64,000 bases of DNA from the NCBI GenBank assembly GCA_004764695.1, contig SMSO01000034.1, forward strand, positions 389,501 to 453,500, given 5' to 3'. The stretch comes from Schizochytrium sp. TIO01 (lineage: Eukaryota; Sar; Bigyra; Thraustochytrida; Thraustochytriidae). The notes under the pieces were generated by a model. It saw nothing but the letters and a program-made list of their open reading frames with translations. It searched no databases and was not told where the DNA came from. Positions 1 through 64,000 of this stretch are shown one piece after another. Numbering within the stretch: position 1 is the first letter of the stretch; the number at the start of each line of letters is the position of its first letter. A program made the translations under genes and the position numbers.

Positions 1-1800
1 CAAGCCTCGCAATTCATTATACATAGCCTCTAATGCCTCTGGTTCACGAGCAGCCACACGCAAGAGATCAAGACTCAAGGTATTCGTGGTACCTTCCCAG
101 ATGGGCATAACACTTGCATCACGAAATATCGTAGACATGTGGTTATTCATCACACCTACAGCACCGAAAAGTTCCACGCCTTCGCTCATCAGGCGAACAA
201 GCTCGCGAGTTGTGAAAACCTTGACCAACGAAGTAGATGCGCGCAAAAGGGCATCCTCGTGAGAGCTGGCTTTGCCAGTTTCAACAAGACCCAGCAAGCG
301 AGCAACTTCAAAGACAAACAATGTACTCCCACGCACGTCCATGTCATACTCATAAAGGCTCTGCAAATGCAAAGGCTTATCAACAATTGCCTTTCCAAAT
401 GCATGTCTGTTATGTGCAAAGTCGATGGCTAGATTTCTCATGCGAATGCAGTACCCAACAGAGCTGAGTGCAGTGTGAAGACGCGTGATAGTGAGCATTG
501 GTGTTACAGCCTTCACGCCTGCTCCCTCTTTTGAGACCAGATGCGCATGGGCCCCCTCGAGAACCAGTTCGGCTGTGGGAAGTTGCTTGGTGGCCATTTT
601 ATCTTTAAGACGCTGCACCTTGATGTTATTCAGAGGAAGCTCCGTTGAGCCACCCTCAGCTGCCTCCTCAGATGTCAAGTGTCTCGGATCCTTGTGCGTG
701 CGCAAGAAGAACAAGGAAAGAGGCTTTCGGTCACGATCGAGATCAGGCGAAGCCTGATCTGTAATAGAAGCAAATGTCATCGTCATCTCGCTATCTACAG
801 CGGACGTAAACCATTTGTATCCATAAAGCGCATGTGTAGACGTCGCCGACGGGCGTTCTAAGGCAAAGGTTTGCGTCGCGCGTGCCAGATCTGAACCTCC
901 ATTCTTCTCCGTCATCCATTGGCCCGAGGTCCAAAACTTGGACGGGTCGCGCGAGGTTAGGTTCTGATACGCGTTGCGAAGCTCTTTGATAGTCTTCTCC
1001 TCGAGCTGGCGAGTTGGGGATTTAGGACTTAAAGAGCTCTGTTCGGAGAGCATCCCTCCAATTGCCAATGCGGCGCCATCAGTCATCGCAAGCGGGCAGC
1101 CAAACATGCCACTACTCGGGTTGAACATCATAAGCTTGATGACTTGATAAATGCGAGCATCTGGGGTGCGTCGTTCGTACGGAATTGCAACTAGGCCTTC
1201 GATCGCTGACTCTCGCTTAAAATAGCGCCATCCTTCAGACAAGTGCAAGCGATCAATGCGTTGGCCCCACTGGTTGTACTGCTCCAGTTGAGGCGGGAAC
1301 CGCTCCGCATTATCGGCCATCTTGAGGTACTCTGCACCACATTTCGCACCAAAATTGACCAGATCTGCTTCAATGTCCGCGAAGTCGCTCGCGTCTTTGA
1401 GCCAAACTTTCACAAAGCGCTGCAAGCTCTCGTCCTCCAAGTAAGTATTCCCGATGCGAGGTCCGCCTTGGAAGTCTTGCACGCGTTGATCCATGGCTGC
1501 TCTGTTCTTCAAGACCTCCTCGGTGAGGACTTCGTGTGTTGTTTTCGAGTGCTCTTCGACCGTGGTTTTCGTCGAAGAAGAAGTAGTAGACGAAAGTCGA
1601 GACGAGACCTGCTCTGTAAAGGCTGACTTGTTGTTGCCAGTTTCAACTCCAAGACACGCTCTAGGTCGCGCCCCTACAAGCGCAGGGACTCTTCCACCGC
1701 CAAAGTTTCTTACTAATTGCCGCGCAGCCAGAATCGGGTTCTGTTTCAACTCGTCTCGGAGCAGGACCTTTGCAGCTCGGGGGAGACCGTCCTGCAGCAT
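1..1800 (-). CDS. Acyl-CoA dehydrogenase, AidB-like (3' end off the window)
   Basis: FAD-dependent acyl-CoA dehydrogenase, expected to oxidise an acyl-CoA thioester at the alpha-beta bond and pass electrons to ETF, probably in the mitochondrion. The frame is open from an ATG at 1800 to the left edge (600 codons), with an in-frame stop at 1872. The first ~45 residues are Arg/Ala/Leu-rich without acids, like a mitochondrial presequence. A Ser/Thr-rich linker follows, then the family's helical domain with 'YNQWGQRID'. The flavin-binding signature 'MTEKNGGSDLARAT' is near residue 293. The C-terminal helices carry 'NRHAFGKAIVDKPLHLQ' and 'MPIWEGTTNTLSLDLLR'. The spacing and the 'IWEGTTN' motif favour the AidB/ACDH-11 branch over short-chain enzymes; the substrate cannot be told. 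The family is usually 540-620 residues, so only a short C-terminal piece is missing. No intron is seen. Confidence 0.9.
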   Translation of the reverse strand, partial: MLQDGLPRAAKVLLRDELKQNPILAARQLVRNFGGGRVPALVGARPRACLGVETGNNKSAFTEQVSSRLSSTTSSSTKTTVEEHSKTTHEVLTEEVLKNRAAMDQRVQDFQGGPRIGNTYLEDESLQRFVKVWLKDASDFADIEADLVNFGAKCGAEYLKMADNAERFPPQLEQYNQWGQRIDRLHLSEGWRYFKRESAIEGLVAIPYERRTPDARIYQVIKLMMFNPSSGMFGCPLAMTDGAALAIGGMLSEQSSLSPKSPTRQLEEKTIKELRNAYQNLTSRDPSKFWTSGQWMTEKNGGSDLARATQTFALERPSATSTHALYGYKWFTSAVDSEMTMTFASITDQASPDLDRDRKPLSLFFLRTHKDPRHLTSEEAAEGGSTELPLNNIKVQRLKDKMATKQLPTAELVLEGAHAHLVSKEGAGVKAVTPMLTITRLHTALSSVGYCIRMRNLAIDFAHNRHAFGKAIVDKPLHLQSLYEYDMDVRGSTLFVFEVARLLGLVETGKASSHEDALLRASTSLVKVFTTRELVRLMSEGVELFGAVGVMNNHMSTIFRDASVMPIWEGTTNTLSLDLLRVAAREPEALEAMYNELRGL

Positions 1801-2748
1801 GCCTCGCTGCCAGTCCGACAGGTGGGTCGAGAAGTGGGTTCTCAGACCTTTAAAAGCTCGGGGTCCTTGTTACTTTCGCAAAGACAACTCGTTCCTAAGC
1901 GTGCCCTTTTCAGAAGGTCCTTGCTCCAAAGCTTAAAGCTGCGATTGGGATTTGATTCGCACTGAAGAATCGAAGTCGAAATTACGTAATCATAGGAACT
2001 CCTAAAAGTCACAACGGAGAAAACTTTTTTGCCCATTTCTTTTCTGTAGTACTAAGTACCTAAACCCGGGTCGATGTCCTCAGACAGCTTTGGCATCAAG
2101 CCACGTTTAATGTGTCTCGAAACTGCAGCTGACAGCTTCATGGCTCTGGAGCTGACTCTGGGACGATTTCGTGTCAATCTTCGAGTTCCACAGAAAGCAT
2201 AAATACATCTATTAACTTACTTTTCAAGTCGAAGTTGAAGAATCTCGCGCCAAACCAGAAAAGATCTTGTGATTCGTGTAAGAGGTTACACTCCCACAAT
2301 GCTCCCTCATGGTACTTCCCTCTTGGGGCATATGCTCGAATGCGCAGGGTTCTTTTAGAAGTTTAGGCGAGGTCACGAGAGGATTTCACACCCTCTGAAA
2401 GCCGCTTACAAAAACGTTGAAAGAGGCCTTTAAAGTGGCCCATTCATATCGTGCACGAAACTGTTCAACGGACTCCTTGTGAGATGGAGGTCCTCATGGT
2501 ACGAGGAGTTCTGACTTGGAGGAAGTGCAAGCTGCTCGCATCGATGGCTGCCAAGCAGCAGGTTTTTGCCGCAGGTGCGTGGACCAGCCGGTAAATGAAG
2601 TCTGTCTGTACAAAGTGGATTTGTGTCGAAACAGTCGCATGATTTGAGGTTCATGCGCTTTATGCAGCGGGTGCTGGTTTTACAGAATTTTATATATTTC
2701 TATATTCACAAGACAGTCGTCCAAGTGTAACTCGTGGGGGTGGGAAGG
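1801..2748. other. Divergent intergenic region
   Basis: This 0.95-kb spacer separates two divergently transcribed genes and should hold both promoters. It contains short open frames on both strands, none with recognisable protein features. A 'tagtactaagtacctaaa' stretch at about 2046-2063 belongs to a motif class seen near other gene edges in this window. No RNA gene is visible. Confidence 0.6.
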
Positions 2749-4383
2749 ATGGGCTACCTTCGCAACCTCAAGTGGCAAATTGCAGTATTATTGGGCCACG
2801 AAAATCTTCTGAAAAAGAAGAGACTCCGTGCGAAGCGGACTCATATTGCAGAGGACGACGAAGAACGCGAGCTGGAAAAGAGGTACTCGTACTCATTTAT
2901 CGATAGAAATGTGCGCCGCAAACTGCGTCTTTGGCTTTCTCGAACGGAAATGGACGCCATAGCTCTACTTTTTGACTCCTTGAGCGAGACCTACCCAGGT
3001 CAGCGTCTTACACGGATTGAATTTCTTCACATGGTCATGCAGTCTAGTGGTTCGAGCAGCGAACGTCCTGAACCTCTGACGAAGACTGATGTAAATGATA
3101 TTCTTGCTCTCTTTGAACATGCCAAAACTATCCACCGGGACTACGAGTACATCATCCCAGGCAAGCACCACCCTTATGTGAAAGAGAGATACAAAAAGAA
3201 ACGCTGGTATCGACTCAAGCGCAAATATCTTGGTGAAAAATGGGTACAAAACCCCAAGACAGTCCCCGAAGAGTCTCCACTTGATCCAGAAGAAGAACGT
3301 CAACGAGACATGGAGAGGGACTCTATCGACCTGCATGAGCTACTTCTGGCATTTTCATTCTGGAAACGTATTGAGGTTGCTGGAGAAATTCTTGATGGGA
3401 TGGATGACATCACATTTTATTTTTTCCTCTTTGAAGCAGGATCAAAACTCCGACTTATGGAAGGTGAATTTGCAATGGCCATGCGAACGCTACTTGAGGC
3501 TGTGTACATTTCTGACTACGAAGACCCTATTGGGATTCCGACGGATTGTGACCCGGATGAGTACGAACGCCAAAAGGCAAAAGAAAATATCATAGCAGAT
3601 CTTGAGGAGCTTGATCGAAACTTTCTCATGGATACTAAAAGTTTAGAAATGGAACGCAAGAAAAAAAAACTTGTCGAAAGATACCTAGATTGCGTTTATG
3701 ACGACATTGACCAAGCAGAAATGCAGGTTCTTGATAAAGAAGACATTGAAGTATGGCTACATGATAACCCCGAAGCTCTGGCGGAATTCACAAACAATGA
3801 TGGAGAATCAATACTTGACCGCGCTCTTCAGGATGCCCATATTAAACAGGGTGATATAGATCGCGAACATTTCTATGCATTCATGGAAAACTCTCATATT
3901 CTTACACACGAATTGTGTCTCCGTTTGGAGATCAAGTTGTTTGAACTTTCCAGTAAAATTGCACAGGAAATTTTTGATATTAAGACAAGGCGCTCTGTGC
4001 GCCTCCAAGAGTTCCGTCAATTCTTGCGCGAGTCACCGGATAAGCGTCTGGCTTCTATGATTGTTCGCGTCTCGAGGGCTATCCGAATGGAGTATCAGCG
4101 CATTTCCCCACGGGCAAGGCAAGCTTTAATACAGGTGCTGCGATATCAGGTCAAGAAACCAAAATTTGCAACACCAAAAGACCCTGGAGAGGCGCTCAAG
4201 CAAAGAAAGCAGCTTCAATCCCCTTCTTTAACAGACTTGCGCAAGCGCTACGCAGATCGCTCGCCCTTAGAGAGACTAAGATTAGAGCCCCTTCCAGAAG
4301 CCATAGAAGATGAAGTAGCCACTACATATTCAGTTTATAGCTCTACTTATAGTGAGGCTTCCTCACGACACTCTGGAAAGTAA
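2749..4383 (+). CDS. Conserved-looking charged protein, function unknown
   Basis: I do not recognise this 544-residue protein. The ATG at 2749 is preferred to the upstream in-frame GTG at 2734. It is strongly charged: Lys/Arg-rich near residues 20-60 and 140-170, and acidic around 175-195 and 250-300. Many predicted helices resemble EF-hand-like or armadillo-like packing, but no canonical DxDxDG calcium loop is visible. The segment 'DITFYFFLFEAG' is the most hydrophobic stretch and is too short and too charged around it for a clear membrane span. The C-terminus is Ser/Tyr-rich ('TYSVYSSTYSEASSRHS'), a plausible phosphorylation tail. The gene converges on the MoeA gene with 78 bp between stops. 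Uniform coding across the frame makes it a real gene; cytosolic or cytoskeletal roles would be guesses. Confidence 0.75.
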   Translation: MGYLRNLKWQIAVLLGHENLLKKKRLRAKRTHIAEDDEERELEKRYSYSFIDRNVRRKLRLWLSRTEMDAIALLFDSLSETYPGQRLTRIEFLHMVMQSSGSSSERPEPLTKTDVNDILALFEHAKTIHRDYEYIIPGKHHPYVKERYKKKRWYRLKRKYLGEKWVQNPKTVPEESPLDPEEERQRDMERDSIDLHELLLAFSFWKRIEVAGEILDGMDDITFYFFLFEAGSKLRLMEGEFAMAMRTLLEAVYISDYEDPIGIPTDCDPDEYERQKAKENIIADLEELDRNFLMDTKSLEMERKKKKLVERYLDCVYDDIDQAEMQVLDKEDIEVWLHDNPEALAEFTNNDGESILDRALQDAHIKQGDIDREHFYAFMENSHILTHELCLRLEIKLFELSSKIAQEIFDIKTRRSVRLQEFRQFLRESPDKRLASMIVRVSRAIRMEYQRISPRARQALIQVLRYQVKKPKFATPKDPGEALKQRKQLQSPSLTDLRKRYADRSPLERLRLEPLPEAIEDEVATTYSVYSSTYSEASSRHSGK

Positions 4384-4461
4384 AAAGTAAAGTTTATTAG
4401 TGAAAGTACAGAAGAAACAAATCCGCACAATGATTGAACACTGCGCAGTAGTAAATAACTA

Positions 4462-6252
4462 CTATATCCCCCTTTCATTTAACTTTCGACCTCTATTCAA
4501 TTTCTCGAAAACTATTACATCGATGCTCTTTATAGCGTTGAGAACAGAAGAAATCTGAGCTTGAAGAACGTGCGGCTTTTGAGCAAAACTTAATCGAAAA
4601 ACTAGTCTACCGTTTGGTGCTTGCCATGCACTTTCTTCCCCAAGACAGGGCGGGGCTTGAGACCGTAATACTTCCGATAAGCCTGGTACTGGTTTACATG
4701 ATTGTTTGAGTAGAAAATCATCTAAGGCACCCTCGAAAAGATATCCTGCCTGCGCAGGCAGAACAAAGAGGCCGTGTTTCGTGTTCTCAGATGATAATTC
4801 CATAGCCAGCTTTGCTTCCAGATTTTCCACTGCAATATCAAGCACATCTACAACTGCTCCTGCACCTTGGGCTACGTTAGTGAAGATTTTGCAAGCGTCA
4901 GATCCGGCACTCACCAGTGCAGTCGCTACCACGGGGCCACTTGATGCTTTGATGAAAGAAATATCATTTGGGGGCAATGCCAAATCTTTGTGCATACGCA
5001 AATCGCTGAAAACAACAGCTGTGACTTCGGTTCCCATTCGCATGACACCTGCGCCGAAGGCTCTTGCATCTGGGAGTTCTAACAAGACATCTGTTTCAAG
5101 CATGGATGCAAGAGCAGAGCTTCGCTGAAAACCAGTGCTCTTTGCAAGAAAACCACCCTTACCATCATGCGAAAGCTTTGCACGGTGAAATTCAGGTCGA
5201 ACTGGATCGAGCTTAATATCGCTTGCAAGATTACACCGTAGACGAGCAGGCCGAACCTTTGAGTACCCCATAAGGGTCCTCAGTGCTGGTGCGACAAGAA
5301 GATCAAAGGTAACCATGCCAGAAACAGGATTTCCAGGCAGACTAAACACTAAAGTATTCTGTACAGTTGCACATATACATGGCTTACCAGGCTTCATAAA
5401 AAGACGTTCAACATGTACTTGGCCAAATTGGTTGATTGTACGCCGTATGAAGTCTCGTTCTCCTTTGCTAACCGCACCAGTTGTAATGAGAACATCGAGA
5501 CTATGCTGCGATATAAGCTTGGGCATCCAGTCATCCGCTTGATTGACATCAGGGATAATGCCAAGATTTACGATTTGGGGAGCACAGGCCCGCATAATGT
5601 CTCGCGTGCGTGCAAGCAGCATTGGTCGATTAGAGTCAAAGATGAAACCTTCTCGGGGTGCTTGACCAGGCGCCAGCAGTTCATCTCCAGTAGACAGCAC
5701 GCCGACTCGAGGTGCACTGTAAACAGCCACCTGAGTTTGATTGAACATGGATAGAACTCCAATTTCAGCTGCTGTAATGTTCTGACCTTTCTTCAACAGA
5801 AGCGTCCCTTTGGTCATATCAGATCCGACCTCTCGCACATCATGGTGTTCTCTGATGCCTTGAAGTTTGATACGAACAGCTTTGTCACCAACAAGTTCAG
5901 TTTGTTCAATCTCAACAACTGCATTCGACCCTGGAGGAAGAATTGATCCAGTGGTAACATAGGCTGCCTGACCGGGACCAACAGAGACAGACTTGAGATC
6001 AGAACCAGCAAAGACACTCCCAACAAGCGTCAGATCTGTGGCCGGCGAATTTTGTAGATCTTCAGCTTTAACAGCATACCCGTCTTTGATACTGGTCGGA
6101 AATTGTGGGATGGACCACGGCGCGTATACGTCCTCCGCCAGCGCATATCCAAGTGCATTCTCGACATCGACAGTTTCTTTCTTCTGATACTTTGCAGCTT
6201 CACGGAGGACCTTGCTAAGTGCTTCCTCTACTGGCATCATCGTATCCGTCAT
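4462..6252 (-). CDS. Molybdenum insertase MoeA/Cnx1-E with degenerate MogA-like C-terminus
   Basis: Molybdenum-cofactor synthesis enzyme of the MoeA / Cnx1-E / gephyrin-E family, which inserts molybdate into adenylated molybdopterin. Of 596 residues, about 1-430 are the E domain: 'SIKDGYAV' near 50, 'TTGAVSKGERDFIR' with its active-site Asp, 'MKPGKP' and 'LPGNPVSGMVTFD'. About 435-596 matches the order of a MogA/Cnx1-G domain: an SAG-like start, helix, 'GLFVLPAQAG' where TTGGTG is expected, then 'PGLSEVLR' and a final strand-helix. The GGTG molybdopterin-adenylation loop is absent, so adenylyltransferase activity is doubtful. The fusion order E then G is the plant Cnx1 order; gephyrin is G then E. 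The ATG at 6252 is the first in frame. The E-domain call is secure; the G-like call is inference from residue pattern only. Confidence 0.92.
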   Translation of the reverse strand: MTDTMMPVEEALSKVLREAAKYQKKETVDVENALGYALAEDVYAPWSIPQFPTSIKDGYAVKAEDLQNSPATDLTLVGSVFAGSDLKSVSVGPGQAAYVTTGSILPPGSNAVVEIEQTELVGDKAVRIKLQGIREHHDVREVGSDMTKGTLLLKKGQNITAAEIGVLSMFNQTQVAVYSAPRVGVLSTGDELLAPGQAPREGFIFDSNRPMLLARTRDIMRACAPQIVNLGIIPDVNQADDWMPKLISQHSLDVLITTGAVSKGERDFIRRTINQFGQVHVERLFMKPGKPCICATVQNTLVFSLPGNPVSGMVTFDLLVAPALRTLMGYSKVRPARLRCNLASDIKLDPVRPEFHRAKLSHDGKGGFLAKSTGFQRSSALASMLETDVLLELPDARAFGAGVMRMGTEVTAVVFSDLRMHKDLALPPNDISFIKASSGPVVATALVSAGSDACKIFTNVAQGAGAVVDVLDIAVENLEAKLAMELSSENTKHGLFVLPAQAGYLFEGALDDFLLKQSCKPVPGLSEVLRSQAPPCLGEESAWQAPNGRLVFRLSFAQKPHVLQAQISSVLNAIKSIDVIVFEKLNRGRKLNERGI

Positions 6253-6487
6253 CTTCGCTGCTCTGTCTCACTGAGGAACTCTAAATATCCCGACACACAA
6301 ACTGCGCAAGCTGTGAATCGAACGAGAAGCCTATAATCTATGTCAAACGTAGTTCTCCCTAAGAGCGCAGAGTTCGCGCGCGTTGGTTTGAGGCAGTGTC
6401 TCTTTGCGTTTTGTATGCTGCAAAAGTTGTAGTACTACTATCTTTCTGTCCTGATGAAGTTGCACCTTTCTCATGAGTGATCGAAGC
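6253..6487. promoter_or_regulatory. Upstream region of the MoeA gene, abutting the transposon-like element
   Basis: This is the short 5' flank of the minus-strand MoeA gene and should contain its promoter. It includes 'gtagtactactatc' at about 6429-6442, part of which recurs on the far side of the inverted-repeat element. No TATA box is convincing. Confidence 0.35.
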
Positions 6488-6636
6488 AAAAAGATTTTTT
6501 TTGATCAAATTTTTCTGAAGTGCGCATACTTAGCGCTTCACTGCTGGAGAAAAACCTCCACGAAACAATCTCTAACAATATATGAAGGGGGCGTCTTAAA
6601 GTAAGGCACCCTTTTTTAAATTTAGTTTAAACTAGT
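6488..6636 (+). repeat. Left terminal inverted repeat
   Basis: It matches the reverse complement of 11558-11702. Conserved blocks in order are 'tttctgaag', 'gcgcatacttagcgcttcac', 'aacaatatatgaaggg' and the palindromic 'agtttaaactagt'. Small indels in the middle show the copies have diverged since insertion. Confidence 0.75.
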
Positions 6637-6644
6637 AGGTAGTA

Positions 6645-7040
6645 CCTATACTGTTCTTCTTAAATTTTATGTTTCTTGGTCTTATTCCTTCACTTAACTT
6701 TATAGTTGATGTTCTTCGCAAACTTTATGTTTAACCTCATCTTATTCTTTTACTTAGTGTTATTCGCTGTTCTTAATTTGAAGGCTATTTATAAATAATC
6801 ATAAAATGCTTGGCTTCTCAAAATTTATGCTCTACTCAAACACTGTTCTTCTTACACTTTTTATGCTTTACTTGAATACTGTTCTTCTTTAACTTATGTT
6901 TTACAGCTTAATCTTTTTCCTTTACTTAACCTCATTGCTACTGTTCTTCTCAAACTTTATGTTCTCCTTAAACTTTATGTATTCTACTTACGGAGTACCC
7001 TCACAACGAGAAATCATGAATCCTCACATTGTTCTTCTAT
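6645..7040 (+). repeat. Degenerate AT-rich minisatellite inside the element
   Basis: A motif close to 'ctgttcttcttaaacttta' recurs at about 6651, 6709, 6768, 6842, 6880, 6941 and 7028. The spacers are 38-87 bp and rich in 'cttattccttt' and 'ttacttaac'. The copies are strongly diverged. The position just inside the left inverted repeat resembles the subterminal repeats of DNA transposons. It is not coding. Confidence 0.55.
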
Positions 7041-7405
7041 TCGAAATACGGAATAGCTCTATTTAGGCGTTCTATTCTTCTTGAGCTCAAAATTTGGCAC
7101 ACAATTATTAAAATCTAACATTTACATTAGCGACATAGTCCCAATACACAGCTACAGTATCATTCAAAAGAAAGATTGTTGATTTCTCGTTTCAGTATTC
7201 AATTTTGTTCGTTCCGTGAATGTAGTCTAACTCAACTATCCAACTGGTCTATACATTACCTGCCACTTCCGACCGAACACAGTCCCGAACGTGCAAATAA
7301 TTCGACCTATACGAATACGAAACACATTATGTTGTAACTCTGGATACCAAGCAAAAAGGAAACCAACTTATACTTTACATTACTAACCTCTTCTTTTTCA
7401 CACAG

Positions 7406-7696
7406 TTTATTGTACTTACCAATAAAGACCTCCTGCGATACCTCGAAGATCCCTACGAATCGCCCATCCGAAGTACTAAGTTTTGGACCATTCCTGACGT
7501 CACCAGATATCAAGCTCGCGCCTTGGACAGAATTCTTTCCTTTAAGGAGAACTCATCCCCTCACATCAGACAGGACATCGAAACAAAGTTCGACGTCGCG
7601 ACTTTCATACTTCAGGCAGCATATCCAGATAAGTTCTCTTCGCCCATTTCGTACTCTCACGTCATACATAACGAAAGAACTCTTCATGTTAAAGAG
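7406..7696 (+). CDS. Exon-like frame of unknown protein within the element
   Basis: A 97-codon open frame bounded by splice-like signals: a pyrimidine run ending 'tttttcacacag' just before 7406, and 'aaagag|gtaaat' after 7696. The translation starts with 'FIVLTNKDLLRYLEDPYE' and includes 'TKFWTIPDVTRYQARALDR' and 'HIRQDIETKFDVATFIL', which read like a normal soluble protein. No start codon or partner exon was identified. It may be part of the element's original protein set (for example a transposase fragment) or a captured host exon. The family is not recognised. Confidence 0.35.
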
Positions 7697-8654
7697 GTAA
7701 ATTTTGCATAGATCCCCGTCAGGGGGGTGTTTTTTGTACAGGGAAGGGGGAAAAGAACAGAAAAAGAACAGGAGTGGCACGGCATACAAAAAGTTGCTAT
7801 GTAATTTATTCGCCAAGCAAATCCCGGAAAAAATTTGTATGGATTCTGTGGAGGGGACACATGCCATGTGTGCCTCATGATTTTTTGATTAAAAATTGGT
7901 AATTTTATTTTTAGTGCTCATAAAATTACTTCTGCCTCTATGTAACACAGTAACTAAAAGTCTCAGTCGGGTTTAGAGAGAAAAGTTAAAAAGTTGAATT
8001 TCATTTCAAGGTTTTTGAATTTCATTTTCTGTCTAAGAAAAGCTTTCTATGCCTCTTACGTCACTGTGATTTAGCTCTCTCACACTCCACTGAGCTGAAA
8101 GTTCGCTATCTAGTCTTTTAATATATTGCTAGTAAAACTAGATGTCGAGTCACTCATGCGAGTTGGATTGGAGGAGTTGAACTGTAAAAGCTCCAAGCCC
8201 AAATTTCTTCAAAGTGAGAAAGACTGTAGAAGAGATAATCAAGACCAAGGTAATTAATAGCCAAGCTCGCGGCGCAGGTTCAAAACGTTCTCGAAATGAA
8301 ACCGTCGATCCAAATGCTGAAGAATTAAGTATATTGGAGTGTTTCCTTGACCAAATTGGGATTGAAAGAGATCTAGACGAGGAGCCTGAACACGAATTTG
8401 AGGAGGTGAACGAAGCGAGGACAGACACCAAAACATTACAGATTACAGATTACGAAAAGGAAAATTTATAGTGGAATGCATTGAAAGAGGTTTCGCAAAT
8501 ATCCAGCTCTGCACAGGCTTGAAAAAAATTTGATACGGGTAATTTGAAAAGTTGGGTACAGGTGGCCTGAAGGTGCTGACTAATGCACAATGTGGCTATA
8601 GCTTTTGGAATACTACGTCTAATTGCTCATCGTGAGATCAATTTCTTCATGGCG
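7697..8654. other. Element interior, mostly non-coding
   Basis: This stretch is AT-rich and holds one acidic open frame at 8214-8471. That frame has no ATG; its translation contains 'KRSRNETVDPNAEELSILE' and an Asp/Glu-rich end. It follows a possible acceptor ('tttcttcaaag') and could be an exon of the same decayed element protein. Nothing else is supported. Confidence 0.3.
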
Positions 8655-9056
8655 TAAAGCTTGTCCTTTTCCCGATTTTAAAAGATTCGGATTGGTATCT
8701 CATGACTGTGGATTTTGTGCAAAGACGTATACTTGCGTTTGATCCAATGAAAAACTCTTCTGGGTCATGCTTGTTTCGAGGATTATCAAAGGTTGCTTGA
8801 TGAAGTTCTGCACATCCAAACTGACCTGGGTGAGTGGAAATTTGAATTTGTTGATGGCGAGCAAGAGAACTCTTATAATTGTGGAATCTACGTGATGGCA
8901 ATGATTGATGGTCTCTTCTCTGGAGGAGACATCCGTGAGCCTACTAGGAAATTTGAGCTCTCTTCTGCCCCCCAGTTGCGCATCTCATTCGATGGTCAAG
9001 TTACTGATGACAGGCATTGCAGCGACATACTTACACCTGCAAATGTTAAGTTTTGA
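8655..9056 (+). pseudogene. Ulp1/SENP-type cysteine protease domain, frame-broken relic
   Basis: Two adjacent reading frames together spell the core of a Ulp1-like (C48) peptidase. The first, up to about 8790, gives 'VLFPILKDSDWYLMTVDF' and 'RRILAFDPM', the usual hydrophobic strand, H-W region and Asp strand. The second, from about 8790, gives 'DYQRLLDEVLHIQ' and then 'ENSYNCGIYVMAMID', the catalytic Cys strand (normally Q...DCGxYV). The expected catalytic His before Trp is Asp here, and a single-base shift near 8785-8795 joins the two frames. A stop lies upstream of the first frame. The domain is therefore probably inactive. Ulp1 domains are frequent passengers of eukaryotic DNA transposons, which fits the flanking inverted repeats. 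Confidence 0.55.
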
Positions 9057-10297
9057 AGATGTTTTACAAGATACTGTCAACTTCTCTAAAATTGAAGATG
9101 CAAACTCCTACGAATAGATTATAGCTGCATTCACTATTAAGCTTGGGGCTAGGCAAACTTCAAGCCTTCAAGAGAATAACAACAGCTCTCTCACGTTGTC
9201 CAGTGACTCTGACTCTGACTCTACCTTCTAATTATATAGCGCTCTCTCTGTCCCATAGATATGTACTAGTACCATAAATTATAAACCATTTATCCTGTTC
9301 TTCCAAGTTCCCTAATAAGGAGTTAATATGTATACAAAAACCCTGAAATGACTTATACGTACCCAAACCTTACCGTTAAAGAGAACCGCAAGTACCTCCT
9401 CCACAAGAGCCGCTTTCAGAATGTTGGCGACTCACCCAACCTATGCCACACAGAACTGTGCTTTTACTGGCCTTTCCAGCTTCAAGAAAGTGATGACTCC
9501 GCCTCGTCTATTCTCGTTCAGGTCGCACCAGGTGAACCCGTCGATTCCTAGATGCCAAGCTTACCAGACATTTAGCTACTCCAACGCAATAAATAAGACT
9601 TTCTACTTTTTCTTAGACTGTCCGGTTTGTCTAAGACCTCCTACTTCCGCGTCTATATGATTACTCAGTATTAAACTTGTATCTAAAACAAAAACGCGCT
9701 TCAGATTGTGGGGTTCCTCCACCCGAGTATTGATGTTTATCAGTATTAATTGTCTGCTAGAACAGAGAACCTAACGACCATGTGTCTCTGTTTACCTAAC
9801 CACCACTAAGAATGTCCTAAACTCAACTATCAATCGGAGAATCATGAGAACATGATAGCATATGGACAGGTGAGGTTAGGGAGGGTAAATAAACTAAACG
9901 AGCTTCATCCCGGACAGAGCTAGACTGTTGAATTGATCAATGACTTAAGTAGGCGAATTTTTTTTCGGGGCGTAAGAAGTCCTCAAATACTCTGTCGGAA
10001 ATAAACGTTTACCCGACGTGACTTTGTCCAGAAATAGCCTTTTAGTACACTTTCCAATTTAAGACGTAGTACTTTTGAAAAGTACTAGAGTAACCAGGGC
10101 TAACTACCAACATAGTATCGTAAGGGAAGAGGCAACTGTCGGGGCCTAAGTAGGTTGTCCCACAATTTCCAAACAAGGAAACGATCGACATCGCGCAGGC
10201 AAATAGGCAAAGCACGCACGCACGCACGCAGACCAACCGCGCACAGAGCACTGTGTCGAACGCCATATCCGAGCTGGTTCAGGGAGAAGGTCAGATC
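9057..10297. other. Element interior without a supported gene
   Basis: Overlapping frames at 9348-9551 and 9421-9660 lack family features. A short (CGCA)n microsatellite lies at about 10212-10231, just upstream of the lipase-like gene. No RNA gene or further inverted repeat is seen. Confidence 0.4.
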
Positions 10298-11080
10298 ATG
10301 ACGCACAAAGTGTTGTTTGTGAACGGAGTGTCGGGACCCCCTAGCGAGATTTCTGAAATCCGGAACGGTTTAGCAGACATTTTCGAGGTCCCCGTTGAAG
10401 ATGTTCATCACTTTGACAACACTACATGTCAGAAATCCCAGTTCGATTCTCTCTTCCAAATGATGAAAGATATTTACAAGGAGCTTAAGAAGCAATGTAA
10501 GCGGTTCGGGATTTCTACTGTTGTTTTGGTACTTGTTTGGTTATTCGCCATTTTGCTAAAACATGGTAAAATTGCATTCGCTAGGATCAATCAGTGCATG
10601 AAGCAGGTGAAGAAGTTTCTCCACAAGGAAGCTAAACTCCGTATCAAGCCTCTACGTTTGCAAATCCAACAATGGGGTGAAGCATCTGTTGAGCGAATCA
10701 CTTTGGTATGCCATAGTCACGGGGGTTGGTGTGCCCACGCTCTTCTCAAGGATGCTCCATCAGTTTCTTGTCTTCAACAAATAGCTCAAAAGCTGCATAT
10801 TATCACTCTGGGTTCCCCCGTTTACTTGCCACCCCAATCCAACGGTGAAAAAATATCATACACAGAGTTCATGCATGTACATGACCCTATCACAGTTCTT
10901 GATGTGTTCGATGATGACGTTAACGTGACCGAGAAGGATACCAAACGTGTTCTTCTGAAAAAAACAGTCACTACAGCAGAGGAAACCTTATTTACTCCAC
11001 ATCTTATCAAGACCTATCTCGCAGAAATCTCCAGCCAAATTGGTCACTTCAGGGACAGTTTAAAACAAAATTCATCTTAA
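10298..11080 (+). CDS. Lipase-like alpha/beta hydrolase, possible transposon cargo
   Basis: This 260-residue protein starts at the ATG at 10298; an in-frame GTG lies 45 bp upstream. The N-terminal strand 'HKVLFVNGVSGPP' resembles the oxyanion strand of lipases. A hydrophobic segment ('TVVLVLVWLFAILL', residues ~70-84) looks like a membrane anchor. Near residue 145 the strand-turn-helix 'ITLVCHSHGGWCAHALL' is a nucleophile elbow with C-H-S-H-G in place of G-x-S-x-G. Candidate Asp and His are in 'MHVHDPITVLDVF' and 'TPHLIKTYLAEI'. The order Ser-Asp-His fits a hydrolase triad. It may act on a membrane lipid or ester; the substrate is unknown. Unlike the broken protease next door the frame is intact. 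Lying between inverted repeats, it may be passenger DNA or a host gene overtaken by an insertion. Confidence 0.7.
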   Translation: MTHKVLFVNGVSGPPSEISEIRNGLADIFEVPVEDVHHFDNTTCQKSQFDSLFQMMKDIYKELKKQCKRFGISTVVLVLVWLFAILLKHGKIAFARINQCMKQVKKFLHKEAKLRIKPLRLQIQQWGEASVERITLVCHSHGGWCAHALLKDAPSVSCLQQIAQKLHIITLGSPVYLPPQSNGEKISYTEFMHVHDPITVLDVFDDDVNVTEKDTKRVLLKKTVTTAEETLFTPHLIKTYLAEISSQIGHFRDSLKQNSS

Positions 11081-11557
11081 CATCACCGTCCTGGCATCAT
11101 CGTAGCCGTTATGTCATCGGCGATGACATCTTTCGGTGAGGATGACTGCGACTAAGACGGTGAAACAGTCTCCTGAGTGGATCGCATGTCATCATGCTGC
11201 TCTTCTTCGCCTTCGTCGTCGGATGGAGAATGGTTGTTGGGTAGCCAGGGTTGGATGTTTCATCATTTGTCGACCAGCAAAGCTCTCAACCACCCCAAAG
11301 CCTTACACCTGTCTTCCTTGCCACTTAAGTCTACACAAAACGTCTCGTGTGGACACTGTATTTACGTCGCACAAATGGCCGAATCTTTGATGATGCTTTA
11401 GCGGAGAACAGCTCTCATTTCGTCGGGATTCGTTTCAATTAAGGTGTATTAAAGAGTTTATTTCATCATGTATTCCCATGGATATTTGACTTTAAGCTAC
11501 AGAGTACATCAGGCTGTTCTTTTGACAGTTATATTTGACTGTAATCCATTGCTAGAG
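11081..11557. other. Element 3' interior
   Basis: It follows the lipase-like stop and contains GC-richer sequence to about 11400 with overlapping short frames (11136-11390, 11177-11401) of no recognisable family. AT-rich sequence then leads to the right inverted repeat. Confidence 0.35.
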
Positions 11558-11702
11558 ACTAGTTTAAACTAGAATTAACAATGTAACTCTGTATAAAACG
11601 CTCCCTTCATATATTGTTGGAGATATTGTTCCGTAGAGGTTTTCCTCCCTTAAAGACCAGCAGTGAAGCGCTAAGTATGCGCTCTTCAGAAAGATTTTTT
11701 AA
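11558..11702 (-). repeat. Right terminal inverted repeat
   Basis: Reverse-complement copy of 6488-6636, starting with 'actagtttaaact' and ending in 'aaagatttttt'. The central block 'gtgaagcgctaagtatgcgc' is almost unchanged from the left copy. Confidence 0.75.
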
Positions 11703-11950
11703 TGAAAATTAAAACTGATGAGAGTGTACCTTTGATATGTTTTAAGTAGTAACCTAGGTATCACTACTATCATGAACTTTTACAAGCTGTACCTGTACAA
11801 CGCTTCTGCAACATACAATTTGCAAAATAGACAGACCATGTAGCCTCAAAGTTTGTTCGTGTAGGCGTGCAGGTATGAATATCAGAGCTGCTTTCATTAT
11901 TGGGGTATCAGAATGAGTACAACTCAACAATGTGCAAAGGTACATTTTTT

Positions 11951-13348
11951 TTAGGAGGGAAAGAAATTTGAGTTTCGGAATGATTGCGAGGCGCGAATGA
12001 CCTCCTGTCGAACGGTTGGAATGTTTTCTTGCATAACTTTAAGGCGAAGCAAAAAGGCTCGAACTTGGGCAGCTGTCCTCAAAGATCGTATACGAGCTTG
12101 ACGAAAGCGGGCAGCATATACACCTAATAAAAGAGCAGAAACGCCACCACTCAAAGCAAAGGTTCTTAGCACGTTTCGCATGGAGGTTCTCAGTACATAG
12201 AGCTGAGCAAGAGAGATTACCCCTGCCCCGGCTAGAGATGCAGCGGAATACATTTTGCTCTGGCTTTCTCGTTTCATAACCTCAAGACACCCAGCGATAT
12301 TGTTTAAAGTAAACTCCATCTCCTTGGATATACGAAAAACTTGGGTGGATGTGCGTGCAAGGTGGCCCTCGACATTGACTCCTTCGGCTTTGAGTGCCTT
12401 TACAATTTCGGCTGCATCACTGGCAGCCAGTTTCCCTGTATTGGTTGCATTTATCCACGTATAGTCCCCATTGACACGAATCCCATCGCCTGTTTGTGTC
12501 ACATGTACACTGTCAGCAAATTCATTATACTCCTGCCCCTGTTGGTGAGCTTGAACCGATTGGTATGAACCATACCCAACAAGCGCAGTTGCAACAGCTG
12601 TACTCGCAAGCATTGCTAAAGCTGAGTTTTCTTGTGCCATATGCTTCTGTTGTGTCTTATCGTGGTTGCCCCCCTCTCCATCATCAGAGTCGGTGTCATG
12701 AGTTTTGGCACATCCAGAATCTCGTGTGCTCCGCTTCGCTCTCATTACGGACTTCCGGTTAGACTTATGATTTGTCGATTCTTTGGTATGATAGACTCTT
12801 GATGCAGAATCTCGTTTTTCTCCCCAGTCTGCTTTGAAACGCTGTTTTGGGTCTTGATCGGTCCATACAGTTTGCAGGATAGTGTTAAGCACTCGAAGGA
12901 GTTCAACAGAAACTTGGGCTAGATCCTGCCACTGCCAAGGTGCTCTCCCATTCAGTACGTTTGCCTTGTCATTTGTACTCGAGGTTTCGAAATCTTGCGG
13001 ACGAGATTTGGAATCGTCTCCCCTAGCCTGGACTAGGTACAGGAATTCATTACACACTTGCTCATTCATTGCGACTACTTCTGCAAGGTCCTGCGACTGC
13101 GTATCCGTAATCATGTAGGAGAGGTCTTCTTGTGCTTGTTGTGTTGCAAGTTGTTGAGACGTTACAAGGGCAGCTTGGTATGCCGCAAGCCTCCGAAGGA
13201 GAGTTGCCACCTTGGTAGCTGTGGCCCTTCTCGCAGCATCTTGGGACGACGGAGGTGAAGCCGATCTTTGAGCAGGTTTTGGTATTTGATTCACATTTTG
13301 GGCACGCAGAACTCTAGACTTATGATGATCTGATGTTTGGGTAGACAT
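11951..13348 (-). CDS. Unknown membrane protein (465 aa)
   Basis: The family is not recognised. The ATG at 13348 opens a frame with a basic, disordered N-terminus. Helical, Gln/Ala-rich segments follow ('LLRRLAAYQAALVTSQQLA', ~50-70). A second charged linker around 195-225 carries 'DTDSDDGEGGNHDK'. The C-terminal half has three hydrophobic segments: about 238-258 ('LAMLASTAVATALVGYG'), 363-383 ('AASLAGAGVISLAQLYVL') and 390-410 ('ALSGGVSALLLGVYAARF'). Between them lies a soluble region with 'GDGIRVNGDYTWINATNTG'. The last ~50 residues are amphipathic and basic. An organelle or endomembrane protein is plausible. The stop is ~250 bp from the right inverted repeat. Possible promoter sequence lies at 13440-13500, where palindromic 'ggtactagggactacc' occurs. 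Confidence 0.7.
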   Translation of the reverse strand: MSTQTSDHHKSRVLRAQNVNQIPKPAQRSASPPSSQDAARRATATKVATLLRRLAAYQAALVTSQQLATQQAQEDLSYMITDTQSQDLAEVVAMNEQVCNEFLYLVQARGDDSKSRPQDFETSSTNDKANVLNGRAPWQWQDLAQVSVELLRVLNTILQTVWTDQDPKQRFKADWGEKRDSASRVYHTKESTNHKSNRKSVMRAKRSTRDSGCAKTHDTDSDDGEGGNHDKTQQKHMAQENSALAMLASTAVATALVGYGSYQSVQAHQQGQEYNEFADSVHVTQTGDGIRVNGDYTWINATNTGKLAASDAAEIVKALKAEGVNVEGHLARTSTQVFRISKEMEFTLNNIAGCLEVMKRESQSKMYSAASLAGAGVISLAQLYVLRTSMRNVLRTFALSGGVSALLLGVYAARFRQARIRSLRTAAQVRAFLLRLKVMQENIPTVRQEVIRASQSFRNSNFFPS

Positions 13349-13881
13349 TCTGACAGAGAACCAATGGGTTTGGAGAGCGCTTTCCAGTGTCTCGTTTGGG
13401 AAAGCTCAAGTTCCGCTTCAAGGATTCATCATTATACAACTTTTTTCTTTTTTTACTTGTAGCATTGTAGGTACTAGGGACTACCTAGGTAGTTCTACTT
13501 CTCATTTTTCATTTTTTACAAATTAGTTTTACCTTCATTTCTTTCCATTGTCAAAGTGGTGGTCTTAGGTGGAATTCTGGAGAAGGAAATGCCATGCCTT
13601 CGCAGTGAAAGTTGGGCATCTACAATGAATCTTTCTTCGTTGCTGAAGTGAAAGCTCAATTGTGAGGCGAGACGAGGCTAGGTCGAGGCCATTTGGGTAC
13701 ATGAAATGAACAAAACTAGGTCAATTAAGTCGTGATTTGGCCAGCCAAAATCGCATGATAGTAGACATTGTTTTGTGCTACTAGAGAACAGCAAAAACGG
13801 GACCATCGTTCAACTGCTAGTCATATTTTATTCAATTTTGTGACTGAATATAGATAAGATCATCGCCTTTAATCTCTCTCG
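13349..13881. other. Intergenic region with AGGTAGTACC-type palindromes
   Basis: AT-rich spacer upstream of the 465-residue gene. Positions 13463-13495 hold the overlapping palindromic pieces 'gtaggtactag' and 'gactacctaggtagttc'. No gene seen. Confidence 0.4.
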
Positions 13882-14508
13882 TCAGGTTACAGAGTAGTTA
13901 TGGAGAATCCGTTCGGCATCAGCAAGAGCAGCTTCTGATCGGATGAGTTGCAGCATACCCTCACTTGGCATCATTCGTGGGCCCGGTGACCTAGGGGACG
14001 AATTATGCGAAACGAAGGTTTCCACTCCTTTTCTTTCGGCGAGAATTTCGCCAAGCAACTGAAGACCATCCGAAGCCCGGTTGAATTCCCCTTGGTCCTC
14101 GCGTTGCTTGTTGCGACGATGAGCTGATTGTGCCTGGATCATGCGTAACTTATCTGCAATAAAAAGCTCCACGGCTCCTTTTGGTGGAGGTACATGGTCT
14201 ACATCCAACCTTGCGTCCAACAAGAGTCCTCGAACGAAAATTCTCGAATCTTTATTTACGAGCAAGTCCATCCGTGCCCGATCCACCAGTTCGATGGGTA
14301 CGTGAAAGCCTCTTTTTGACTGTGTGCCGCGTATCTTGGCTTGGTCACGACGTCGCCGCTTCAGTTTTGCGTTGGGTCGTTGTGGTTGCTCTGATCCCAC
14401 GTTTGAGTCTGCATCAGCCAGTTTCTGCTGTTGACCGCGAGCCCTGGAGATCAGTGAGGCTAGAGCAGCGCGGTACAGTGTGTCGTTACCAGAGCCGGTG
14501 TCCTGCAT
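13882..14508 (-). CDS. Small basic protein, unknown
   Basis: A 208-residue frame from the ATG at 14508. The N-terminal half is basic ('KLKRRRRDQAKIRGTQSKR', residues ~48-66), like a nuclear or nucleolar localisation signal. The middle, 'VPIELVDRARMDLLVNKDS' followed by 'IFVRGLLLDARLDVDHV', looks folded. The C-terminal part is helical with a disordered Ser/Pro segment. No catalytic motif or family is recognised. A DNA- or RNA-associated role is only suggested by charge. It lies on the same strand as the 465-residue gene, 0.5 kb upstream of it. Confidence 0.55.
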   Translation of the reverse strand: MQDTGSGNDTLYRAALASLISRARGQQQKLADADSNVGSEQPQRPNAKLKRRRRDQAKIRGTQSKRGFHVPIELVDRARMDLLVNKDSRIFVRGLLLDARLDVDHVPPPKGAVELFIADKLRMIQAQSAHRRNKQREDQGEFNRASDGLQLLGEILAERKGVETFVSHNSSPRSPGPRMMPSEGMLQLIRSEAALADAERILHNYSVT

Positions 14509-15500
14509 ATCCGCGTGAGCTCGAGAAAGCCTTCTGGTGCAGCTATATGGTCTTGCGGAGTGCAGCTATAACGGGTTCTTTCCTTTCTCAATCCCTAATA
14601 AGGATGAGAAAAGAAATTTCATCTAAAATTTTCAATGGTTTTCAACTCTTGGAATTGACGTATAAAATTCGCAGAACTTGCATTTCACAAAGTGGGACTA
14701 AGGCCCAATTAAAAGACCAACCCGCGACTCAAAGCAATTCATTTTCTACGCCATGGTGCCCTCCGCCAAGCAAGAGGAGAGTTTCGATGCCAGATCAGTG
14801 ATCCCCAGCGTGCGTATCCAGGACTGCAAAGAAATTGGTAGCGGGCCAACTTCAGAAGGCCCGGGCAAGCTTGTAGTTTAGTGTTGCCTGAATTCGCAAC
14901 CTCAACAAGTGAACGGGCCGGATCAACATCAAAATCAAGACAGCCCGAATGATGTGTCGTTTGCTCCTGCCAAACGCCCATTCACAAAGCGAGCTTCTCC
15001 TCTTGCGTAAGTGAACAGGTTCTTTGCCGAGATGATTGCACCTCAAAACCATAACACCATGAATGTGGTGCCATCCAGAGCCCGGAACATCAAGGTTCAC
15101 AAACAAATACACCCCCAAAACACATACGTGTAGCCGACTCTGAGATCCACGTGACAGCGGAGTCCTTTTGCGTTACATGTCCAAGGCCGTGATCTAAGAA
15201 TTTGTCTTTCAGGCGTGGGTGAGTTAGTTTCAACCTGCAATTGGGCTGCTTTGTCACCATAGGAATTGCAAGTTCTGCAAACTCTTTAAGTTAATCGTAT
15301 GACCATAAAGTAATTCTCTGCCTAATATAAAGAGAGTAAAATGCATGAATAGCCATCAGTGATCGTAGATCATTGTCTCCCCAGAACCCCAAGCCGCGAG
15401 ATCGGGGCTTCCTCGCCGCAAGCGGGGCCTGGGCCGCTGGCAGCACACCGGCTTTGATTTGGTTTGCTCGAGAATCTTTTCCAGGTCGAGGGGGGCAGAT
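14509..15500. other. Divergent spacer
   Basis: About 1 kb between a minus-strand gene and the plus-strand carboxypeptidase. Short overlapping frames on both strands carry no recognisable features. No tRNA or repeat family was identified. Confidence 0.4.
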
Positions 15501-15635
15501 ATGACAGCATCGCTTAATCTCAGTGTACGCTTGCCGCAACATCGGCTCCTCCGGAGAGGCCTCGAGGGAGACCTTTGTGATGGCGACGCGACACGGACGA
15601 GAGTGTGTCGAAAGTCTTTGCGCAGAAGACCCCGC

Positions 15636-17042
15636 ATGGCTGAAGTGTCTTGGGCGCTGCTGATTGCAATCTTTGCGGTCGTGGTGCTAATTTCGCAAAA
15701 TTTAGTTGAGGCGAAACGAGCTCCTCGAAAGGAGGTTGACTTGGCTCGTGCGTATGGGTACACAGAGCGGGAGATTTCAAAGCTTAAAGCTGGCCAGGTC
15801 ATGCCTCCTTCGGGATGTTCTGATCCCAAGAATGACGACTTCTTTGCGAGATTTAGAAATTACGATGAGTTGGAGAAGTTCATTCGTAACCGATTGTGTC
15901 AGTTGCGCAAAGAAATTGGCTCTATTGGGTCGGTTTGTGAGGTGGTAGAGATCGGATTTAGTGTCGAGGGAAGGCCAATTTTGGCTGTGGAAATTCGTAA
16001 CCCTGAGGCTTTAGAAGAAGCCAAAGCCTCTGGAAGAACCAAGAAGAAAGAGCGTGCAGTGTTAATCACAGGTTCGTTACATGCACGTGAATGGACCAGC
16101 ACGACGTCCGTGCTGATCTCTATTATCAGGGCTGATGTTACTGATGTGAGTGTATTTTCCATCCCAGTGATTAATCCAGACGGCTACGTATATACTTGGT
16201 CAGGGGAAAAGCAAATAAAAAAGAAGTGGACCAAAAGCGGAATTCAAGAAGATGAAGTTGAAGCACGGTATTGGCGCAAGAACCGTCGCGTGAACCCGGA
16301 CCTTACGCTTGGCGTTGATCTCAATCGTAACTTCGGTTCTTCACCGGCCATTTGGGGTACAGATAAAAAGAGTAAATCTATCAATCTTACAGAGAGCGAT
16401 ATTTACCAAGGCACAGGTGGGTTTTCTGAGCCAGAAACTCGGGCGCTTCGCGACTATCACAAGAAACACAAAAAGAAGATCATTGCGTTTTTTGACGTTC
16501 ATTGCTGTATTGGTGCAATTCTTGAGCCTTTTTCGCGAGCTGGCAAGGCTCCTGACTATGTTTTTGATACTGGTCAAGTCATCATTGATGCAATCAACAC
16601 AAAAACCCCTGCAGACGGAAGATACGAGTGGCGTCCTCGCCCAGCATCTTCAGCCTCGGGATCAGGCATTTCGAGTTCGTGGGCATTTCAAGAAGCAAAA
16701 ATTCCATTTACGTATGTCGTAGAGCTTCGAGGCAAGTTCGTGGAGAAATGCTCCGAAATCAAACCTATCGGCAACGAAATTCTGCATGGCTTCCGTGCTC
16801 TTCTGAAAGAGCTTTCAAATGCTGAAGCACTGATGTCTGGGATTAAAGCGTCCAAACTTGAGGGCGGGGATGAAAAATCCCAGTTACAAGATGTTAGTGG
16901 AATTAAACCTTCAGAGTCAGCAGATTCTTCTTTTGGGCAAAAAAGCGAGTCGTCCCATAGTAGCGTTTATATTCTTGCCGGTCTCCTTGTTCTAGGTCTC
17001 GGTGGTTATGTTGCAAAGAATAAGACTGAAAAACTCGTGTAG
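15636..17042 (+). CDS. M14 zinc metallocarboxypeptidase, secreted or membrane-anchored
   Basis: Removes C-terminal residues from peptides; M14 family. I prefer the ATG at 15636 (468 residues) because it begins a clear signal peptide ('WALLIAIFAVVVLIS'). An in-frame ATG at 15501 would add 45 basic residues. Zinc ligands are in 'GSLHAREWTST' (HxxE) and the His of 'FFDVHCC'. Other family landmarks in order are 'VINPDGYVYTW', 'YWRKNRR', 'GVDLNRNFG' and 'FSEPETRALRDY'. The general-base Glu is in 'YVVELRGK'. A Ser-rich linker and a C-terminal hydrophobic segment ('VYILAGLLVLGLGGYVA') followed by lysines suggest a type I anchor in the plasma membrane or a vacuole. The S1' pocket residue that sets A versus B specificity cannot be assigned safely. 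Confidence 0.9.
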   Translation: MAEVSWALLIAIFAVVVLISQNLVEAKRAPRKEVDLARAYGYTEREISKLKAGQVMPPSGCSDPKNDDFFARFRNYDELEKFIRNRLCQLRKEIGSIGSVCEVVEIGFSVEGRPILAVEIRNPEALEEAKASGRTKKKERAVLITGSLHAREWTSTTSVLISIIRADVTDVSVFSIPVINPDGYVYTWSGEKQIKKKWTKSGIQEDEVEARYWRKNRRVNPDLTLGVDLNRNFGSSPAIWGTDKKSKSINLTESDIYQGTGGFSEPETRALRDYHKKHKKKIIAFFDVHCCIGAILEPFSRAGKAPDYVFDTGQVIIDAINTKTPADGRYEWRPRPASSASGSGISSSWAFQEAKIPFTYVVELRGKFVEKCSEIKPIGNEILHGFRALLKELSNAEALMSGIKASKLEGGDEKSQLQDVSGIKPSESADSSFGQKSESSHSSVYILAGLLVLGLGGYVAKNKTEKLV

Positions 17043-18747
17043 AACTTCAAAAACAAATCGAATTGTCGTTATTTTAATTTGCATGTTGACTTCTTTTCAT
17101 CCAAAAACGGCTGTCTGTCTCAGAAGAACTCGTACTAGATGAAGCCATTAGTCGTTTTTGTCTCTCTGGTACCTATGTTCCTTTAATGTTTTGATTCTAA
17201 CAAAACGTAAAAAGTACATTACATGTATATGCTTTAAAAACGACTACAAGCGTCTCTCAAACGAAATATCTCTGGAGTTTATTGCTTCGTAACATTGCAG
17301 AATTAAAAGTGACCATAAACATGTTGATATGGATATCCTGTCCTACTATATATTATTATCAGTAGAGACTTCCTTTTCCGAATGAGAGGTTCTAGTCATC
17401 ACATCTATTTGGTAGTTTTCTTGCAACAGACAGAGCTTTTTCATCTATTTTGTTCTTCAATATCCTACGACTGTCAGGTTTTGGGGAATTGACTTTTCAG
17501 TTCGAAATTCGCATCTTATAAGAATTCTAAAAACTTAGCCTATTTTAGAAGGATTTTGCATACTGTGAAATTCTACGATAGTGGTAGTTATTCGAGGGAA
17601 GCCTTTAGGCTACCCCTGGTTCGCCGTAATGTTCACGGTAAAAGCGTTAATTACTCCTTCGAGGTGGTTGAGAGTATTTCCCACTCTTCATCTAGGTGAA
17701 AGGAATTAAATGACATGTGCAGGAAATAAGATTGCCTCGAGCATCTTTAAGAAACTAAGCCACATCAGTCAGTCACACTGGCAAGATTATGTACTACTCT
17801 TTTATTATATTTACTGTTTATTTGTTCTTCACTTTATATATTTCTTTAATGCTAATATTGGAATCTCAGTACCTTAAATTTATTTTTTAAAAAAACACGC
17901 TTCGGTATTTGTAAAAAGATATAACAAAGACGTCGTAGTTACGTGAACATAGGTTTGAAACTCAAAATCTTCTACTAGCATTGTCTCTAATTTGAAATAA
18001 ACTACACAACACTATTTTAAAGTCTTGAAATAGAGTCTTGGATCAATAACAAACTAAATGCAAAGAAGGTCTTTCAACTTTGTTACCAAGAACATATGAT
18101 AAGGATGCTCGCAGAAAGCCTTATCAGCAGAGTATGCGGCAGAAAACAAATTTTAAAATTTAATTTATATTCCACCAACCAAAACCCGCAACACGGTATA
18201 CTACAACAAACTACATCTTGCAGTTAAAATCTAAACAAGAACGACGGCATGTTTCGTCATTGTCGATGGAATAGTACGATGCAATTTTTTACACTTCGCC
18301 TTTTATCATAATGCTGCAAACACTGTGACTGGGTTCCATCTTTCAGAAGCAGATAATTTACCCTCTTACATTATAAGTTAGCTTACTTCTGAAATAGATC
18401 AGTAACTACAACGTTGCGTTATTAGATCATGTTCTTCATCGAGCTTTTCATCGCTTTGAATAAGTTTAATTGCTGAAAGTTAAACCCTGATCATCCAGAG
18501 CTTGACTGGGAAGATGCAAGCAAGGATCTTGGAATGCATGATATCACTTCGAGAAGAACTTGATACTCAAGCTCATAGCATTCTAACCTGGCGATGAACA
18601 TCTAGCCTCACACTCTAATTAGGGGAGCACAACAGACTTGATCTTACTGCAAAGGACTCACTTCATTAGGATAGCATGCTTCGTCACCCACTAATCCTAG
18701 TTTGTCCTTTCATTTAAATGAAAGGCTACATTCTGCACGTTCCCATA
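17043..18747. other. AT-rich intergenic region with a run of small hairpins
   Basis: 1.7 kb between convergent genes, no coding sequence seen. Positions 17590-17705 contain several consecutive perfect or near-perfect stem-loops: 'gggaagcctttaggctaccc', 'ccgtaatgttcacgg', 'agagtatttcccactct' and 'ttcatctaggtgaa'. A structured RNA or a small inverted-repeat element is possible. Confidence 0.4.
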
Positions 18748-19479
18748 CTATTTATCGTAGCTGAAGTCATCTTCTACAACTCTTGCAATTGGCAATTCAC
18801 CTTGAAATGGAACAACAGTGGCCGACGGGGCTGTTCCAGATAGTGTTGCGGGGTCGAGGTTGTTGACAGCGCACATTGCATTCAGAAGTGCACTCAAAAA
18901 TCCGTATGTACGTCTGAGTTTGTATTGCCCAAAAACCATGTTCCACCTAGGTTTCTTTTCGCGAGCAAAAATGTCTTCAGGCATACTATTGTCTTTTATG
19001 ATGAACACCCTGTGTTGAACTAGATCATCGACGGTGTAAGAGAAGACTTTTTCGCTCGGTTTGGCATTAGGGGTTTCCACTATATATTGAAATACAGTAA
19101 CTACTGTTTCGCTAACTACAGCAAATCCGATAGGGTCTTTGACAGACTTAACCTGTTTACTACTCGAAGTTCTAGTATCTCTTTGAACAATGTAAGTATC
19201 TTCAGGTGAATTGTACGGCGGGTAACCGAAGAGCTCAGGATTCATGTAAACTTTGGTACCCTGCACCGCACAGGTCTGGGCATAAGCATTTGCTTTGGCT
19301 TGCATGTCAACCCTTCGCCTGTTTTCCGTATGCCGCTGGCAGTAGAAACAAATAAGAACAAATAGAATCACGCCTTGAAGTACACCTACAACTATAGGGA
19401 CAGTTGGAATTAAATCCTGCAGGTATCGTCTTTCGGCTACTGCATATACAGAGCCTCTGAGGTGAGGACTTGTATCCAT
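18748..19479 (-). CDS. Single-pass membrane protein, paralogue of the gene at 24264
   Basis: A 243-residue protein from the ATG at 19479. A hydrophobic segment at about residues 28-50 ('VVGVLQGVILFVLICFY') is followed by a basic charged stretch. The soluble region shares long motifs with the protein at 24264-25004: 'GTKVYMNPELFGYPP', 'GFAVVSE', 'QHRVFI' and a C-terminal block with 'YGFL', 'NNLDPATLS' and 'PFQGELPIA'. The pair lies in opposite orientation 4.8 kb apart. Topology is probably N-out/C-in or a signal anchor. The family is not recognised; the invariant Cys in the last third ('NAMCAVNN') and the NPELFGYPP motif are its best handles. Confidence 0.75.
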   Translation of the reverse strand: MDTSPHLRGSVYAVAERRYLQDLIPTVPIVVGVLQGVILFVLICFYCQRHTENRRRVDMQAKANAYAQTCAVQGTKVYMNPELFGYPPYNSPEDTYIVQRDTRTSSSKQVKSVKDPIGFAVVSETVVTVFQYIVETPNAKPSEKVFSYTVDDLVQHRVFIIKDNSMPEDIFAREKKPRWNMVFGQYKLRRTYGFLSALLNAMCAVNNLDPATLSGTAPSATVVPFQGELPIARVVEDDFSYDK

Positions 19480-19912
19480 AGAGAATGAATTTGACTCAGA
19501 TTTTCCTTGGTATTCGCTCTTGGTTGAATTGAGATTTGGGTTTGCCGGGATGCCCTACAGTTTGCGCTGATCTTTTGTTGCTTCTTTGAAGAGCTAAATT
19601 AAAAAAGTGTAGAACAGAGGTTTTGTACTATACCCTTATCCTACGACATACTTAGTTTTTCTCATAATTTTGTACTGATTTCCTTTAATTAAAATATTTT
19701 AAATTTTAAATTTAATACATATACATATACAACACGATTGCAAGAATATTGATTTGAAGTAGAAAGCGTCATACTTGAATGGAATACAAACCTAGTATAG
19801 GCTACATGTATTCTTGCGAACAGCTAACATCAGATCTATCAAGAAATTTCAAAAGGTAGGAAGAGCGAACTGGCTGCTTGGTGAGTATAGAGACTAGTCA
19901 GGCCAGGGATAA

Positions 19913-19965
19913 CAAGTTAAAATATTTTAGCTTGGGTAAAAACTCAAGCTAAAACGGTCACTCAT
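19913..19965 (+). repeat. Dispersed hairpin element, copy 1
   Basis: Core 'agcttgggt' - loop - 'actcaagct' forms a stem, preceded by 'gttaaaatatttt' and followed by 'aaaacggtcactca'. Other copies lie at 21301-21350 (minus), 21911-21946 and 55263-55315. Confidence 0.5.
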
Positions 19966-20348
19966 ACGTGCTCATCTAATTAGCACTAGTTAGTTAATGT
20001 TTATCTACGAAGACCATATGGACTATCTGTAAATACACCCTCGAGCATGCACAAGCCATCTACTCAAGAGAAGGTACTTGACTTCATGCATATGCGACTT
20101 CCTCTTTTGCAACAAGTTTTCATTCTCAGAAGGTGCAACTCGCACTGCCATTGGGGTGTGCGTGTGTCACTTCGGGTCCTGCGGACTATCAAGATCGCAG
20201 CTACCGGCCTACTGAAATTGCGCACCAATCGCACTAGGATGGTACGCAAAGTGCATACTATAATAATTATTCCAGCTCGGATTCATAATTCTTGGTACAC
20301 GCGCGAGGATTGGTTAAGTGTGATAAAGTTAAAGCAGCGACTCAGAGA

Positions 20349-20395
20349 TTATTATTATTATTATTATTTATTTTATTTTTAATAATAATGATTTC
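20349..20395 (+). repeat. (ATT)n microsatellite
   Basis: Seven perfect ATT units are followed by impure 'tttattttatttttaataa'. Confidence 0.8.
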
Positions 20396-21300
20396 TTTAT
20401 TTGAAATGCATTTACTGCTATATGGTAGAGTTTTAATTTTAAAATAGAATAAAATAAATATACATTCTGAAAAAAACTTCTTAGAGTTTTTTGTTGTTTT
20501 TTTTAAATAAATACGATCTAGCATAAAGTTTTAAAGTAGGAAAATCATACCTACGTAGTACTACTTTATTTCCAAATTCTTCTTTATATTTTACTAAGTT
20601 TTTTTTCTAGTTTTTTTTTTTTTTTTTTTAAATAAGAATTCAACTGTGTCTTACTACAACTAAGCACTGCGAAACCAAAAAAAAAAATCTTCTCTTTTCA
20701 AGATTTAACTGTACACAGCTACCAGTAGTCAGTTGCTGTAATTTATCTTACTTTATACCACCACTCGCATCCACCAGTCAGAGGGTAGTCCTTTAGACAT
20801 ACATATTAACTTGGCCCCAAATCAAAGCCATAACAAGCATCTACTGCTGTTGCTGTTTCCTAACTTAAATTGCTCATAAAAATTAAGATTCAAGTTTCCA
20901 GCTTCCAGTTTCTTCATTACCAAAAGTTGCCTAGAAGTATCGATACGAGTCAACTACCCTTCTCTCAACATCTGTACTATTTCACACTTAAGACTTGAAG
21001 TTCCGCAATTCGCAATATACATCACAGAAGCTTACCTCATTAAAATAGCTAAAGGTAATTCTTTTTATTACGAACACGTGTTATCAAGAATTTAACATCC
21101 CTCTTTCGTGAGCTGTTGCCTCCCTCCTATACTTGTAGTTCTTTTTAAAATCATGCTCATTTCAGGTTTAAAAGTTGCATAAGTAGTAGCATACAGACTT
21201 TATTCTCCTTCATTACATTCCACAAGTCCGATGAAGACCTCTACAGATGTGTGGTTAGATTCAGGAGAGTGATAGAGGGATTTGGCTTCCCACCAGGATT

Positions 21301-21350
21301 GAGTGATTGTTTTGACTGGAGTTTTTAACCCAAGTTAAAAAGTTTTAACT
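21301..21350 (-). repeat. Dispersed hairpin element, copy 2 (inverted)
   Basis: On the minus strand it reads 'gttaaaactttttaacttgg' then a loop and 'caaaacaatcactca', aligning with copy 1 along its whole length. Confidence 0.45.
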
Positions 21351-21910
21351 CAGTACCTCTAACTAGTGCGAGTGGTTTCCCCAGTAGGGTGACTGTAGAT
21401 GTTTATTTCCTAACTAAAATCACTTATGCTAGAGGTAGTAGAGTGTGCGCTTTCACCAGTTAGAGACTTTTTTCATAAACTTCCAATTGGTAGTGGACAA
21501 ATGCATGAATATTCTACTTGAGTTTCTTCCGAAGTCTCCTATATAAGAGGTGAACGAACAATCGAAACCAGCTAGGCTTTAGTCTAACTTGAAATGGCGG
21601 TGTGAGGCTACACTTGCATTTATAGAATGGTGGAAGTGCCGAGACCCCCGAAAGGTTTCCGGAAAATGATTTATTCTTCACGCTCATTTTGCTCGACAGT
21701 GTATGGCGGTCTGCTTGCGAGATGGATATACTTTGACATATTTTAGTGTAATTTTTATTTTCGTACTTCACAAGAATGGGGAACGAATGCTCATTGGACG
21801 ATCCCTTTCGATTCCTATTATATTATATATTTCTATATTTGAATATAAACAATTCTAAAATTGGAAATGAGCTCATATTGAATCTCCATTGCACTATCAA
21901 CATCTATTAC

Positions 21911-21946
21911 AGCTTGGGTAAAGCCTTAACCCAAAACAGTCACTCG
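21911..21946 (+). repeat. Dispersed hairpin element, copy 3 (short)
   Basis: It carries 'agcttgggtaaagcc' and 'ttaacccaaaacagtcactc'. The stem ttgggt...acccaa is kept although the loop differs from copy 1. The upstream A/T block is missing. Confidence 0.45.
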
Positions 21947-24263
21947 TTCTCTCCACAGTACTAAGTCTTTTTAAAGTGACCTAGGACATATAATTTGAAG
22001 CATATAATTTGAAGCATCTATAGTCAAGTATTCCTTTTTTAGAAATTTTTTGAGGCTGCCACTACGTTCCTTATCCAGGGCTCATGATTTCATTTCCTGT
22101 TTCAGATTACTCCATCTGGTATAGTAATCCCTCTTTCTGCACATGGACACACGAACCAAATGCACACATATTCTCCTTAGTATCTCTAAGCAGTGCAGGA
22201 GCAGGAATGTACGAGGTCTTTTATGTGGGTACGCGCAATTTTAATTCATTACGAACAGCAAGAAGCCCTCGGTAAACTAAATCTTGTCTACCTGCGTAGC
22301 ATGTAGTCAGGCAATTACAGTGGAGAGCATAATAGAGTTTTCCAGGTATTGAATCAGAAAATTCCATTGCTAATGCTTCCTTCATCTATCACGCCATTGC
22401 TATGAATCGTGCTGGTGCGCACTCTCAGCAGTGTTGCGGAACAGGCCCCTCCCCAAAGAAGAACCAAAATTAATTTAGAAACAAACGTGGACTTTCATTA
22501 ACATTTTTTTTTTTTTCAAAGAGGGTGGGAATTCTTCTACTTCTTTTCTATTTAGTCTATATTCTATTTGCAACTTGTCACTTTAAAATAAAACAAATTG
22601 TATAAAGGAACAAATGTCTATTATTCAGGGACAGGATATGGTTTTTCTCATTCACTAAACAAATGATCATCCTGAAATAATCACAAATAATGTTACAGAT
22701 GAAACTTAAATATCTGATACGCTCTGTCTCGACGAGAGAAGCTTTGTGCCCAAATCCAACATCGATAGGAGTAGAATCTGGCTAACGCAAATGCGGCATC
22801 GCATTCAAACTGAAGAAGTCCATGATGTCATCACAATCTTCAAAGTATGTTCGGGCTACGGTAACAATGTGCTTGGAACTTTGCAGTTCTGAAGCAACTT
22901 TGGAAGCATGCTCGTGCTGGAAAACTGAAACGCTCATACGCTTATGCACAAGCAGGACATAACCAGTAGTAGAAGCGCGATACCGAAATCCTCAGTGCAA
23001 TCGAGCGGATAGGAAGTCAATCTTTCAGATTACATGAATCAAATTAAGAAGAAGCGCCCGGTCTGTCTATATGTACAAGTAGTCGTTTTCTCTGCAGACG
23101 ATGCTACCTCGCGTTTACTGTGCCAGCTAAATAAAAACTGAAGGAAGGCGCGCACAGATGTGCACGCGCTGGTTTCGAAGGCGCGTGCGGCAAAATCAGG
23201 TTCCTTGCTTTGCATTGTAGAGCAAAGTAAATACAATACATTCATGATGAAGAAGCCTACTTGCCCAGGAGTCTATTGCAGTCGAGAGAGAAAACAGAGT
23301 CGCGAACTACTGAGAGTTAAGACGTGCGAAATATAAATATACTTGCTCTGGATGCAGCGCGCTCTTGATGGACTAGTGAGCTCTCACAAATCAGAGGTTC
23401 TTCCTTCGAATCCTTTTACATGAGTAGAAACTTGAGCAACCAACTGGGCATTATTGCGAAGAATGGTCGATATTAGAGAAATTAGTAAATGGGAGGAGTA
23501 TCTTAGTAACGCTAGTACCTATTTCCTGTAGAAAGCATGAAAGCTTGATGATTTCAAAACTAATTGTAGCAAATCTAAAACTCCAGCGACATGAGTTGAT
23601 TATCTCTAAGAAAATATGTGCTGCTTCCGTACACTATGGATTCAAGTCGTCAGCTTCGAGGCGAAGAATATGCAGTGGTGGCAAGACGATCTCTCTTCGG
23701 CCAGCGGTATTTCTTACTAATAGGTTTAATAGGTATTCTAGTACTATCTGAGTTCTTTATCATGGTTGTTTGCTGAAGTAAGCGATTATTGCTGTTTCTC
23801 ACTCTTTCTATTTCCTTTTTGTCTTTCAAAATTACACTTTTGCATATTATGCTGTGTTAGGACCAGTCAGAAAAGTGAAGTGTAGAAATGCACAGTTTCT
23901 GTCGTCCCTGTTCAAGTTTTAAATAATAGTATTTCTAGTAGGTAACGAAAGTTTTTTGGTAAATATGGTAAGCTTAGGGACAAGGGCGTCGGCGAAATCG
24001 TCAAAGAGAAACACTGCCCGAAAGTGGAGTCTCATCCATGCCAAAGTTCAAAGTTCATTTTTTATATCAGCCAGCTTCTTTACAAATCTTAGTATCTATG
24101 TCCTAATATTTTATTTAAATGAACGTTCTCGTAGGAGGGAACTCCTCAAAGTCTTTTGCCTGGGAGAAAATGCAAGCAAAACAACTACTCATTACAAAAA
24201 TACAAGAAAGCTGCATTAATCCTTTATGAATCCCAACGGAAAGAGAGACTATCTTCAGACGTG

Positions 24264-25004
24264 ATGAATGCAGCTCGTGGTCTCTGGGACTCTGAATATA
24301 CCCACAGAGAACTTCAGCTTGGAGATAGTAGCGACCCGTGGCAATGGGTGCTTTTGGGAGGATGCATTGCGTTTATTATCTGGTGCCTCTGCTGGACAGA
24401 ATACATTCGTAGATATTGTGAACAATCAGAAAAAAGAAAGAAAGTTCTAGCCCAAGACAGAGCACGTGCATATGCTCAAATCTGCGAGATCGAGGGTACG
24501 AAAGTCTACATGAATCCTGAATTGTTTGGCTATCCACCGCACGATACATCTAAGGATACGTATACTACTGTTAATGAAGAGAGTGGTACTAACTCCCCCG
24601 TGACTAACCTGATGACTATCAATGACCCTTTTGGGTTTGCTGTAGTAAGTGAAAATTTGGTCACCATTCTTGAATTTAGACCACACAAGTCAGACGCTGG
24701 AGTGATCAAATCCGAATTTTCATACAATGCTGATGATTTGCTTCAACATAGAGTTTTCATTAAGAAGGATATCGAAGCTGTAGTTTTCAACGACCCGCAG
24801 CGTGCTTGGGTCATGCTTATCGGTTTACAAGAGATTAGATTTTCATATGGATTTTTAAATTCACTCTTGAATTCAATGTGTTTTGCTAACAACATTGACC
24901 CCAGCACAGTGTCTAATGTGACTTCATTGGCCACTGTTATTCCATTTCGAGGTGAAACTCCGGTAGCAAGTTTGGTAAAGGATAACTGTGCTTATGATGA
25001 GTAG
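24264..25004 (+). CDS. Single-pass membrane protein, paralogue of the gene at 18748
   Basis: 246 residues from the ATG at 24264. This start matches the length and layout of the 243-residue paralogue; the frame is open further upstream without an ATG. The hydrophobic segment is at about 30-48 ('WVLLGGCIAFIIWCLCW') and is followed by Lys/Arg-rich residues. Shared motifs are 'GTKVYMNPELFGYPP', 'DPFGFAVVSENLVT', 'FSYNADDLLQHRVFI', 'YGFLNSLLNSMCFANN' and 'PFRGETPVASLV'. Conservation is strongest in the soluble part, so that domain is under constraint. Its role is unknown. The arrangement, inverted copies around gene-poor repeat-rich DNA, suggests an old inverted duplication. Confidence 0.75.
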   Translation: MNAARGLWDSEYTHRELQLGDSSDPWQWVLLGGCIAFIIWCLCWTEYIRRYCEQSEKRKKVLAQDRARAYAQICEIEGTKVYMNPELFGYPPHDTSKDTYTTVNEESGTNSPVTNLMTINDPFGFAVVSENLVTILEFRPHKSDAGVIKSEFSYNADDLLQHRVFIKKDIEAVVFNDPQRAWVMLIGLQEIRFSYGFLNSLLNSMCFANNIDPSTVSNVTSLATVIPFRGETPVASLVKDNCAYDE

Positions 25005-25858
25005 ACCGAAAGTGCATAATGCGTTACCTCGTCTAAAGCATCAAACCTCTCTTGTATTCCTTCAATGAGCTCTCAATAAGAGTGCAGCAACTCATTGGGA
25101 GATCGCTGGGGCCTAGTTTCTCTTTCTTGGGAGTACATGTTTTTCTTTTGCTGTTTCGTTTTAATAATAGAAGAAAATTATTAGCATGCTCAAGCTTTAT
25201 CAGACATTTCTAATAAAATGGTGTTATACATCAACAATCATGCCAAGCAATACTTTTCTGGTATATTGCGTAGCTGTAGTTTATACTTTGAAACCATGCT
25301 GTCTTACTTTTCCATGTATGAGACGTGCATAGGAAATATGGTTATCTTCACGATCACATCACAAGTGAAGAAATGCGGATGCACAACACTAAACCTAGAG
25401 AGTACCCTGCCAGTTGTTCTTGCTCTAGGTTGGAAAAGATTTAATTTGTTACAGCATCTTGGTATACTAATCACCAACATCATTTTATACGGTCGCAAAA
25501 TTTGATGCAGCTGATGCAGTTGTTAGTGCGTCCTTCTGATCCTGCCGACTTCAGCATTAAGTGAGTTTTGTTTCGATATAGGATGTGTTGAATTCTATCT
25601 GACGACGCAGAATGGCGACGGCGGGAAACCAATTTGGTTCAAAATATTGAACTCTATATAGACACCGACTAATGCAGGTAAACATACCTTTTCTCTATTA
25701 CCTCAGTCGCTAATCGCCCCAGATCATTCTACACGTCAATCATCATGTTTTGCTCCTTTTATTTTTTCTAAAAAAACCGGCCAAAAACAAAAACAAAATA
25801 TTCTCGCACAAATAAAGTCAATTTAGCCGTGGAAGCGTCGAATTACTTTTACGCCGCC
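25005..25858. other. Intergenic region
   Basis: 0.85 kb, AT-rich, between two plus-strand genes. Short frames overlap on both strands (25218-25505) without recognisable features. Probable promoter of the MsrB gene at its right end. Confidence 0.4.
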
Positions 25859-26599
25859 ATGGCACTCCGCTCCGGTTCGTGCAGACTGTTAACCCTCGCT
25901 GGCTGGTCTACAGGTGCCCAGATTGGTGCCTGCAGAAACTTCTCAAGTTCGCTCCGCAGCCCCGGTACAACTAAGGCGGTGTTTCGAAAGTTGACTTTGG
26001 CACCTTCGCCGCCATCGATCTTAAGCTTCAGGCCGGAGGCTCGAAGTAGTGCAGCGCATACAAAGCGCGCAAAGATACCAGTCAAGTTCGCGCAGACAAG
26101 GTTGATGATGACAGATTCTTCGCGTGAAAGTGGTGGCTTCGAAGTGCAAAAGTCAGACGAGGACTGGCGCAAGGAGCTCAATCCTCAGGAGTTCCACGTG
26201 CTGAGGCAAAAAGGCACCGAGCGCGCTTTCACGGGTGAGTACGACAAGTTTTATCCAGAGGCAAAAGAAGGATATTTTGCATGCCGTGCATGCAAAAACC
26301 CACTTTACACTGCGTCAGCAAAGTTTAACTCAGGCTGTGGATGGCCTGCTTTTGATAAGTGTATCAAGGACTCCATTGTGGTTGAGGTTGATACTTCCCA
26401 TGGCATGAAGCGCGTAGAGATCATGTGCGGAAAGTGCGGCGGACACCTTGGTCACGTTTTCCATGGCGAAGGTCTAACGCCTACAAATGAGCGCCACTGC
26501 GTCAACTCGGTCTCCGTAAAGTACATCAAGGGCCCCCTGCCTGACGAGGCCGCTGAAGGCGAACCTGAAGAAGAGGTGCTCAAGGACAGCAAAATGTAA
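25859..26599 (+). CDS. msrB: Peptide methionine-(R)-S-oxide reductase (MsrB), organelle-targeted
   Basis: Reduces methionine-R-sulfoxide in proteins, with thioredoxin as usual donor. 246 residues from the ATG at 25859. The first ~85 residues are rich in Arg, Ser and Ala and look like a mitochondrial or plastid transit sequence. An internal ATG ('MMTDSSRESGG', residue ~82) could give a cytosolic form. The SelR domain begins at 'DWRKELNPQEFHVLRQKGTE'. It holds zinc Cys pairs 'CRACKNPLY' and 'CGKCGGHLGHVF', the substrate loop 'GCGWPAF' and the catalytic Cys in 'RHCVNSVSV'. The catalytic residue is Cys, not selenocysteine. An acidic C-terminal tail (about 15 residues) is extra. All zinc and catalytic residues are present, so the enzyme should be active. 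Confidence 0.95.
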   Translation: MALRSGSCRLLTLAGWSTGAQIGACRNFSSSLRSPGTTKAVFRKLTLAPSPPSILSFRPEARSSAAHTKRAKIPVKFAQTRLMMTDSSRESGGFEVQKSDEDWRKELNPQEFHVLRQKGTERAFTGEYDKFYPEAKEGYFACRACKNPLYTASAKFNSGCGWPAFDKCIKDSIVVEVDTSHGMKRVEIMCGKCGGHLGHVFHGEGLTPTNERHCVNSVSVKYIKGPLPDEAAEGEPEEEVLKDSKM

Positions 26600-27736
26600 A
26601 TTCCCATATTAACAATATAAAACAGCCAGCAAAGGTTTAACAACATACTGCGTTCCTTGATGTCAGCTTTCCAACAAAAGTTTGCATTTTACATAGCTTG
26701 ACAAATACTCCTTTTTGAGTAACTGTGCTTGAATTACATGATCAATAATAAAGCTAATAAGCATACTATGACAAGCCTAGAGATGCTGATTTGGCTGAGC
26801 CTTGAGATTAGTCTGATCATGAGTTCGCTCGCTGACTTATAAAAGCTTGGGGAAGTGACTACGCTTCAAGCTCTAGAGAAAATGAAATCGGTGGAGTAAA
26901 GTCCACTACTTCCTTTTTTTAAATTACAATATCTATATTTCACTTGCTACTAGGACCATCCAACAGATTCAAGCTAATTCATAAATGCGAGTCCTTGTGT
27001 CAAAGACAAGAAACCTACTTACAGTAGAGCTGCTCGCGTGACTTGATGAAAAATCTTGCCGCAAGGATCGGAAGAAATTCAACTATTTTCTAAGATTCAA
27101 CTAGGAAATACATGTCTGTGCAAGTCCAAAATAAATGTATACATACTTAGCCAATTGTCATAGTAAGACAGTCAAGCAAAAGCTGAACAGATGCATATTG
27201 AAAAAGAATCAGTGAAAGCAATAAGCCGGTGATTGAAGGGTTTAGGAATATTAGTCATCCAGTCATCCAAAACTGGAACAAAGAAAGCAGTCAATTCTAA
27301 AAAGATGTGTTTTTTATGGTGATTGATTGTAGTACGGCATGCAAAATGAGTATAATGTTTCCGACGATAACGCTTTTATCGACGTCGTGGTTGTCGAAAA
27401 TATTATTGTGATTATGGTGATGGTAGTCGTTTAGAGTCTAGATCGTGGCTAGCTGGATGGTTGGATAGATGGAAAATAGATGAAGGTACCTAAGGTGGGG
27501 TTCTCTTCCAGCGGGCTTAGGATAGTGTATGTATTAAGAAGAAGTCCAAAGGGACCTGGCTCACAGCAGATGAAGATGCAGACTGAAAGAAAGCAAGCGA
27601 GCAAGCGAACTTTGCTTCTGAGCAGAATAAAATGCATAAACCTGCGAATAAAACTATTCCATCGCTATTGGTTTCAAAGCCCTTTCCCCTTCTTCCCTAT
27701 TGGTTTTTCTTTATGTCAATTCGCTAGCCTAGTAGC
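26600..27736. other. Convergent intergenic region
   Basis: 1.1 kb holding the 3' ends of the flanking genes. AT-rich. Small frames at the right end overlap the CDV3-like gene on the other strand and are not supported. Confidence 0.4.
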
Positions 27737-29059
27737 TTACTCCTTGGCTGCCTTCTTCTTCTTCTTCTTCTTGAGTCCGCTGAAGCGGTCTTCAGGCGGT
27801 GCCTCGGTGCCTTCCGTTGCAGCGGCAGCAGGTGCGGCAGCAGGTGCGGCGGCATCCTCAACACCAGCACCAGCAGCAGGGGCAGCTTCGGCCTTCTCCT
27901 GCTCCTCTCGTTCCCTTTCGAGGGCTAGCGCATGCTGTCTCTCCCACTCTGCCTTCTGCTGCTCCTTGAGCTTCTTCTTCTCACGTCTCTTGCGTTCTTT
28001 CTCCTCCCTTGCGGCAATCTCCTCGGGGCTCAAATCCTTGTCATCTGCACCCTCTGCAGTCTCCGCATCCTCATCCTCTGCGGTCTCGGCAACAGCATTC
28101 TGTTCCTCGGTCTTGTCCTCAGCCGTCTCCTCGGTTTGTGCTCCCTTCTCCTCGGCAGCTGAAATCTCAGCGTTTTCGCCCTCATCGGCATCATCTTGTC
28201 CAACTGGCTTGCACTCCCAGTAATATCCAAGACCGCTATCTCCAATCTTGAACGAGTATCCGCTTTTGGGGCCTTCAAAGCTGTCAGCAGCGATGAAGTC
28301 CTCACCGAGGTATTCTCCTTCGGACTGTTTGTAAAGGATGTCAGCTATAACAGACTCCTCGACGACACCCCAAGCGGTCTTGGCTGCGCCAGCCTTAGTA
28401 TTAGACTTGCTTCCACTGTTTCCACCAAGAGACGGGAAAACAGCCTCGTTGTCGAGCTCCTTAAGGGCGTGGACGCCTTCGCGCTTGCCGCGGGCCTCCA
28501 TGAGCGCCCGAGGCCTAAAGACCTTGGGTTTATCATCTTCGGGCTTGGCAGCAGTGCTGTCGGAGTCTTTCTCAGCAACTTCTTGGCGAACTTGCATCCG
28601 TGCCCTGTGGAAAAGCTTCTTGTTCTGCTCCTCTGCCTGGAGGTCCGCGTAGGACTTGGTCACGACCGGCATAGAGCTGGTCAGGCCGTCCATGTCAGCA
28701 ACACCGCGGCTTGAGCTTGCCAACAGCGAGGATTGAGGCTTCGAGGCCTTCTCGTCCACCCATTCGCCGCTTACAAGCTCTGCATTCTCGCCCGCGAGAG
28801 AGAGGCCCTTGGATGCATTGACCGCTGCCGTCAGGCCGCCGACCTTCTTGGCGCCCGCGGCGGCAGAGGCCGCCGGTCTGCTCACGTACTCCTCCACGAC
28901 GACGACGCGTCCGTCTTCATCAGTCTTCTGGTACACCTGGGTCGCAGGCTCGAACGAGGACTCGTCCTTCTGCGCAGCCTCGAGCATGCCGCCGAAGTTG
29001 CGTGCCGCCTTCTTGCCCTTCTTCTTGCGGCTCTTGAAGAGCGCGTCCATGTCGGCCAT
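27737..29059 (-). CDS. CDV3-like low-complexity protein
   Basis: 440 residues from the ATG at 29059. The N-terminus 'MDALFKSRKKKGKKAARNF' and the region 'RPRALMEAR' ... 'NEAVFPSLGG' follow the order seen in CDV3 homologues (a short basic start, an arginine-proline element and a 'xxFPSL' motif). The second half holds a compact segment ('GYSFKIGDSGLGYYWECK'), then a long acidic Glu/Asp/Ala tract. A Lys/Arg/Glu coiled coil, an Ala/Pro-rich linker and a C-terminal run of seven lysines complete it. CDV3 is a poorly understood cytoplasmic protein. The match is from motif order only and could be coincidental in such biased sequence. Upstream a CT microsatellite and GC-rich DNA probably form the 5' UTR. 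Confidence 0.6.
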   Translation of the reverse strand: MADMDALFKSRKKKGKKAARNFGGMLEAAQKDESSFEPATQVYQKTDEDGRVVVVEEYVSRPAASAAAGAKKVGGLTAAVNASKGLSLAGENAELVSGEWVDEKASKPQSSLLASSSRGVADMDGLTSSMPVVTKSYADLQAEEQNKKLFHRARMQVRQEVAEKDSDSTAAKPEDDKPKVFRPRALMEARGKREGVHALKELDNEAVFPSLGGNSGSKSNTKAGAAKTAWGVVEESVIADILYKQSEGEYLGEDFIAADSFEGPKSGYSFKIGDSGLGYYWECKPVGQDDADEGENAEISAAEEKGAQTEETAEDKTEEQNAVAETAEDEDAETAEGADDKDLSPEEIAAREEKERKRREKKKLKEQQKAEWERQHALALEREREEQEKAEAAPAAGAGVEDAAAPAAAPAAAATEGTEAPPEDRFSGLKKKKKKKAAKE

Positions 29060-29636
29060 CTTGCTTGCCTTCTACTTCTCCAACTTGCTCGACCTTCCCG
29101 GATCCGATCTCAAGTCCCTCGGGTTTCCCTCCTTCTTCTCCTCCTCCTCCTTCTGCTTCGCAGCCCTGCTGATCGAGAAACCACGCGGCGGGGGCTCGCG
29201 GTTTCGGGGTCTGCCGGGGCACTCTGCGCTCTTCTTGTTTCCAGTCAATCGCTAAATCAATAGAGAGAGAGCTCTTAATCTCTCTCTCTCTTTGTTTGTT
29301 TATATCATCATCGCCATCGTTATTTCTCTGTTATTACTGGCATTACCCAATTGACGCTTTGGTGTGTCATTTCCTCCCGCCGCGCGGTGTCGTTGTGGGA
29401 CCAAGGACGCAGGTGCCTAGCTTGCCATGGCCGCCTCTTGCTTGGCTGCTTTGGAGCAATCCGTGCGATTGGACACGTCAGCGACGGACCTCTTCGAGAG
29501 GGGAACGAACGATGGAATTGCGATGTTCGTCTGGCGGAGCGCTAGGGAGTCCTACCGCGGAGGCCTAGGAGGGCCTACTTGCATGGAGAGCGCTCAGCCG
29601 TTCATTTGCTGGGGAGGAAGAGGCCAAGGCGCAAGT

Positions 29637-29725
29637 AGAGTATAAGAAGCGCAAAGTGGAGTATACAGGGAACAAATAGAGTATAGGAGCCGCAAGTGGG
29701 GTATAGCGCAGAGGAAGCGTGGCAA
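29637..29725 (+). repeat. Imperfect ~21-bp tandem repeat
   Basis: Successive units begin 'gagtataagaagcgcaaagtg', 'gagtatacaggg', 'gagtataggagccgcaagtg' and 'gggtatagcg'. The units share gagtata and cgcaa(a)gtg. Confidence 0.55.
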
Positions 29726-29750
29726 AGCGTTTTGGGTTATTGTTATTAAG

Positions 29751-29787
29751 TGTGTGTCTGTGTGTGTGTGTGTGTCTGTGTCTGTGC
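29751..29787 (+). repeat. (GT)n microsatellite
   Basis: A GT tract interrupted by three tctg units. Confidence 0.8.
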
Positions 29788-30828
29788 GGAAAACCGGGCT
29801 TATTTTACAATCGATGCTGGAACTGGGATTATGGAGGAAACTTCGTTGGTTTTAATTGAGAGATAATGCTCAAATGATGGCGACTGCCGGTGTGCTCATC
29901 ATGAGGCTTTTAATGAATGGAGTCAACACCATTGTTTTCAGTCGAGGGAGACAGCGGTAAAACGACGGTGAGTACCGATATTACCATCACCGGGCGTTAA
30001 GTACTGATGTCGTTCATCCACTCCAAGGAAATTTAATCAACGTGCTCTTTGGTCTTCGAGTTCGTGTCGTAAATCGGATTTTTATATGGCTCAAGTTCAT
30101 AAAGAAGTTCTTGCAATGCTCACATTCATCGCCTTCAGCTAATTGGATCAGCCGGTGCATCGTAGAGTCAAAATTATGGGGATGTCATAAAGTAGTTATA
30201 AAGTAGAAAGGCTTTGTGCCAAATGAATCAATTTGAACCTAGATACGAAACGATCGTGAGCCAGGGATCTTCATGGATATTTAGAAACTGTCTCAAAGCA
30301 ATCGAGCTGTATTCAGTATTCATACAGCCTCTATTTTACCTCTATTTTCTGACCTCTCTAGGGTCCTGGCTTCAACTTAGCACCCTCCTCCTTCTCGAGC
30401 ATTCCTTGAACTCAAAGCAGAAGCAAATGTCTAAACAGAGGTAATATTTTGACTTGAGTTTTCTCTAAGTCAAAGGATTGACAGGAATGCCTTGACTAGT
30501 GAGAGTGAAGGCAAGTAGGTTAGAATACTAGTACTATATAGTAAGACTAATTAGTACACAATAGTCGAGTACACACCAGTCGTAGCCTAAATGATTTATT
30601 ATACTTGGTGATACGAAATGGACTACCTTGGTGCCAGTTCTGTGCGAGCATGGACTCCGCGCCGTGAAAATGGGCTTGCAGGTTCAGGCGAGACACGAAA
30701 AGACCAATGCGAGGTACTGTTTGGAAGCGCAAGTAGCAATAGCAGACGCAAACTCCTTGGTGGCAGCTGGCCATCTTGGCCGAGCTGGGTGAAGAGGGAA
30801 CAGATTAGAAGCTCCAGAGTTCTGCAAT

Positions 30829-31966
30829 ATGGAGCGTCTCGCCACGCCTTTGCGAACTGGGACGAAAGCGTACTTGTCAGCAGTAAGTTGACGTTTCAAA
30901 AAGAATAGTAACAAGAGCAACAGCAGAAGCCTAGTTGCTCGTCATTGTCGCGCATCAAGATGGTTGTGATACTTTGCACTTGACAAGTGCTAGTGGTTAT
31001 CAAAATCAAGGTGAGCACAGCGTTTAGAAAACTAACCATCGTAAATAAATTCTTACTGCGGAATAGAATGTCGTGCCGGCACTGACGGAGGGCCTCACAC
31101 GTCTCGGAATTGTTCGACCGACAGACCCGTACTTATTTCTTGCGGAGTACCTTTTTGCGTTGTCTCCTCAACGAGACGAGTATATATTTGTACGCAAGTC
31201 TGACTACTCACCACGTCATGAAACCTCTGGTTCACTCGCACAGGCGCCTCGCGCTAGTCACGAGGTTGCCGCAGGTTCCGCTATACAGGCTGCCCGAGCT
31301 CTTGGGCCAGAGCAACCAACTGCCAACCTTGTGGAGAGACACGTTCAGACAGACCCTATGAAACCTCAGACCGAATGGTCCAGTGTTGCAGAAAGTCATT
31401 ATCAAACTACAGTGTTTCCCTCCTCTTCGAGGGATTCTGCCAGAAGCAAGGCTGATTCGCAAGGACAGCACGAGGAGCCCCTAGCCACTCATCTACCTTC
31501 ACAGACATCCTTACCTTCACAAGCTGAAGATATACCTGGAGAGCAATATATATATGAAGGGCCCTACCCCGAAGAACAGGAAGTAGCAGTAGTTACATTA
31601 ACAACCGAAAATGTTGAAGAGGAAAAGGACCAAGAGCCGCAGGTAGACTACGCATATACCACCTTTATACATCAACCTGAAGTAGAGCAGGAACAAGAAA
31701 TACCTCTGAGTATACGTTTATCAATCAAAAAGAGTGGACGCTCACTTGCCATAAAGGCATCATTGTTAGAACGCTCTGGAGAACTCTCCATAGATGCATT
31801 TGACATCGTCAGTGGGGAACGTTATCATCTCGACTGCGAAGGAGTGGACTATGAATCTTTACGCTCTGTCTACCAGCAAGAGCACTCCGTTATGGTGCGC
31901 GAAATGTTGTGGCCCATTCAGCTCAAAATCGATCCCGGATCAAATTCACATTATTTGAGTTTTTAG
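30829..31966 (+). CDS. Dpy-30 domain protein with disordered middle and unknown C-terminal domain (two exons)
   Basis: Gene model: exon 1 30829-30882, intron 30883-31066 (gtaagt...aatag, 184 bp), exon 2 31067-31966; 317 residues. Splicing joins 'RTGTKAYLSA' to 'NVVPALTEGLTRLG' and 'RPTDPYLFLAEYLF', a textbook Dpy-30 motif. Before splicing the domain is cut and the second exon has no ATG, which supports the model. Dpy-30 motifs form a dimeric X-type four-helix bundle. They dock amphipathic partner helices in COMPASS histone methyltransferases or in ciliary radial spokes and kinase-anchoring proteins. Residues ~75-215 are disordered and acidic. The last ~85 residues ('IPLSIRLSIKKSGRSLAIK' onward) form a small beta-rich domain I do not recognise. 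Its size exceeds core Dpy-30 (about 100 residues), so a ciliary or scaffold role is more likely. Confidence 0.82.
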
Positions 31967-32385
31967 GAGAAATCAGAAACACATTAATCATCATACATGA
32001 GATTGTGAATAATCATTATAGGTGGAACGAGTCTGTAAAACGCCTTTCATCTTTCTATTACAGCTATATTGTTTATCCGCTTTTACTTTGTGCTTTTTTT
32101 AAAGTTTATAAGAGCTCTTGATAGTCCCGAGAAGGCAAACTAGTTGCCGCTGCTGTGTGTTGGAAGAAAAGGAGAAAGAAGCCAAATGTAGCCAAACTTT
32201 ATAAAATTCAGATGATAATTTTAAAACTAGCTCTCTATTTCCCACAAAGCAACTGGGACTTTCTTTAACAGATGCGGATTATTGTGAGTGGGAGGAATGG
32301 ATTAGCGTATAGGGAGCAACAAATTAATTGAGAGTGGAACAGAGAGTTCAGAAATAAGAGACCAGAACACAAGAAATTCGGGCCC
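31967..32385. other. Convergent intergenic region
   Basis: 0.4 kb between two 3' ends, AT-rich, no gene or stable structure seen. Confidence 0.5.
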
Positions 32386-33387
32386 TTACTTCCGCTTGAG
32401 AACACGCTTGAGCCACGGGAGAGTGGCAATGATAAAGGGAAGACGCACAATCTCCAGACCTTCGTTGATGGCGACAGCAACAGCCAAGTTGCCCATAGAA
32501 GGATCAAGACTATCGAGTGGAATAATGTTGTCCAGGCCTACCGCGCGAATTGCTTTGAAAGCAGCGTCAGATCCAAGGGCAGAAATCGCGGCGTAGCAGC
32601 CCACACCAGTGATGGCCCAGAAACCTGTCCAGTAGACCAGGAAGAAGGCACCGTGCTCCTTCATGAGAGTAGTAAATTTACCCGGTTTGCGCTGCATAGA
32701 GCCAGCACCAGATCGACCCTCGACCAGCTTCGTAATAGAGGGCGTGATGGCAGCCACAAGGGGAAAACGGATAAGCTCGAGGGCCTCGTTCAAGCCAAGC
32801 GCAAGTGCGACATTGCCCATGGTCGGGCTCATCTTGTCAAGCGAAATGACCTTGTCAAGATGGATCTTCTGCGCAAGTTCGATTGCAGTTTGGGGCCCAT
32901 TGATCTCAATTGCGGTGTACACGGCAAGTCCAGAGAGAGCCCAAGCCGCACCCCATGTCACGAGAAACACGGGTCCGTGGCGCCGCATCATGTCTGCAAA
33001 TGTCTGCTTTTTAGGGGCTTCTGCAGTCGCTCCGCCATTAGCCTTGGCAGCCTCAGCAGCTTTCTTAGCCTCAGATTTCGAAGCAAAAGACGTAGGCGGC
33101 TTGGAGCACATTTGTCTTTTGCACATCTGCGATCTGGAGCGCATGTGAGCGCCCTCGGCATGCCCTAAAGCACCCATTCTCTGCCTAAGCAAGTTCGTGG
33201 TCATCATAGAGGCAGATCTTGAGGTCCAGGGTGCCATAGGTGCAGAAAAACCAGCAACCTGAGACGCAGAACCCATCAAGGTTGCACGAGAGCTAACCAC
33301 GCGTAACATCGTCTCGAGGCACGGTCCGTAGATGCTGCTCGTGCCAGAACTGCAGCAGTAATAGAAGTTTATATTTACAGACGGCAT
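32386..33387 (-). CDS. Tandem DUF1279 (FAM210-like) mitochondrial membrane protein
   Basis: 333 residues from the ATG at 33387. An internal ATG at 33309 begins 'MLRVVSSRATLMGSASQV', a better mitochondrial presequence, so the true start may be there (307 residues). Two copies of the DUF1279 fold follow. The first (~125-220) starts 'MMRRHGPVFLVTWGAAWALS' and ends with 'MGNVALALGLNEALELIRFP'. The second (~235-328) starts 'LMKEHGAFFLVYWTGFWAIT' and ends with 'MGNLAVAVAINEGLEIVRLP'. Each copy has a membrane helix at its start. The family (FAM210A/B) is a mitochondrial inner-membrane adaptor linked to mitochondrial translation and metabolism. FAM210 proteins normally have one DUF1279; the internal duplication here is the notable feature. 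It ends in lysines ('LKRVLKRK'). Confidence 0.88.
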   Translation of the reverse strand: MPSVNINFYYCCSSGTSSIYGPCLETMLRVVSSRATLMGSASQVAGFSAPMAPWTSRSASMMTTNLLRQRMGALGHAEGAHMRSRSQMCKRQMCSKPPTSFASKSEAKKAAEAAKANGGATAEAPKKQTFADMMRRHGPVFLVTWGAAWALSGLAVYTAIEINGPQTAIELAQKIHLDKVISLDKMSPTMGNVALALGLNEALELIRFPLVAAITPSITKLVEGRSGAGSMQRKPGKFTTLMKEHGAFFLVYWTGFWAITGVGCYAAISALGSDAAFKAIRAVGLDNIIPLDSLDPSMGNLAVAVAINEGLEIVRLPFIIATLPWLKRVLKRK

Positions 33388-33558
33388 TCGCCAAGCCTTG
33401 ACGCATACAATTGCGGCGCCCTTTTGCGCCTAAATATACTTCGGTGCTACATGGCGCCATAGTTGACTACTTTGGATGCTCTTGAAGATTTGACGCTGGC
33501 AGAACTGCAGACCTGATCGAGGTCACGAAGGAGAAGCTCGGCGTGAACTTTAGCACAA
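33388..33558. promoter_or_regulatory. Short bidirectional promoter region
   Basis: Only 171 bp separate two divergent genes, so both promoters must lie here or within transcribed sequence. The region is GC-moderate with no TATA box visible. Confidence 0.4.
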
Positions 33559-34620
33559 ATGTCTACGTTGAATGTTCTAGTGACTGGCGGCGCTGGGCAG
33601 CTTGGAGCTTTCCTCGTGCGACAACTTGTACATCAAGATGGCGTCGAAACTCGGCCCGTTTCCCTGCGTGTCGGCTATACGTACAACTCAGCAGATATTG
33701 GCAGCGCAGAAAAGGAATTTGGAGCAAGCGATGACGCCAACGGTGGTTGGAGAATGAACGATGAATTGAAGGCTACTGGTTGCGAGGGAGTTAAGGGGTT
33801 TAAGGTTGACCTGGGCACTGGGGAAGGGCTTTTGCAGTGTATTCAGGAGACCAAGCCTGACTTTGTCATCAACACGGCAGCCATTGCCCGCCCCAAATTG
33901 TGCGAGGATGAGCCAGAGATGGCACGTGCTGTGAATGTACCGTCCAAGCTAGTAGAGGCTCTAAAAGAAGCGAACCTTCGTGACACCTTCATCATGCACA
34001 TATCCACAGACCTGGTTTATGACGGTGCCACCAGCGAATTGTATACCGAGTCTTCCCCAACAAATGCTGTCAACATGTATGGACAATCAAAGGTGGATTC
34101 TGAAACCTATCTTGAGGAGAATTGGCCAGCGCACACGTGTTTGCGGTCAAGCATGATCTATGGCCGCGCTCCTGAGAACGAGAAATGTACATTCTTTACG
34201 GACTTTGTTAATAGTCGTCTCTTAGCTCGGGAACCCACCGACTTCTTCACTGATGAGTTTCGCTCGCCCATCTATATTGGAGACTTTGCCACTGTAGCTA
34301 AAGTTTTATTGAATCGTCTCGGGCAAGCGCGTAAAGCAGGAAAACCTGCGGAAGAAGCGTTTCAGGGAGTTGCACATGTCTACAATTTTGGCGGGCCCGA
34401 CAGGCTCTCTCGTTTCGAAATGGCCCAGCAAATATGTAAGCACAACAATCAGGACGCAGGCTTTATTGTTGAGTCCTCTGCAGCCTCTTTTGACCGTGGT
34501 GTTAAAAGTCCGCTCGACACTGGTATGGATTCCTCCAAGATTGCTAAGGATCTTAGTATTACTCTGACTTCTTTCTCAGAGGGTCTTGACATTGCTTTTC
34601 CTGAGTTCTTTTCCTCATAA
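33559..34620 (+). CDS. Extended SDR, RmlD / MAT2B-like NAD(P)-dependent reductase
   Basis: 353 residues from the ATG at 33559. The Rossmann start 'NVLVTGGAGQLGAFLVR' carries the GGxGxxG dinucleotide motif. 'DFVINTAAIARPKLCEDEP' is the characteristic RmlD_sub_bind segment, and 'HISTDLVYDG' holds the catalytic Thr/Ser position. The YxxxK pair is in 'NMYGQSKVDSE'. Later come 'LRSSMIYGRAP' and 'FRSPIYIGDFATVAKVLL'. The order matches dTDP-4-dehydrorhamnose reductase and its eukaryotic relative MAT2B, the regulatory subunit of methionine adenosyltransferase. The sequence does not decide between sugar-nucleotide reductase and regulatory roles. A cytosolic protein is expected because no signal is present. 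The start lies 172 bp from the divergent DUF1279 gene, so the two probably share a promoter region. Confidence 0.85.
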   Translation: MSTLNVLVTGGAGQLGAFLVRQLVHQDGVETRPVSLRVGYTYNSADIGSAEKEFGASDDANGGWRMNDELKATGCEGVKGFKVDLGTGEGLLQCIQETKPDFVINTAAIARPKLCEDEPEMARAVNVPSKLVEALKEANLRDTFIMHISTDLVYDGATSELYTESSPTNAVNMYGQSKVDSETYLEENWPAHTCLRSSMIYGRAPENEKCTFFTDFVNSRLLAREPTDFFTDEFRSPIYIGDFATVAKVLLNRLGQARKAGKPAEEAFQGVAHVYNFGGPDRLSRFEMAQQICKHNNQDAGFIVESSAASFDRGVKSPLDTGMDSSKIAKDLSITLTSFSEGLDIAFPEFFSS

Positions 34621-35874
34621 TTAGAACCGTCCACCTGAGCAAAACGTGAACGAAAATATTAAACATAACCTGGTAGATAGGTAGTTTCAATTCGATATCG
34701 TCCAGACTGAACTTCAAGAAGCCGTCCTCTAAAGCTGCCTTAGTTTTTTTTAGATTTTTTTTTTTCTGCTCATGATTTAGATTACCTGATATTTATTCGC
34801 CGAAACAGGCTCTCTCCACTATTGGTGTTGCTAATTGTGTTCTTCATGTCTTGCCAACTCGAAGGTACGAGCCAAGTAGAACAATATTCTTGTCTGGGAT
34901 CTCCTTTGGTTTAACGAAGCTCTGCTACTCAGCAAGCAACGTAAGACTTTCAATAATTCGAGCATGATAAGAAGTGAAAGCATGTGCATGTCTTCATGCA
35001 TGTCCTACTATTTCGCTTGTTGAAAGACGCGCGTACTATCATATTATATTACTCTAGCTATTTCCAAAAACGAACCAACGAAAAGTAGGAAGCTCTTTAA
35101 CTGCCAAAATCGGCGCAGTACCTTGCTGGTGCCATTTTTCTGCCAACCTAAGTTAGTTTCGGATAGGAAGCTTCCACAAACGCATCAATGCCTTGGGATT
35201 CATCTGTCGAGAAAGGGAAAAGGACATCACTTCCAGAAAAACGGATACTAGGGCCCATTAGAGGATACTTAACAACATTGCGTAAGATCCAATGAGCACA
35301 AATTGTTTGTGGGAAATAACAATCAAGTCCCTATTCCTGTCCGTGTCGAGACAATAGTGAACGTGCTGACTACTGTGTGTAGATGCGAGACAGATATGCC
35401 CCTCTCCCTCACTTAAGTCAAGTTGATAGTTACTCTTTATTGTATTTGATACTCAAGTATCCATGTAACGGATCTTAGAAAGGTCAACTCCGCGCCGCAA
35501 AACAGGACTTCACGCGGAGAAAGAAGTGCATTCGCTTACAGACATTAGAAAGTGCTAGGAGATAGATGTTGAGTCTGCCAAGTATGGCAAAGAGCTGCTA
35601 GTATGCTCGTAAGGCGTGTGTTCGAATTTTTGCTATTGTTTCTGTGTCTCAACTCGAAAATAAGGTTCATCTGCGATACCGCGGTGATGAAAAAAGGATC
35701 GGACGTGTTAAAAGGCAGTATTGTGCTTTGCTGCTAATACTCAGTTGATTGCTATTGTAATCATCTGTTTGTTCAGCAAATCAGGATTGGTTCAAGTCGA
35801 ACAAACCACGTTTCATTCTATCAAAGGGAGATAGTGGTATTGTTACGCAGCGCGATTAAGTGCTGTTAGTGGTC
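34621..35874. other. Intergenic region
   Basis: 1.25 kb, AT-rich, with T-runs at 34745-34768. No gene or repeat family identified. Confidence 0.45.
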
Positions 35875-37038
35875 ATGAAGCGTGAAGAGGTGAATGAGCG
35901 GTTCTGCAAGGATGTCGCAGTTGAATTTATTGCCATGATCCTTTTTATTTGGATTGGCACTGGTGCCGCCGTATCTACAGGTGAATTTCTGGCACTAAGC
36001 TCAGCCCCCGATGCAGCCACGGTACGTAGACAGATAGCTTTCAAGATCGCATTTGAAAACCTGCAAAAGGGAATCGAGCATCAGACCAAAGGAATTCCGT
36101 ACGGATAACTAACTTGAAAGCAAATTGGCTCATCTTTTCAGGTTTCACGAATCCTGCCGATTGCTTTTGCTTTTGGCATGGGTATTCTCGTGCTTGTGTA
36201 TTCATTTGGCCACATATCTGGCGGTCACATCAAGTAAGTTTCTAATTTAAGGCAAACTTTCACATAGTAGAGGGCTAACTTTAAATCTTTGGGTTTTGAC
36301 AATATGGAATACGTCTTTAGTCCCGCGGTCACGCTTTGCCTGACACTGGTAGGCGAGTGCTCTCCGATTCGCTGTGCCGCTTACTGCGTCGCCCAATTTG
36401 CAGGAGCAATTTTTGGTTCTCTCTTGGTCTGGGCATGCACAAGCAACATGTCATATGGCCGTGAGACTGATGAAATTGATCGCGTTGTTGGCAATCCTCC
36501 GTTTGACCTTGGCGCAAACGGCTTGAACAAAACCCTCAACGATGGAAATGGTTTCATTCTAGAGTTTATGGGGACCTTAGTACTTTGCATTGTTGTACTC
36601 AGCACTGTTCTACACCCAGAAAGCTTAACTCAAGGAAAACCTGCATTGGCTCCTCTTGCAATTGGTTTTGCTGTTTTCTTAGCTCACGTGGTACTTATCC
36701 CATTGACTGGTTGTGGAATCAACCCAGCTCGAACCTTTGGCCCAGCTGTTGTAAATTCCTTTGCTGGAAACGTAAGTTATTAGTTACTGACGCCTACAAA
36801 ATATTGCATAAGCATTAAACTAACCTTGCCCTATGAATATTGTGCTCATACTTCTGCAACGTGTCAGTCTGTCTGGGTTTCTTCCTACTGGATCTTCTTC
36901 TTGGGTCCTTTTGCGGCATCGTTTGCTGCCGCAGGAATGCACATGACTATTCTGCGACCAGAAGACCCTACACCAATTGCTCGTGCAGCAGTACAGCAGG
37001 ATGCATCACGTGTCCCGACCATGATGGCGAAAGTATAA
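35875..37038 (+). CDS. Aquaporin (MIP family), four exons
   Basis: Channel for water or small solutes. Model: exons 35875-36021, 36142-36233, 36321-36771 and 36868-37038, all with GT-AG introns (120, 87 and 96 bp), giving 286 residues. Exon 1 codes the first membrane helix ('AMILFIWIGTGAAVS'). Exons 2 and 3 join inside the Asn codon of the first NPA box, giving 'SGGHINPAVTL'. The second box is 'GCGINPARTFGPAVV', with the selectivity-filter Arg after NPA. The last exon supplies helix six ('SYWIFFLGPFAASFAAAG') and a short tail. Thr rather than Asp after NPAR argues for a water-type aquaporin rather than a glycerol facilitator. An extended extracellular loop ('GRETDEIDRVVGNPPF') before helix four is unusual. 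Plasma or contractile-vacuole membrane is plausible. Confidence 0.93.
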
Positions 37039-37233
37039 CAGAACTTTTTAATATCATTTTTTTCAAAAGTAAAGAAACTAAAGAATTCATTTCAATTTGC
37101 ATTTCCAAAGTTGTTTTGTGCTAAAGCTTAGTCACGGTAGTTCCACTCACATTACATGGTCGTTGATCATTGTTTGAATGTAATAGACACCATATACTCG
37201 TACGTTATATTTACCTCAGTATAAGTTGAGGAT

Positions 37234-38196
37234 TCATGTCGCACAAACATCATACAAGAAGGAATGCAAGCCACGAGAGTACTCTAGTCTTCCCCAAGAA
37301 AAGTTATGATCACCCAGAGGAACACGAAGCATTGACTTTGAAACATTGGGTCCTGCAAGAGCATACAACTTTGTCATGTGGTCACAAGGAATGATCTCAT
37401 CCAGGCTACCGGAGATAAACAGTACGTCGAGGCCCTCAGGCAAAGCAGTAATGCGCGATGCGCTGTCCCAATCAAGCCAAACAAAGGTATCTACAATTTT
37501 GTCACACATATCTCGAATGTCTTCACTTTCAGTATTGACAATTTCTTGCACACGATCTTTGACTAGCTGTCTTACTGAGAGAAACGTGTTTTCAAGAATT
37601 AGGCCTCTGAACCCTACTGTTGTTGCGGGCCCAAGCGCAGCCAGTCTATTTGCGACCCCGATGCAAACTGCACCTCCCAATGAACGTCCATGCAAGAAGA
37701 TGCGATCTGGATCTATGTCTGGGCATTTCCGTAAATACTCAAGAGCGCACTGAGCATCCTCAATAAGCCCTTCCTCACTTGGTGAACCGGTGCTAAGTCC
37801 GAATCCTCTGTAATCAACTAGCATGATGTTACTTTCCGAATAGAGCATGACCACCTCCGCAAACGGTAGTCGGTGTCCAATATTGCCAGCATTACCATGC
37901 ATAAAGAGCACAGTGGGCAGGTTCCTTGGCTCCAAACCATCACTCAGCTTGTATATGATCCATGCATGAAGCCTCACGCCTGGCGTCGCAGTATCGATGA
38001 AGACTTCATCATACTCCCAATTGTAAAATTTTGGGGACCTCAGACTCCGCTCTTGGTTTTCATTCGGATCTCTGTTATAAATAGCCCCTGGCACGCGCGG
38101 CATATAAAGAATCCAATCTTGGAAACCCCACGCAAGTAATAGCGCTGTCACTACAAGCACGCCAACCACAACAACTATGACAACTACGACGCCCAT
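37234..38196 (-). CDS. BEM46/ABHD13-like alpha/beta hydrolase, N-terminally membrane-anchored
   Basis: 320 residues from the ATG at 38196. A strong N-terminal signal anchor ('MGVVVVIVVVVGVLVVTALL') is followed by 'DWILYMPRVPGA', typical of the BEM46/ABHD13 family. The oxyanion strand is 'TVLFMHGNAGNIGHR'. The nucleophile elbow is 'IFLHGRSLGGAVCIG' (G-R-S-L-G). The Asp and His of the triad are in 'ISGSLDEIIPCDH' and 'PLGDHNFSW'. 'LVDYRGFGLSTGSPSEEGL' is also diagnostic. Members are ER or plasma-membrane hydrolases, linked to polarity in fungi, with unsettled substrates. All triad residues are present. The gene converges on the aquaporin with ~195 bp between stops. Confidence 0.92.
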   Translation of the reverse strand: MGVVVVIVVVVGVLVVTALLLAWGFQDWILYMPRVPGAIYNRDPNENQERSLRSPKFYNWEYDEVFIDTATPGVRLHAWIIYKLSDGLEPRNLPTVLFMHGNAGNIGHRLPFAEVVMLYSESNIMLVDYRGFGLSTGSPSEEGLIEDAQCALEYLRKCPDIDPDRIFLHGRSLGGAVCIGVANRLAALGPATTVGFRGLILENTFLSVRQLVKDRVQEIVNTESEDIRDMCDKIVDTFVWLDWDSASRITALPEGLDVLFISGSLDEIIPCDHMTKLYALAGPNVSKSMLRVPLGDHNFSWGRLEYSRGLHSFLYDVCAT

Positions 38197-38986
38197 GGAC
38201 GCTGTCGCTTTGTTTCAAGTTAGCATGCACCTTGGTTTTACTGCAAGGACAGCGCGTGCACTTCGATCTCGGACGCCGCGAAAGCTCAGAAGAGGCGCTT
38301 GCGGGGACCTGACAGTTTTTACCTTACAGGTTGCACTCTGAGCAGCACCCGCGACAAAGTCAGAGCAGTCCTCAGGAAACACGTCTGCTCGCACAACTGG
38401 GAAGACGCACACGTACCTAAGAGCTCCTGTCAGAGTATTGCATCGCAAAATGCCAGAGTACGCACCCCTACTTGTGGAAAAGTAAGCCTTGAACATGAAG
38501 GCCATCTCAAAGCCCTCAAGAATTGCAAAATGCTAAGGGCGATTGGCACGAAGAGATGTAGGCATACACGGCCTCAGTCTGAAGCCTGAGCAACCGTTTG
38601 AAGAGCTACTATGGAAGCAGCAGAAGAGAGCAAACGACCTACTCAACTCGCTTATATTCCTTTACTAAGCTTTCTGCTTATGATTGGCGAGTAAGATGAA
38701 AAACAATTAAACATTAGTTTATGTGGGGTTGTCAATGCCATATCTCTTTTTCTTGGGGTGGGCACATACATGCGTTCGAGAAATTGATTCTTGGCCAAGG
38801 TTAATGTTTTCTCGTGCCTAGTTCAGAACTCTATGAGAATCTCTAAACAAACCAACTGCAAAACGGGAATTCTATTTGATTATTTCTACACATTCCATGA
38901 AGAACATAAAAAAGAAGGCGGAATTGCTAATGGCGTGGAAAAAAGACGTCAGGATCAGAGAATGGAATATCTAAGCTTTTCTTGAG
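38197..38986. other. Intergenic region
   Basis: A 96-codon minus-strand frame (38215-38505) ends 18 bp upstream of the BEM46-like start and may be 5' leader. The rest is AT-rich without features. Confidence 0.4.
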
Positions 38987-39896
38987 TTAATCTAATTTGA
39001 ATCCAGCGCCGACAATGTCGGATGTTAACAAAGGCGCAAGCTGCTCCAGCAAAGCACTTCGAAGAATTCGGTCATGAATGTTTGTACTCCAGTAACTACG
39101 TAGACGCTCGGCACGCAAGAGTTGCCACGCGTGTTGAACCTGTTCGAATGAATTAGGGAAAACTCTTCCTTGTGCAAGATTCTTTTGGCATTTCCTCACA
39201 TGACGATGACAAGCTTCGCTATCCGTGCTACTATACTCAAGACACCATGCACAAAAGTGATTATTGCATGAATCTCTACTGCATGCCACAGCACAACAAC
39301 CATCAAAGAGCCCGAAGCAAGTGCCGCAGTTTGGGCAGCATATATTCAAAATCTTTTCCTGAATGTGCTGCAGGTGCTGTTTTATGTCACGGGCCAAACC
39401 ATCCGCCTTAAGAAGCTCCGCTACGCGTTTCTCAATCTCTTGCTCAGCTTGAGTTGCAACTGCAATCTCAGTCTTCATTTTCACAATCAACAAAAGATTA
39501 TTCAGAGCGTTTGGCGCAAGCCGAGCAACCTCTTGCACTGAGATTTTCCCCATCACATCCAGGTTTCATGCATGCCATCGTTCCATCTGCGGCGATGATT
39601 ACATGTGCTTGCGGTTTTGCGCCAGCTTCTACTGCGCGTTCGATACAGTCTTTACAAAGGAAGTCTCCCTTCTCACAACTCGTACTCTCGATAAGCGGTT
39701 TTTCCTCCATACACACAAGACAGCTCTCCACAGGAATCTCAGCAACTCCGAATGCACTATGCCGAAGTGCCTGTCGAGCGCTTGGACGCTGACCAGGGGC
39801 CGTTGCTGTGAGACTGTCAATCAGTGTCTGCATCGCAGTGCTTCGCTCAGTGGGATACAGGTCATCTAAGACTACACCCACAGAGTACATATCCAT
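38987..39896 (-). CDS. Kinase C-lobe end, RING-like and IBR/RING2-like cysteine clusters (two frames)
   Basis: The frame from 39896 continues the kinase ('MDMYSVGVVLDDLYP'). It then has 'CLVCMEEKPLIESTSC' and 'GDFLCKDCIERAV', a C3HC4/RBR-type first RING, followed by 'GTMACMKPGCDG'. The next part lies in another frame (to 38987): a helical stretch, then 'CCPNCGTCFGLFDGCCAVAC' and 'CNNHFCAWCLEYSS' with His/Cys ligands, an IBR or RING2-type cluster. Such RING1-IBR layouts act in ubiquitin transfer, with a catalytic Cys in RING2. The cysteine spacing is kept in both frames, so the break near 39550 (in a 'ggggaaaa' run) may be a sequencing slip or a very recent mutation. The kinase-to-RBR order is unusual. 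Confidence 0.6.
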
Positions 39897-42800
39897 TGCT
39901 GGTTTCGAATTTATCTACGGGCCCATCCTGTAACTCGGGGGCAATATACCGAGGCGTTGCTTGAAGAGACGTGTAAGTTACTGTTCGATTTGCAACTTTA
40001 ATGCCGTCAAAATCACCAATCAATGGTGTTCCGTTGCGTGTGAGGAAGATGTTCTCTGGTTTGATGTCGCAGTGCACAACCCCATGGTCGTGTAAATCTG
40101 CTACGCCTAGAAGTAGGCCTGTCGCAAGACGATCACGAGATGCTTTGCCTTCGTCAGGATAATCTTGAATCCAACGCGCTAAGTCACCTTGCTCGTAGAA
40201 AGGCATAACGATGCAGCCACGCGGTGGGACTCCAGGTGTCATGTCGATGAAAGCACCCCGAATATGTATTACGTGTTGGGAAATCACGTGCCCTAGATTT
40301 GCAACTTGTTTATAGAATTTCTCGGACTGACCTGAATGCTCGAGCTGAAATTGCTTTATAACTAGGGCGTTGCCATTATCATCAAGAACCTTTTGTACCG
40401 TCTTACCGCCTCTAGAAGCAAGAGGCTCCCCAACAGGCTGGAAGTCTGTGATTTCGACATTCGCCAACCAAAGATCTGAGCAAGCCACTTCGAAAACACC
40501 CTCTGTACTTACATGTAGCCTTTCTAACCAGTCTTCGTCCTTCAGTAGCTCTGGGTAGTGTTCTTGTGCGTGTTGCAGAATTTCCGCAAGCTTATGACGA
40601 TACACTTTACTCAGCTCAATAGGTGTCCCTTTGGATAGGATTTCCTCTTGTTTCGCGATTCGATCTCTAAAGTATACTCGACCATCCTCTGTTTCCTCTT
40701 CTTCAAGGTCATGTTTGGCTCTTTTTAAAATATTCATTGCCTTTCGTGAAGCAGCAAGTGCCTTCTCAATTTTCTCAATTGTTGATAAGTTCGGTTTGAT
40801 TGAACCCAAACGGATGGAGACGTACATCGCATCGAATTCTTCTCGCGAAATGATACTGCCCGGTTCAAAATTTGTGGTATTTCCATCTAAGTTTTCAACA
40901 CGACAGAGTATTGAGTTGATGGCCCACAGTATCTCCAATGCCTCAGCTGCAACTGCATCTTCTTTCAGGACTTTTAGCTCATCTCGAAGAGCCTTTCGAA
41001 GCTCCAACAGCTCATGCTGCAGTTCTGTGGCCTTTTCGGGCGTCCTGAGGGCAACGCGGAATGCGTTGTCAAGCCCTAACTGAGATACCCGCTCTATGAC
41101 GTTTTCAACCGCTTGTTTGCTTCGTTGCTCAGCTGTTCCACCTTCCCCGCTCAACTTCAGCTTGTATTCTTGAATGCACTTATCCGTCCGAGCAGCAAGT
41201 TCTTGGCAGTGTTTGAAATCATCTGCAGCTGCATTTTGAGTAGCTGACACATTACCGAAATTGAAGTACCCTATCGAACTTGCAAGTTTCGCTTTGAATT
41301 CGCGTACCGCATTCTCACCATCTCCATCGCTGCCCTCACGAATCCAGGGATGAACGTCTTCTAGAAGTTCTCGTAGGAGTTCTCTTTCTGCGTCCCGAGC
41401 CTCGATGAGACCGGACAAGTCAACCTGAGTACTTTCCCTAATTTGATCTTGCAAGTTCTGCAAGCTTTCTTTACATCTCCTCATGTTACCAGAAACTTGT
41501 CGCAATTTAACTTGCCCAAAGTAGTTTTGAACTGCCGGTCCTATGAACTCCTCCAGCAAAGCAACCCTGGCGCTTTCTCTCCTCTTATCAAGGCTATTAC
41601 GAAAACCTGCAATCTCCTCGGCGAGTTGCATCACATCAAAGAAGCTTGCATTGGCGCCTTGCTGTAGTCCTAATTTCGGAGACGCTGGCTCCCTGGCATG
41701 AGTGCTCTTCATCTCTCTTCGATTGCTCTGCCGCCTTCTCCCAAACGTAAACGCGGGTCCCTGAGATGCTGGCACCGTATCGACGAAGTTTATGTTGACT
41801 CTCTCCTTGATTTCTTGGAATGAAAAACCACTGGACGCAGCTACTCTCTGGGAAGAGCTCACCGTGTCTGGAACGTTTGTATTTCCTCTGTCTCCTGATG
41901 GGAAAATGTACGTAGCTACTCCAAACGAACAGAGACTTGGCGATGATTTCCTGTGGAAAGTTTGTCCTACCGTATCGATGAAGTTTATGTTGACTCTCTC
42001 CTTCATTTTTTGGAATGAAAAACCACTGAACGCAGCTACTCTCTGGGAAGAGCTCACCGTGTCTGGAACGTTTGTATTTCCTCTGTCTCCTGATGGGAAA
42101 ATGTACGTTTCTCTCTCTATATCTATAACAAGCCCGTCTAACCAGCCTTGGAAATCTACGTCTGGGGAATTGATGTCCTCTCCAAAAAGGCACACCTTTG
42201 CAAACAATTCTTCAGGTGTTAATAAATGTTTTTGAATAAAACAGGTAAATGCCAATCTGCGACTGTTTTGGGTGTCACTTAAATCACACCTGCGCCACGT
42301 TAATCAAATTAGCAGAGCATCTGTTAGAATCAAATCAGCGCATGAGAATGTGGTTAACCTCAGAACTTCACCGAGGATCAGAGAAACACAGGTAATCCTC
42401 TGTTGAAAAAAGAAGCGCTCACAGATGGACTCGAACTTACCAGATTTGAACAGAAGGACACGTTTGGTGCAGTGTCTTGGCAAGGGACGAAGCACCCGCA
42501 AAGCCGACGTTGTTTCCATCAAAGCTGTGAGTGACCATTACACGTTAAATAGTTGCACAAATTGGTCAGATATATGATAATGACAATGCTTTTTTATAAA
42601 AGCGCTTTCAAAAGATTTCCGATTTCCTTCTTTCATTCTCTCAGAATGAAAACCTTTCTGCCAACGAAACGTACTGTAGTATTTTCAGATTTTTGCATCT
42701 CTTTAGCCCTTTTGCAAGGGCCTTGGCGCCCTCATCATCAACTCTATTAGAGGAGAGACTGTGTTGTTTGTGGTTTGAAATGAAAACGTCAGCCAGGCGT

Positions 42801-45616
42801 TGTTAGTCTCAATCATTCTTGTACCACCACAGAACACGATGTCGCCACGACACCTAGGTCCTAGATATTTGCAAGCTGAATTAGATTTATTTTGGCATTT
42901 TATGATACTCTCCACCCTGATAAAGCTGCGAAGTGCGTGAAAGCTTCTTCAAGTTGTTATCGATCTCCACTGCTACTAAAACGCGAGCAAACGTGCTGGC
43001 GATGAAACGTACTCTAGTGTTGTCAGATTGGTGCAGCTCTTCAGCGCCTCAGCAAGAGCTTTCATATCTAGTCCACAGTAGCCAAATAAAGTACCAGAAT
43101 GTTTGAGTCTGTGTGATGTAAAATAAATGTCAAAGAACCGTGAGACAAGTCAGTTGGTGCTGTTCATTCGTGTAGATCACTCAAATCAACACTTGAATAC
43201 GCTTTGCTGACTGTTCTTCAGTGTCCGTATTTGTCATATACGTCAACTTCGGTCCTGCCGGCTTATTTTAAATCTAGGTGTGCATTTTGATCTAGTATAG
43301 TGGGAATACAAGATAGGTAAGATGAATGCGACACCCTTTTGAGAGTGTTGAGTCCACTCCCATTGCTTCTGATGCTTATGAACGTACTCTAGTGTTGTCA
43401 GATTGGTGCAGTTCTTCAGCGCCTCAGCAAGGGCCTTGGTGCCCTCAACGCCAATTCTATTAGAGGAGAGACTGTGTTGTTTGTGGTTTAGAAATGAAAA
43501 CGTCAGCCAGGTGTTGTTAGTCTCAATCATTCTTGTACCACCACAGAACACGATGTCGCCACCACACCTACGTCCTAGGTATTTGCACGCTTAGTTGGAT
43601 ATGTTGTGGCATTTTATGATACTCTCCACCCTGATACAGCTGCGAAGTGCGTGAAAGCTTCTTCAAGTTGTTATCGATCTCCACTGCTACTAAAACGCGA
43701 GCAAACGTGCTGGCGATGAAACGTACTCTAGTGTTGTCAGATTGGTGCAGTGCTTCAGTGCCTCAGCAAGGGCCTTGGTGCCCTCATCATCAACTCTATT
43801 AGAGGAGAGACTGTGTTGTTTGTGGTTTGAAATGAAAACGTCAGCCAGGCGTTGTTAGTCTCAATCATTCTTGTACCACCACAGAACACGATGTCGCCAC
43901 GACACCTAGGTCCTAGGTTTTTGCACGCTTAGTTGGATATGTTGTGGCATTTTATGATACTCTCCACCCTGATACAGCTGCGAAGTGCGTGAAAGCTTCT
44001 TCAAGTTGTTATCGATCTCCACTGCTACTAAAACGCGTGCAAACGTGCTGGCGATGAAACGTACTCTAGTGTTGTCAGATTGGTGCAGTTCTTCAGCGCC
44101 TCAGCAAGGGCCTTGGTGCCCTCAACGTCAATGCTATTAGAGGAGAGACTGTGTTGTTTGTGGTTTGAAATGAAAACGTCAGCCAGGCGTTGTTAGTCTC
44201 AATCATTCTTGTACCACCACAGAACACGATGTCGCCACGACACCTAGGTCCTAGATATTTGCTAGGTTGATTAGTCTTGTTTTGGCATAATGTGATACTC
44301 TCCACCCTGATAAAGCTGCGAAGTGCGTGAAAGCTTCTTCAAGTTGTTACCGTTCTCCACTGCTACTAAAACGCGAGCAAACGTGCTGGCGATGAAACGT
44401 ACTCTAGTGTTGTCAAATTGGTACAGCTCTTCAGTGCCTCAGCAAGGGCCTTGGTGCTCTCAGCGTCAATGTCGTTAGAGGAGAGACTGTGTTGTTTGTG
44501 GTTTAGAAATGAAAACGTCAGCCAGGTGTTGTTAGTCTCAATCATTCTTGTACCACCACAGAACACTATGTCGCCACGACACCTAGGTCCTAGGTATTTG
44601 CTAGGTTGATTAGTCTTGTTTTGGCATAATGTGATACTCTCAACGCTGATAAAGCTGCGAAGTGCGTGAAAGCGTCTTCAAGTTGTTATCGATCTCCACT
44701 GCTACTAAAACGCGAGAAAATGTGCTGGCGATGAAACGTACTCTAGTGTTGTCAGATTGGTGCAGTGCTTCAGCGCCTCAGCAAGGGCCTTGGTGCCCTC
44801 ATCATCAATTCTATTAGAGGAGAGACTGTGTTGTTTGTGGTTTAGAAATAAAAACGTCAGCCAGGTGTTGTTAGTCTCAATCATTCTTGTACCACCACAG
44901 AACACTATGTTGCCACCACACCTAGGTCCTAGGTTTTTGCACGCTTAGTTGGATATGTTGTGGCATTTTATGATACTCTCCACCCTGATACAGCTGCGAA
45001 GTGCGTGAAAGCTTCTTCAAGTTGTTATCGATCTCCACTGCTACTAAAATGCGAGAAAACGTGCTGGCGATGAAACGTACTCTAGTGTTGTCAAATTGGT
45101 ACAGCTCTTCAGTGCCTCAGCAAGGGCCTTGGTGCTCTCAGCGTCAATGTCGTTAGAGGAGAGACTGTGTTGTTTGTGGTTTAGAAATGAAAACGTCAGC
45201 CAGGTGTTGTTAGTCTCAATCATTCTTGTACCACCACAGAACACTATGTCGCCACGACACCTAGGTCCTAGGTATTTGCTAGGTTGATTAGTCTTGTTTT
45301 GGCATAATGTGATACTCTCAACGCTGATAAAGCTGCGAAGTGCGTGAAAGCGTCTTCAAGTTGTTATCGTTCTCTACTGCTACTAAAGCGCGAGAAAGCG
45401 TGCTGGCTGTGAAACGTACTCTAGCGTTTTCAGATTGTTGCATCTCTTCAGCGCATCAGCAAGAGCGTTCATATATTGTCCATCGAAGAAGGAGAAGGAG
45501 GAACCAAAACCAGAAGCGTTTCGTCCGAAGGAACCGAAACGTGAAGCGTTGTGTCCGAAGGAACCGAAACGAGAAGCGTTGCTTCTGAAGGAGGAACCAA
45601 AACCAGAATTGTTCAT
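38987..45616 (-). CDS. LRR - protein kinase - RING/IBR gene, multi-exon, with two frame breaks
   Basis: Model on the minus strand: exon 45420-45616, six 84-nt LRR exons (45081-45164, 44742-44825, 44403-44486, 44065-44148, 43727-43810, 43388-43471), then 43013-43108, 42675-42758, 42441-42524 and a long exon starting at 42289. Every junction keeps the same codon phase: each exon ends after two bases of a codon and the next supplies the third. The long exon codes a helical coiled-coil region, a kinase, and after single-base breaks near 39897 and 39550 a RING-like and an IBR-like cysteine cluster ending at 38987. The architecture reads as recognition repeats, signalling kinase and ubiquitin ligase in one chain, suggestive of an intracellular innate-immune-type or stress receptor. 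Transcription across the whole set is inferred from phase, not shown; an alternative start at 43065 could produce a shorter form. Confidence 0.6.
39897..42289 (-). CDS. Long exon: coiled-coil region and protein kinase domain
   Basis: It opens after acceptor 'gtggcgcag' at 42290, with phase matching the preceding LRR exon, and reads 'CDLSDTQNSRRLAFTCF'. A 66-residue segment containing 'YIFPSGDRGNTNVPDTVSSS' occurs twice in tandem. Residues ~200-560 are helical and Glu/Lys/Leu-rich, probably coiled coil. The kinase follows: Lys in 'NALVIKQF', hinge 'CIVMPFYEQGDL', catalytic loop 'VVHCDIKPENIFL' (HCD in place of HRD), 'IGDFDG' for DFG, and 'PRYIAPEL' as the APE region. All catalytic residues are present, so it could be active. 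The frame is broken one base before 'MDMYSVGVVLDD', which is the next kinase segment in the neighbouring frame. Confidence 0.8.
42441..45616 (-). repeat. Tandem array of single-LRR exons and near-identical introns
   Basis: Units of 338-339 bp each contain one 84-nt exon flanked by 'cacacag|' and '|gtacgttt', plus ~254 bp of intron. The exon codes a 28-residue ribonuclease-inhibitor-type LRR of the form 'LSSNRIGVEGTKALAEALKN' + 'CTNLTTLD'. Exons at 45081 and 44403 code the same peptide ('LSSNDIDAESTKALAEALKS'...), implying duplication of a 678-bp dimer. Introns are as conserved as exons, pointing to recent unequal exchange. Older, diverged units are at 42675 ('LSSNRVDDEGAKALAKGLKR') and 42441 ('FDGNNVGFAGASSLAKTL'). 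Confidence 0.85.
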
Positions 45617-47388
45617 CCTGTGTGATGTTAAATAAATGTTAACAAGCCGTGAGACAAGTCAGTTGGTGCTGTTCACTCTTGAAAATCATTCCAAATCAAC
45701 ACTACAATACGCTTTGGTGACTGTTCTTCAGTGTCCGTATTTGTCATATACGTCAACTTCAGTGCTGCTGGCTTCTTTTAAATCTGAAGAGATTGCTAAT
45801 CTAATAAGCACTTACATCACCTCCGTGGTGCTCTCACAAATTTCCTCGATTTTCTTTGCCGTGAGCATCGTGCTACAGTCTCTGCTTTGAGCAAACTTGC
45901 CACACTGATTGATGTCCCTCTGCTTTAAATTCAGATTCTTCCCTTGTCAGAAGAAGAAAGACCTCACAAGAACTCTGCGTGATGCTGAGCGAGCGCCTTT
46001 GGAACGCAAGGCTTGCTTTCAAGCACTAGAGTAGCACAGCGCTTGATCGTTGCAGATTTGTCGCATTCATTCAGTACTTTGCGCTGAGAATTCTCAATGC
46101 TAGCTTTGACGAGACTAAATATCCTGTATTTACTTTCCTTTAAAAGGTCCGTTGAGTCAATTTTTTCTGAGAGCGCAAGGAGTCAAACTGGATTTTGGAC
46201 AAAGGTAGTCAAGATAACCTTACGCTTTAGCTGAGCAAGACCATAGGCGCCTACATAGAAGACTTGTGCATTTGGTGAATGCGCGTATTGACGAGAGTCT
46301 CTTGTGGATTTACTGCAGCTTTGAAATTGGGGAGTAGTGTGTTATGATGTTTTTGAACTGCTATTCGTTAATAGAAGCAACCCAAGGGTTTTCGAAATAG
46401 ATGTTCTTTTAAGGTGGATATCTGTTCTTTTAAGGTGGTTGCTTGTGTTGATCTTCTTTTCAGTCTAATCAACTCTCTTCCTTAGTAGCTACACAACACA
46501 TACATTTTGAGAACACGCTATATCCTCCTAAAATGTGCTGCTTGATAGCCAGCACAGTAGTTGGATTAAACCAGTCTATGGCACCGCTTGGCATCTGCGT
46601 TAACGTCAAAGCTAAAGCCACAAGTCTGCTCGTAGATATAAGTTAGTCTGATTTTGGCAGTTCCAGGTTCTTCGAGGTATAGATTTATAGATAAATGTAT
46701 AAATCTCTAAGCTAAGTAAGAAACATCAGTTTGTACACCTGGCGCCGCAAACTTAAGATGTTATCGATTGGTCTCGTGATCGCAGCGTGAACAAGAGGTA
46801 CATGACCACCATCATCGCCATTCGCTAAACCGCACTCTCCCTCGCTCACACACAGTGTCCAGTTTACAGAACTCTTACAGAACTCCCAAGGAACCTGCAA
46901 ATCAAGCATTCACCAATTTATTTATTTCTGCCTCGTCGTCGATGGTTTTGGGTTGTCGCTTATGTCACTCATACCTTTCAAGATTCTTGTACGTGGGTCG
47001 GCGGCAGGGAGGTGACTGGCTAGCTGCGAAGATGTGTGCTTCACATGATGCGCTTGCTAAACTTAGTTTTCTCGCATTGCACTTCCAATTGGATTGCCAT
47101 AGTGTCTCGATAGTAAAAGGGAGTCATTAGTTAACTTCTTGTTGTTGTTGTTGTTGTTGTTGTTGATGTTGTGAGAATTACCATGCTCACTCACCTTTGC
47201 ACGAAGTACCAGCCTCTGGTCTCGGCACATCATCTTGCTTCGAGTCCGCAGCGTCTACGTCCACGCCTGTGCCAGCGATAACTTCACTGCGAGGAGGGAA
47301 GCCACGCGTGCTCCTCCTCGGACTGTGACTCGCGATTCGACGAAGACGTTCAGGAAAGAGAGACTTCGCAACACATTTATTCGTGGCC
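45617..47388. other. Intergenic region upstream of the LRR gene
   Basis: Positions ~45617-45790 are closely similar to 43109-43268, including 'tgagacaagtcagttggtgc' and 'gtgtccgtatttgtcatata', so they are a duplicated 5' region of the LRR locus. The rest (1.5 kb) has a short direct repeat 'gttcttttaaggtgg' at about 46401-46438 and a (TTG)n tract at 47139-47164. No gene is supported. Confidence 0.45.
47139..47164 (+). repeat. (TTG)n microsatellite
   Basis: About eight perfect units of ttg, shortly upstream of the gene at 47389. Confidence 0.8.
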
Positions 47389-49443
47389 ATGGAAGATCTC
47401 AGCGCCGTCGCTGTAGGGGACCAGGGAGCCGAAAAAGCTTGGATGTACAAGTATACACAGTCCAAAAGACCATCTGGCGAGCAGTTATTGAGGCTTAGAG
47501 CAACTAGCACTTCCTCAAGTTCGTCCAACTTGCCTGCGTCGCCTTCAGCGGCTTCGTCGTCGGCACCAAATTTGGAAAATACCCGAAGGAATGATCATTT
47601 TGGCGAAGAGAGGTTTCTAGACGACTGCATCTTTGATGATATCTTTGAAGGAAATGGAGAATTACTTGAGTTCACGGAGGATATCAACGTACCTCAGTCA
47701 GCTTCATCAAGCTGGCAGGAGTCCAATGGACACAAGGGAGACATCCCTCTCAGAAGCGATGCCGAGTGCCAACAACGATTTGCGAGCAACCCCTTCGAGC
47801 AAGCATTTGAGCTGATCATGGCTGCTTTGGAAGGAAACTTTCACAAAGAGATACCTGTCCGTATGGCAGCCTCCCCTGTACCAAAGGATGTTGCGTGCTT
47901 TTACGTCGTCCCTGCAATTGAAGAGCAAGAGAACAAGATGATAGAAGAGCCAGAACTTGTGAGCGTCAAATACCAGAGCTTTGCAAGTGGTAAAGTCTGG
48001 TGGTCTCCACGTACAGGCGGCCATTCAGGTGTTGTGGCAAGGGCAATGAACCGTGGTGTTCGCATATCAGGAACTTTGGGTGAAAAGCATGGTTTCACTG
48101 GCCGATGGTTCTCGCTAGTGAACAGGAGCAACTTGCAAGACACAGTTAAAGGTGCGAAGTGCCGCTCCGCAGTTTCACACGGCGCGCCATCATTAGTATT
48201 TATGTGGCAGAATTCTCATTCAGCAAAGCATGTGCCTAAGATACCTGTTCGTGTCTGTGTCCCACAATACATGTCGCCAGTTTTACCAGAAATAAAGGAA
48301 ATCGTTGAGAATAACAAAGTCTGTGGTAAGGCCGTGCAAGATAGTCAAGCTTCACCCCAAGAAAATGTTGATGCCACGTTAATATCCCATGGTGGAAGCT
48401 ATGGATCTGACTCAAGTTTCACAGAGTCAAAGTTTCTTCAACGGTATGAAGAACTCCCCTTCACAAAACCCCGTGGAATGGAGCTAATAAGCGAAGCTGA
48501 TGGGTTTGTAAATATTTACAGCGCCCTACACGTAAGAGGAAAGTCGGTAGTGGCAGGCAATGCCCATACAGCGTCTATCAGCACACAGGGGAGTCTTCGT
48601 GCTATGCAAGGTATCCATGGCCTCTTAACTACCTCACCGAAGATGGCAGATTATGCAGAATGGTTCGAATTGATGGATCAACATGACAAGGTTGGCCCAG
48701 GAGATGTCGTGCAGTTACGGTCGCCTCAGCAGCGCGTGAGTAAGAGCACTTCAGGTTACGGCCCGCTTTTAGTGGTTAGTACATCGCCATCGATAGCTGC
48801 AGGGGTGCCAGAGTCTCGGAGGAAGCAACTCCGGGGTGTTCTATGCGGTTTCCTAGGGCAAGTCCCTGTCAAATGTATGGGGCCTGTTGAATGCGGCGAT
48901 CTTTTGGTCCCTAGCGGCCTTCATGATGGATTCGCGATTGCTGGGCGACGTTCGCACGCTGACCAGATCCAGCCTTTAGGATATGCAATGGAAACTTGTG
49001 GTGATGGTGAGCACATGCTCAATTGCCTTGTTCGATGGGATTCTGATCCACGGTGGAAGATTCTTCGGGAGCAGCGCATCTCCGAGCTACATTACAAGTG
49101 GTATTGGGAAGTATTACCTAAACATGCCGTGAGTATTCTTGTCCGCTTCATTTTGCTTAAATCATCTGCCATCGAGCCGACTTTTAGTACGACAACAGCT
49201 TTTTATGGGCTGGGCATGGAGTGTTGCTTGGTAGCAGTCCTTGTGTTAACCGAGCGAATAACTGGTCGTTGGGTCCAAACAAAACCTTTCTTGTCTATAT
49301 ACAAAACGTTCATGAGTATGTATCTGCTCTCGCAAACTTTTTCTGGTTGTAGTGGCTCTGAAAATGTTTCACCGCAAGATTTGTCAAAGCTCGGACTTGA
49401 TATTGGATTTTTACTTATTGATATAGGGTTTCGCCTCCTTTGA
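47389..49443 (+). CDS. Large protein with 'GDLLVPSG' (Peptidase_G2/IMC-like) C-terminal module
   Basis: 684 residues from the ATG at 47389 ('gccATGG' context). The N-terminal ~120 residues are Ser/Ala-rich and disordered. Around 185-225 lies 'VWWSPRTGGHSGVVARAMNR'. The region ~405-530 has 'ADYAEWFELMD', 'LLVVSTSPSIAAGVPE', 'GFLGQVPVKCMGPVECGDLL' and 'VPSGLHDGFA', an order reminiscent of autoproteolytic Peptidase_G2 / IMC-type domains. In those, a 'G..V.GDLLVPSG..DG.A' strand pair is common. I cannot confirm the family. The last ~100 residues after 'LHYKWYWEVLPKHA' turn hydrophobic. A strong donor ('catgcc|gtgagt' at ~49132) suggests the real gene may splice out of this frame there. Confidence 0.65.
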   Translation: MEDLSAVAVGDQGAEKAWMYKYTQSKRPSGEQLLRLRATSTSSSSSNLPASPSAASSSAPNLENTRRNDHFGEERFLDDCIFDDIFEGNGELLEFTEDINVPQSASSSWQESNGHKGDIPLRSDAECQQRFASNPFEQAFELIMAALEGNFHKEIPVRMAASPVPKDVACFYVVPAIEEQENKMIEEPELVSVKYQSFASGKVWWSPRTGGHSGVVARAMNRGVRISGTLGEKHGFTGRWFSLVNRSNLQDTVKGAKCRSAVSHGAPSLVFMWQNSHSAKHVPKIPVRVCVPQYMSPVLPEIKEIVENNKVCGKAVQDSQASPQENVDATLISHGGSYGSDSSFTESKFLQRYEELPFTKPRGMELISEADGFVNIYSALHVRGKSVVAGNAHTASISTQGSLRAMQGIHGLLTTSPKMADYAEWFELMDQHDKVGPGDVVQLRSPQQRVSKSTSGYGPLLVVSTSPSIAAGVPESRRKQLRGVLCGFLGQVPVKCMGPVECGDLLVPSGLHDGFAIAGRRSHADQIQPLGYAMETCGDGEHMLNCLVRWDSDPRWKILREQRISELHYKWYWEVLPKHAVSILVRFILLKSSAIEPTFSTTTAFYGLGMECCLVAVLVLTERITGRWVQTKPFLSIYKTFMSMYLLSQTFSGCSGSENVSPQDLSKLGLDIGFLLIDIGFRLL

Positions 49444-49988
49444 TATCTCATATGGCGGTCGCTTTTGTAGGGTAAATCATTTCTCTCGAAGTTTACTCTA
49501 TTTTAGTAGGAGAATGTTCAGGATGTCATGTCACAACTTTTAATGTACGTAATCGGCACATATTTAACATTCTACTTAAGGAGTACAATTTAGCTTGCCT
49601 CTATCTAACATGATTTAATTCATGTTATAGTTGTGCGTCCTATGTATGTATATTCAAAAATGATTTTTATTTCTTTGATGATCTTTTCGTTTTATATTTC
49701 TCTTTGTGAATACCAAAGAAAAACAAAGAAGTTGGTGAATTTTATGAGAAAGATATTTATTTTCGAAATGAGGGGAACATAGAGGAGTAACGAGATGTTA
49801 TAGCTCGTCATACAGTATTACGTGGGTGATGTGCAAAATAGCTAGAGACGTCCAAAGCAACGCTCTTGACAGTAGAAGAACAATTTAGTGCCACATAATT
49901 GCTTTCCTTAAAGGAAAATATATAAAAGTAGCTTGTCCTAGGTTTTCGTTTGAAATAAATTGCCGAGAAAAGAGGAAAAATCAGCATA
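49444..49988. other. Convergent intergenic region
   Basis: 0.55 kb, very AT-rich, between two 3' ends; no gene seen. Confidence 0.5.
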
Positions 49989-51545
49989 TTACTTGCGGAT
50001 GTTTTCGAGGGTCATTTCGTCGTAAACCTCGGCAAGAGCGACGACGTATCCGGCACGAATTCCCTCCATGGAACGACGACGCAGATATTCAGGTTTCTCG
50101 GGTCCAAGAAGTGCCTGAATACGCTCGAGAGGAGTCTTGGCACGTTCGGCCTTCTTACGCATTTCATCCTCTGATAGATATGGGCTCGCGGAGCGAGACT
50201 GGGCCACGCGCAGGAGCTCGTCCATGCTGGGTTCACCGCTGGCACCACTGCGGCTTTGGCTCTTACGACTGCTGCTGCGACGGAAGAGGCTCTTGCGAAG
50301 ACTTGTCCTCTCAGGAACTTTCTCGTTTACGACAGTTCGCAGTGATTCCACAGCAGCTTTAGCCTGTTCACTACTGGGATTGATCTCCTGTGCACGCTGA
50401 AAGCTGCGAAGAGCCTCTTCGGGTTTATCCTGCATAAGGCGAGCGTATCCAAGATTGTAGTGAATTGAAGAGTCCTTTTGTGCAGGGTCCAATTTTGCAG
50501 CCCGCTCAAGCACCTCAGCAGCCTGGTCAAAGTCGCGCTCATGAATAAGAATGGTACCCAAGAGGCCAAGAGCCACATGGTTCTCTGGCTCGGCACTGAC
50601 CACAAGCTCAAGAGGTGCCTTGGCCTCAGCATCACGACCGAGGTTCATGAGTGCAACAGCGTAGTTGAAGTTCACCATCGGGTCATTGCGGGGCTGGTCA
50701 TCTAGCTCCATCGACCTCTCGAGATACTCAACAGCAGAGGCAAAATCCTTCTGACGTAAGTACACTGTGCCGAGTGAAACAGGAATGCGCCAGTTTTTGT
50801 CATCTTGCTCCATCGCCTGCTTCAAGACGCTAATGGCCTCGTCTTCTTTCTCAACCTGAATGAGGCATACACCATACGGGAACAAGTTCTGTGGAGCATC
50901 GTCACCATCGCAAGCGCGCTTTAAGTACTTTTCAGCCTCATTAAACTTGCCGTCTGACATGAGCTGTGAGCCCTTTTGAGCGAGCACCATACCATATAGC
51001 TCACGCTGCTCTATCGGGAGAGTTTCCATTGGAGTAGCCTTGAGGATCGCCTCCACATCGGGCAGAGCGTCGATAACGTGGCCAAGATTCAAGAATGAGA
51101 AGATGCGCTCGTTGTGAAGCGGCGTGTGGGAGCTGCCGATCGCCTTGAGACCATCCGCAGCAGCTTGCAGCGCGTCCTGGAAGTTTCCAGCGGCATTGAG
51201 CACATGTACATAGCTTGTCCAGATCTTCGTGTTCTTACCATCCTTGTCCAGGGCCTTACGGTAGGCTGCGGCAGCATCCGTGTTTCTGTCAAGTTGCTTG
51301 AGAGCATTGCCAAGGTTCGAGTAAGCTACCGTGAGCTCAGGCTTCAGGTCAGCTGCGCGTTGGAACGAGTCTGCAGCACCCTCTACATCCCCAGCGTTAA
51401 ACATTGCCACGCCTCTGTTGAGGAAGACCTCAGCGATGGTGTCGTTCATATCAATGATCTTGTCGTACTTGTCAATCGCATCACCAAATTTGCCTGCTGC
51501 TGAAAGCTGAGCAGCTTCATTCGCAAGATCCTGCATGCTTGCCAT
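49989..51545 (-). CDS. Tetratricopeptide-repeat protein
   Basis: 518 residues from the ATG at 51545 (an upstream in-frame TTG would add 16). From about residue 5 to 390 there are roughly ten TPR motifs. Examples are 'GKFGDAIDKYDKIIDMN', 'AEVFLNRGVAMFNAGDVEGA', 'VAYSNLGNALKQLDRNTDA', 'RIPVSLGTVYLRQKDFASAV' and 'SIHYNLGYARLMQDKPEEAL', with the usual W/L-G-Y-A-F-A-P spacing. A Ser/Arg-rich basic linker follows ('RTSLRKSLFRRSSSRKSQSR'). A C-terminal helical region ends in 'VVALAEVYDEMTLENIRK'. TPR arrays bind partner peptides. The Arg/Ser stretch may be a phosphorylation or localisation signal. The N-terminus lacks a targeting signal. No specific TPR family could be assigned. Confidence 0.85.
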   Translation of the reverse strand: MASMQDLANEAAQLSAAGKFGDAIDKYDKIIDMNDTIAEVFLNRGVAMFNAGDVEGAADSFQRAADLKPELTVAYSNLGNALKQLDRNTDAAAAYRKALDKDGKNTKIWTSYVHVLNAAGNFQDALQAAADGLKAIGSSHTPLHNERIFSFLNLGHVIDALPDVEAILKATPMETLPIEQRELYGMVLAQKGSQLMSDGKFNEAEKYLKRACDGDDAPQNLFPYGVCLIQVEKEDEAISVLKQAMEQDDKNWRIPVSLGTVYLRQKDFASAVEYLERSMELDDQPRNDPMVNFNYAVALMNLGRDAEAKAPLELVVSAEPENHVALGLLGTILIHERDFDQAAEVLERAAKLDPAQKDSSIHYNLGYARLMQDKPEEALRSFQRAQEINPSSEQAKAAVESLRTVVNEKVPERTSLRKSLFRRSSSRKSQSRSGASGEPSMDELLRVAQSRSASPYLSEDEMRKKAERAKTPLERIQALLGPEKPEYLRRRSMEGIRAGYVVALAEVYDEMTLENIRK

Positions 51546-52784
51546 TCTCCCAAGGTCCACACAACTAGTTGTGAACGAGGCAATGCCAAGCAAAACCTGG
51601 CGTGTGCTCCTTCGTTCTTAAAGAATAAAGCGCAATTATTCTACTTGCCCAGCGCGTGCACAATGAGTCTGAAGGCTCAAAGCGCTCGCCCTAAACCAAA
51701 CTAAGCCAAGCTCTCTTCAAGACTTTCTCCACCTTTGTCTTCGCAAGCTCAGGAAAGTAAGCTTGCACCCAGCCACCCAGGTAGTACTGGCCCAGCAGCG
51801 CGTGTCTTATGAACGGGTTTTGCTCGCTCGAGATTGTCTTGTGCACGCACAATCTCTTTCTTCACCAAGCCGATGGGGTGGCGCGGATAATACATAATCG
51901 GCATCAATGGATTTAAATAAAATATCATTTGAAACAAATCTATCTTATCGTAACTATTTGAGTAGTAGAAGTACTATTGTCTTTAAAAAAAGAAAAGAAA
52001 AGAAAGTGAAAAGAAATCACACTGTCCATGGCACTTTTTATGTTTTCTGCCTACCTAGTAGGTCATCAAGAAGAAAACCTGGAGGCAGATCAAGCAAGAA
52101 TAACTGCAGATTATGCTCAAGTTGTTGAAACAAAATATTGGTAGAAATAATAGGCCCTTTGCTCAAATCATGGCAAGTAAGGTCTCCACTACTAGAACCT
52201 ACTGGATTGCAAATTAAGTTCCTCGCCTTGTAGTAAAGTAGTAGATGGATCTCTCCTTTTCTCACTCTAAAAGAAAAAAAAATCATATTAAAAAATGCAT
52301 AACTTTGAATAACTTATAGCATATTAAAAGAATATACTGTCGTGGTCTGAAAATGAAAAATAATTATCTAGTCAAAGTTTTATTTTCACTTCCTCACCTT
52401 ATAAATCAAAGAAAATAGCAATTTCGATTGTCAGGTTCTGCGCTTGTTTGAAACTCGCTCAATGTTTTTGATAGAGAATGGCGGATCGACTTGTTCTTAC
52501 TCTTCAATTCGCAGTAGCGATTATGTATAATCGTATAGGGATATATAGCTTTCCTGCTTTTTATTAGTTTCAATAATAAGTTAATACCTTCAAATTGACT
52601 TTGGACTTTGACCTATGAACTCATTTATACACTCGCTCGCTCGTTCACCCAGCCCATATAAAGATACGCATATAAACGGGAGTGCACAGAGGCAAGTGTC
52701 TCAAACCTCTTTACATTGTTGTTATTTTCTGGATTAATGTCTATTTGGCCTCCGTCCATAGTATGCAAATTTATTGCCTGTTAG

Positions 52785-52970
52785 TTGGAATTCCATAATC
52801 GTGTACGCCCAGCTGATGCAACGAGCGATGGCACTTGCTTCTTCAGAGCATTGTTAGTTTATTGTAGTACGCTGAGCGACACGAGGGAACGTGCGTACTT
52901 CTATTTGACAGGGGTCTGGGAAAGGTCTTGGAATATGCACGTGCCAGGGATGGAGCGCACGCCCGACTAG
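52785..52970 (+). pseudogene. OTU-like cysteine protease motif fragment
   Basis: A 61-codon frame without ATG contains 'ADATSDGTCFFRALLVYC', which resembles the catalytic Cys strand of OTU deubiquitinases (D-G-x-C-x-F-R-A-L). No matching His region or neighbouring exons were found. It may be an exon or a relic; the short match could also be chance. Confidence 0.25.
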
Positions 52971-53830
52971 CGGTACGTGCTATATATAAATGAATTAAAG
53001 AAAATAAATAGCATCACAATGTATTGCATAAAGTCGGCAATCGCAACGCAGTACAGAGTAACATGGCCCTGCTTTCATAATCAATCTTGCTCGAGCGAAG
53101 AAGTCTCTCTGGAACGGGCACCGTATGGAAGGTTTGCGGAAATCAGTCGCCAATCAGGGCGTCGAGGCCGGTTCGAGTTGGGAAGTGCGTGGCAGAACTA
53201 AATACTCACTGCAGAAATTCTGGTAATGGAGAATCGCTACGGAAGAATCACTTTGAAAAATGGCTTTCTTTTCTCTAACCAGTGCTATCAACTATTAGAG
53301 TAAAAGAGCAAAGAGTAAAAGTATTTCTTTCATTTTTTCTTTCGTTCTTTCTTTCTTTCATATTGGAGAATGATGAGACAGACATATGGATAGGTGAGGG
53401 AATGAATGAATGGAAGAGCAGCAAGAAAGACAGACACCCAAATCTTCCGCAATGGGCCCACGCGTCAAAAGGGATTATGGTCTTTGAGGTCCCGAGGCAA
53501 GATGCGCTACCGTACCACATCAACTCCAATTTCCCCCAATCATCGACTGCTCGAATGAATATAGCATTGATGCATTTCTTTTCTTGCCTTCTGCAGTATG
53601 CAACAATGACGTGAAGCTTGCGCTGAGCAGGCCGCTTTTACCCGGAGATCTGTGGTGACCGTCGTTGCTTTTGATGTATGCTTTCACCAGAAGCAAAGCA
53701 ATGACACTATCACACCATCCACACCTTGCACTTGGACTATTTATGGCTAAGTCCCTAAGTCATTTGATAAGAGTCGCGATCCCATCCAGAATCCACTTTG
53801 TGCGGCGGTGGCAAATCGACTACGAGCTGG

Positions 53831-53852
53831 TATATATATATATATATATATA
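53831..53852 (+). repeat. (TA)n microsatellite
   Basis: A run of eleven TA units, followed by tacatacacc. Confidence 0.85.
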
Positions 53853-55262
53853 CATACACCTTGGCAAAGCCAGCCGGGTAGCGGGCAGCAACTAAACGAC
53901 GAACGGAGTCCTCGTGCAAGCCCACATCGACCTGCATTGTGGTAAAACACAATTAGAGTTAGTTCGTTGTTAAGTGGAGGAGGATGCCCTGCACGCGTAC
54001 CACTTTAGGTATTAACTCTAGTGATACAAAGGGAAAATTCCAAAGAATGCTCGCCACTACTGACATGGTCTTTGTCAGAGGCTTCTCTTGAGGGATCGTA
54101 GAACTAAGGTCGTTGTACTAGGACAATTAACGCCTTTGGAAATTGTATAAACTAAAGGGCGACGCTAGTTTGGCAGCAATGACGTATTTCTGAACTTGGC
54201 TTTGTTCCCTCGAAAGGTCGAGGATGTTACAAAGTGTTACTAGACAGAGGGTTTATTTTCAAACTAATTGTCTTATGGAATATTTTAGATTTGACTCTCA
54301 AAAAAAGTTAAATGTACAACGCTCTCTCTACTAGTCAAAGGTACTTTGGTAGCAGCCCTATCGTGCGGTACGCCCAAACCTTAAAAATGGTTTGCGGAAG
54401 ACTCCTGGCACTCTCAACAAAGTTACAATAAACGAAGATGTTTTGAATTCTCCATCTTTTCAAGATGATATGAATGGTCGCATGTTTGAGGTATAATTAG
54501 GGTCATGCGCTTCTGTCGGTATGAACTATTATGTTGGTAATCACAGTCGCAACTTTAGTATCAGCAATTTTAAGCATGTTTTGGTGCAGATCAAAAGTAT
54601 AAAAAACTTCATGCGACAGCACTGCAGTCTTTGTACTTGTGGTTTGTGACCTGCCAGCATTGCCAATCTCTTCGTTATTTTTGTTAGATCATACAGAGCT
54701 TGTGCACGGTGGTGAAACAAACGGTAGACCTCATTGTAGCTCCTGTTTCGATCAATTGCATATAGTTACAATCCAACTTTCATATCTGCATAACTGACAC
54801 TCTCGATCCCTTTTAAAAATACAGAGCCTATATGCTAGGTTAAATAATACCTAAGCCTGTTTTCTAGTCCCAGAATAAGTCTGCTCAAATAGACTGAAGC
54901 TAGTTGCTCAACGAAAGTAGTCACGAAGAAGGATTTGAATAGTTCTGAGGCATGTTAACAAGAAAACTTATTGGCAGTCGGCATGTGGAAAACCCTTGTT
55001 CAAGACACGTAGGAGAATGCAAAAGATACATCAAGAGGCAAATTGAGTACGGTAAGTGATTGTGTTATCGAGTATTTGTTGAAGTGCCAAAGCAAGAGTG
55101 GTATTGAACAAGTAAAAGGTTGGAAGATTATAATTTATGATCTTTCAAGTCCAAAAATTGAAGGGACTCGGGCCTCATTACATCCTTACAGATAAAGTAA
55201 GATATTTAATCAGTACCCATACTCAGCTTCAAGCATACTACTCTCTCACCAGGCAAAGGTAA

Positions 55263-55315
55263 AAAGTTAAACATTTTAGCTTGGGTGGTCTACCACCCAA
55301 GCCATAACAATCACT
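55263..55315 (+). repeat. Dispersed hairpin element, copy 4
   Basis: 'gttaaacattttagcttggg' is followed by a perfect stem ttgggtggt/accacccaa and 'aacaatcactt'. It aligns with copies near 19.9 and 21.3 kb, while the stem bases differ in a paired fashion. Confidence 0.5.
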
Positions 55316-55650
55316 TCTTAATGATCTTCCTTCAATGCCAACTTGACTTCAAAGTTGCATTCTTATTTCTAAAATGAAAGAACACACTGTCATAGCACAC
55401 ACCCTTGATGACCACGATACTTCCCGGGACTCCTCCTTGATATTTGAGTTGAATGCAATGCTTTATCGTCACGCTTCTTCAGATCTTGCATGTCTTACGT
55501 CGCGAAGTGGACGCCGACAGCCAGTCTGCTTGATAGTTTCACTATTTTATAACTCCTCATCCTATTGCGTACAAAGTAAGTTTCGGCCGCACCGCGCACC
55601 TTCATTTGCAAAGAGTGTGCACACCCTCCTTTCTAAACCTAGGTGCCAAA

Positions 55651-55675
55651 CCTAACCTAACCTAACCTAACCTAA
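55651..55675 (+). repeat. Interstitial (CCTAA)5 telomere-like array
   Basis: Five perfect CCTAA units followed by 'ccggg'. TTAGG is the arthropod-type telomere repeat; here it is a short internal tract, not a chromosome end. Confidence 0.75.
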
Positions 55676-56294
55676 CCGGGTCATCCCACTTCCTAACACT
55701 TTCCCTGTGTTTCTTATGATTGCTAGTCTTTTGCCCATTGCCGCCTTTAGCATAACGTTCGTTTATTCTTATTTATAGAAAGCTCCTTTTACAGCATCAT
55801 TTCTTCTTGTTTCAAGAGCTTGTTTTGCAGGGCTATAATTCTGGCTCCTCCTCAAGAATCAAAATCGCCCAAAGGTTCGTACTCTGTATCAACCATTCGC
55901 CGATGAATGCAGAGGCAGATGATGAAACTGTACATATTTAGCTTCTCCAGAAGTAAAAAAATCGGGCAAGAGTCCCTCTGCGTCAGCATTTGAAGCAGAA
56001 TAAGGTCCTTCAGTCCACGATGAAAATAGATTCAATAGTACAGTTGACTGCAAATGTAAATTCTTGACATCTCCCAAGGTCACGTGCTTGCGAACAGATC
56101 AGAGCGGCACTACGAAGTTGGGATGGAGAAGAATAACAATCAGAAAAGGAGCACAAACTGCATATTTTGAGACACAGTTCTAAAGTCCTGACTAATAGAA
56201 ACTGTAAGACAATGGGTTAGAGATACTATAAAATTATTTTTATAGAGGATAATCAAGAGAATGTGAAGGAGCCAACGAGCGATCAATAACAGCG

Positions 56295-56322
56295 ACAACA
56301 ACAACAACAACAACAACAACAA
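56295..56322 (+). repeat. (AAC)n microsatellite
   Basis: About nine perfect units of aac/caa in the promoter-side flank of the PP2A gene. Confidence 0.8.
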
Positions 56323-56909
56323 TCAATCACCGTCGCTCGCGGAGTGGCTTTTCGACCGCAGCGCCGCTCGCCCGTTGGCCGATCGCTCCTTGCTGAGCTA
56401 CTTGCCTTCCAACCAGGCGGCCAGTAAGTCGGGCTGGCAAGCAAGTAGGTCTCACTCATCTGCTGCACCCGTTGATTCGGTTGTTCACTCTTTCTTTTCA
56501 CGCACTCGTTCGTTGGTTCGTTCGTTGATCTTCAACTTCGATTGTTTGCTAGCTGGCCTGTTTGCTCGCTCGCTCACTCGATTCAGTCTTCTGCTGTGCG
56601 AGTCCGAAGCTGACCCGGTGACCTTGCTTCAAGCACGGATAGACCACTCCAACTATATACAAAATAGCAAGCAAACAAAACTCTTCTGAGTCCGAGTTAG
56701 TTTGCGACGACGAATTTGAGGAGCAGCCAACAGCACCGCTCTCCCCTATCTGAATAGAGGAGTACAATCTAGAGAATCGAATCCCACGACCAAATCTCTG
56801 TAGGCCTACGTTTAGATATTCACATTTCATAGATCTGCACATTTAGATACTACGCAGATCCCGTAAATCTCTTCGTCTCGTCTCTACCCAGCGGAACCTA
56901 CACCCTGAA

Positions 56910-58715
56910 ATGGCCTCTGCCGCCACTAGCCCCATGCACGTGGAAGGAGATGCCGGCCCCGCCGACGATGACGGCAGCTTGTACTCCGTTGCTACGCTCA
57001 TCGATGAGCTCAAGCACGAGGATATGCAATATCGCCTCAACTCTATGAACAAGCTTTCCGTAATTGCCGAGGCCTTGGGCCCTGAGCGTACACGCAACGA
57101 GCTGCTACCCTTCCTCAACGAAAGTATTGATGATGAAGACGAGGTCCTTCTTGTGATGGCCCAGCAGCTCGGTGACTTTGGCTCCTTCGTCGGCGGCGAA
57201 GCTCATCTTCATGTTCTTTTGCCGCCTCTGGAAGCTCTCGCGACCGTTGAGGAGCCTACAGTTCGCGAGGCTGCAATCAAGAGTCTTCAAGGGCTCGCAG
57301 AGGCCATGGATCAAAGCTCTCTCAACGCTCATTTTGTAACGATGTTGCGACGCCTCGCACAGCGCGATTGGTTCACGTCGAGACTTTCTTCGTGCTACCT
57401 TTTCGCTGTGGCGTATCCTCGCGTGTCCACCGCAACCAAGGCTGAGTTCCGAGGCATGTATGGACAGCTTTGTCGTGACGACACCCCTATGGTGCGTCGA
57501 GCCGCCGCAAGCAACCTCGGGAGCTTCGCTGAACAGGTTGAACCCGACTTCTTGGCATCAGAACTGCTGCCGCTCTTCGCTCAGCTTGCGAGCGAAGACC
57601 AAGATTCCGTGAGACTGCTTGCGGTGAGCAATGCTGTGGCATTTGCTAAAATCCTCGATCAAGCCGACGTCGAAGAAAAGATTCTGCCAGCGGTTCTTAA
57701 GCTTGCCTCCGACAAGTCTTGGCGCGTGAGATGGTCGGTCGCAGACCAATTCCCCAACGTCGCAAGCGCCATGGGCCCGGAGGTCACAGAACACGAGCTT
57801 GCACCTGCATTTGTAAAGCTTCTTGAAGATGCAGAGGCAGAAGTCAGAACTGCCGCTGCAAGCCAAGTTACAGCAGTTGCAAAGTGCCTCCCGGATAACA
57901 TGGTGGTGGATATGCTTCTGCCGTCAGTGGATAAACTTGCTAAGGATCCGAACGACCATGTGAGATCGTCACTTGCACTCGTGGTTATGGGCCTTGCGCC
58001 GCTAGTAGGAAGGGACTCGACAATCGACAACTTTCTGCCGCTATACCTGTTGCTTCTCAAGGATAATAACCCTGAGGTACGGTTGAATATCATTTCGACA
58101 CTAAGCTCATTGAACCAGGTGATTGGCATTGACCTGCTATCGCAGTCACTCATGCCGGCAATTGTCAAGCTTGCGGAGGATAACACGTGGCGCATCAGGC
58201 TGGCGATCATTGAGCATATTCCACTTCTCGCAGAACAGCTGGGAGTCAAGTTTTTTGAGGAGTCGCTGTCGGAATTGTGCCTGAGCTGGCTATCGGATAA
58301 CATCTTTGCGGTGCGACTGGCAGCAGCGAAGAATTTAGAGAAGCTCACGGATATCTTTGGGGAGGAGTGGGCACGAAAGAATATCGTACCGAGAATTATG
58401 GAGCTTAACTCGAATAAGAGCTACTTGTGCAGGCTTACTGCTCTTCGCGCGATTGAGGTGGTGGCTAAAACTGGCAAGCAAAGCCTTCTACAAGATAAAC
58501 TCCTTGGCGTCGTATTCAAGATGGCAGATGACCCTGTACCGAATGTTCGATTTAATGTGGCCAAGACTCTGCAGCTTATCCACGCCAGCGGGGGACTGGA
58601 CCAGCCCGAGCTCATGGAGCGTGCCAAGGAAGTGCTTGACCGTTTGACTGATGACCCCGATGTTGACGTGCGCTACTATTCCGGCCGTGCTGTCGAGTGT
58701 CTTGAGATCGACTAA
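56910..58715 (+). CDS. PP2A scaffold subunit A (PR65), HEAT-repeat protein
   Basis: 601 residues from the ATG at 56910. It is the structural subunit that holds the PP2A catalytic C subunit and the variable B subunit in the cytosol and nucleus. After a short acidic N-terminus, HEAT repeats run to the C-terminus. Diagnostic pieces are '[20 protein letters not shown]', '[20 protein letters not shown]', '[13 protein letters not shown]', '[16 protein letters not shown]', '[20 protein letters not shown]' and '[20 protein letters not shown]'. The final part has '[14 protein letters not shown]' and '[20 protein letters not shown]'. The human protein is 589 residues, so the length fits the full 15-repeat form. 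The sequence is uninterrupted and very well conserved. 3' sequence has 'aataaa' boxes at about 58723 and 58749. Confidence 0.97.
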
Positions 58716-59324
58716 ACATACCAAATAAAACCAGCCTCTTGTGGCAATGAATAAAATTCACAACCTAAAAATACAATCTCATTCTGTTTGCTTTTTCTAA
58801 CTCTTCAAAGAGGTCACCAGGCCGCTTATGTTATGCCAACCTACGCAGCGTTTCACCATCCCAAATCTCTTTGTCACGAGTACTTTGCGGTAAGTTTCTG
58901 GCAAAAACATACCTCTTTCCAAACGAGTGACTTTTATTTAAAGAAATTTTAGTCTCATGGTCTTTCTCACATTTATAGCACTAGGCACTTAAACACTGTG
59001 CGCTGTGTGAGCTCTTGTTATAAATATAATACTGCCGCATGCAAAATCACCTGCACAAGGCCATAACAATGACTTTGCAATTGAACGCATCAAATCATAG
59101 GAAATCGATCCCTCAACTATGACTTTACATAGTACCCTTTCTTGTGGTATAGAAAGTAGCCTGAGCTCGCCCAGGCCTTCGTGGCTGTTCAATTTCTATG
59201 CACCACTCTAAGCTTCGCAATCGCTGGTACTGGTACTAGAACGAAAATTGGACAAAAAAAACAAAGAAAAAAGTACCACCATTAATAGTACATATCTAGC
59301 CTCTTAAGAGTGACCAGACTACGA
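58716..59324. other. Intergenic region
   Basis: 0.6 kb of AT-rich DNA between two plus-strand genes, with two AATAAA boxes at the start. A 'ggtactggtactag' stretch is at ~59225. No gene supported. Confidence 0.45.
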
Positions 59325-60356
59325 ATGACCAAACCCAATCTCATAATGCTCGCTGTCCAGAGCCTGTCTCGATCTCGCTCTGTGCTGCTCCGATCGTTCT
59401 CAACTAATTCTCACGGAACATCTCTTGGCCTTGCAAGGCCTCGACACTGCACTAAACCTGCGTCATTGAGGATCATGGGTGCGACTCTGAGTGGCGAGAG
59501 CAGCGCTGCTGCTGCCCAAGAGCAGTCCTGGTGGAGTTGGTTCGGCCTTGGAGACCGGTCTCTGAGCTCCAAAACTTCAGACGCCACAAGCAAGCCTTCA
59601 GAAGGCCCTCCTTCGCTGCGTGAGCTTATCCCTACTTATGAATCTCTCCAGGATGCACACAAGACTCTGCCCCTGAGCGCCACAGAAGGCAAACGCCTCG
59701 TGATTGTCGGCGACGTGCACGGGTGTGCAGATGAGCTTGATGAACTCCTTGCCAAGGTTAAATTCACACCCGACGAGGATATCTTGATCTTTGTTGGCGA
59801 CCTCTGCGCCAAGGGACCAAAATCCCTCGAAACCGTGCGTAGAGCTAGAAAGGAGAATGCTCTTGGCGTGCGTGGAAATCACGACCATTACGTTGTTCTT
59901 CGCATTAACGATGGTCTCTATCCTGAGCGAGAGCATACCAAACTAGCCAAAGAAATTTTTTCGCAGGACGACCTCGAATGGCTCAAAGCTCTACCGCTCA
60001 CTCTTCATATTGAAGAGTATGACACTACCATCGTTCACGCTGGAATCAAACCGGATATCCCGCTTCAAGACAACAGCCTTGCTGATATGCTGCACATGCG
60101 AAACATTAACGACGAGGGTGTTGCCACGAGCAAACCCACAGAAGGCAAGCCCTGGGTCGAACTGTGGAAAGGTCCGCAACATGTTGTCTTTGGTCACGAC
60201 GCTGTTCGTAAACTTCAGCAGACTGAATTTGCGACGGGCTTGGATACAGGGTGCGTTTATGGAGGAGCACTTACAGCACTCATCCTTCCCGGGCGCGAGC
60301 TTGTTGAGGTCAAGGCCCACAAAACCCACCAGGAGCCTGGCAAGAAGGCTAACTAG
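59325..60356 (+). CDS. ApaH-like phosphatase (ALPH), PPP-family metallophosphoesterase
   Basis: 343 residues from the ATG at 59325 (an upstream in-frame GTG is not used). The dimetal core is complete: 'VIVGDVHGCADELDELL' (GDxHG), 'ILIFVGDLCAKGPKSLE' (GDxxxKGP), 'GVRGNHDHYV' (GNHD), 'TIVHAGIKP' and 'HVVFGHDAVRKL'. The C-terminal 'GLDTGCVYGGALTAL' is typical of bacterial ApaH and eukaryotic ApaH-like phosphatases. These hydrolyse dinucleoside polyphosphates or, in trypanosomes, mRNA caps. The N-terminus ('MLAVQSLSRSRSVLLRSF') is a basic Ser/Arg-rich mitochondrial-type presequence. A later ATG at 59475 starts 'MGATLSGESS', a consensus N-myristoylation start, so two forms are possible. The SLP phosphatases are an alternative, less likely from the LDTGC motif. 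Confidence 0.9.
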   Translation: MTKPNLIMLAVQSLSRSRSVLLRSFSTNSHGTSLGLARPRHCTKPASLRIMGATLSGESSAAAAQEQSWWSWFGLGDRSLSSKTSDATSKPSEGPPSLRELIPTYESLQDAHKTLPLSATEGKRLVIVGDVHGCADELDELLAKVKFTPDEDILIFVGDLCAKGPKSLETVRRARKENALGVRGNHDHYVVLRINDGLYPEREHTKLAKEIFSQDDLEWLKALPLTLHIEEYDTTIVHAGIKPDIPLQDNSLADMLHMRNINDEGVATSKPTEGKPWVELWKGPQHVVFGHDAVRKLQQTEFATGLDTGCVYGGALTALILPGRELVEVKAHKTHQEPGKKAN

Positions 60357-60637
60357 GAATTTATCAAAGTCAAGTGGGCTAGTGGGATGCTGCGTTCAAG
60401 TGCGCCATGGCCATCTGTACTCATCAGGGTATTGCCCCCCACATCATGAATTCTCATTCGAATCAACTTTCTTAAGCCAGCCAGAGGTTACGTACAAGAA
60501 CTGTCTCGACACTTTGGTAAGGCACTCAATACTGGAATGTCAAAGCTCGCACAGTCCCTTGCTTGACAGTGGTCTCACGTAAACAGAATTAAACCGCCTT
60601 GACACTTATCGATATTTAGGATTGAAGACCCTCTTAC

Positions 60638-61594
60638 TTATGTTTCGCACACTGCCATGGTCTGTAGAAGTTTATGGTCTGCGGCTGAGTACCAAAATAT
60701 CGTATGATTCACAGGCCGATTGGTAGTACTTCCCTTGGCTAAAGCACAGGCAGTTTGTGTCTTCCGTGGTGCTGCTGCAAGGTCATGTTCTATAGGCAGT
60801 GTACTCGACTCTTCGCCAGCGCAAACAAAAACCACTCCAAATTGAAGATTTGATACAACAAAGGTGTTATCAGCGTAAAGATCCCACCTCGAATAAGAAT
60901 ATAATGTAGTTATATTGGTACCCACTTGTACTGTGATAACTTGACCATCAGTATCGATTGAACATTCCCTTGTGATTTCTTCATCGCTATCGACATTGAT
61001 CAATGTGCAAGTCTGGATATCAGAAGATTTACTTAGACCAAGGGGTTCGTAGTAAAGACCGAATGTGCCATCAGTGTCTAATTGAATAACAAGATTACCG
61101 GATGCAAGATAGGGGCCTTTTCCGCTTGTATAACTAGAGCCCGTAATCACCTCTACATCACTGGCTGTGCGTGCGGTTGGCGCAGTTGTGGGTCCTGATG
61201 TAGTTGGAGCTCCAGCGACGGTAGGATATGGTGTCGGGTTTAGAGTAGGTGCATTTGTAGATTGGGGATCGTTGCTATCTGCCGTTGGACTAGAAGTAAC
61301 CTCCTCAATTATATTTGCATAGGCATCGGAATTACTTGAGGTGGAACTCGATGTTGTCGATGAAGAACTAGACAATGAATCGCATACAATTTTTTCACTT
61401 GTGAACTCCACCTCCACTGATGTACTATGGTTGAGTGGAATACATACTCCTGTCTCCTGAACAGAAATGTACATGGCGACTAATACAAGACTAATCATCA
61501 AGAGCGGATTGATTAGGACACACCATAATCGAAGAACACTTGTGACAAAATGACTAGACGTTGAGTTACTCTTTTTACGCATGTTTACTGACAT
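60638..61594 (-). CDS. Type II membrane glycoprotein with S/T/P-rich stalk
   Basis: 318 residues from the ATG at 61594. A basic cytosolic start is followed by one signal-anchor helix (~20-42, 'LRLWCVLINPLLMISLVLVA'). A Ser/Thr-rich stalk ('SSSSSTTSSSTSSNSDAY') leads into a Pro/Thr mucin-like stretch with PTxxPT spacing. The C-terminal ~170 residues are beta-rich with 'DTDGTFGLYYEPLG' and several Cys that could form disulfides; N-glycosylation sites such as 'GTNITT' and 'PVNHTI' are present. The ectodomain resembles B-lectin-like sheets ('GNLVIQLDTDGTFGLYY') in pattern only. PT-rich stalks are common on stramenopile surface proteins. It heads a compact minus-strand cluster of membrane proteins. 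Confidence 0.65.
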   Translation of the reverse strand: MSVNMRKKSNSTSSHFVTSVLRLWCVLINPLLMISLVLVAMYISVQETGVCIPLNHSTSVEVEFTSEKIVCDSLSSSSSTTSSSTSSNSDAYANIIEEVTSSPTADSNDPQSTNAPTLNPTPYPTVAGAPTTSGPTTAPTARTASDVEVITGSSYTSGKGPYLASGNLVIQLDTDGTFGLYYEPLGLSKSSDIQTCTLINVDSDEEITRECSIDTDGQVITVQVGTNITTLYSYSRWDLYADNTFVVSNLQFGVVFVCAGEESSTLPIEHDLAAAPRKTQTACALAKGSTTNRPVNHTIFWYSAADHKLLQTMAVCET

Positions 61595-61660
61595 GCTTCT
61601 ATCTATCTAATAATTTCTGTTCAAATTTCATATGTGTGTTAGTTATATAGTTTTACTTGT

Positions 61661-62383
61661 TCACTCCATCTGTGGGATTTGTGAATATTCAACCCTGGGA
61701 ATAATAACGTCTACAAATTGCCAATGAAACATAGACAAAGTAAGAAGAAGTGTTGTTAAAATAGCATTCATGAGGAATGTACTACTGAGCATACTTCTTT
61801 CCGCCATTTTAATGACGCGGGTGATATTCTCATGCTTGATTGTATTATAATACGGGGACTCGACTGCGCTTGTTGATAAGAACGTACTTGATGCGTCATT
61901 TACTATTTCTGCACTACCATAAAGTACTTTAGCTATGTAAATTGCAGCGTGATCATCCTCTTCTTGAAAGCGAAGCGCATATGCGTCGTGGATATCACAG
62001 TATGCCACGCTACCTAACACAGCACGATAAACAAACTCTGCACATACAAACACAGTGTAAGAATTACATAGTTGAGCACATTCGTCCAAGGATATTCTAC
62101 TAAAACTCTGGACTACATTTTCATTTGAAAGTGTCATGTTTATGATGGGTTCCTGGAAGCCTGAAAAATATTCATCGTTTGTATTATATTCAACGGTTGG
62201 TGGATACGTTGGAAATATACCGTAGCAAAGATGGGGTTCAATCAGCCAGATGGAACGTACAAGGTTATTCGTATTTGTAGTCTCCAATGAAGCACGGGGT
62301 AAACGTTCCGCATAAGTGCTGTTTTCATCAAATGTTATAGTTTCGCCTATGTAACATCTCATGAGATTGCACGTGTACAACAC
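61661..62383 (-). CDS. PAN/Apple-like protein with C-terminal membrane helix (5' limit uncertain)
   Basis: About 240 residues. The frame has no ATG at its start; the first is at 'MRCYIGETITFDEN'. The region 'ISLDECAQLCNSYTVFVCAE' plus 'SVAYCDIHD' has the Cys pattern of a PAN/Apple-type module (C-x3-C, C, C). It ends in one hydrophobic helix ('STFLMNAILTTLLLTLSMF') and a short tail 'VIIPRVEYSQIP'. The preceding minus-strand frame ends at 62385, two bases away, and its last residues ('CLELEDFKCRSVRI') continue the same Cys-rich module. The two are therefore probably one gene split by a single-base shift or an unseen intron. Secretory-pathway surface protein is likely. The function is unknown. 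Confidence 0.55.
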   Translation of the reverse strand: MLYTCNLMRCYIGETITFDENSTYAERLPRASLETTNTNNLVRSIWLIEPHLCYGIFPTYPPTVEYNTNDEYFSGFQEPIINMTLSNENVVQSFSRISLDECAQLCNSYTVFVCAEFVYRAVLGSVAYCDIHDAYALRFQEEDDHAAIYIAKVLYGSAEIVNDASSTFLSTSAVESPYYNTIKHENITRVIKMAERSMLSSTFLMNAILTTLLLTLSMFHWQFVDVIIPRVEYSQIPQME

Positions 62384-62384
62384 A

Positions 62385-62783
62385 TCAGTATAAACCGTTT
62401 TTTATGCGTACGGACCTACATTTGAAATCCTCGAGTTCCAAGCATTGTTCAACACATGCTTCATATGCCTCCGCGCCAGTTACACAGGCTGATACTTGAG
62501 TGGTGTAGCCGCTATCGCATGTGTAATATGTAGCAGAGGGAATGACCCTCGACTTAAGTGCATCTGTATCAACAAGTCCATACTGGCATGTTTCAGTCCA
62601 ATTAGATTCATCTAGTGTGATGTTTACATCAAATATACAGTCCAAAACATTACCATATGCAGAATTTACTTCAGACACCTGATCTGATGACGAGCAGTTC
62701 CACGAACTGGATTTCACTGGTGTGCCTGATGTGTTCGAAATAAGAATAATTAGAATAACGAAGTTGTGAATGTGGTTAAACAT
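62385..62783 (-). CDS. Secreted Cys-rich N-terminal module, likely continuous with the next frame
   Basis: 132 residues from the ATG at 62783. It has a signal peptide ('FVILIILISNTSG'), then a compact ectodomain with N-glycosylation sites and at least eight Cys ('SSWNCSS', 'NVLDCIFDVNIT', 'TETCQYGL', 'YYTCDSG', 'SACVTGAEAYEACVEQCLE'). No membrane helix follows before the stop. Joined to 61661-62383 through a one-base shift it would make a secreted, C-terminally anchored PAN-like protein of ~370 residues. Its ATG overlaps the stop of the upstream gene by eight bases ('atgtttaa'). Confidence 0.55.
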   Translation of the reverse strand: MFNHIHNFVILIILISNTSGTPVKSSSWNCSSSDQVSEVNSAYGNVLDCIFDVNITLDESNWTETCQYGLVDTDALKSRVIPSATYYTCDSGYTTQVSACVTGAEAYEACVEQCLELEDFKCRSVRIKNGLY

Positions 62784-63291
62784 TACTAGGGATTATAATT
62801 CTTCTCTTATCACCCTTTATGAAAAGATCTGCCATATGATATGATAGAACACTGTAAAATAGCCCGCTTAATATACTTACGACACACACAAAAAGTTTCA
62901 CATTGTTAAAAGTGCCTTGACCTTGCACAGTGTACGTGTAATCTAATGAATGCATTGCTTTAACCAAAGTGGCAGTGTCATCTACATCCGTATCATATTG
63001 ATATTCAATCGTGAAGACATCATAGGATACATTTTCAATCAGCGTGACAGCTTTGAAGGTGGGGAATACAATACAGCTTCTAAGAACTGATGAATATCCT
63101 ACCGCTTCACAATCTTGTGCCATGACACATAGGTTTAAACAAGCTGATTCTTTAGTAACCCCTTCAATATAAGTTGCATCACTAGTGTTATCTGGCAGAG
63201 TGCTAGGATATGTGCTTACATTATAGAATGCTTCAGAATTTTTAATAAAGAGTAAAAATGCAAGTAGGACTTTATTATGGAAGCCCATCAT
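62776..63291 (-). CDS. PAN/Apple-like single-pass membrane protein
   Basis: 171 residues from the ATG at 63291; another in-frame ATG is at 63339 but the signal peptide ('KVLLAFLLFIKNSEAF') starts best here. The ectodomain carries 'TKESACLNLCVMAQDCEAVG' and 'SSVLRSCIVFP', a PAN-like C-x3-C-x5-C-x9-C pattern. A C-terminal helix follows ('LFVCVVSILSGLFYSVLSY'), then a basic tail ending 'RRIIIPSNV'. The tail 'IIIP' resembles 'VIIP' at the end of the gene at 61661, so the two may be diverged paralogues. It is separated by about 90 bp from the divergent small gene at 63380. Confidence 0.6.
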   Translation of the reverse strand: MMGFHNKVLLAFLLFIKNSEAFYNVSTYPSTLPDNTSDATYIEGVTKESACLNLCVMAQDCEAVGYSSVLRSCIVFPTFKAVTLIENVSYDVFTIEYQYDTDVDDTATLVKAMHSLDYTYTVQGQGTFNNVKLFVCVVSILSGLFYSVLSYHMADLFIKGDKRRIIIPSNV

Positions 63292-63379
63292 ATTACTTAC
63301 TGTGTGCGGTACAGAGATAGTTTTTTTATACATATACATGACTAAGGATAAATACTTATATCTCTAGTGGTATCTTTCA

Positions 63380-63613
63380 ATGAGAACGTTTTTAGAACCT
63401 ATCACGAAAGTTCTTACTTCAACACCAGACAGATTTATTTACGAAATAAAACATGACAATGGTTGTTTTATTTGTATAGTAATTATGATTGCTATAGAGG
63501 TTTTAGCCCTGCATCTAATCAACGAAAAGCTAGGCGCAGTTAGTGCTACATTCATCCTATTACTGTATACTTGTTTATTTAACTTACTCGCCCTTGGTTA
63601 TTTTAAGTGGTAA
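63380..63613 (+). CDS. Small two-helix membrane protein
   Basis: 77 residues from the ATG at 63380. Two hydrophobic segments ('CFICIVIMIAIEVLALHLI' and 'ATFILLLYTCLFNLLALGYF') follow a polar N-terminus. It is divergent from the PAN-like gene at 62776. No family is recognised; the size and spacing resemble small membrane proteins of large DNA viruses or compact elements. Confidence 0.45.
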   Translation: MRTFLEPITKVLTSTPDRFIYEIKHDNGCFICIVIMIAIEVLALHLINEKLGAVSATFILLLYTCLFNLLALGYFKW

Positions 63614-63676
63614 ACCCCTATCAACGACCAGCTTCAGCGGAACGGGAGACACGCGACGAGGGAGTGTAGTGCAAGG

Positions 63677-64000
63677 ATGCAGGATAAGAGACGTGCGAAG
63701 CGCGTGCGGTTTAACTTGCCAACCGAGGGCGAGAGGCGAGGAGCGAATGAAAAGGACGCGATGTGTGGTCCATCCATAGAGACAGTTATATGCACACTCC
63801 ATGGCGCAGTCCAAGAATCTTGTGGATATCATTGCAAGGAAATCAAACAACATTCAGTGATCACGCGGCAGTCAATCAGTGATCGGACACTAGCTCTTAA
63901 CAGAGAGTATTTAAAGATCGATCGCACAAATCCACAAGAATGTATCATTTTCTGTCAAAAGATGACGCAGTTATACATCGATAAGGGACTGCTTGAAATT
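63677..64000 (+). CDS. Unknown protein, 5' part only
   Basis: Frame from the ATG at 63677, open to the window edge (108 codons). The start is strongly basic ('MQDKRRAKRVRF'), then polar with several Cys and His ('CTLHGAVQESCGYHCKEIK'). The visible end reads 'TNPQECIIFCQKMTQLYIDK'. It may be a DNA- or RNA-binding protein, but no family can be named from this fragment. GC content in its first part is higher than in the small membrane-protein genes to the left. Confidence 0.5.
   Translation, partial: MQDKRRAKRVRFNLPTEGERRGANEKDAMCGPSIETVICTLHGAVQESCGYHCKEIKQHSVITRQSISDRTLALNREYLKIDRTNPQECIIFCQKMTQLYIDKGLLEI

Follow-up and report, generated by a model that had tools for sequence, protein, structure and literature searches.

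Single-LRR exon arrays as the putative ligand-binding part of a kinase receptor family in Schizochytrium sp. TIO01

The array of short exons found on the minus strand of the window, i.e., the whole stretch of 64,000 nucleotides analysed here, is probably the ligand-binding part of a receptor that combines LRRs, a protein kinase and a RING-like tail, and which belongs to a family whose members would be homogenised by recombination while the codons of the residues that contact the ligand diversify. Both the homogenising role of recombination and the diversifying selection are processes that we infer here. The receptors of this family are probably cytoplasmic, and they are likely to serve the recognition either of non-self (a parasite, virus or bacterium) or of mates or self.

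Architecture of the LRR exon array

The array is formed by six units of 84 nt on the minus strand, each of which encodes a single 28-residue LRR of the RI type. These units are LRR exon 1 at 45164-45081 (DLSSNDIDAESTKALAEALKSCTNLTTL), LRR exon 2 at 44825-44742 (DLSSNRIDDEGTKALAEALKHCTNLTTL), LRR exon 3 at 44486-44403, LRR exon 4 at 44148-44065 (DLSSNSIDVEGTKALAEALKNCTNLTTL), LRR exon 5 at 43810-43727 (DLSSNRVDDEGTKALAEALKHCTNLTTL) and LRR exon 6 at 43471-43388 (DLSSNRIGVEGTKALAEALKNCTNLTTL), and their successive spacings are 339, 339, 338, 338 and 339 bp. The six exons and the period of 338-339 bp described in an earlier note on this DNA were thus all located. Each unit is bordered by ...AACAACACAG at its 5' side and by GTACGT at its 3' side, which gives LRR exon 1, for example, an AG acceptor and a GT donor. 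Given the score of 3385 obtained with Tandem Repeats Finder (period 339, 6.2 copies, 92% matches), a chance repeat can be ruled out as the source of the array, and the encoded repeats match the Pfam family LRR_6 at 2.2e-36.

The introns are in phase 2 at both sides of every LRR exon, so that units can be gained or removed without any change of frame. The common codon phase and the modular, frame-neutral design at the level of the exon, both of which had been claimed earlier, are upheld by these 84-nt phase-2 exons. The introns, of 254-255 bp, have a mean divergence of 6.4-7.0%, in comparison with 8.9% for the six exons, and the claim that the introns are as similar as the exons was therefore correct, or even understated.

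LRR exons 1 and 3 had been noted as coding for the same peptide, and they proved to be identical even in their DNA (84/84). The introns that precede these two exons are 97.2% alike, whereas those that follow them are only 90.2% alike, which excludes a clean duplication of a dimer. Given this, the array would be better read as a patchwork derived from gene conversion or unequal crossing-over than as the simple recent dimer duplication that had been suggested.

The array is preceded by exon 1 of the gene (45616-45420), which has an in-frame ATG, a low-complexity head rich in Gly, Ser, Phe and Asn (MNNSGFGSSFRSNASRFG...), a partial LRR and a GTACGT donor that is predicted to splice in phase 2 to LRR exon 1. 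No recognisable signal peptide was seen in exon 1 on inspection by eye. On the 3' side of the six units, two older copies had been proposed, and both were recovered as 84-nt exons that are predicted to splice in frame, based on their sites and reading frame. The first of these, at 42758-42675 (DLSSNRVDDEGAKALAKGLKRCKNLKIL), is 73-82% identical to the six exons and retains the splice sites and the phase, while the last and divergent LRR-like exon, at 42524-42441 (HFDGNNVGFAGASSLAKTLHQTCPSVQI), lies between AG and GTAAGT, in phase 2, and would be joined without a frameshift to the kinase exon. A single open frame of 1,098 residues, which reaches the kinase domain, results when exon 1 is joined to the six LRR exons, to these two units and to the exon that begins at 42289, although the splicing of the LRR exons is itself predicted from the splice sites and the frame.

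One further unit, at approximately 43108-43013, resembles exon 1. It has 96 nt from a CACACAG acceptor, is open in frame, and its 5' flank is a copy of that of exon 1 (87.5% identity over 184 bp). This unit could either be an exon internal to the gene or mark where a second and shorter gene starts within the array. Elsewhere in the window, two related ORFs lie in inverted orientation, at 18748-19554 (minus strand) and 24135-25004 (plus strand), and have the motif GTKVYMNPELFGYPP in common; they possibly represent a duplicated membrane protein.

The kinase exon and the cysteine-rich tail

An ORF on the minus strand (42303-39862), which lies 3' of the array and in frame with it, contains a protein-kinase domain. 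The large kinase exon (42289-39862) matches PF00069 at 2.8e-21, in comparison with 1.8e-29 in the paralogue L018, and the HCDIKPEN and GDFDG motifs, which supply the catalytic Asp and the DFG-like motif of a eukaryotic protein kinase, are found, with HCD in place of the HRD motif. The N-terminal part of this exon (41787-42108) holds two tandem copies of a segment coding for YIFPSGDRGNTNVPDTVSSSQRVAA...VNINF.DTV.

In the paralogues, the kinase and the tail occupy one open frame of approximately 925 aa. In the window, by contrast, the kinase frame stops early, and the cysteine-rich tail (39914-38987, minus strand) is divided between two further frames, 39914-39498 and 39565-38987, with breaks near 39,900 and near 39,530, which could reflect either decay or sequencing error. 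The cysteine pattern of the tail resembles RING1 and Rcat by eye, and weak matches were obtained in the PDB to RNF4 (0.004), parkin (0.04) and ariadne (0.15), although Pfam returned no RING-type domain in the tail.

LRRs of the RI type have a 28-residue pattern, LxxLxLxxNxIxxxGxxxLxxxLxxxxx. The repeats follow this type, and the PDB matches of one repeat string from the family are to RI, to 5irm, which we take to be NOD2, and to NLRP entries. Neither NACHT or NB-ARC nor ROC or COR domains were matched by Pfam in the window ORFs or in the ORFs of two paralogues. A membrane receptor was considered and provisionally set aside, given that the hydrophobic run which precedes the kinase in the frames of the paralogues looks like the translation of a polypyrimidine tract that leads up to a splice acceptor, and that exon 1 of the window lacks a visible signal peptide.

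State of the copy in the window

The codons of the concave strand, which would make the contacts with the ligand, are the same in all six units of the window (diversity of 0.0, versus 0.107 in the rest of the exon), and this copy thus has the architecture without the diversification. Similarly, diversifying selection was not seen across the six LRR exons, in which pN (0.074) is smaller than pS (0.134). The invariant contact codons, the excess of pS over pN and the broken frame downstream together raise the possibility that the gene in the window no longer encodes a functional receptor. It is 53-56% identical to all 29 of the paralogues that were fetched and is far from both the rDNA and the contig ends, which describes an atypical, divergent and internal member of the family that is possibly decaying.

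That this locus is a decaying, non-diversified paralogue, with an array kept alike by conversion and no current role in recognition, is a serious possibility to which we give a little less than even weight, and which is compatible with the explanation proposed for the family. The duplicated gene head inside the array favours decay, together with the two frame breaks in the kinase and tail, the invariant contact codons, the ratio of pN to pS, the internal position and the low identity to the rest of the family. However, all the LRR exons, their splice sites and the first kinase frame, of 813 aa, are intact, which would be unusual in a gene that has been dead for long, and sequencing errors could also account for the frame breaks.

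A family of LRR-kinase genes across the genome

The search of the genome covered a 64-Mb assembly of 37 contigs, and the homogenisation, diversity and copy numbers given here are all those of this one assembly. With the kinase ORF of the window as query, 56 matches were obtained at E <= 1e-6, the majority on open frames of 800-970 aa, and the zinc-finger tail has approximately 60 long matches. The size of the family of genes for LRRs, a kinase and a RING-like tail is thus put at about 55-65. The 29 fetched paralogues of the kinase ORF are mostly 79-100% identical among themselves in the identity matrix, and the kinase proteins of two pairs, C30 with C34 and C35 with C32, reach 100% after rounding.

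At least one 84-nt phase-2 LRR exon is present in the 1.5 kb upstream of the kinase in 28 of the 29 paralogues; the remaining one, L026, has none in this flank, and matches to the exon core lie just beyond it. Genome-wide, the 44-nt core of the exon occurs 345 times with no more than three mismatches, in comparison with zero occurrences in the reversed control. The arrays that were read contain 22 units at C12, 19 at C7, at least 15 at C30, and six each at C34 (one of them atypical), C24 and C32. The C30 and C34 loci are 97.1% identical over 6.7 kb, and yet they have at least 15 and approximately six units, respectively, with mostly different contact residues. The copies at C24 and C32 agree over 10.5 kb without a single substitution; their six indels are confined to the final 0.8 kb, close to the end of C24. 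The earlier proposal that the locus is built for changes of copy number in a recognition region is not supported at the window copy itself, with its uniform contact codons, pN below pS and broken tail, but finds support in the paralogues, in which the number of units varies, different arrays are attached to near-identical kinase genes, and the codons of the ligand face are extremely diverse.

The rDNA was located by searching the genome for the 5.8S rRNA (RF00002). No more than 100 kb separates 42 of 55 family genes from the nearest contig end or 5.8S rRNA gene, in contrast with a mean of 5.3 and a maximum of 15 under random placement. The 5.8S rRNA genes occur singly at 40 places, dispersed over many contigs, often near the ends and adjoining LRR-kinase genes, and those situated deep inside long contigs may be the marks of joined chromosome ends. 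In another thraustochytrid, Aurantiochytrium, subtelomeric rDNA has been reported, judging by the title of a 2023 paper by Collier et al. that is cited in PMC12993054, and mirusviruses are also reported for that organism.

Some other sequences of the genome resemble parts of these genes. The best candidate for an orphan array without a kinase, which might have acted as a donor cassette, was C5:13278-14586, but it was set aside because a zinc-finger tail of the family lies just downstream (C5:16985-17717). The same LRR peptides were also observed in separate 84-nt phase-2 exons at L041 (C13:5731770) and L043 (C8:216414), apparently outside the kinase family, and the single-LRR exons may be older than this family. 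Tail-like proteins on frames of approximately 415-504 aa, which are only distantly related to the RING-like tail (38-39% identity), are found at C24:4041137, C14:52234, C31:6527 and C6:1068504.

Where the arrays vary

The diversity of the repeats was measured in 86 units parsed from the arrays that were read. Nucleotide diversity is concentrated in three short blocks of each exon, V1 (6 nt, 0.61), V1b (3 nt, 0.53) and V2 (12 nt, 0.49), versus 0.008 in the core and 0.037 in the intron. When one unit was taken per contig name, the values were 0.65 for V1, 0.48 for V2 and 0.063 for the intron, although one contig can hold several loci. The three blocks code for residue 1, at the junction, and for residues 3-4, 9 and 26-27. 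Based on the known RI-type pattern, we assign these to a single loop residue and to the five positions at which the LRR strand (LxxLxLxxN) is exposed. The 14 nucleotides of the contact codons have a diversity of 0.57 in the large subfamily, in comparison with 0.07 elsewhere in the exon, and this value declines to 0.23 in one C5 array and to 0.0 in the array of the window.

The 86 units display 72 distinct five-residue signatures, with almost free association between V1 and V2 (73 combinations, versus a shuffled mean of 79.6). Two haplotype classes account for most of V2, namely T CAA NNN TTR and G ACT NNN CTK. At some loci V1 is replaced by a G/T-rich run of approximately 19-21 nt (e.g., GGTGGGGGTTTTTTTGGGGGC), namely L017/L068 (C24:5334, 4446), L018/L069 (C32:2894868, 2893980), L016 (C35:2712435) and L024 (C30:75478); these replacements are in frame at C24 and C32, but not at C35.

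Proposed mechanism

As each LRR corresponds to one 84-nt phase-2 exon, the units could be exchanged whole with the frame intact, and recombination could thus alter the number of repeats and mix them without breaking the frame. Unequal crossing-over and gene conversion, within and between loci, would allow entire repeats to be gained, lost and rearranged, and the same recombination between units would homogenise the backbones of the exons and the introns, which would explain why both are so alike. In the members linked to the rDNA or to the contig ends, the five residues that each LRR strand exposes to the solvent are diversified, which would give each gene a distinct binding surface. That it is mainly the contact codons that differ is most simply explained by selection in favour of binding surfaces that are unlike one another. 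The output common to the family would be phosphorylation by the kinase and perhaps, judging from the RING/Rcat-like cysteine pattern of the tail, which has weak structural matches, the transfer of ubiquitin.

Alternative explanations

Two features of the blocks are not predicted by simple selection combined with conversion, namely the absence of a shoulder of diversity around them and the high synonymous diversity inside them. The edges of the blocks are sharp, and the first ten nucleotides of the intron next to V2 have the lowest diversity of all (0.005), although this is partly due to the splice signal. Furthermore, the synonymous sites within the blocks are as variable as the replacement sites (pN of 0.58 and pS of 0.46, with a pS of 0.98 in the L28 codon), in comparison with a pS of 0.022 in the backbone. 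These features would be expected if the diversification were targeted, in which case site-directed mutation, the insertion of short cassettes or error-prone templated repair would rewrite V1, V1b and V2, while recombination kept the rest uniform. The C7 array (L067/L033, C7:1064946-1077745, approximately 19 units) also speaks in favour of such a process, given that all 83 of the 83 unit pairs with no more than one intron substitution differ in their variable blocks, and that the frame-breaking exon indels and one in-frame stop are found in V1, V1b or V2, apart from an additional insertion that adjoins V1. The 44-nt core, by contrast, is unchanged, save for one mismatch in the last unit.

We nevertheless regard the targeting as rather unlikely. 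The lesions at C7 reflect either mutation aimed at the blocks or the blending of unlike reads in the consensus, while at C12 and C30 the arrays have remained in frame and give the impression of existing alleles in new combinations, and most of the C12 unit pairs with no more than one intron substitution have the same variable blocks. The two haplotype classes of V2 can be explained by linkage within 12 nt, and a non-exhaustive search revealed neither an enzyme nor a donor locus. There is a small chance that a unicellular eukaryote rewrites three short blocks of the ligand face per exon at the level of the DNA in approximately 60 LRR-kinase genes, so that its clones carry different repertoires. 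If this were the case, the C7 array, with its distinct and often out-of-frame blocks between introns that are identical, or nearly so, would be the footprint of the process.

The repeats might also form a structural or signalling scaffold under neutral concerted evolution, their variability reflecting a relaxed constraint on the exposed residues, for it is at these residues that constraint on an LRR is frequently weakest. This explanation is improbable, however, because the contact codons are approximately 15 times as diverse as the introns (0.57 versus 0.037), which a relaxed constraint cannot account for, and most of the helix positions of the repeat are invariant. It is more improbable still, and very much so, that the arrays are artefacts of assembly through the collapse or false expansion of repeats, for although near-identical tandem units are hard to assemble, as in the case of the fungal repeats of 126 bp (PMC12222747), although the C7 indels are of a kind that a blended consensus could yield, and although the rDNA within long contigs may mark false joins, the units are told apart by their contact codons and by numerous substitutions spread over the introns, the copies at C24 and C32 agree as described above, and the same exon grammar recurs at dozens of loci.

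Comparison with known repeat-based receptors

The arrangement that we propose, of a ligand-binding array which is homogenised by recombination and diversified at its contact codons, has parallels in several other groups. In the LRR-ROCO genes of brown algae, in which LRR exons are shuffled, LRR exons of 72 nt in phase 2 have positively selected concave sites (PMC11378527, and Zambounis et al. 2012 cited therein). Those genes and the present family both have one LRR per exon, introns that are all in phase 2, many tandem units and variability of the concave face; the brown-algal genes have been proposed as an immune repertoire, and the stramenopile lineage is presumably common to both. They differ in their exons and repeats (72 nt and 23 residues in the brown algae, 84 nt and 28 residues of the RI type here) and in the output domain, which is a ROC-COR GTPase in the brown algae, not found here, and a kinase with a RING-like tail in this family, in which, unlike the brown-algal ROCO genes, the introns and exon backbones are near-identical across dozens of loci.

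A single 28-residue LRR in each exon is the usual arrangement in human NOD/NLRC genes (PMC6642158), and vertebrate NOD/NLRC genes and the present family are alike in having one LRR of the RI type in each exon, an architecture that permits the skipping of whole repeats (PMC6642158). The family is distinguished from them by the absence of NACHT among its matches, by its near-identical tandem units and introns, and by its kinase output.

The high-internal-conservation (HIC) repeats of the fungal het-d, het-e and het-r genes are hypervariable at certain sites and change in number (PMC4986451, PMC12222747), and they are characterised by concerted evolution, diversifying selection, polymorphism of repeat number and a role in self/non-self recognition (PMC4986451, PMC12222747). 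The repeats of this family are, likewise, near-identical with hypervariable contact sites (0.008 in the core versus 0.5-0.6 in the blocks). The fungal repeats, however, are WD40, TPR or ANK repeats on NACHT or NB-ARC (STAND) proteins, whereas here they are LRRs, one per intron-separated exon, joined to a kinase. By analogy, then, the family would work like the HIC repeats, but given its LRRs and the kinase in place of the STAND domain, it is not a member of the fungal HIC class.

In the NLR-B30.2 genes of zebrafish, some domains are homogenised by gene conversion and the recognition domains diversify (PMC4852459). The likeness to the present family lies in the size of the receptor family and in the combination of conversion and diversification, and the differences in the output domains and in the lack, in zebrafish, of an array of near-identical single-repeat exons. 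The variable lymphocyte receptors of lampreys are either secreted or membrane-bound, and are assembled somatically from cassettes. They are alike in principle, given that the concave residues of their LRRs are diverse on a constant frame, but their germline gene is incomplete, whereas the germline arrays of this family look complete.

Significance

Large repertoires of hypervariable repeat receptors that are modular at the level of the exon are already known from brown algae, fungi and animals. No published account of an LRR-kinase family of this type in thraustochytrids was found in a literature whose coverage was incomplete, and we found no account that combines a kinase/RING-like output, introns and backbones homogenised across dozens of loci that are mostly linked to the rDNA or to contig ends, and variability restricted for the most part to the residues predicted to make contacts. 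If confirmed, the family would provide a single-celled model for the origin of recognition repertoires, and for the question of whether mutation can target contact codons.
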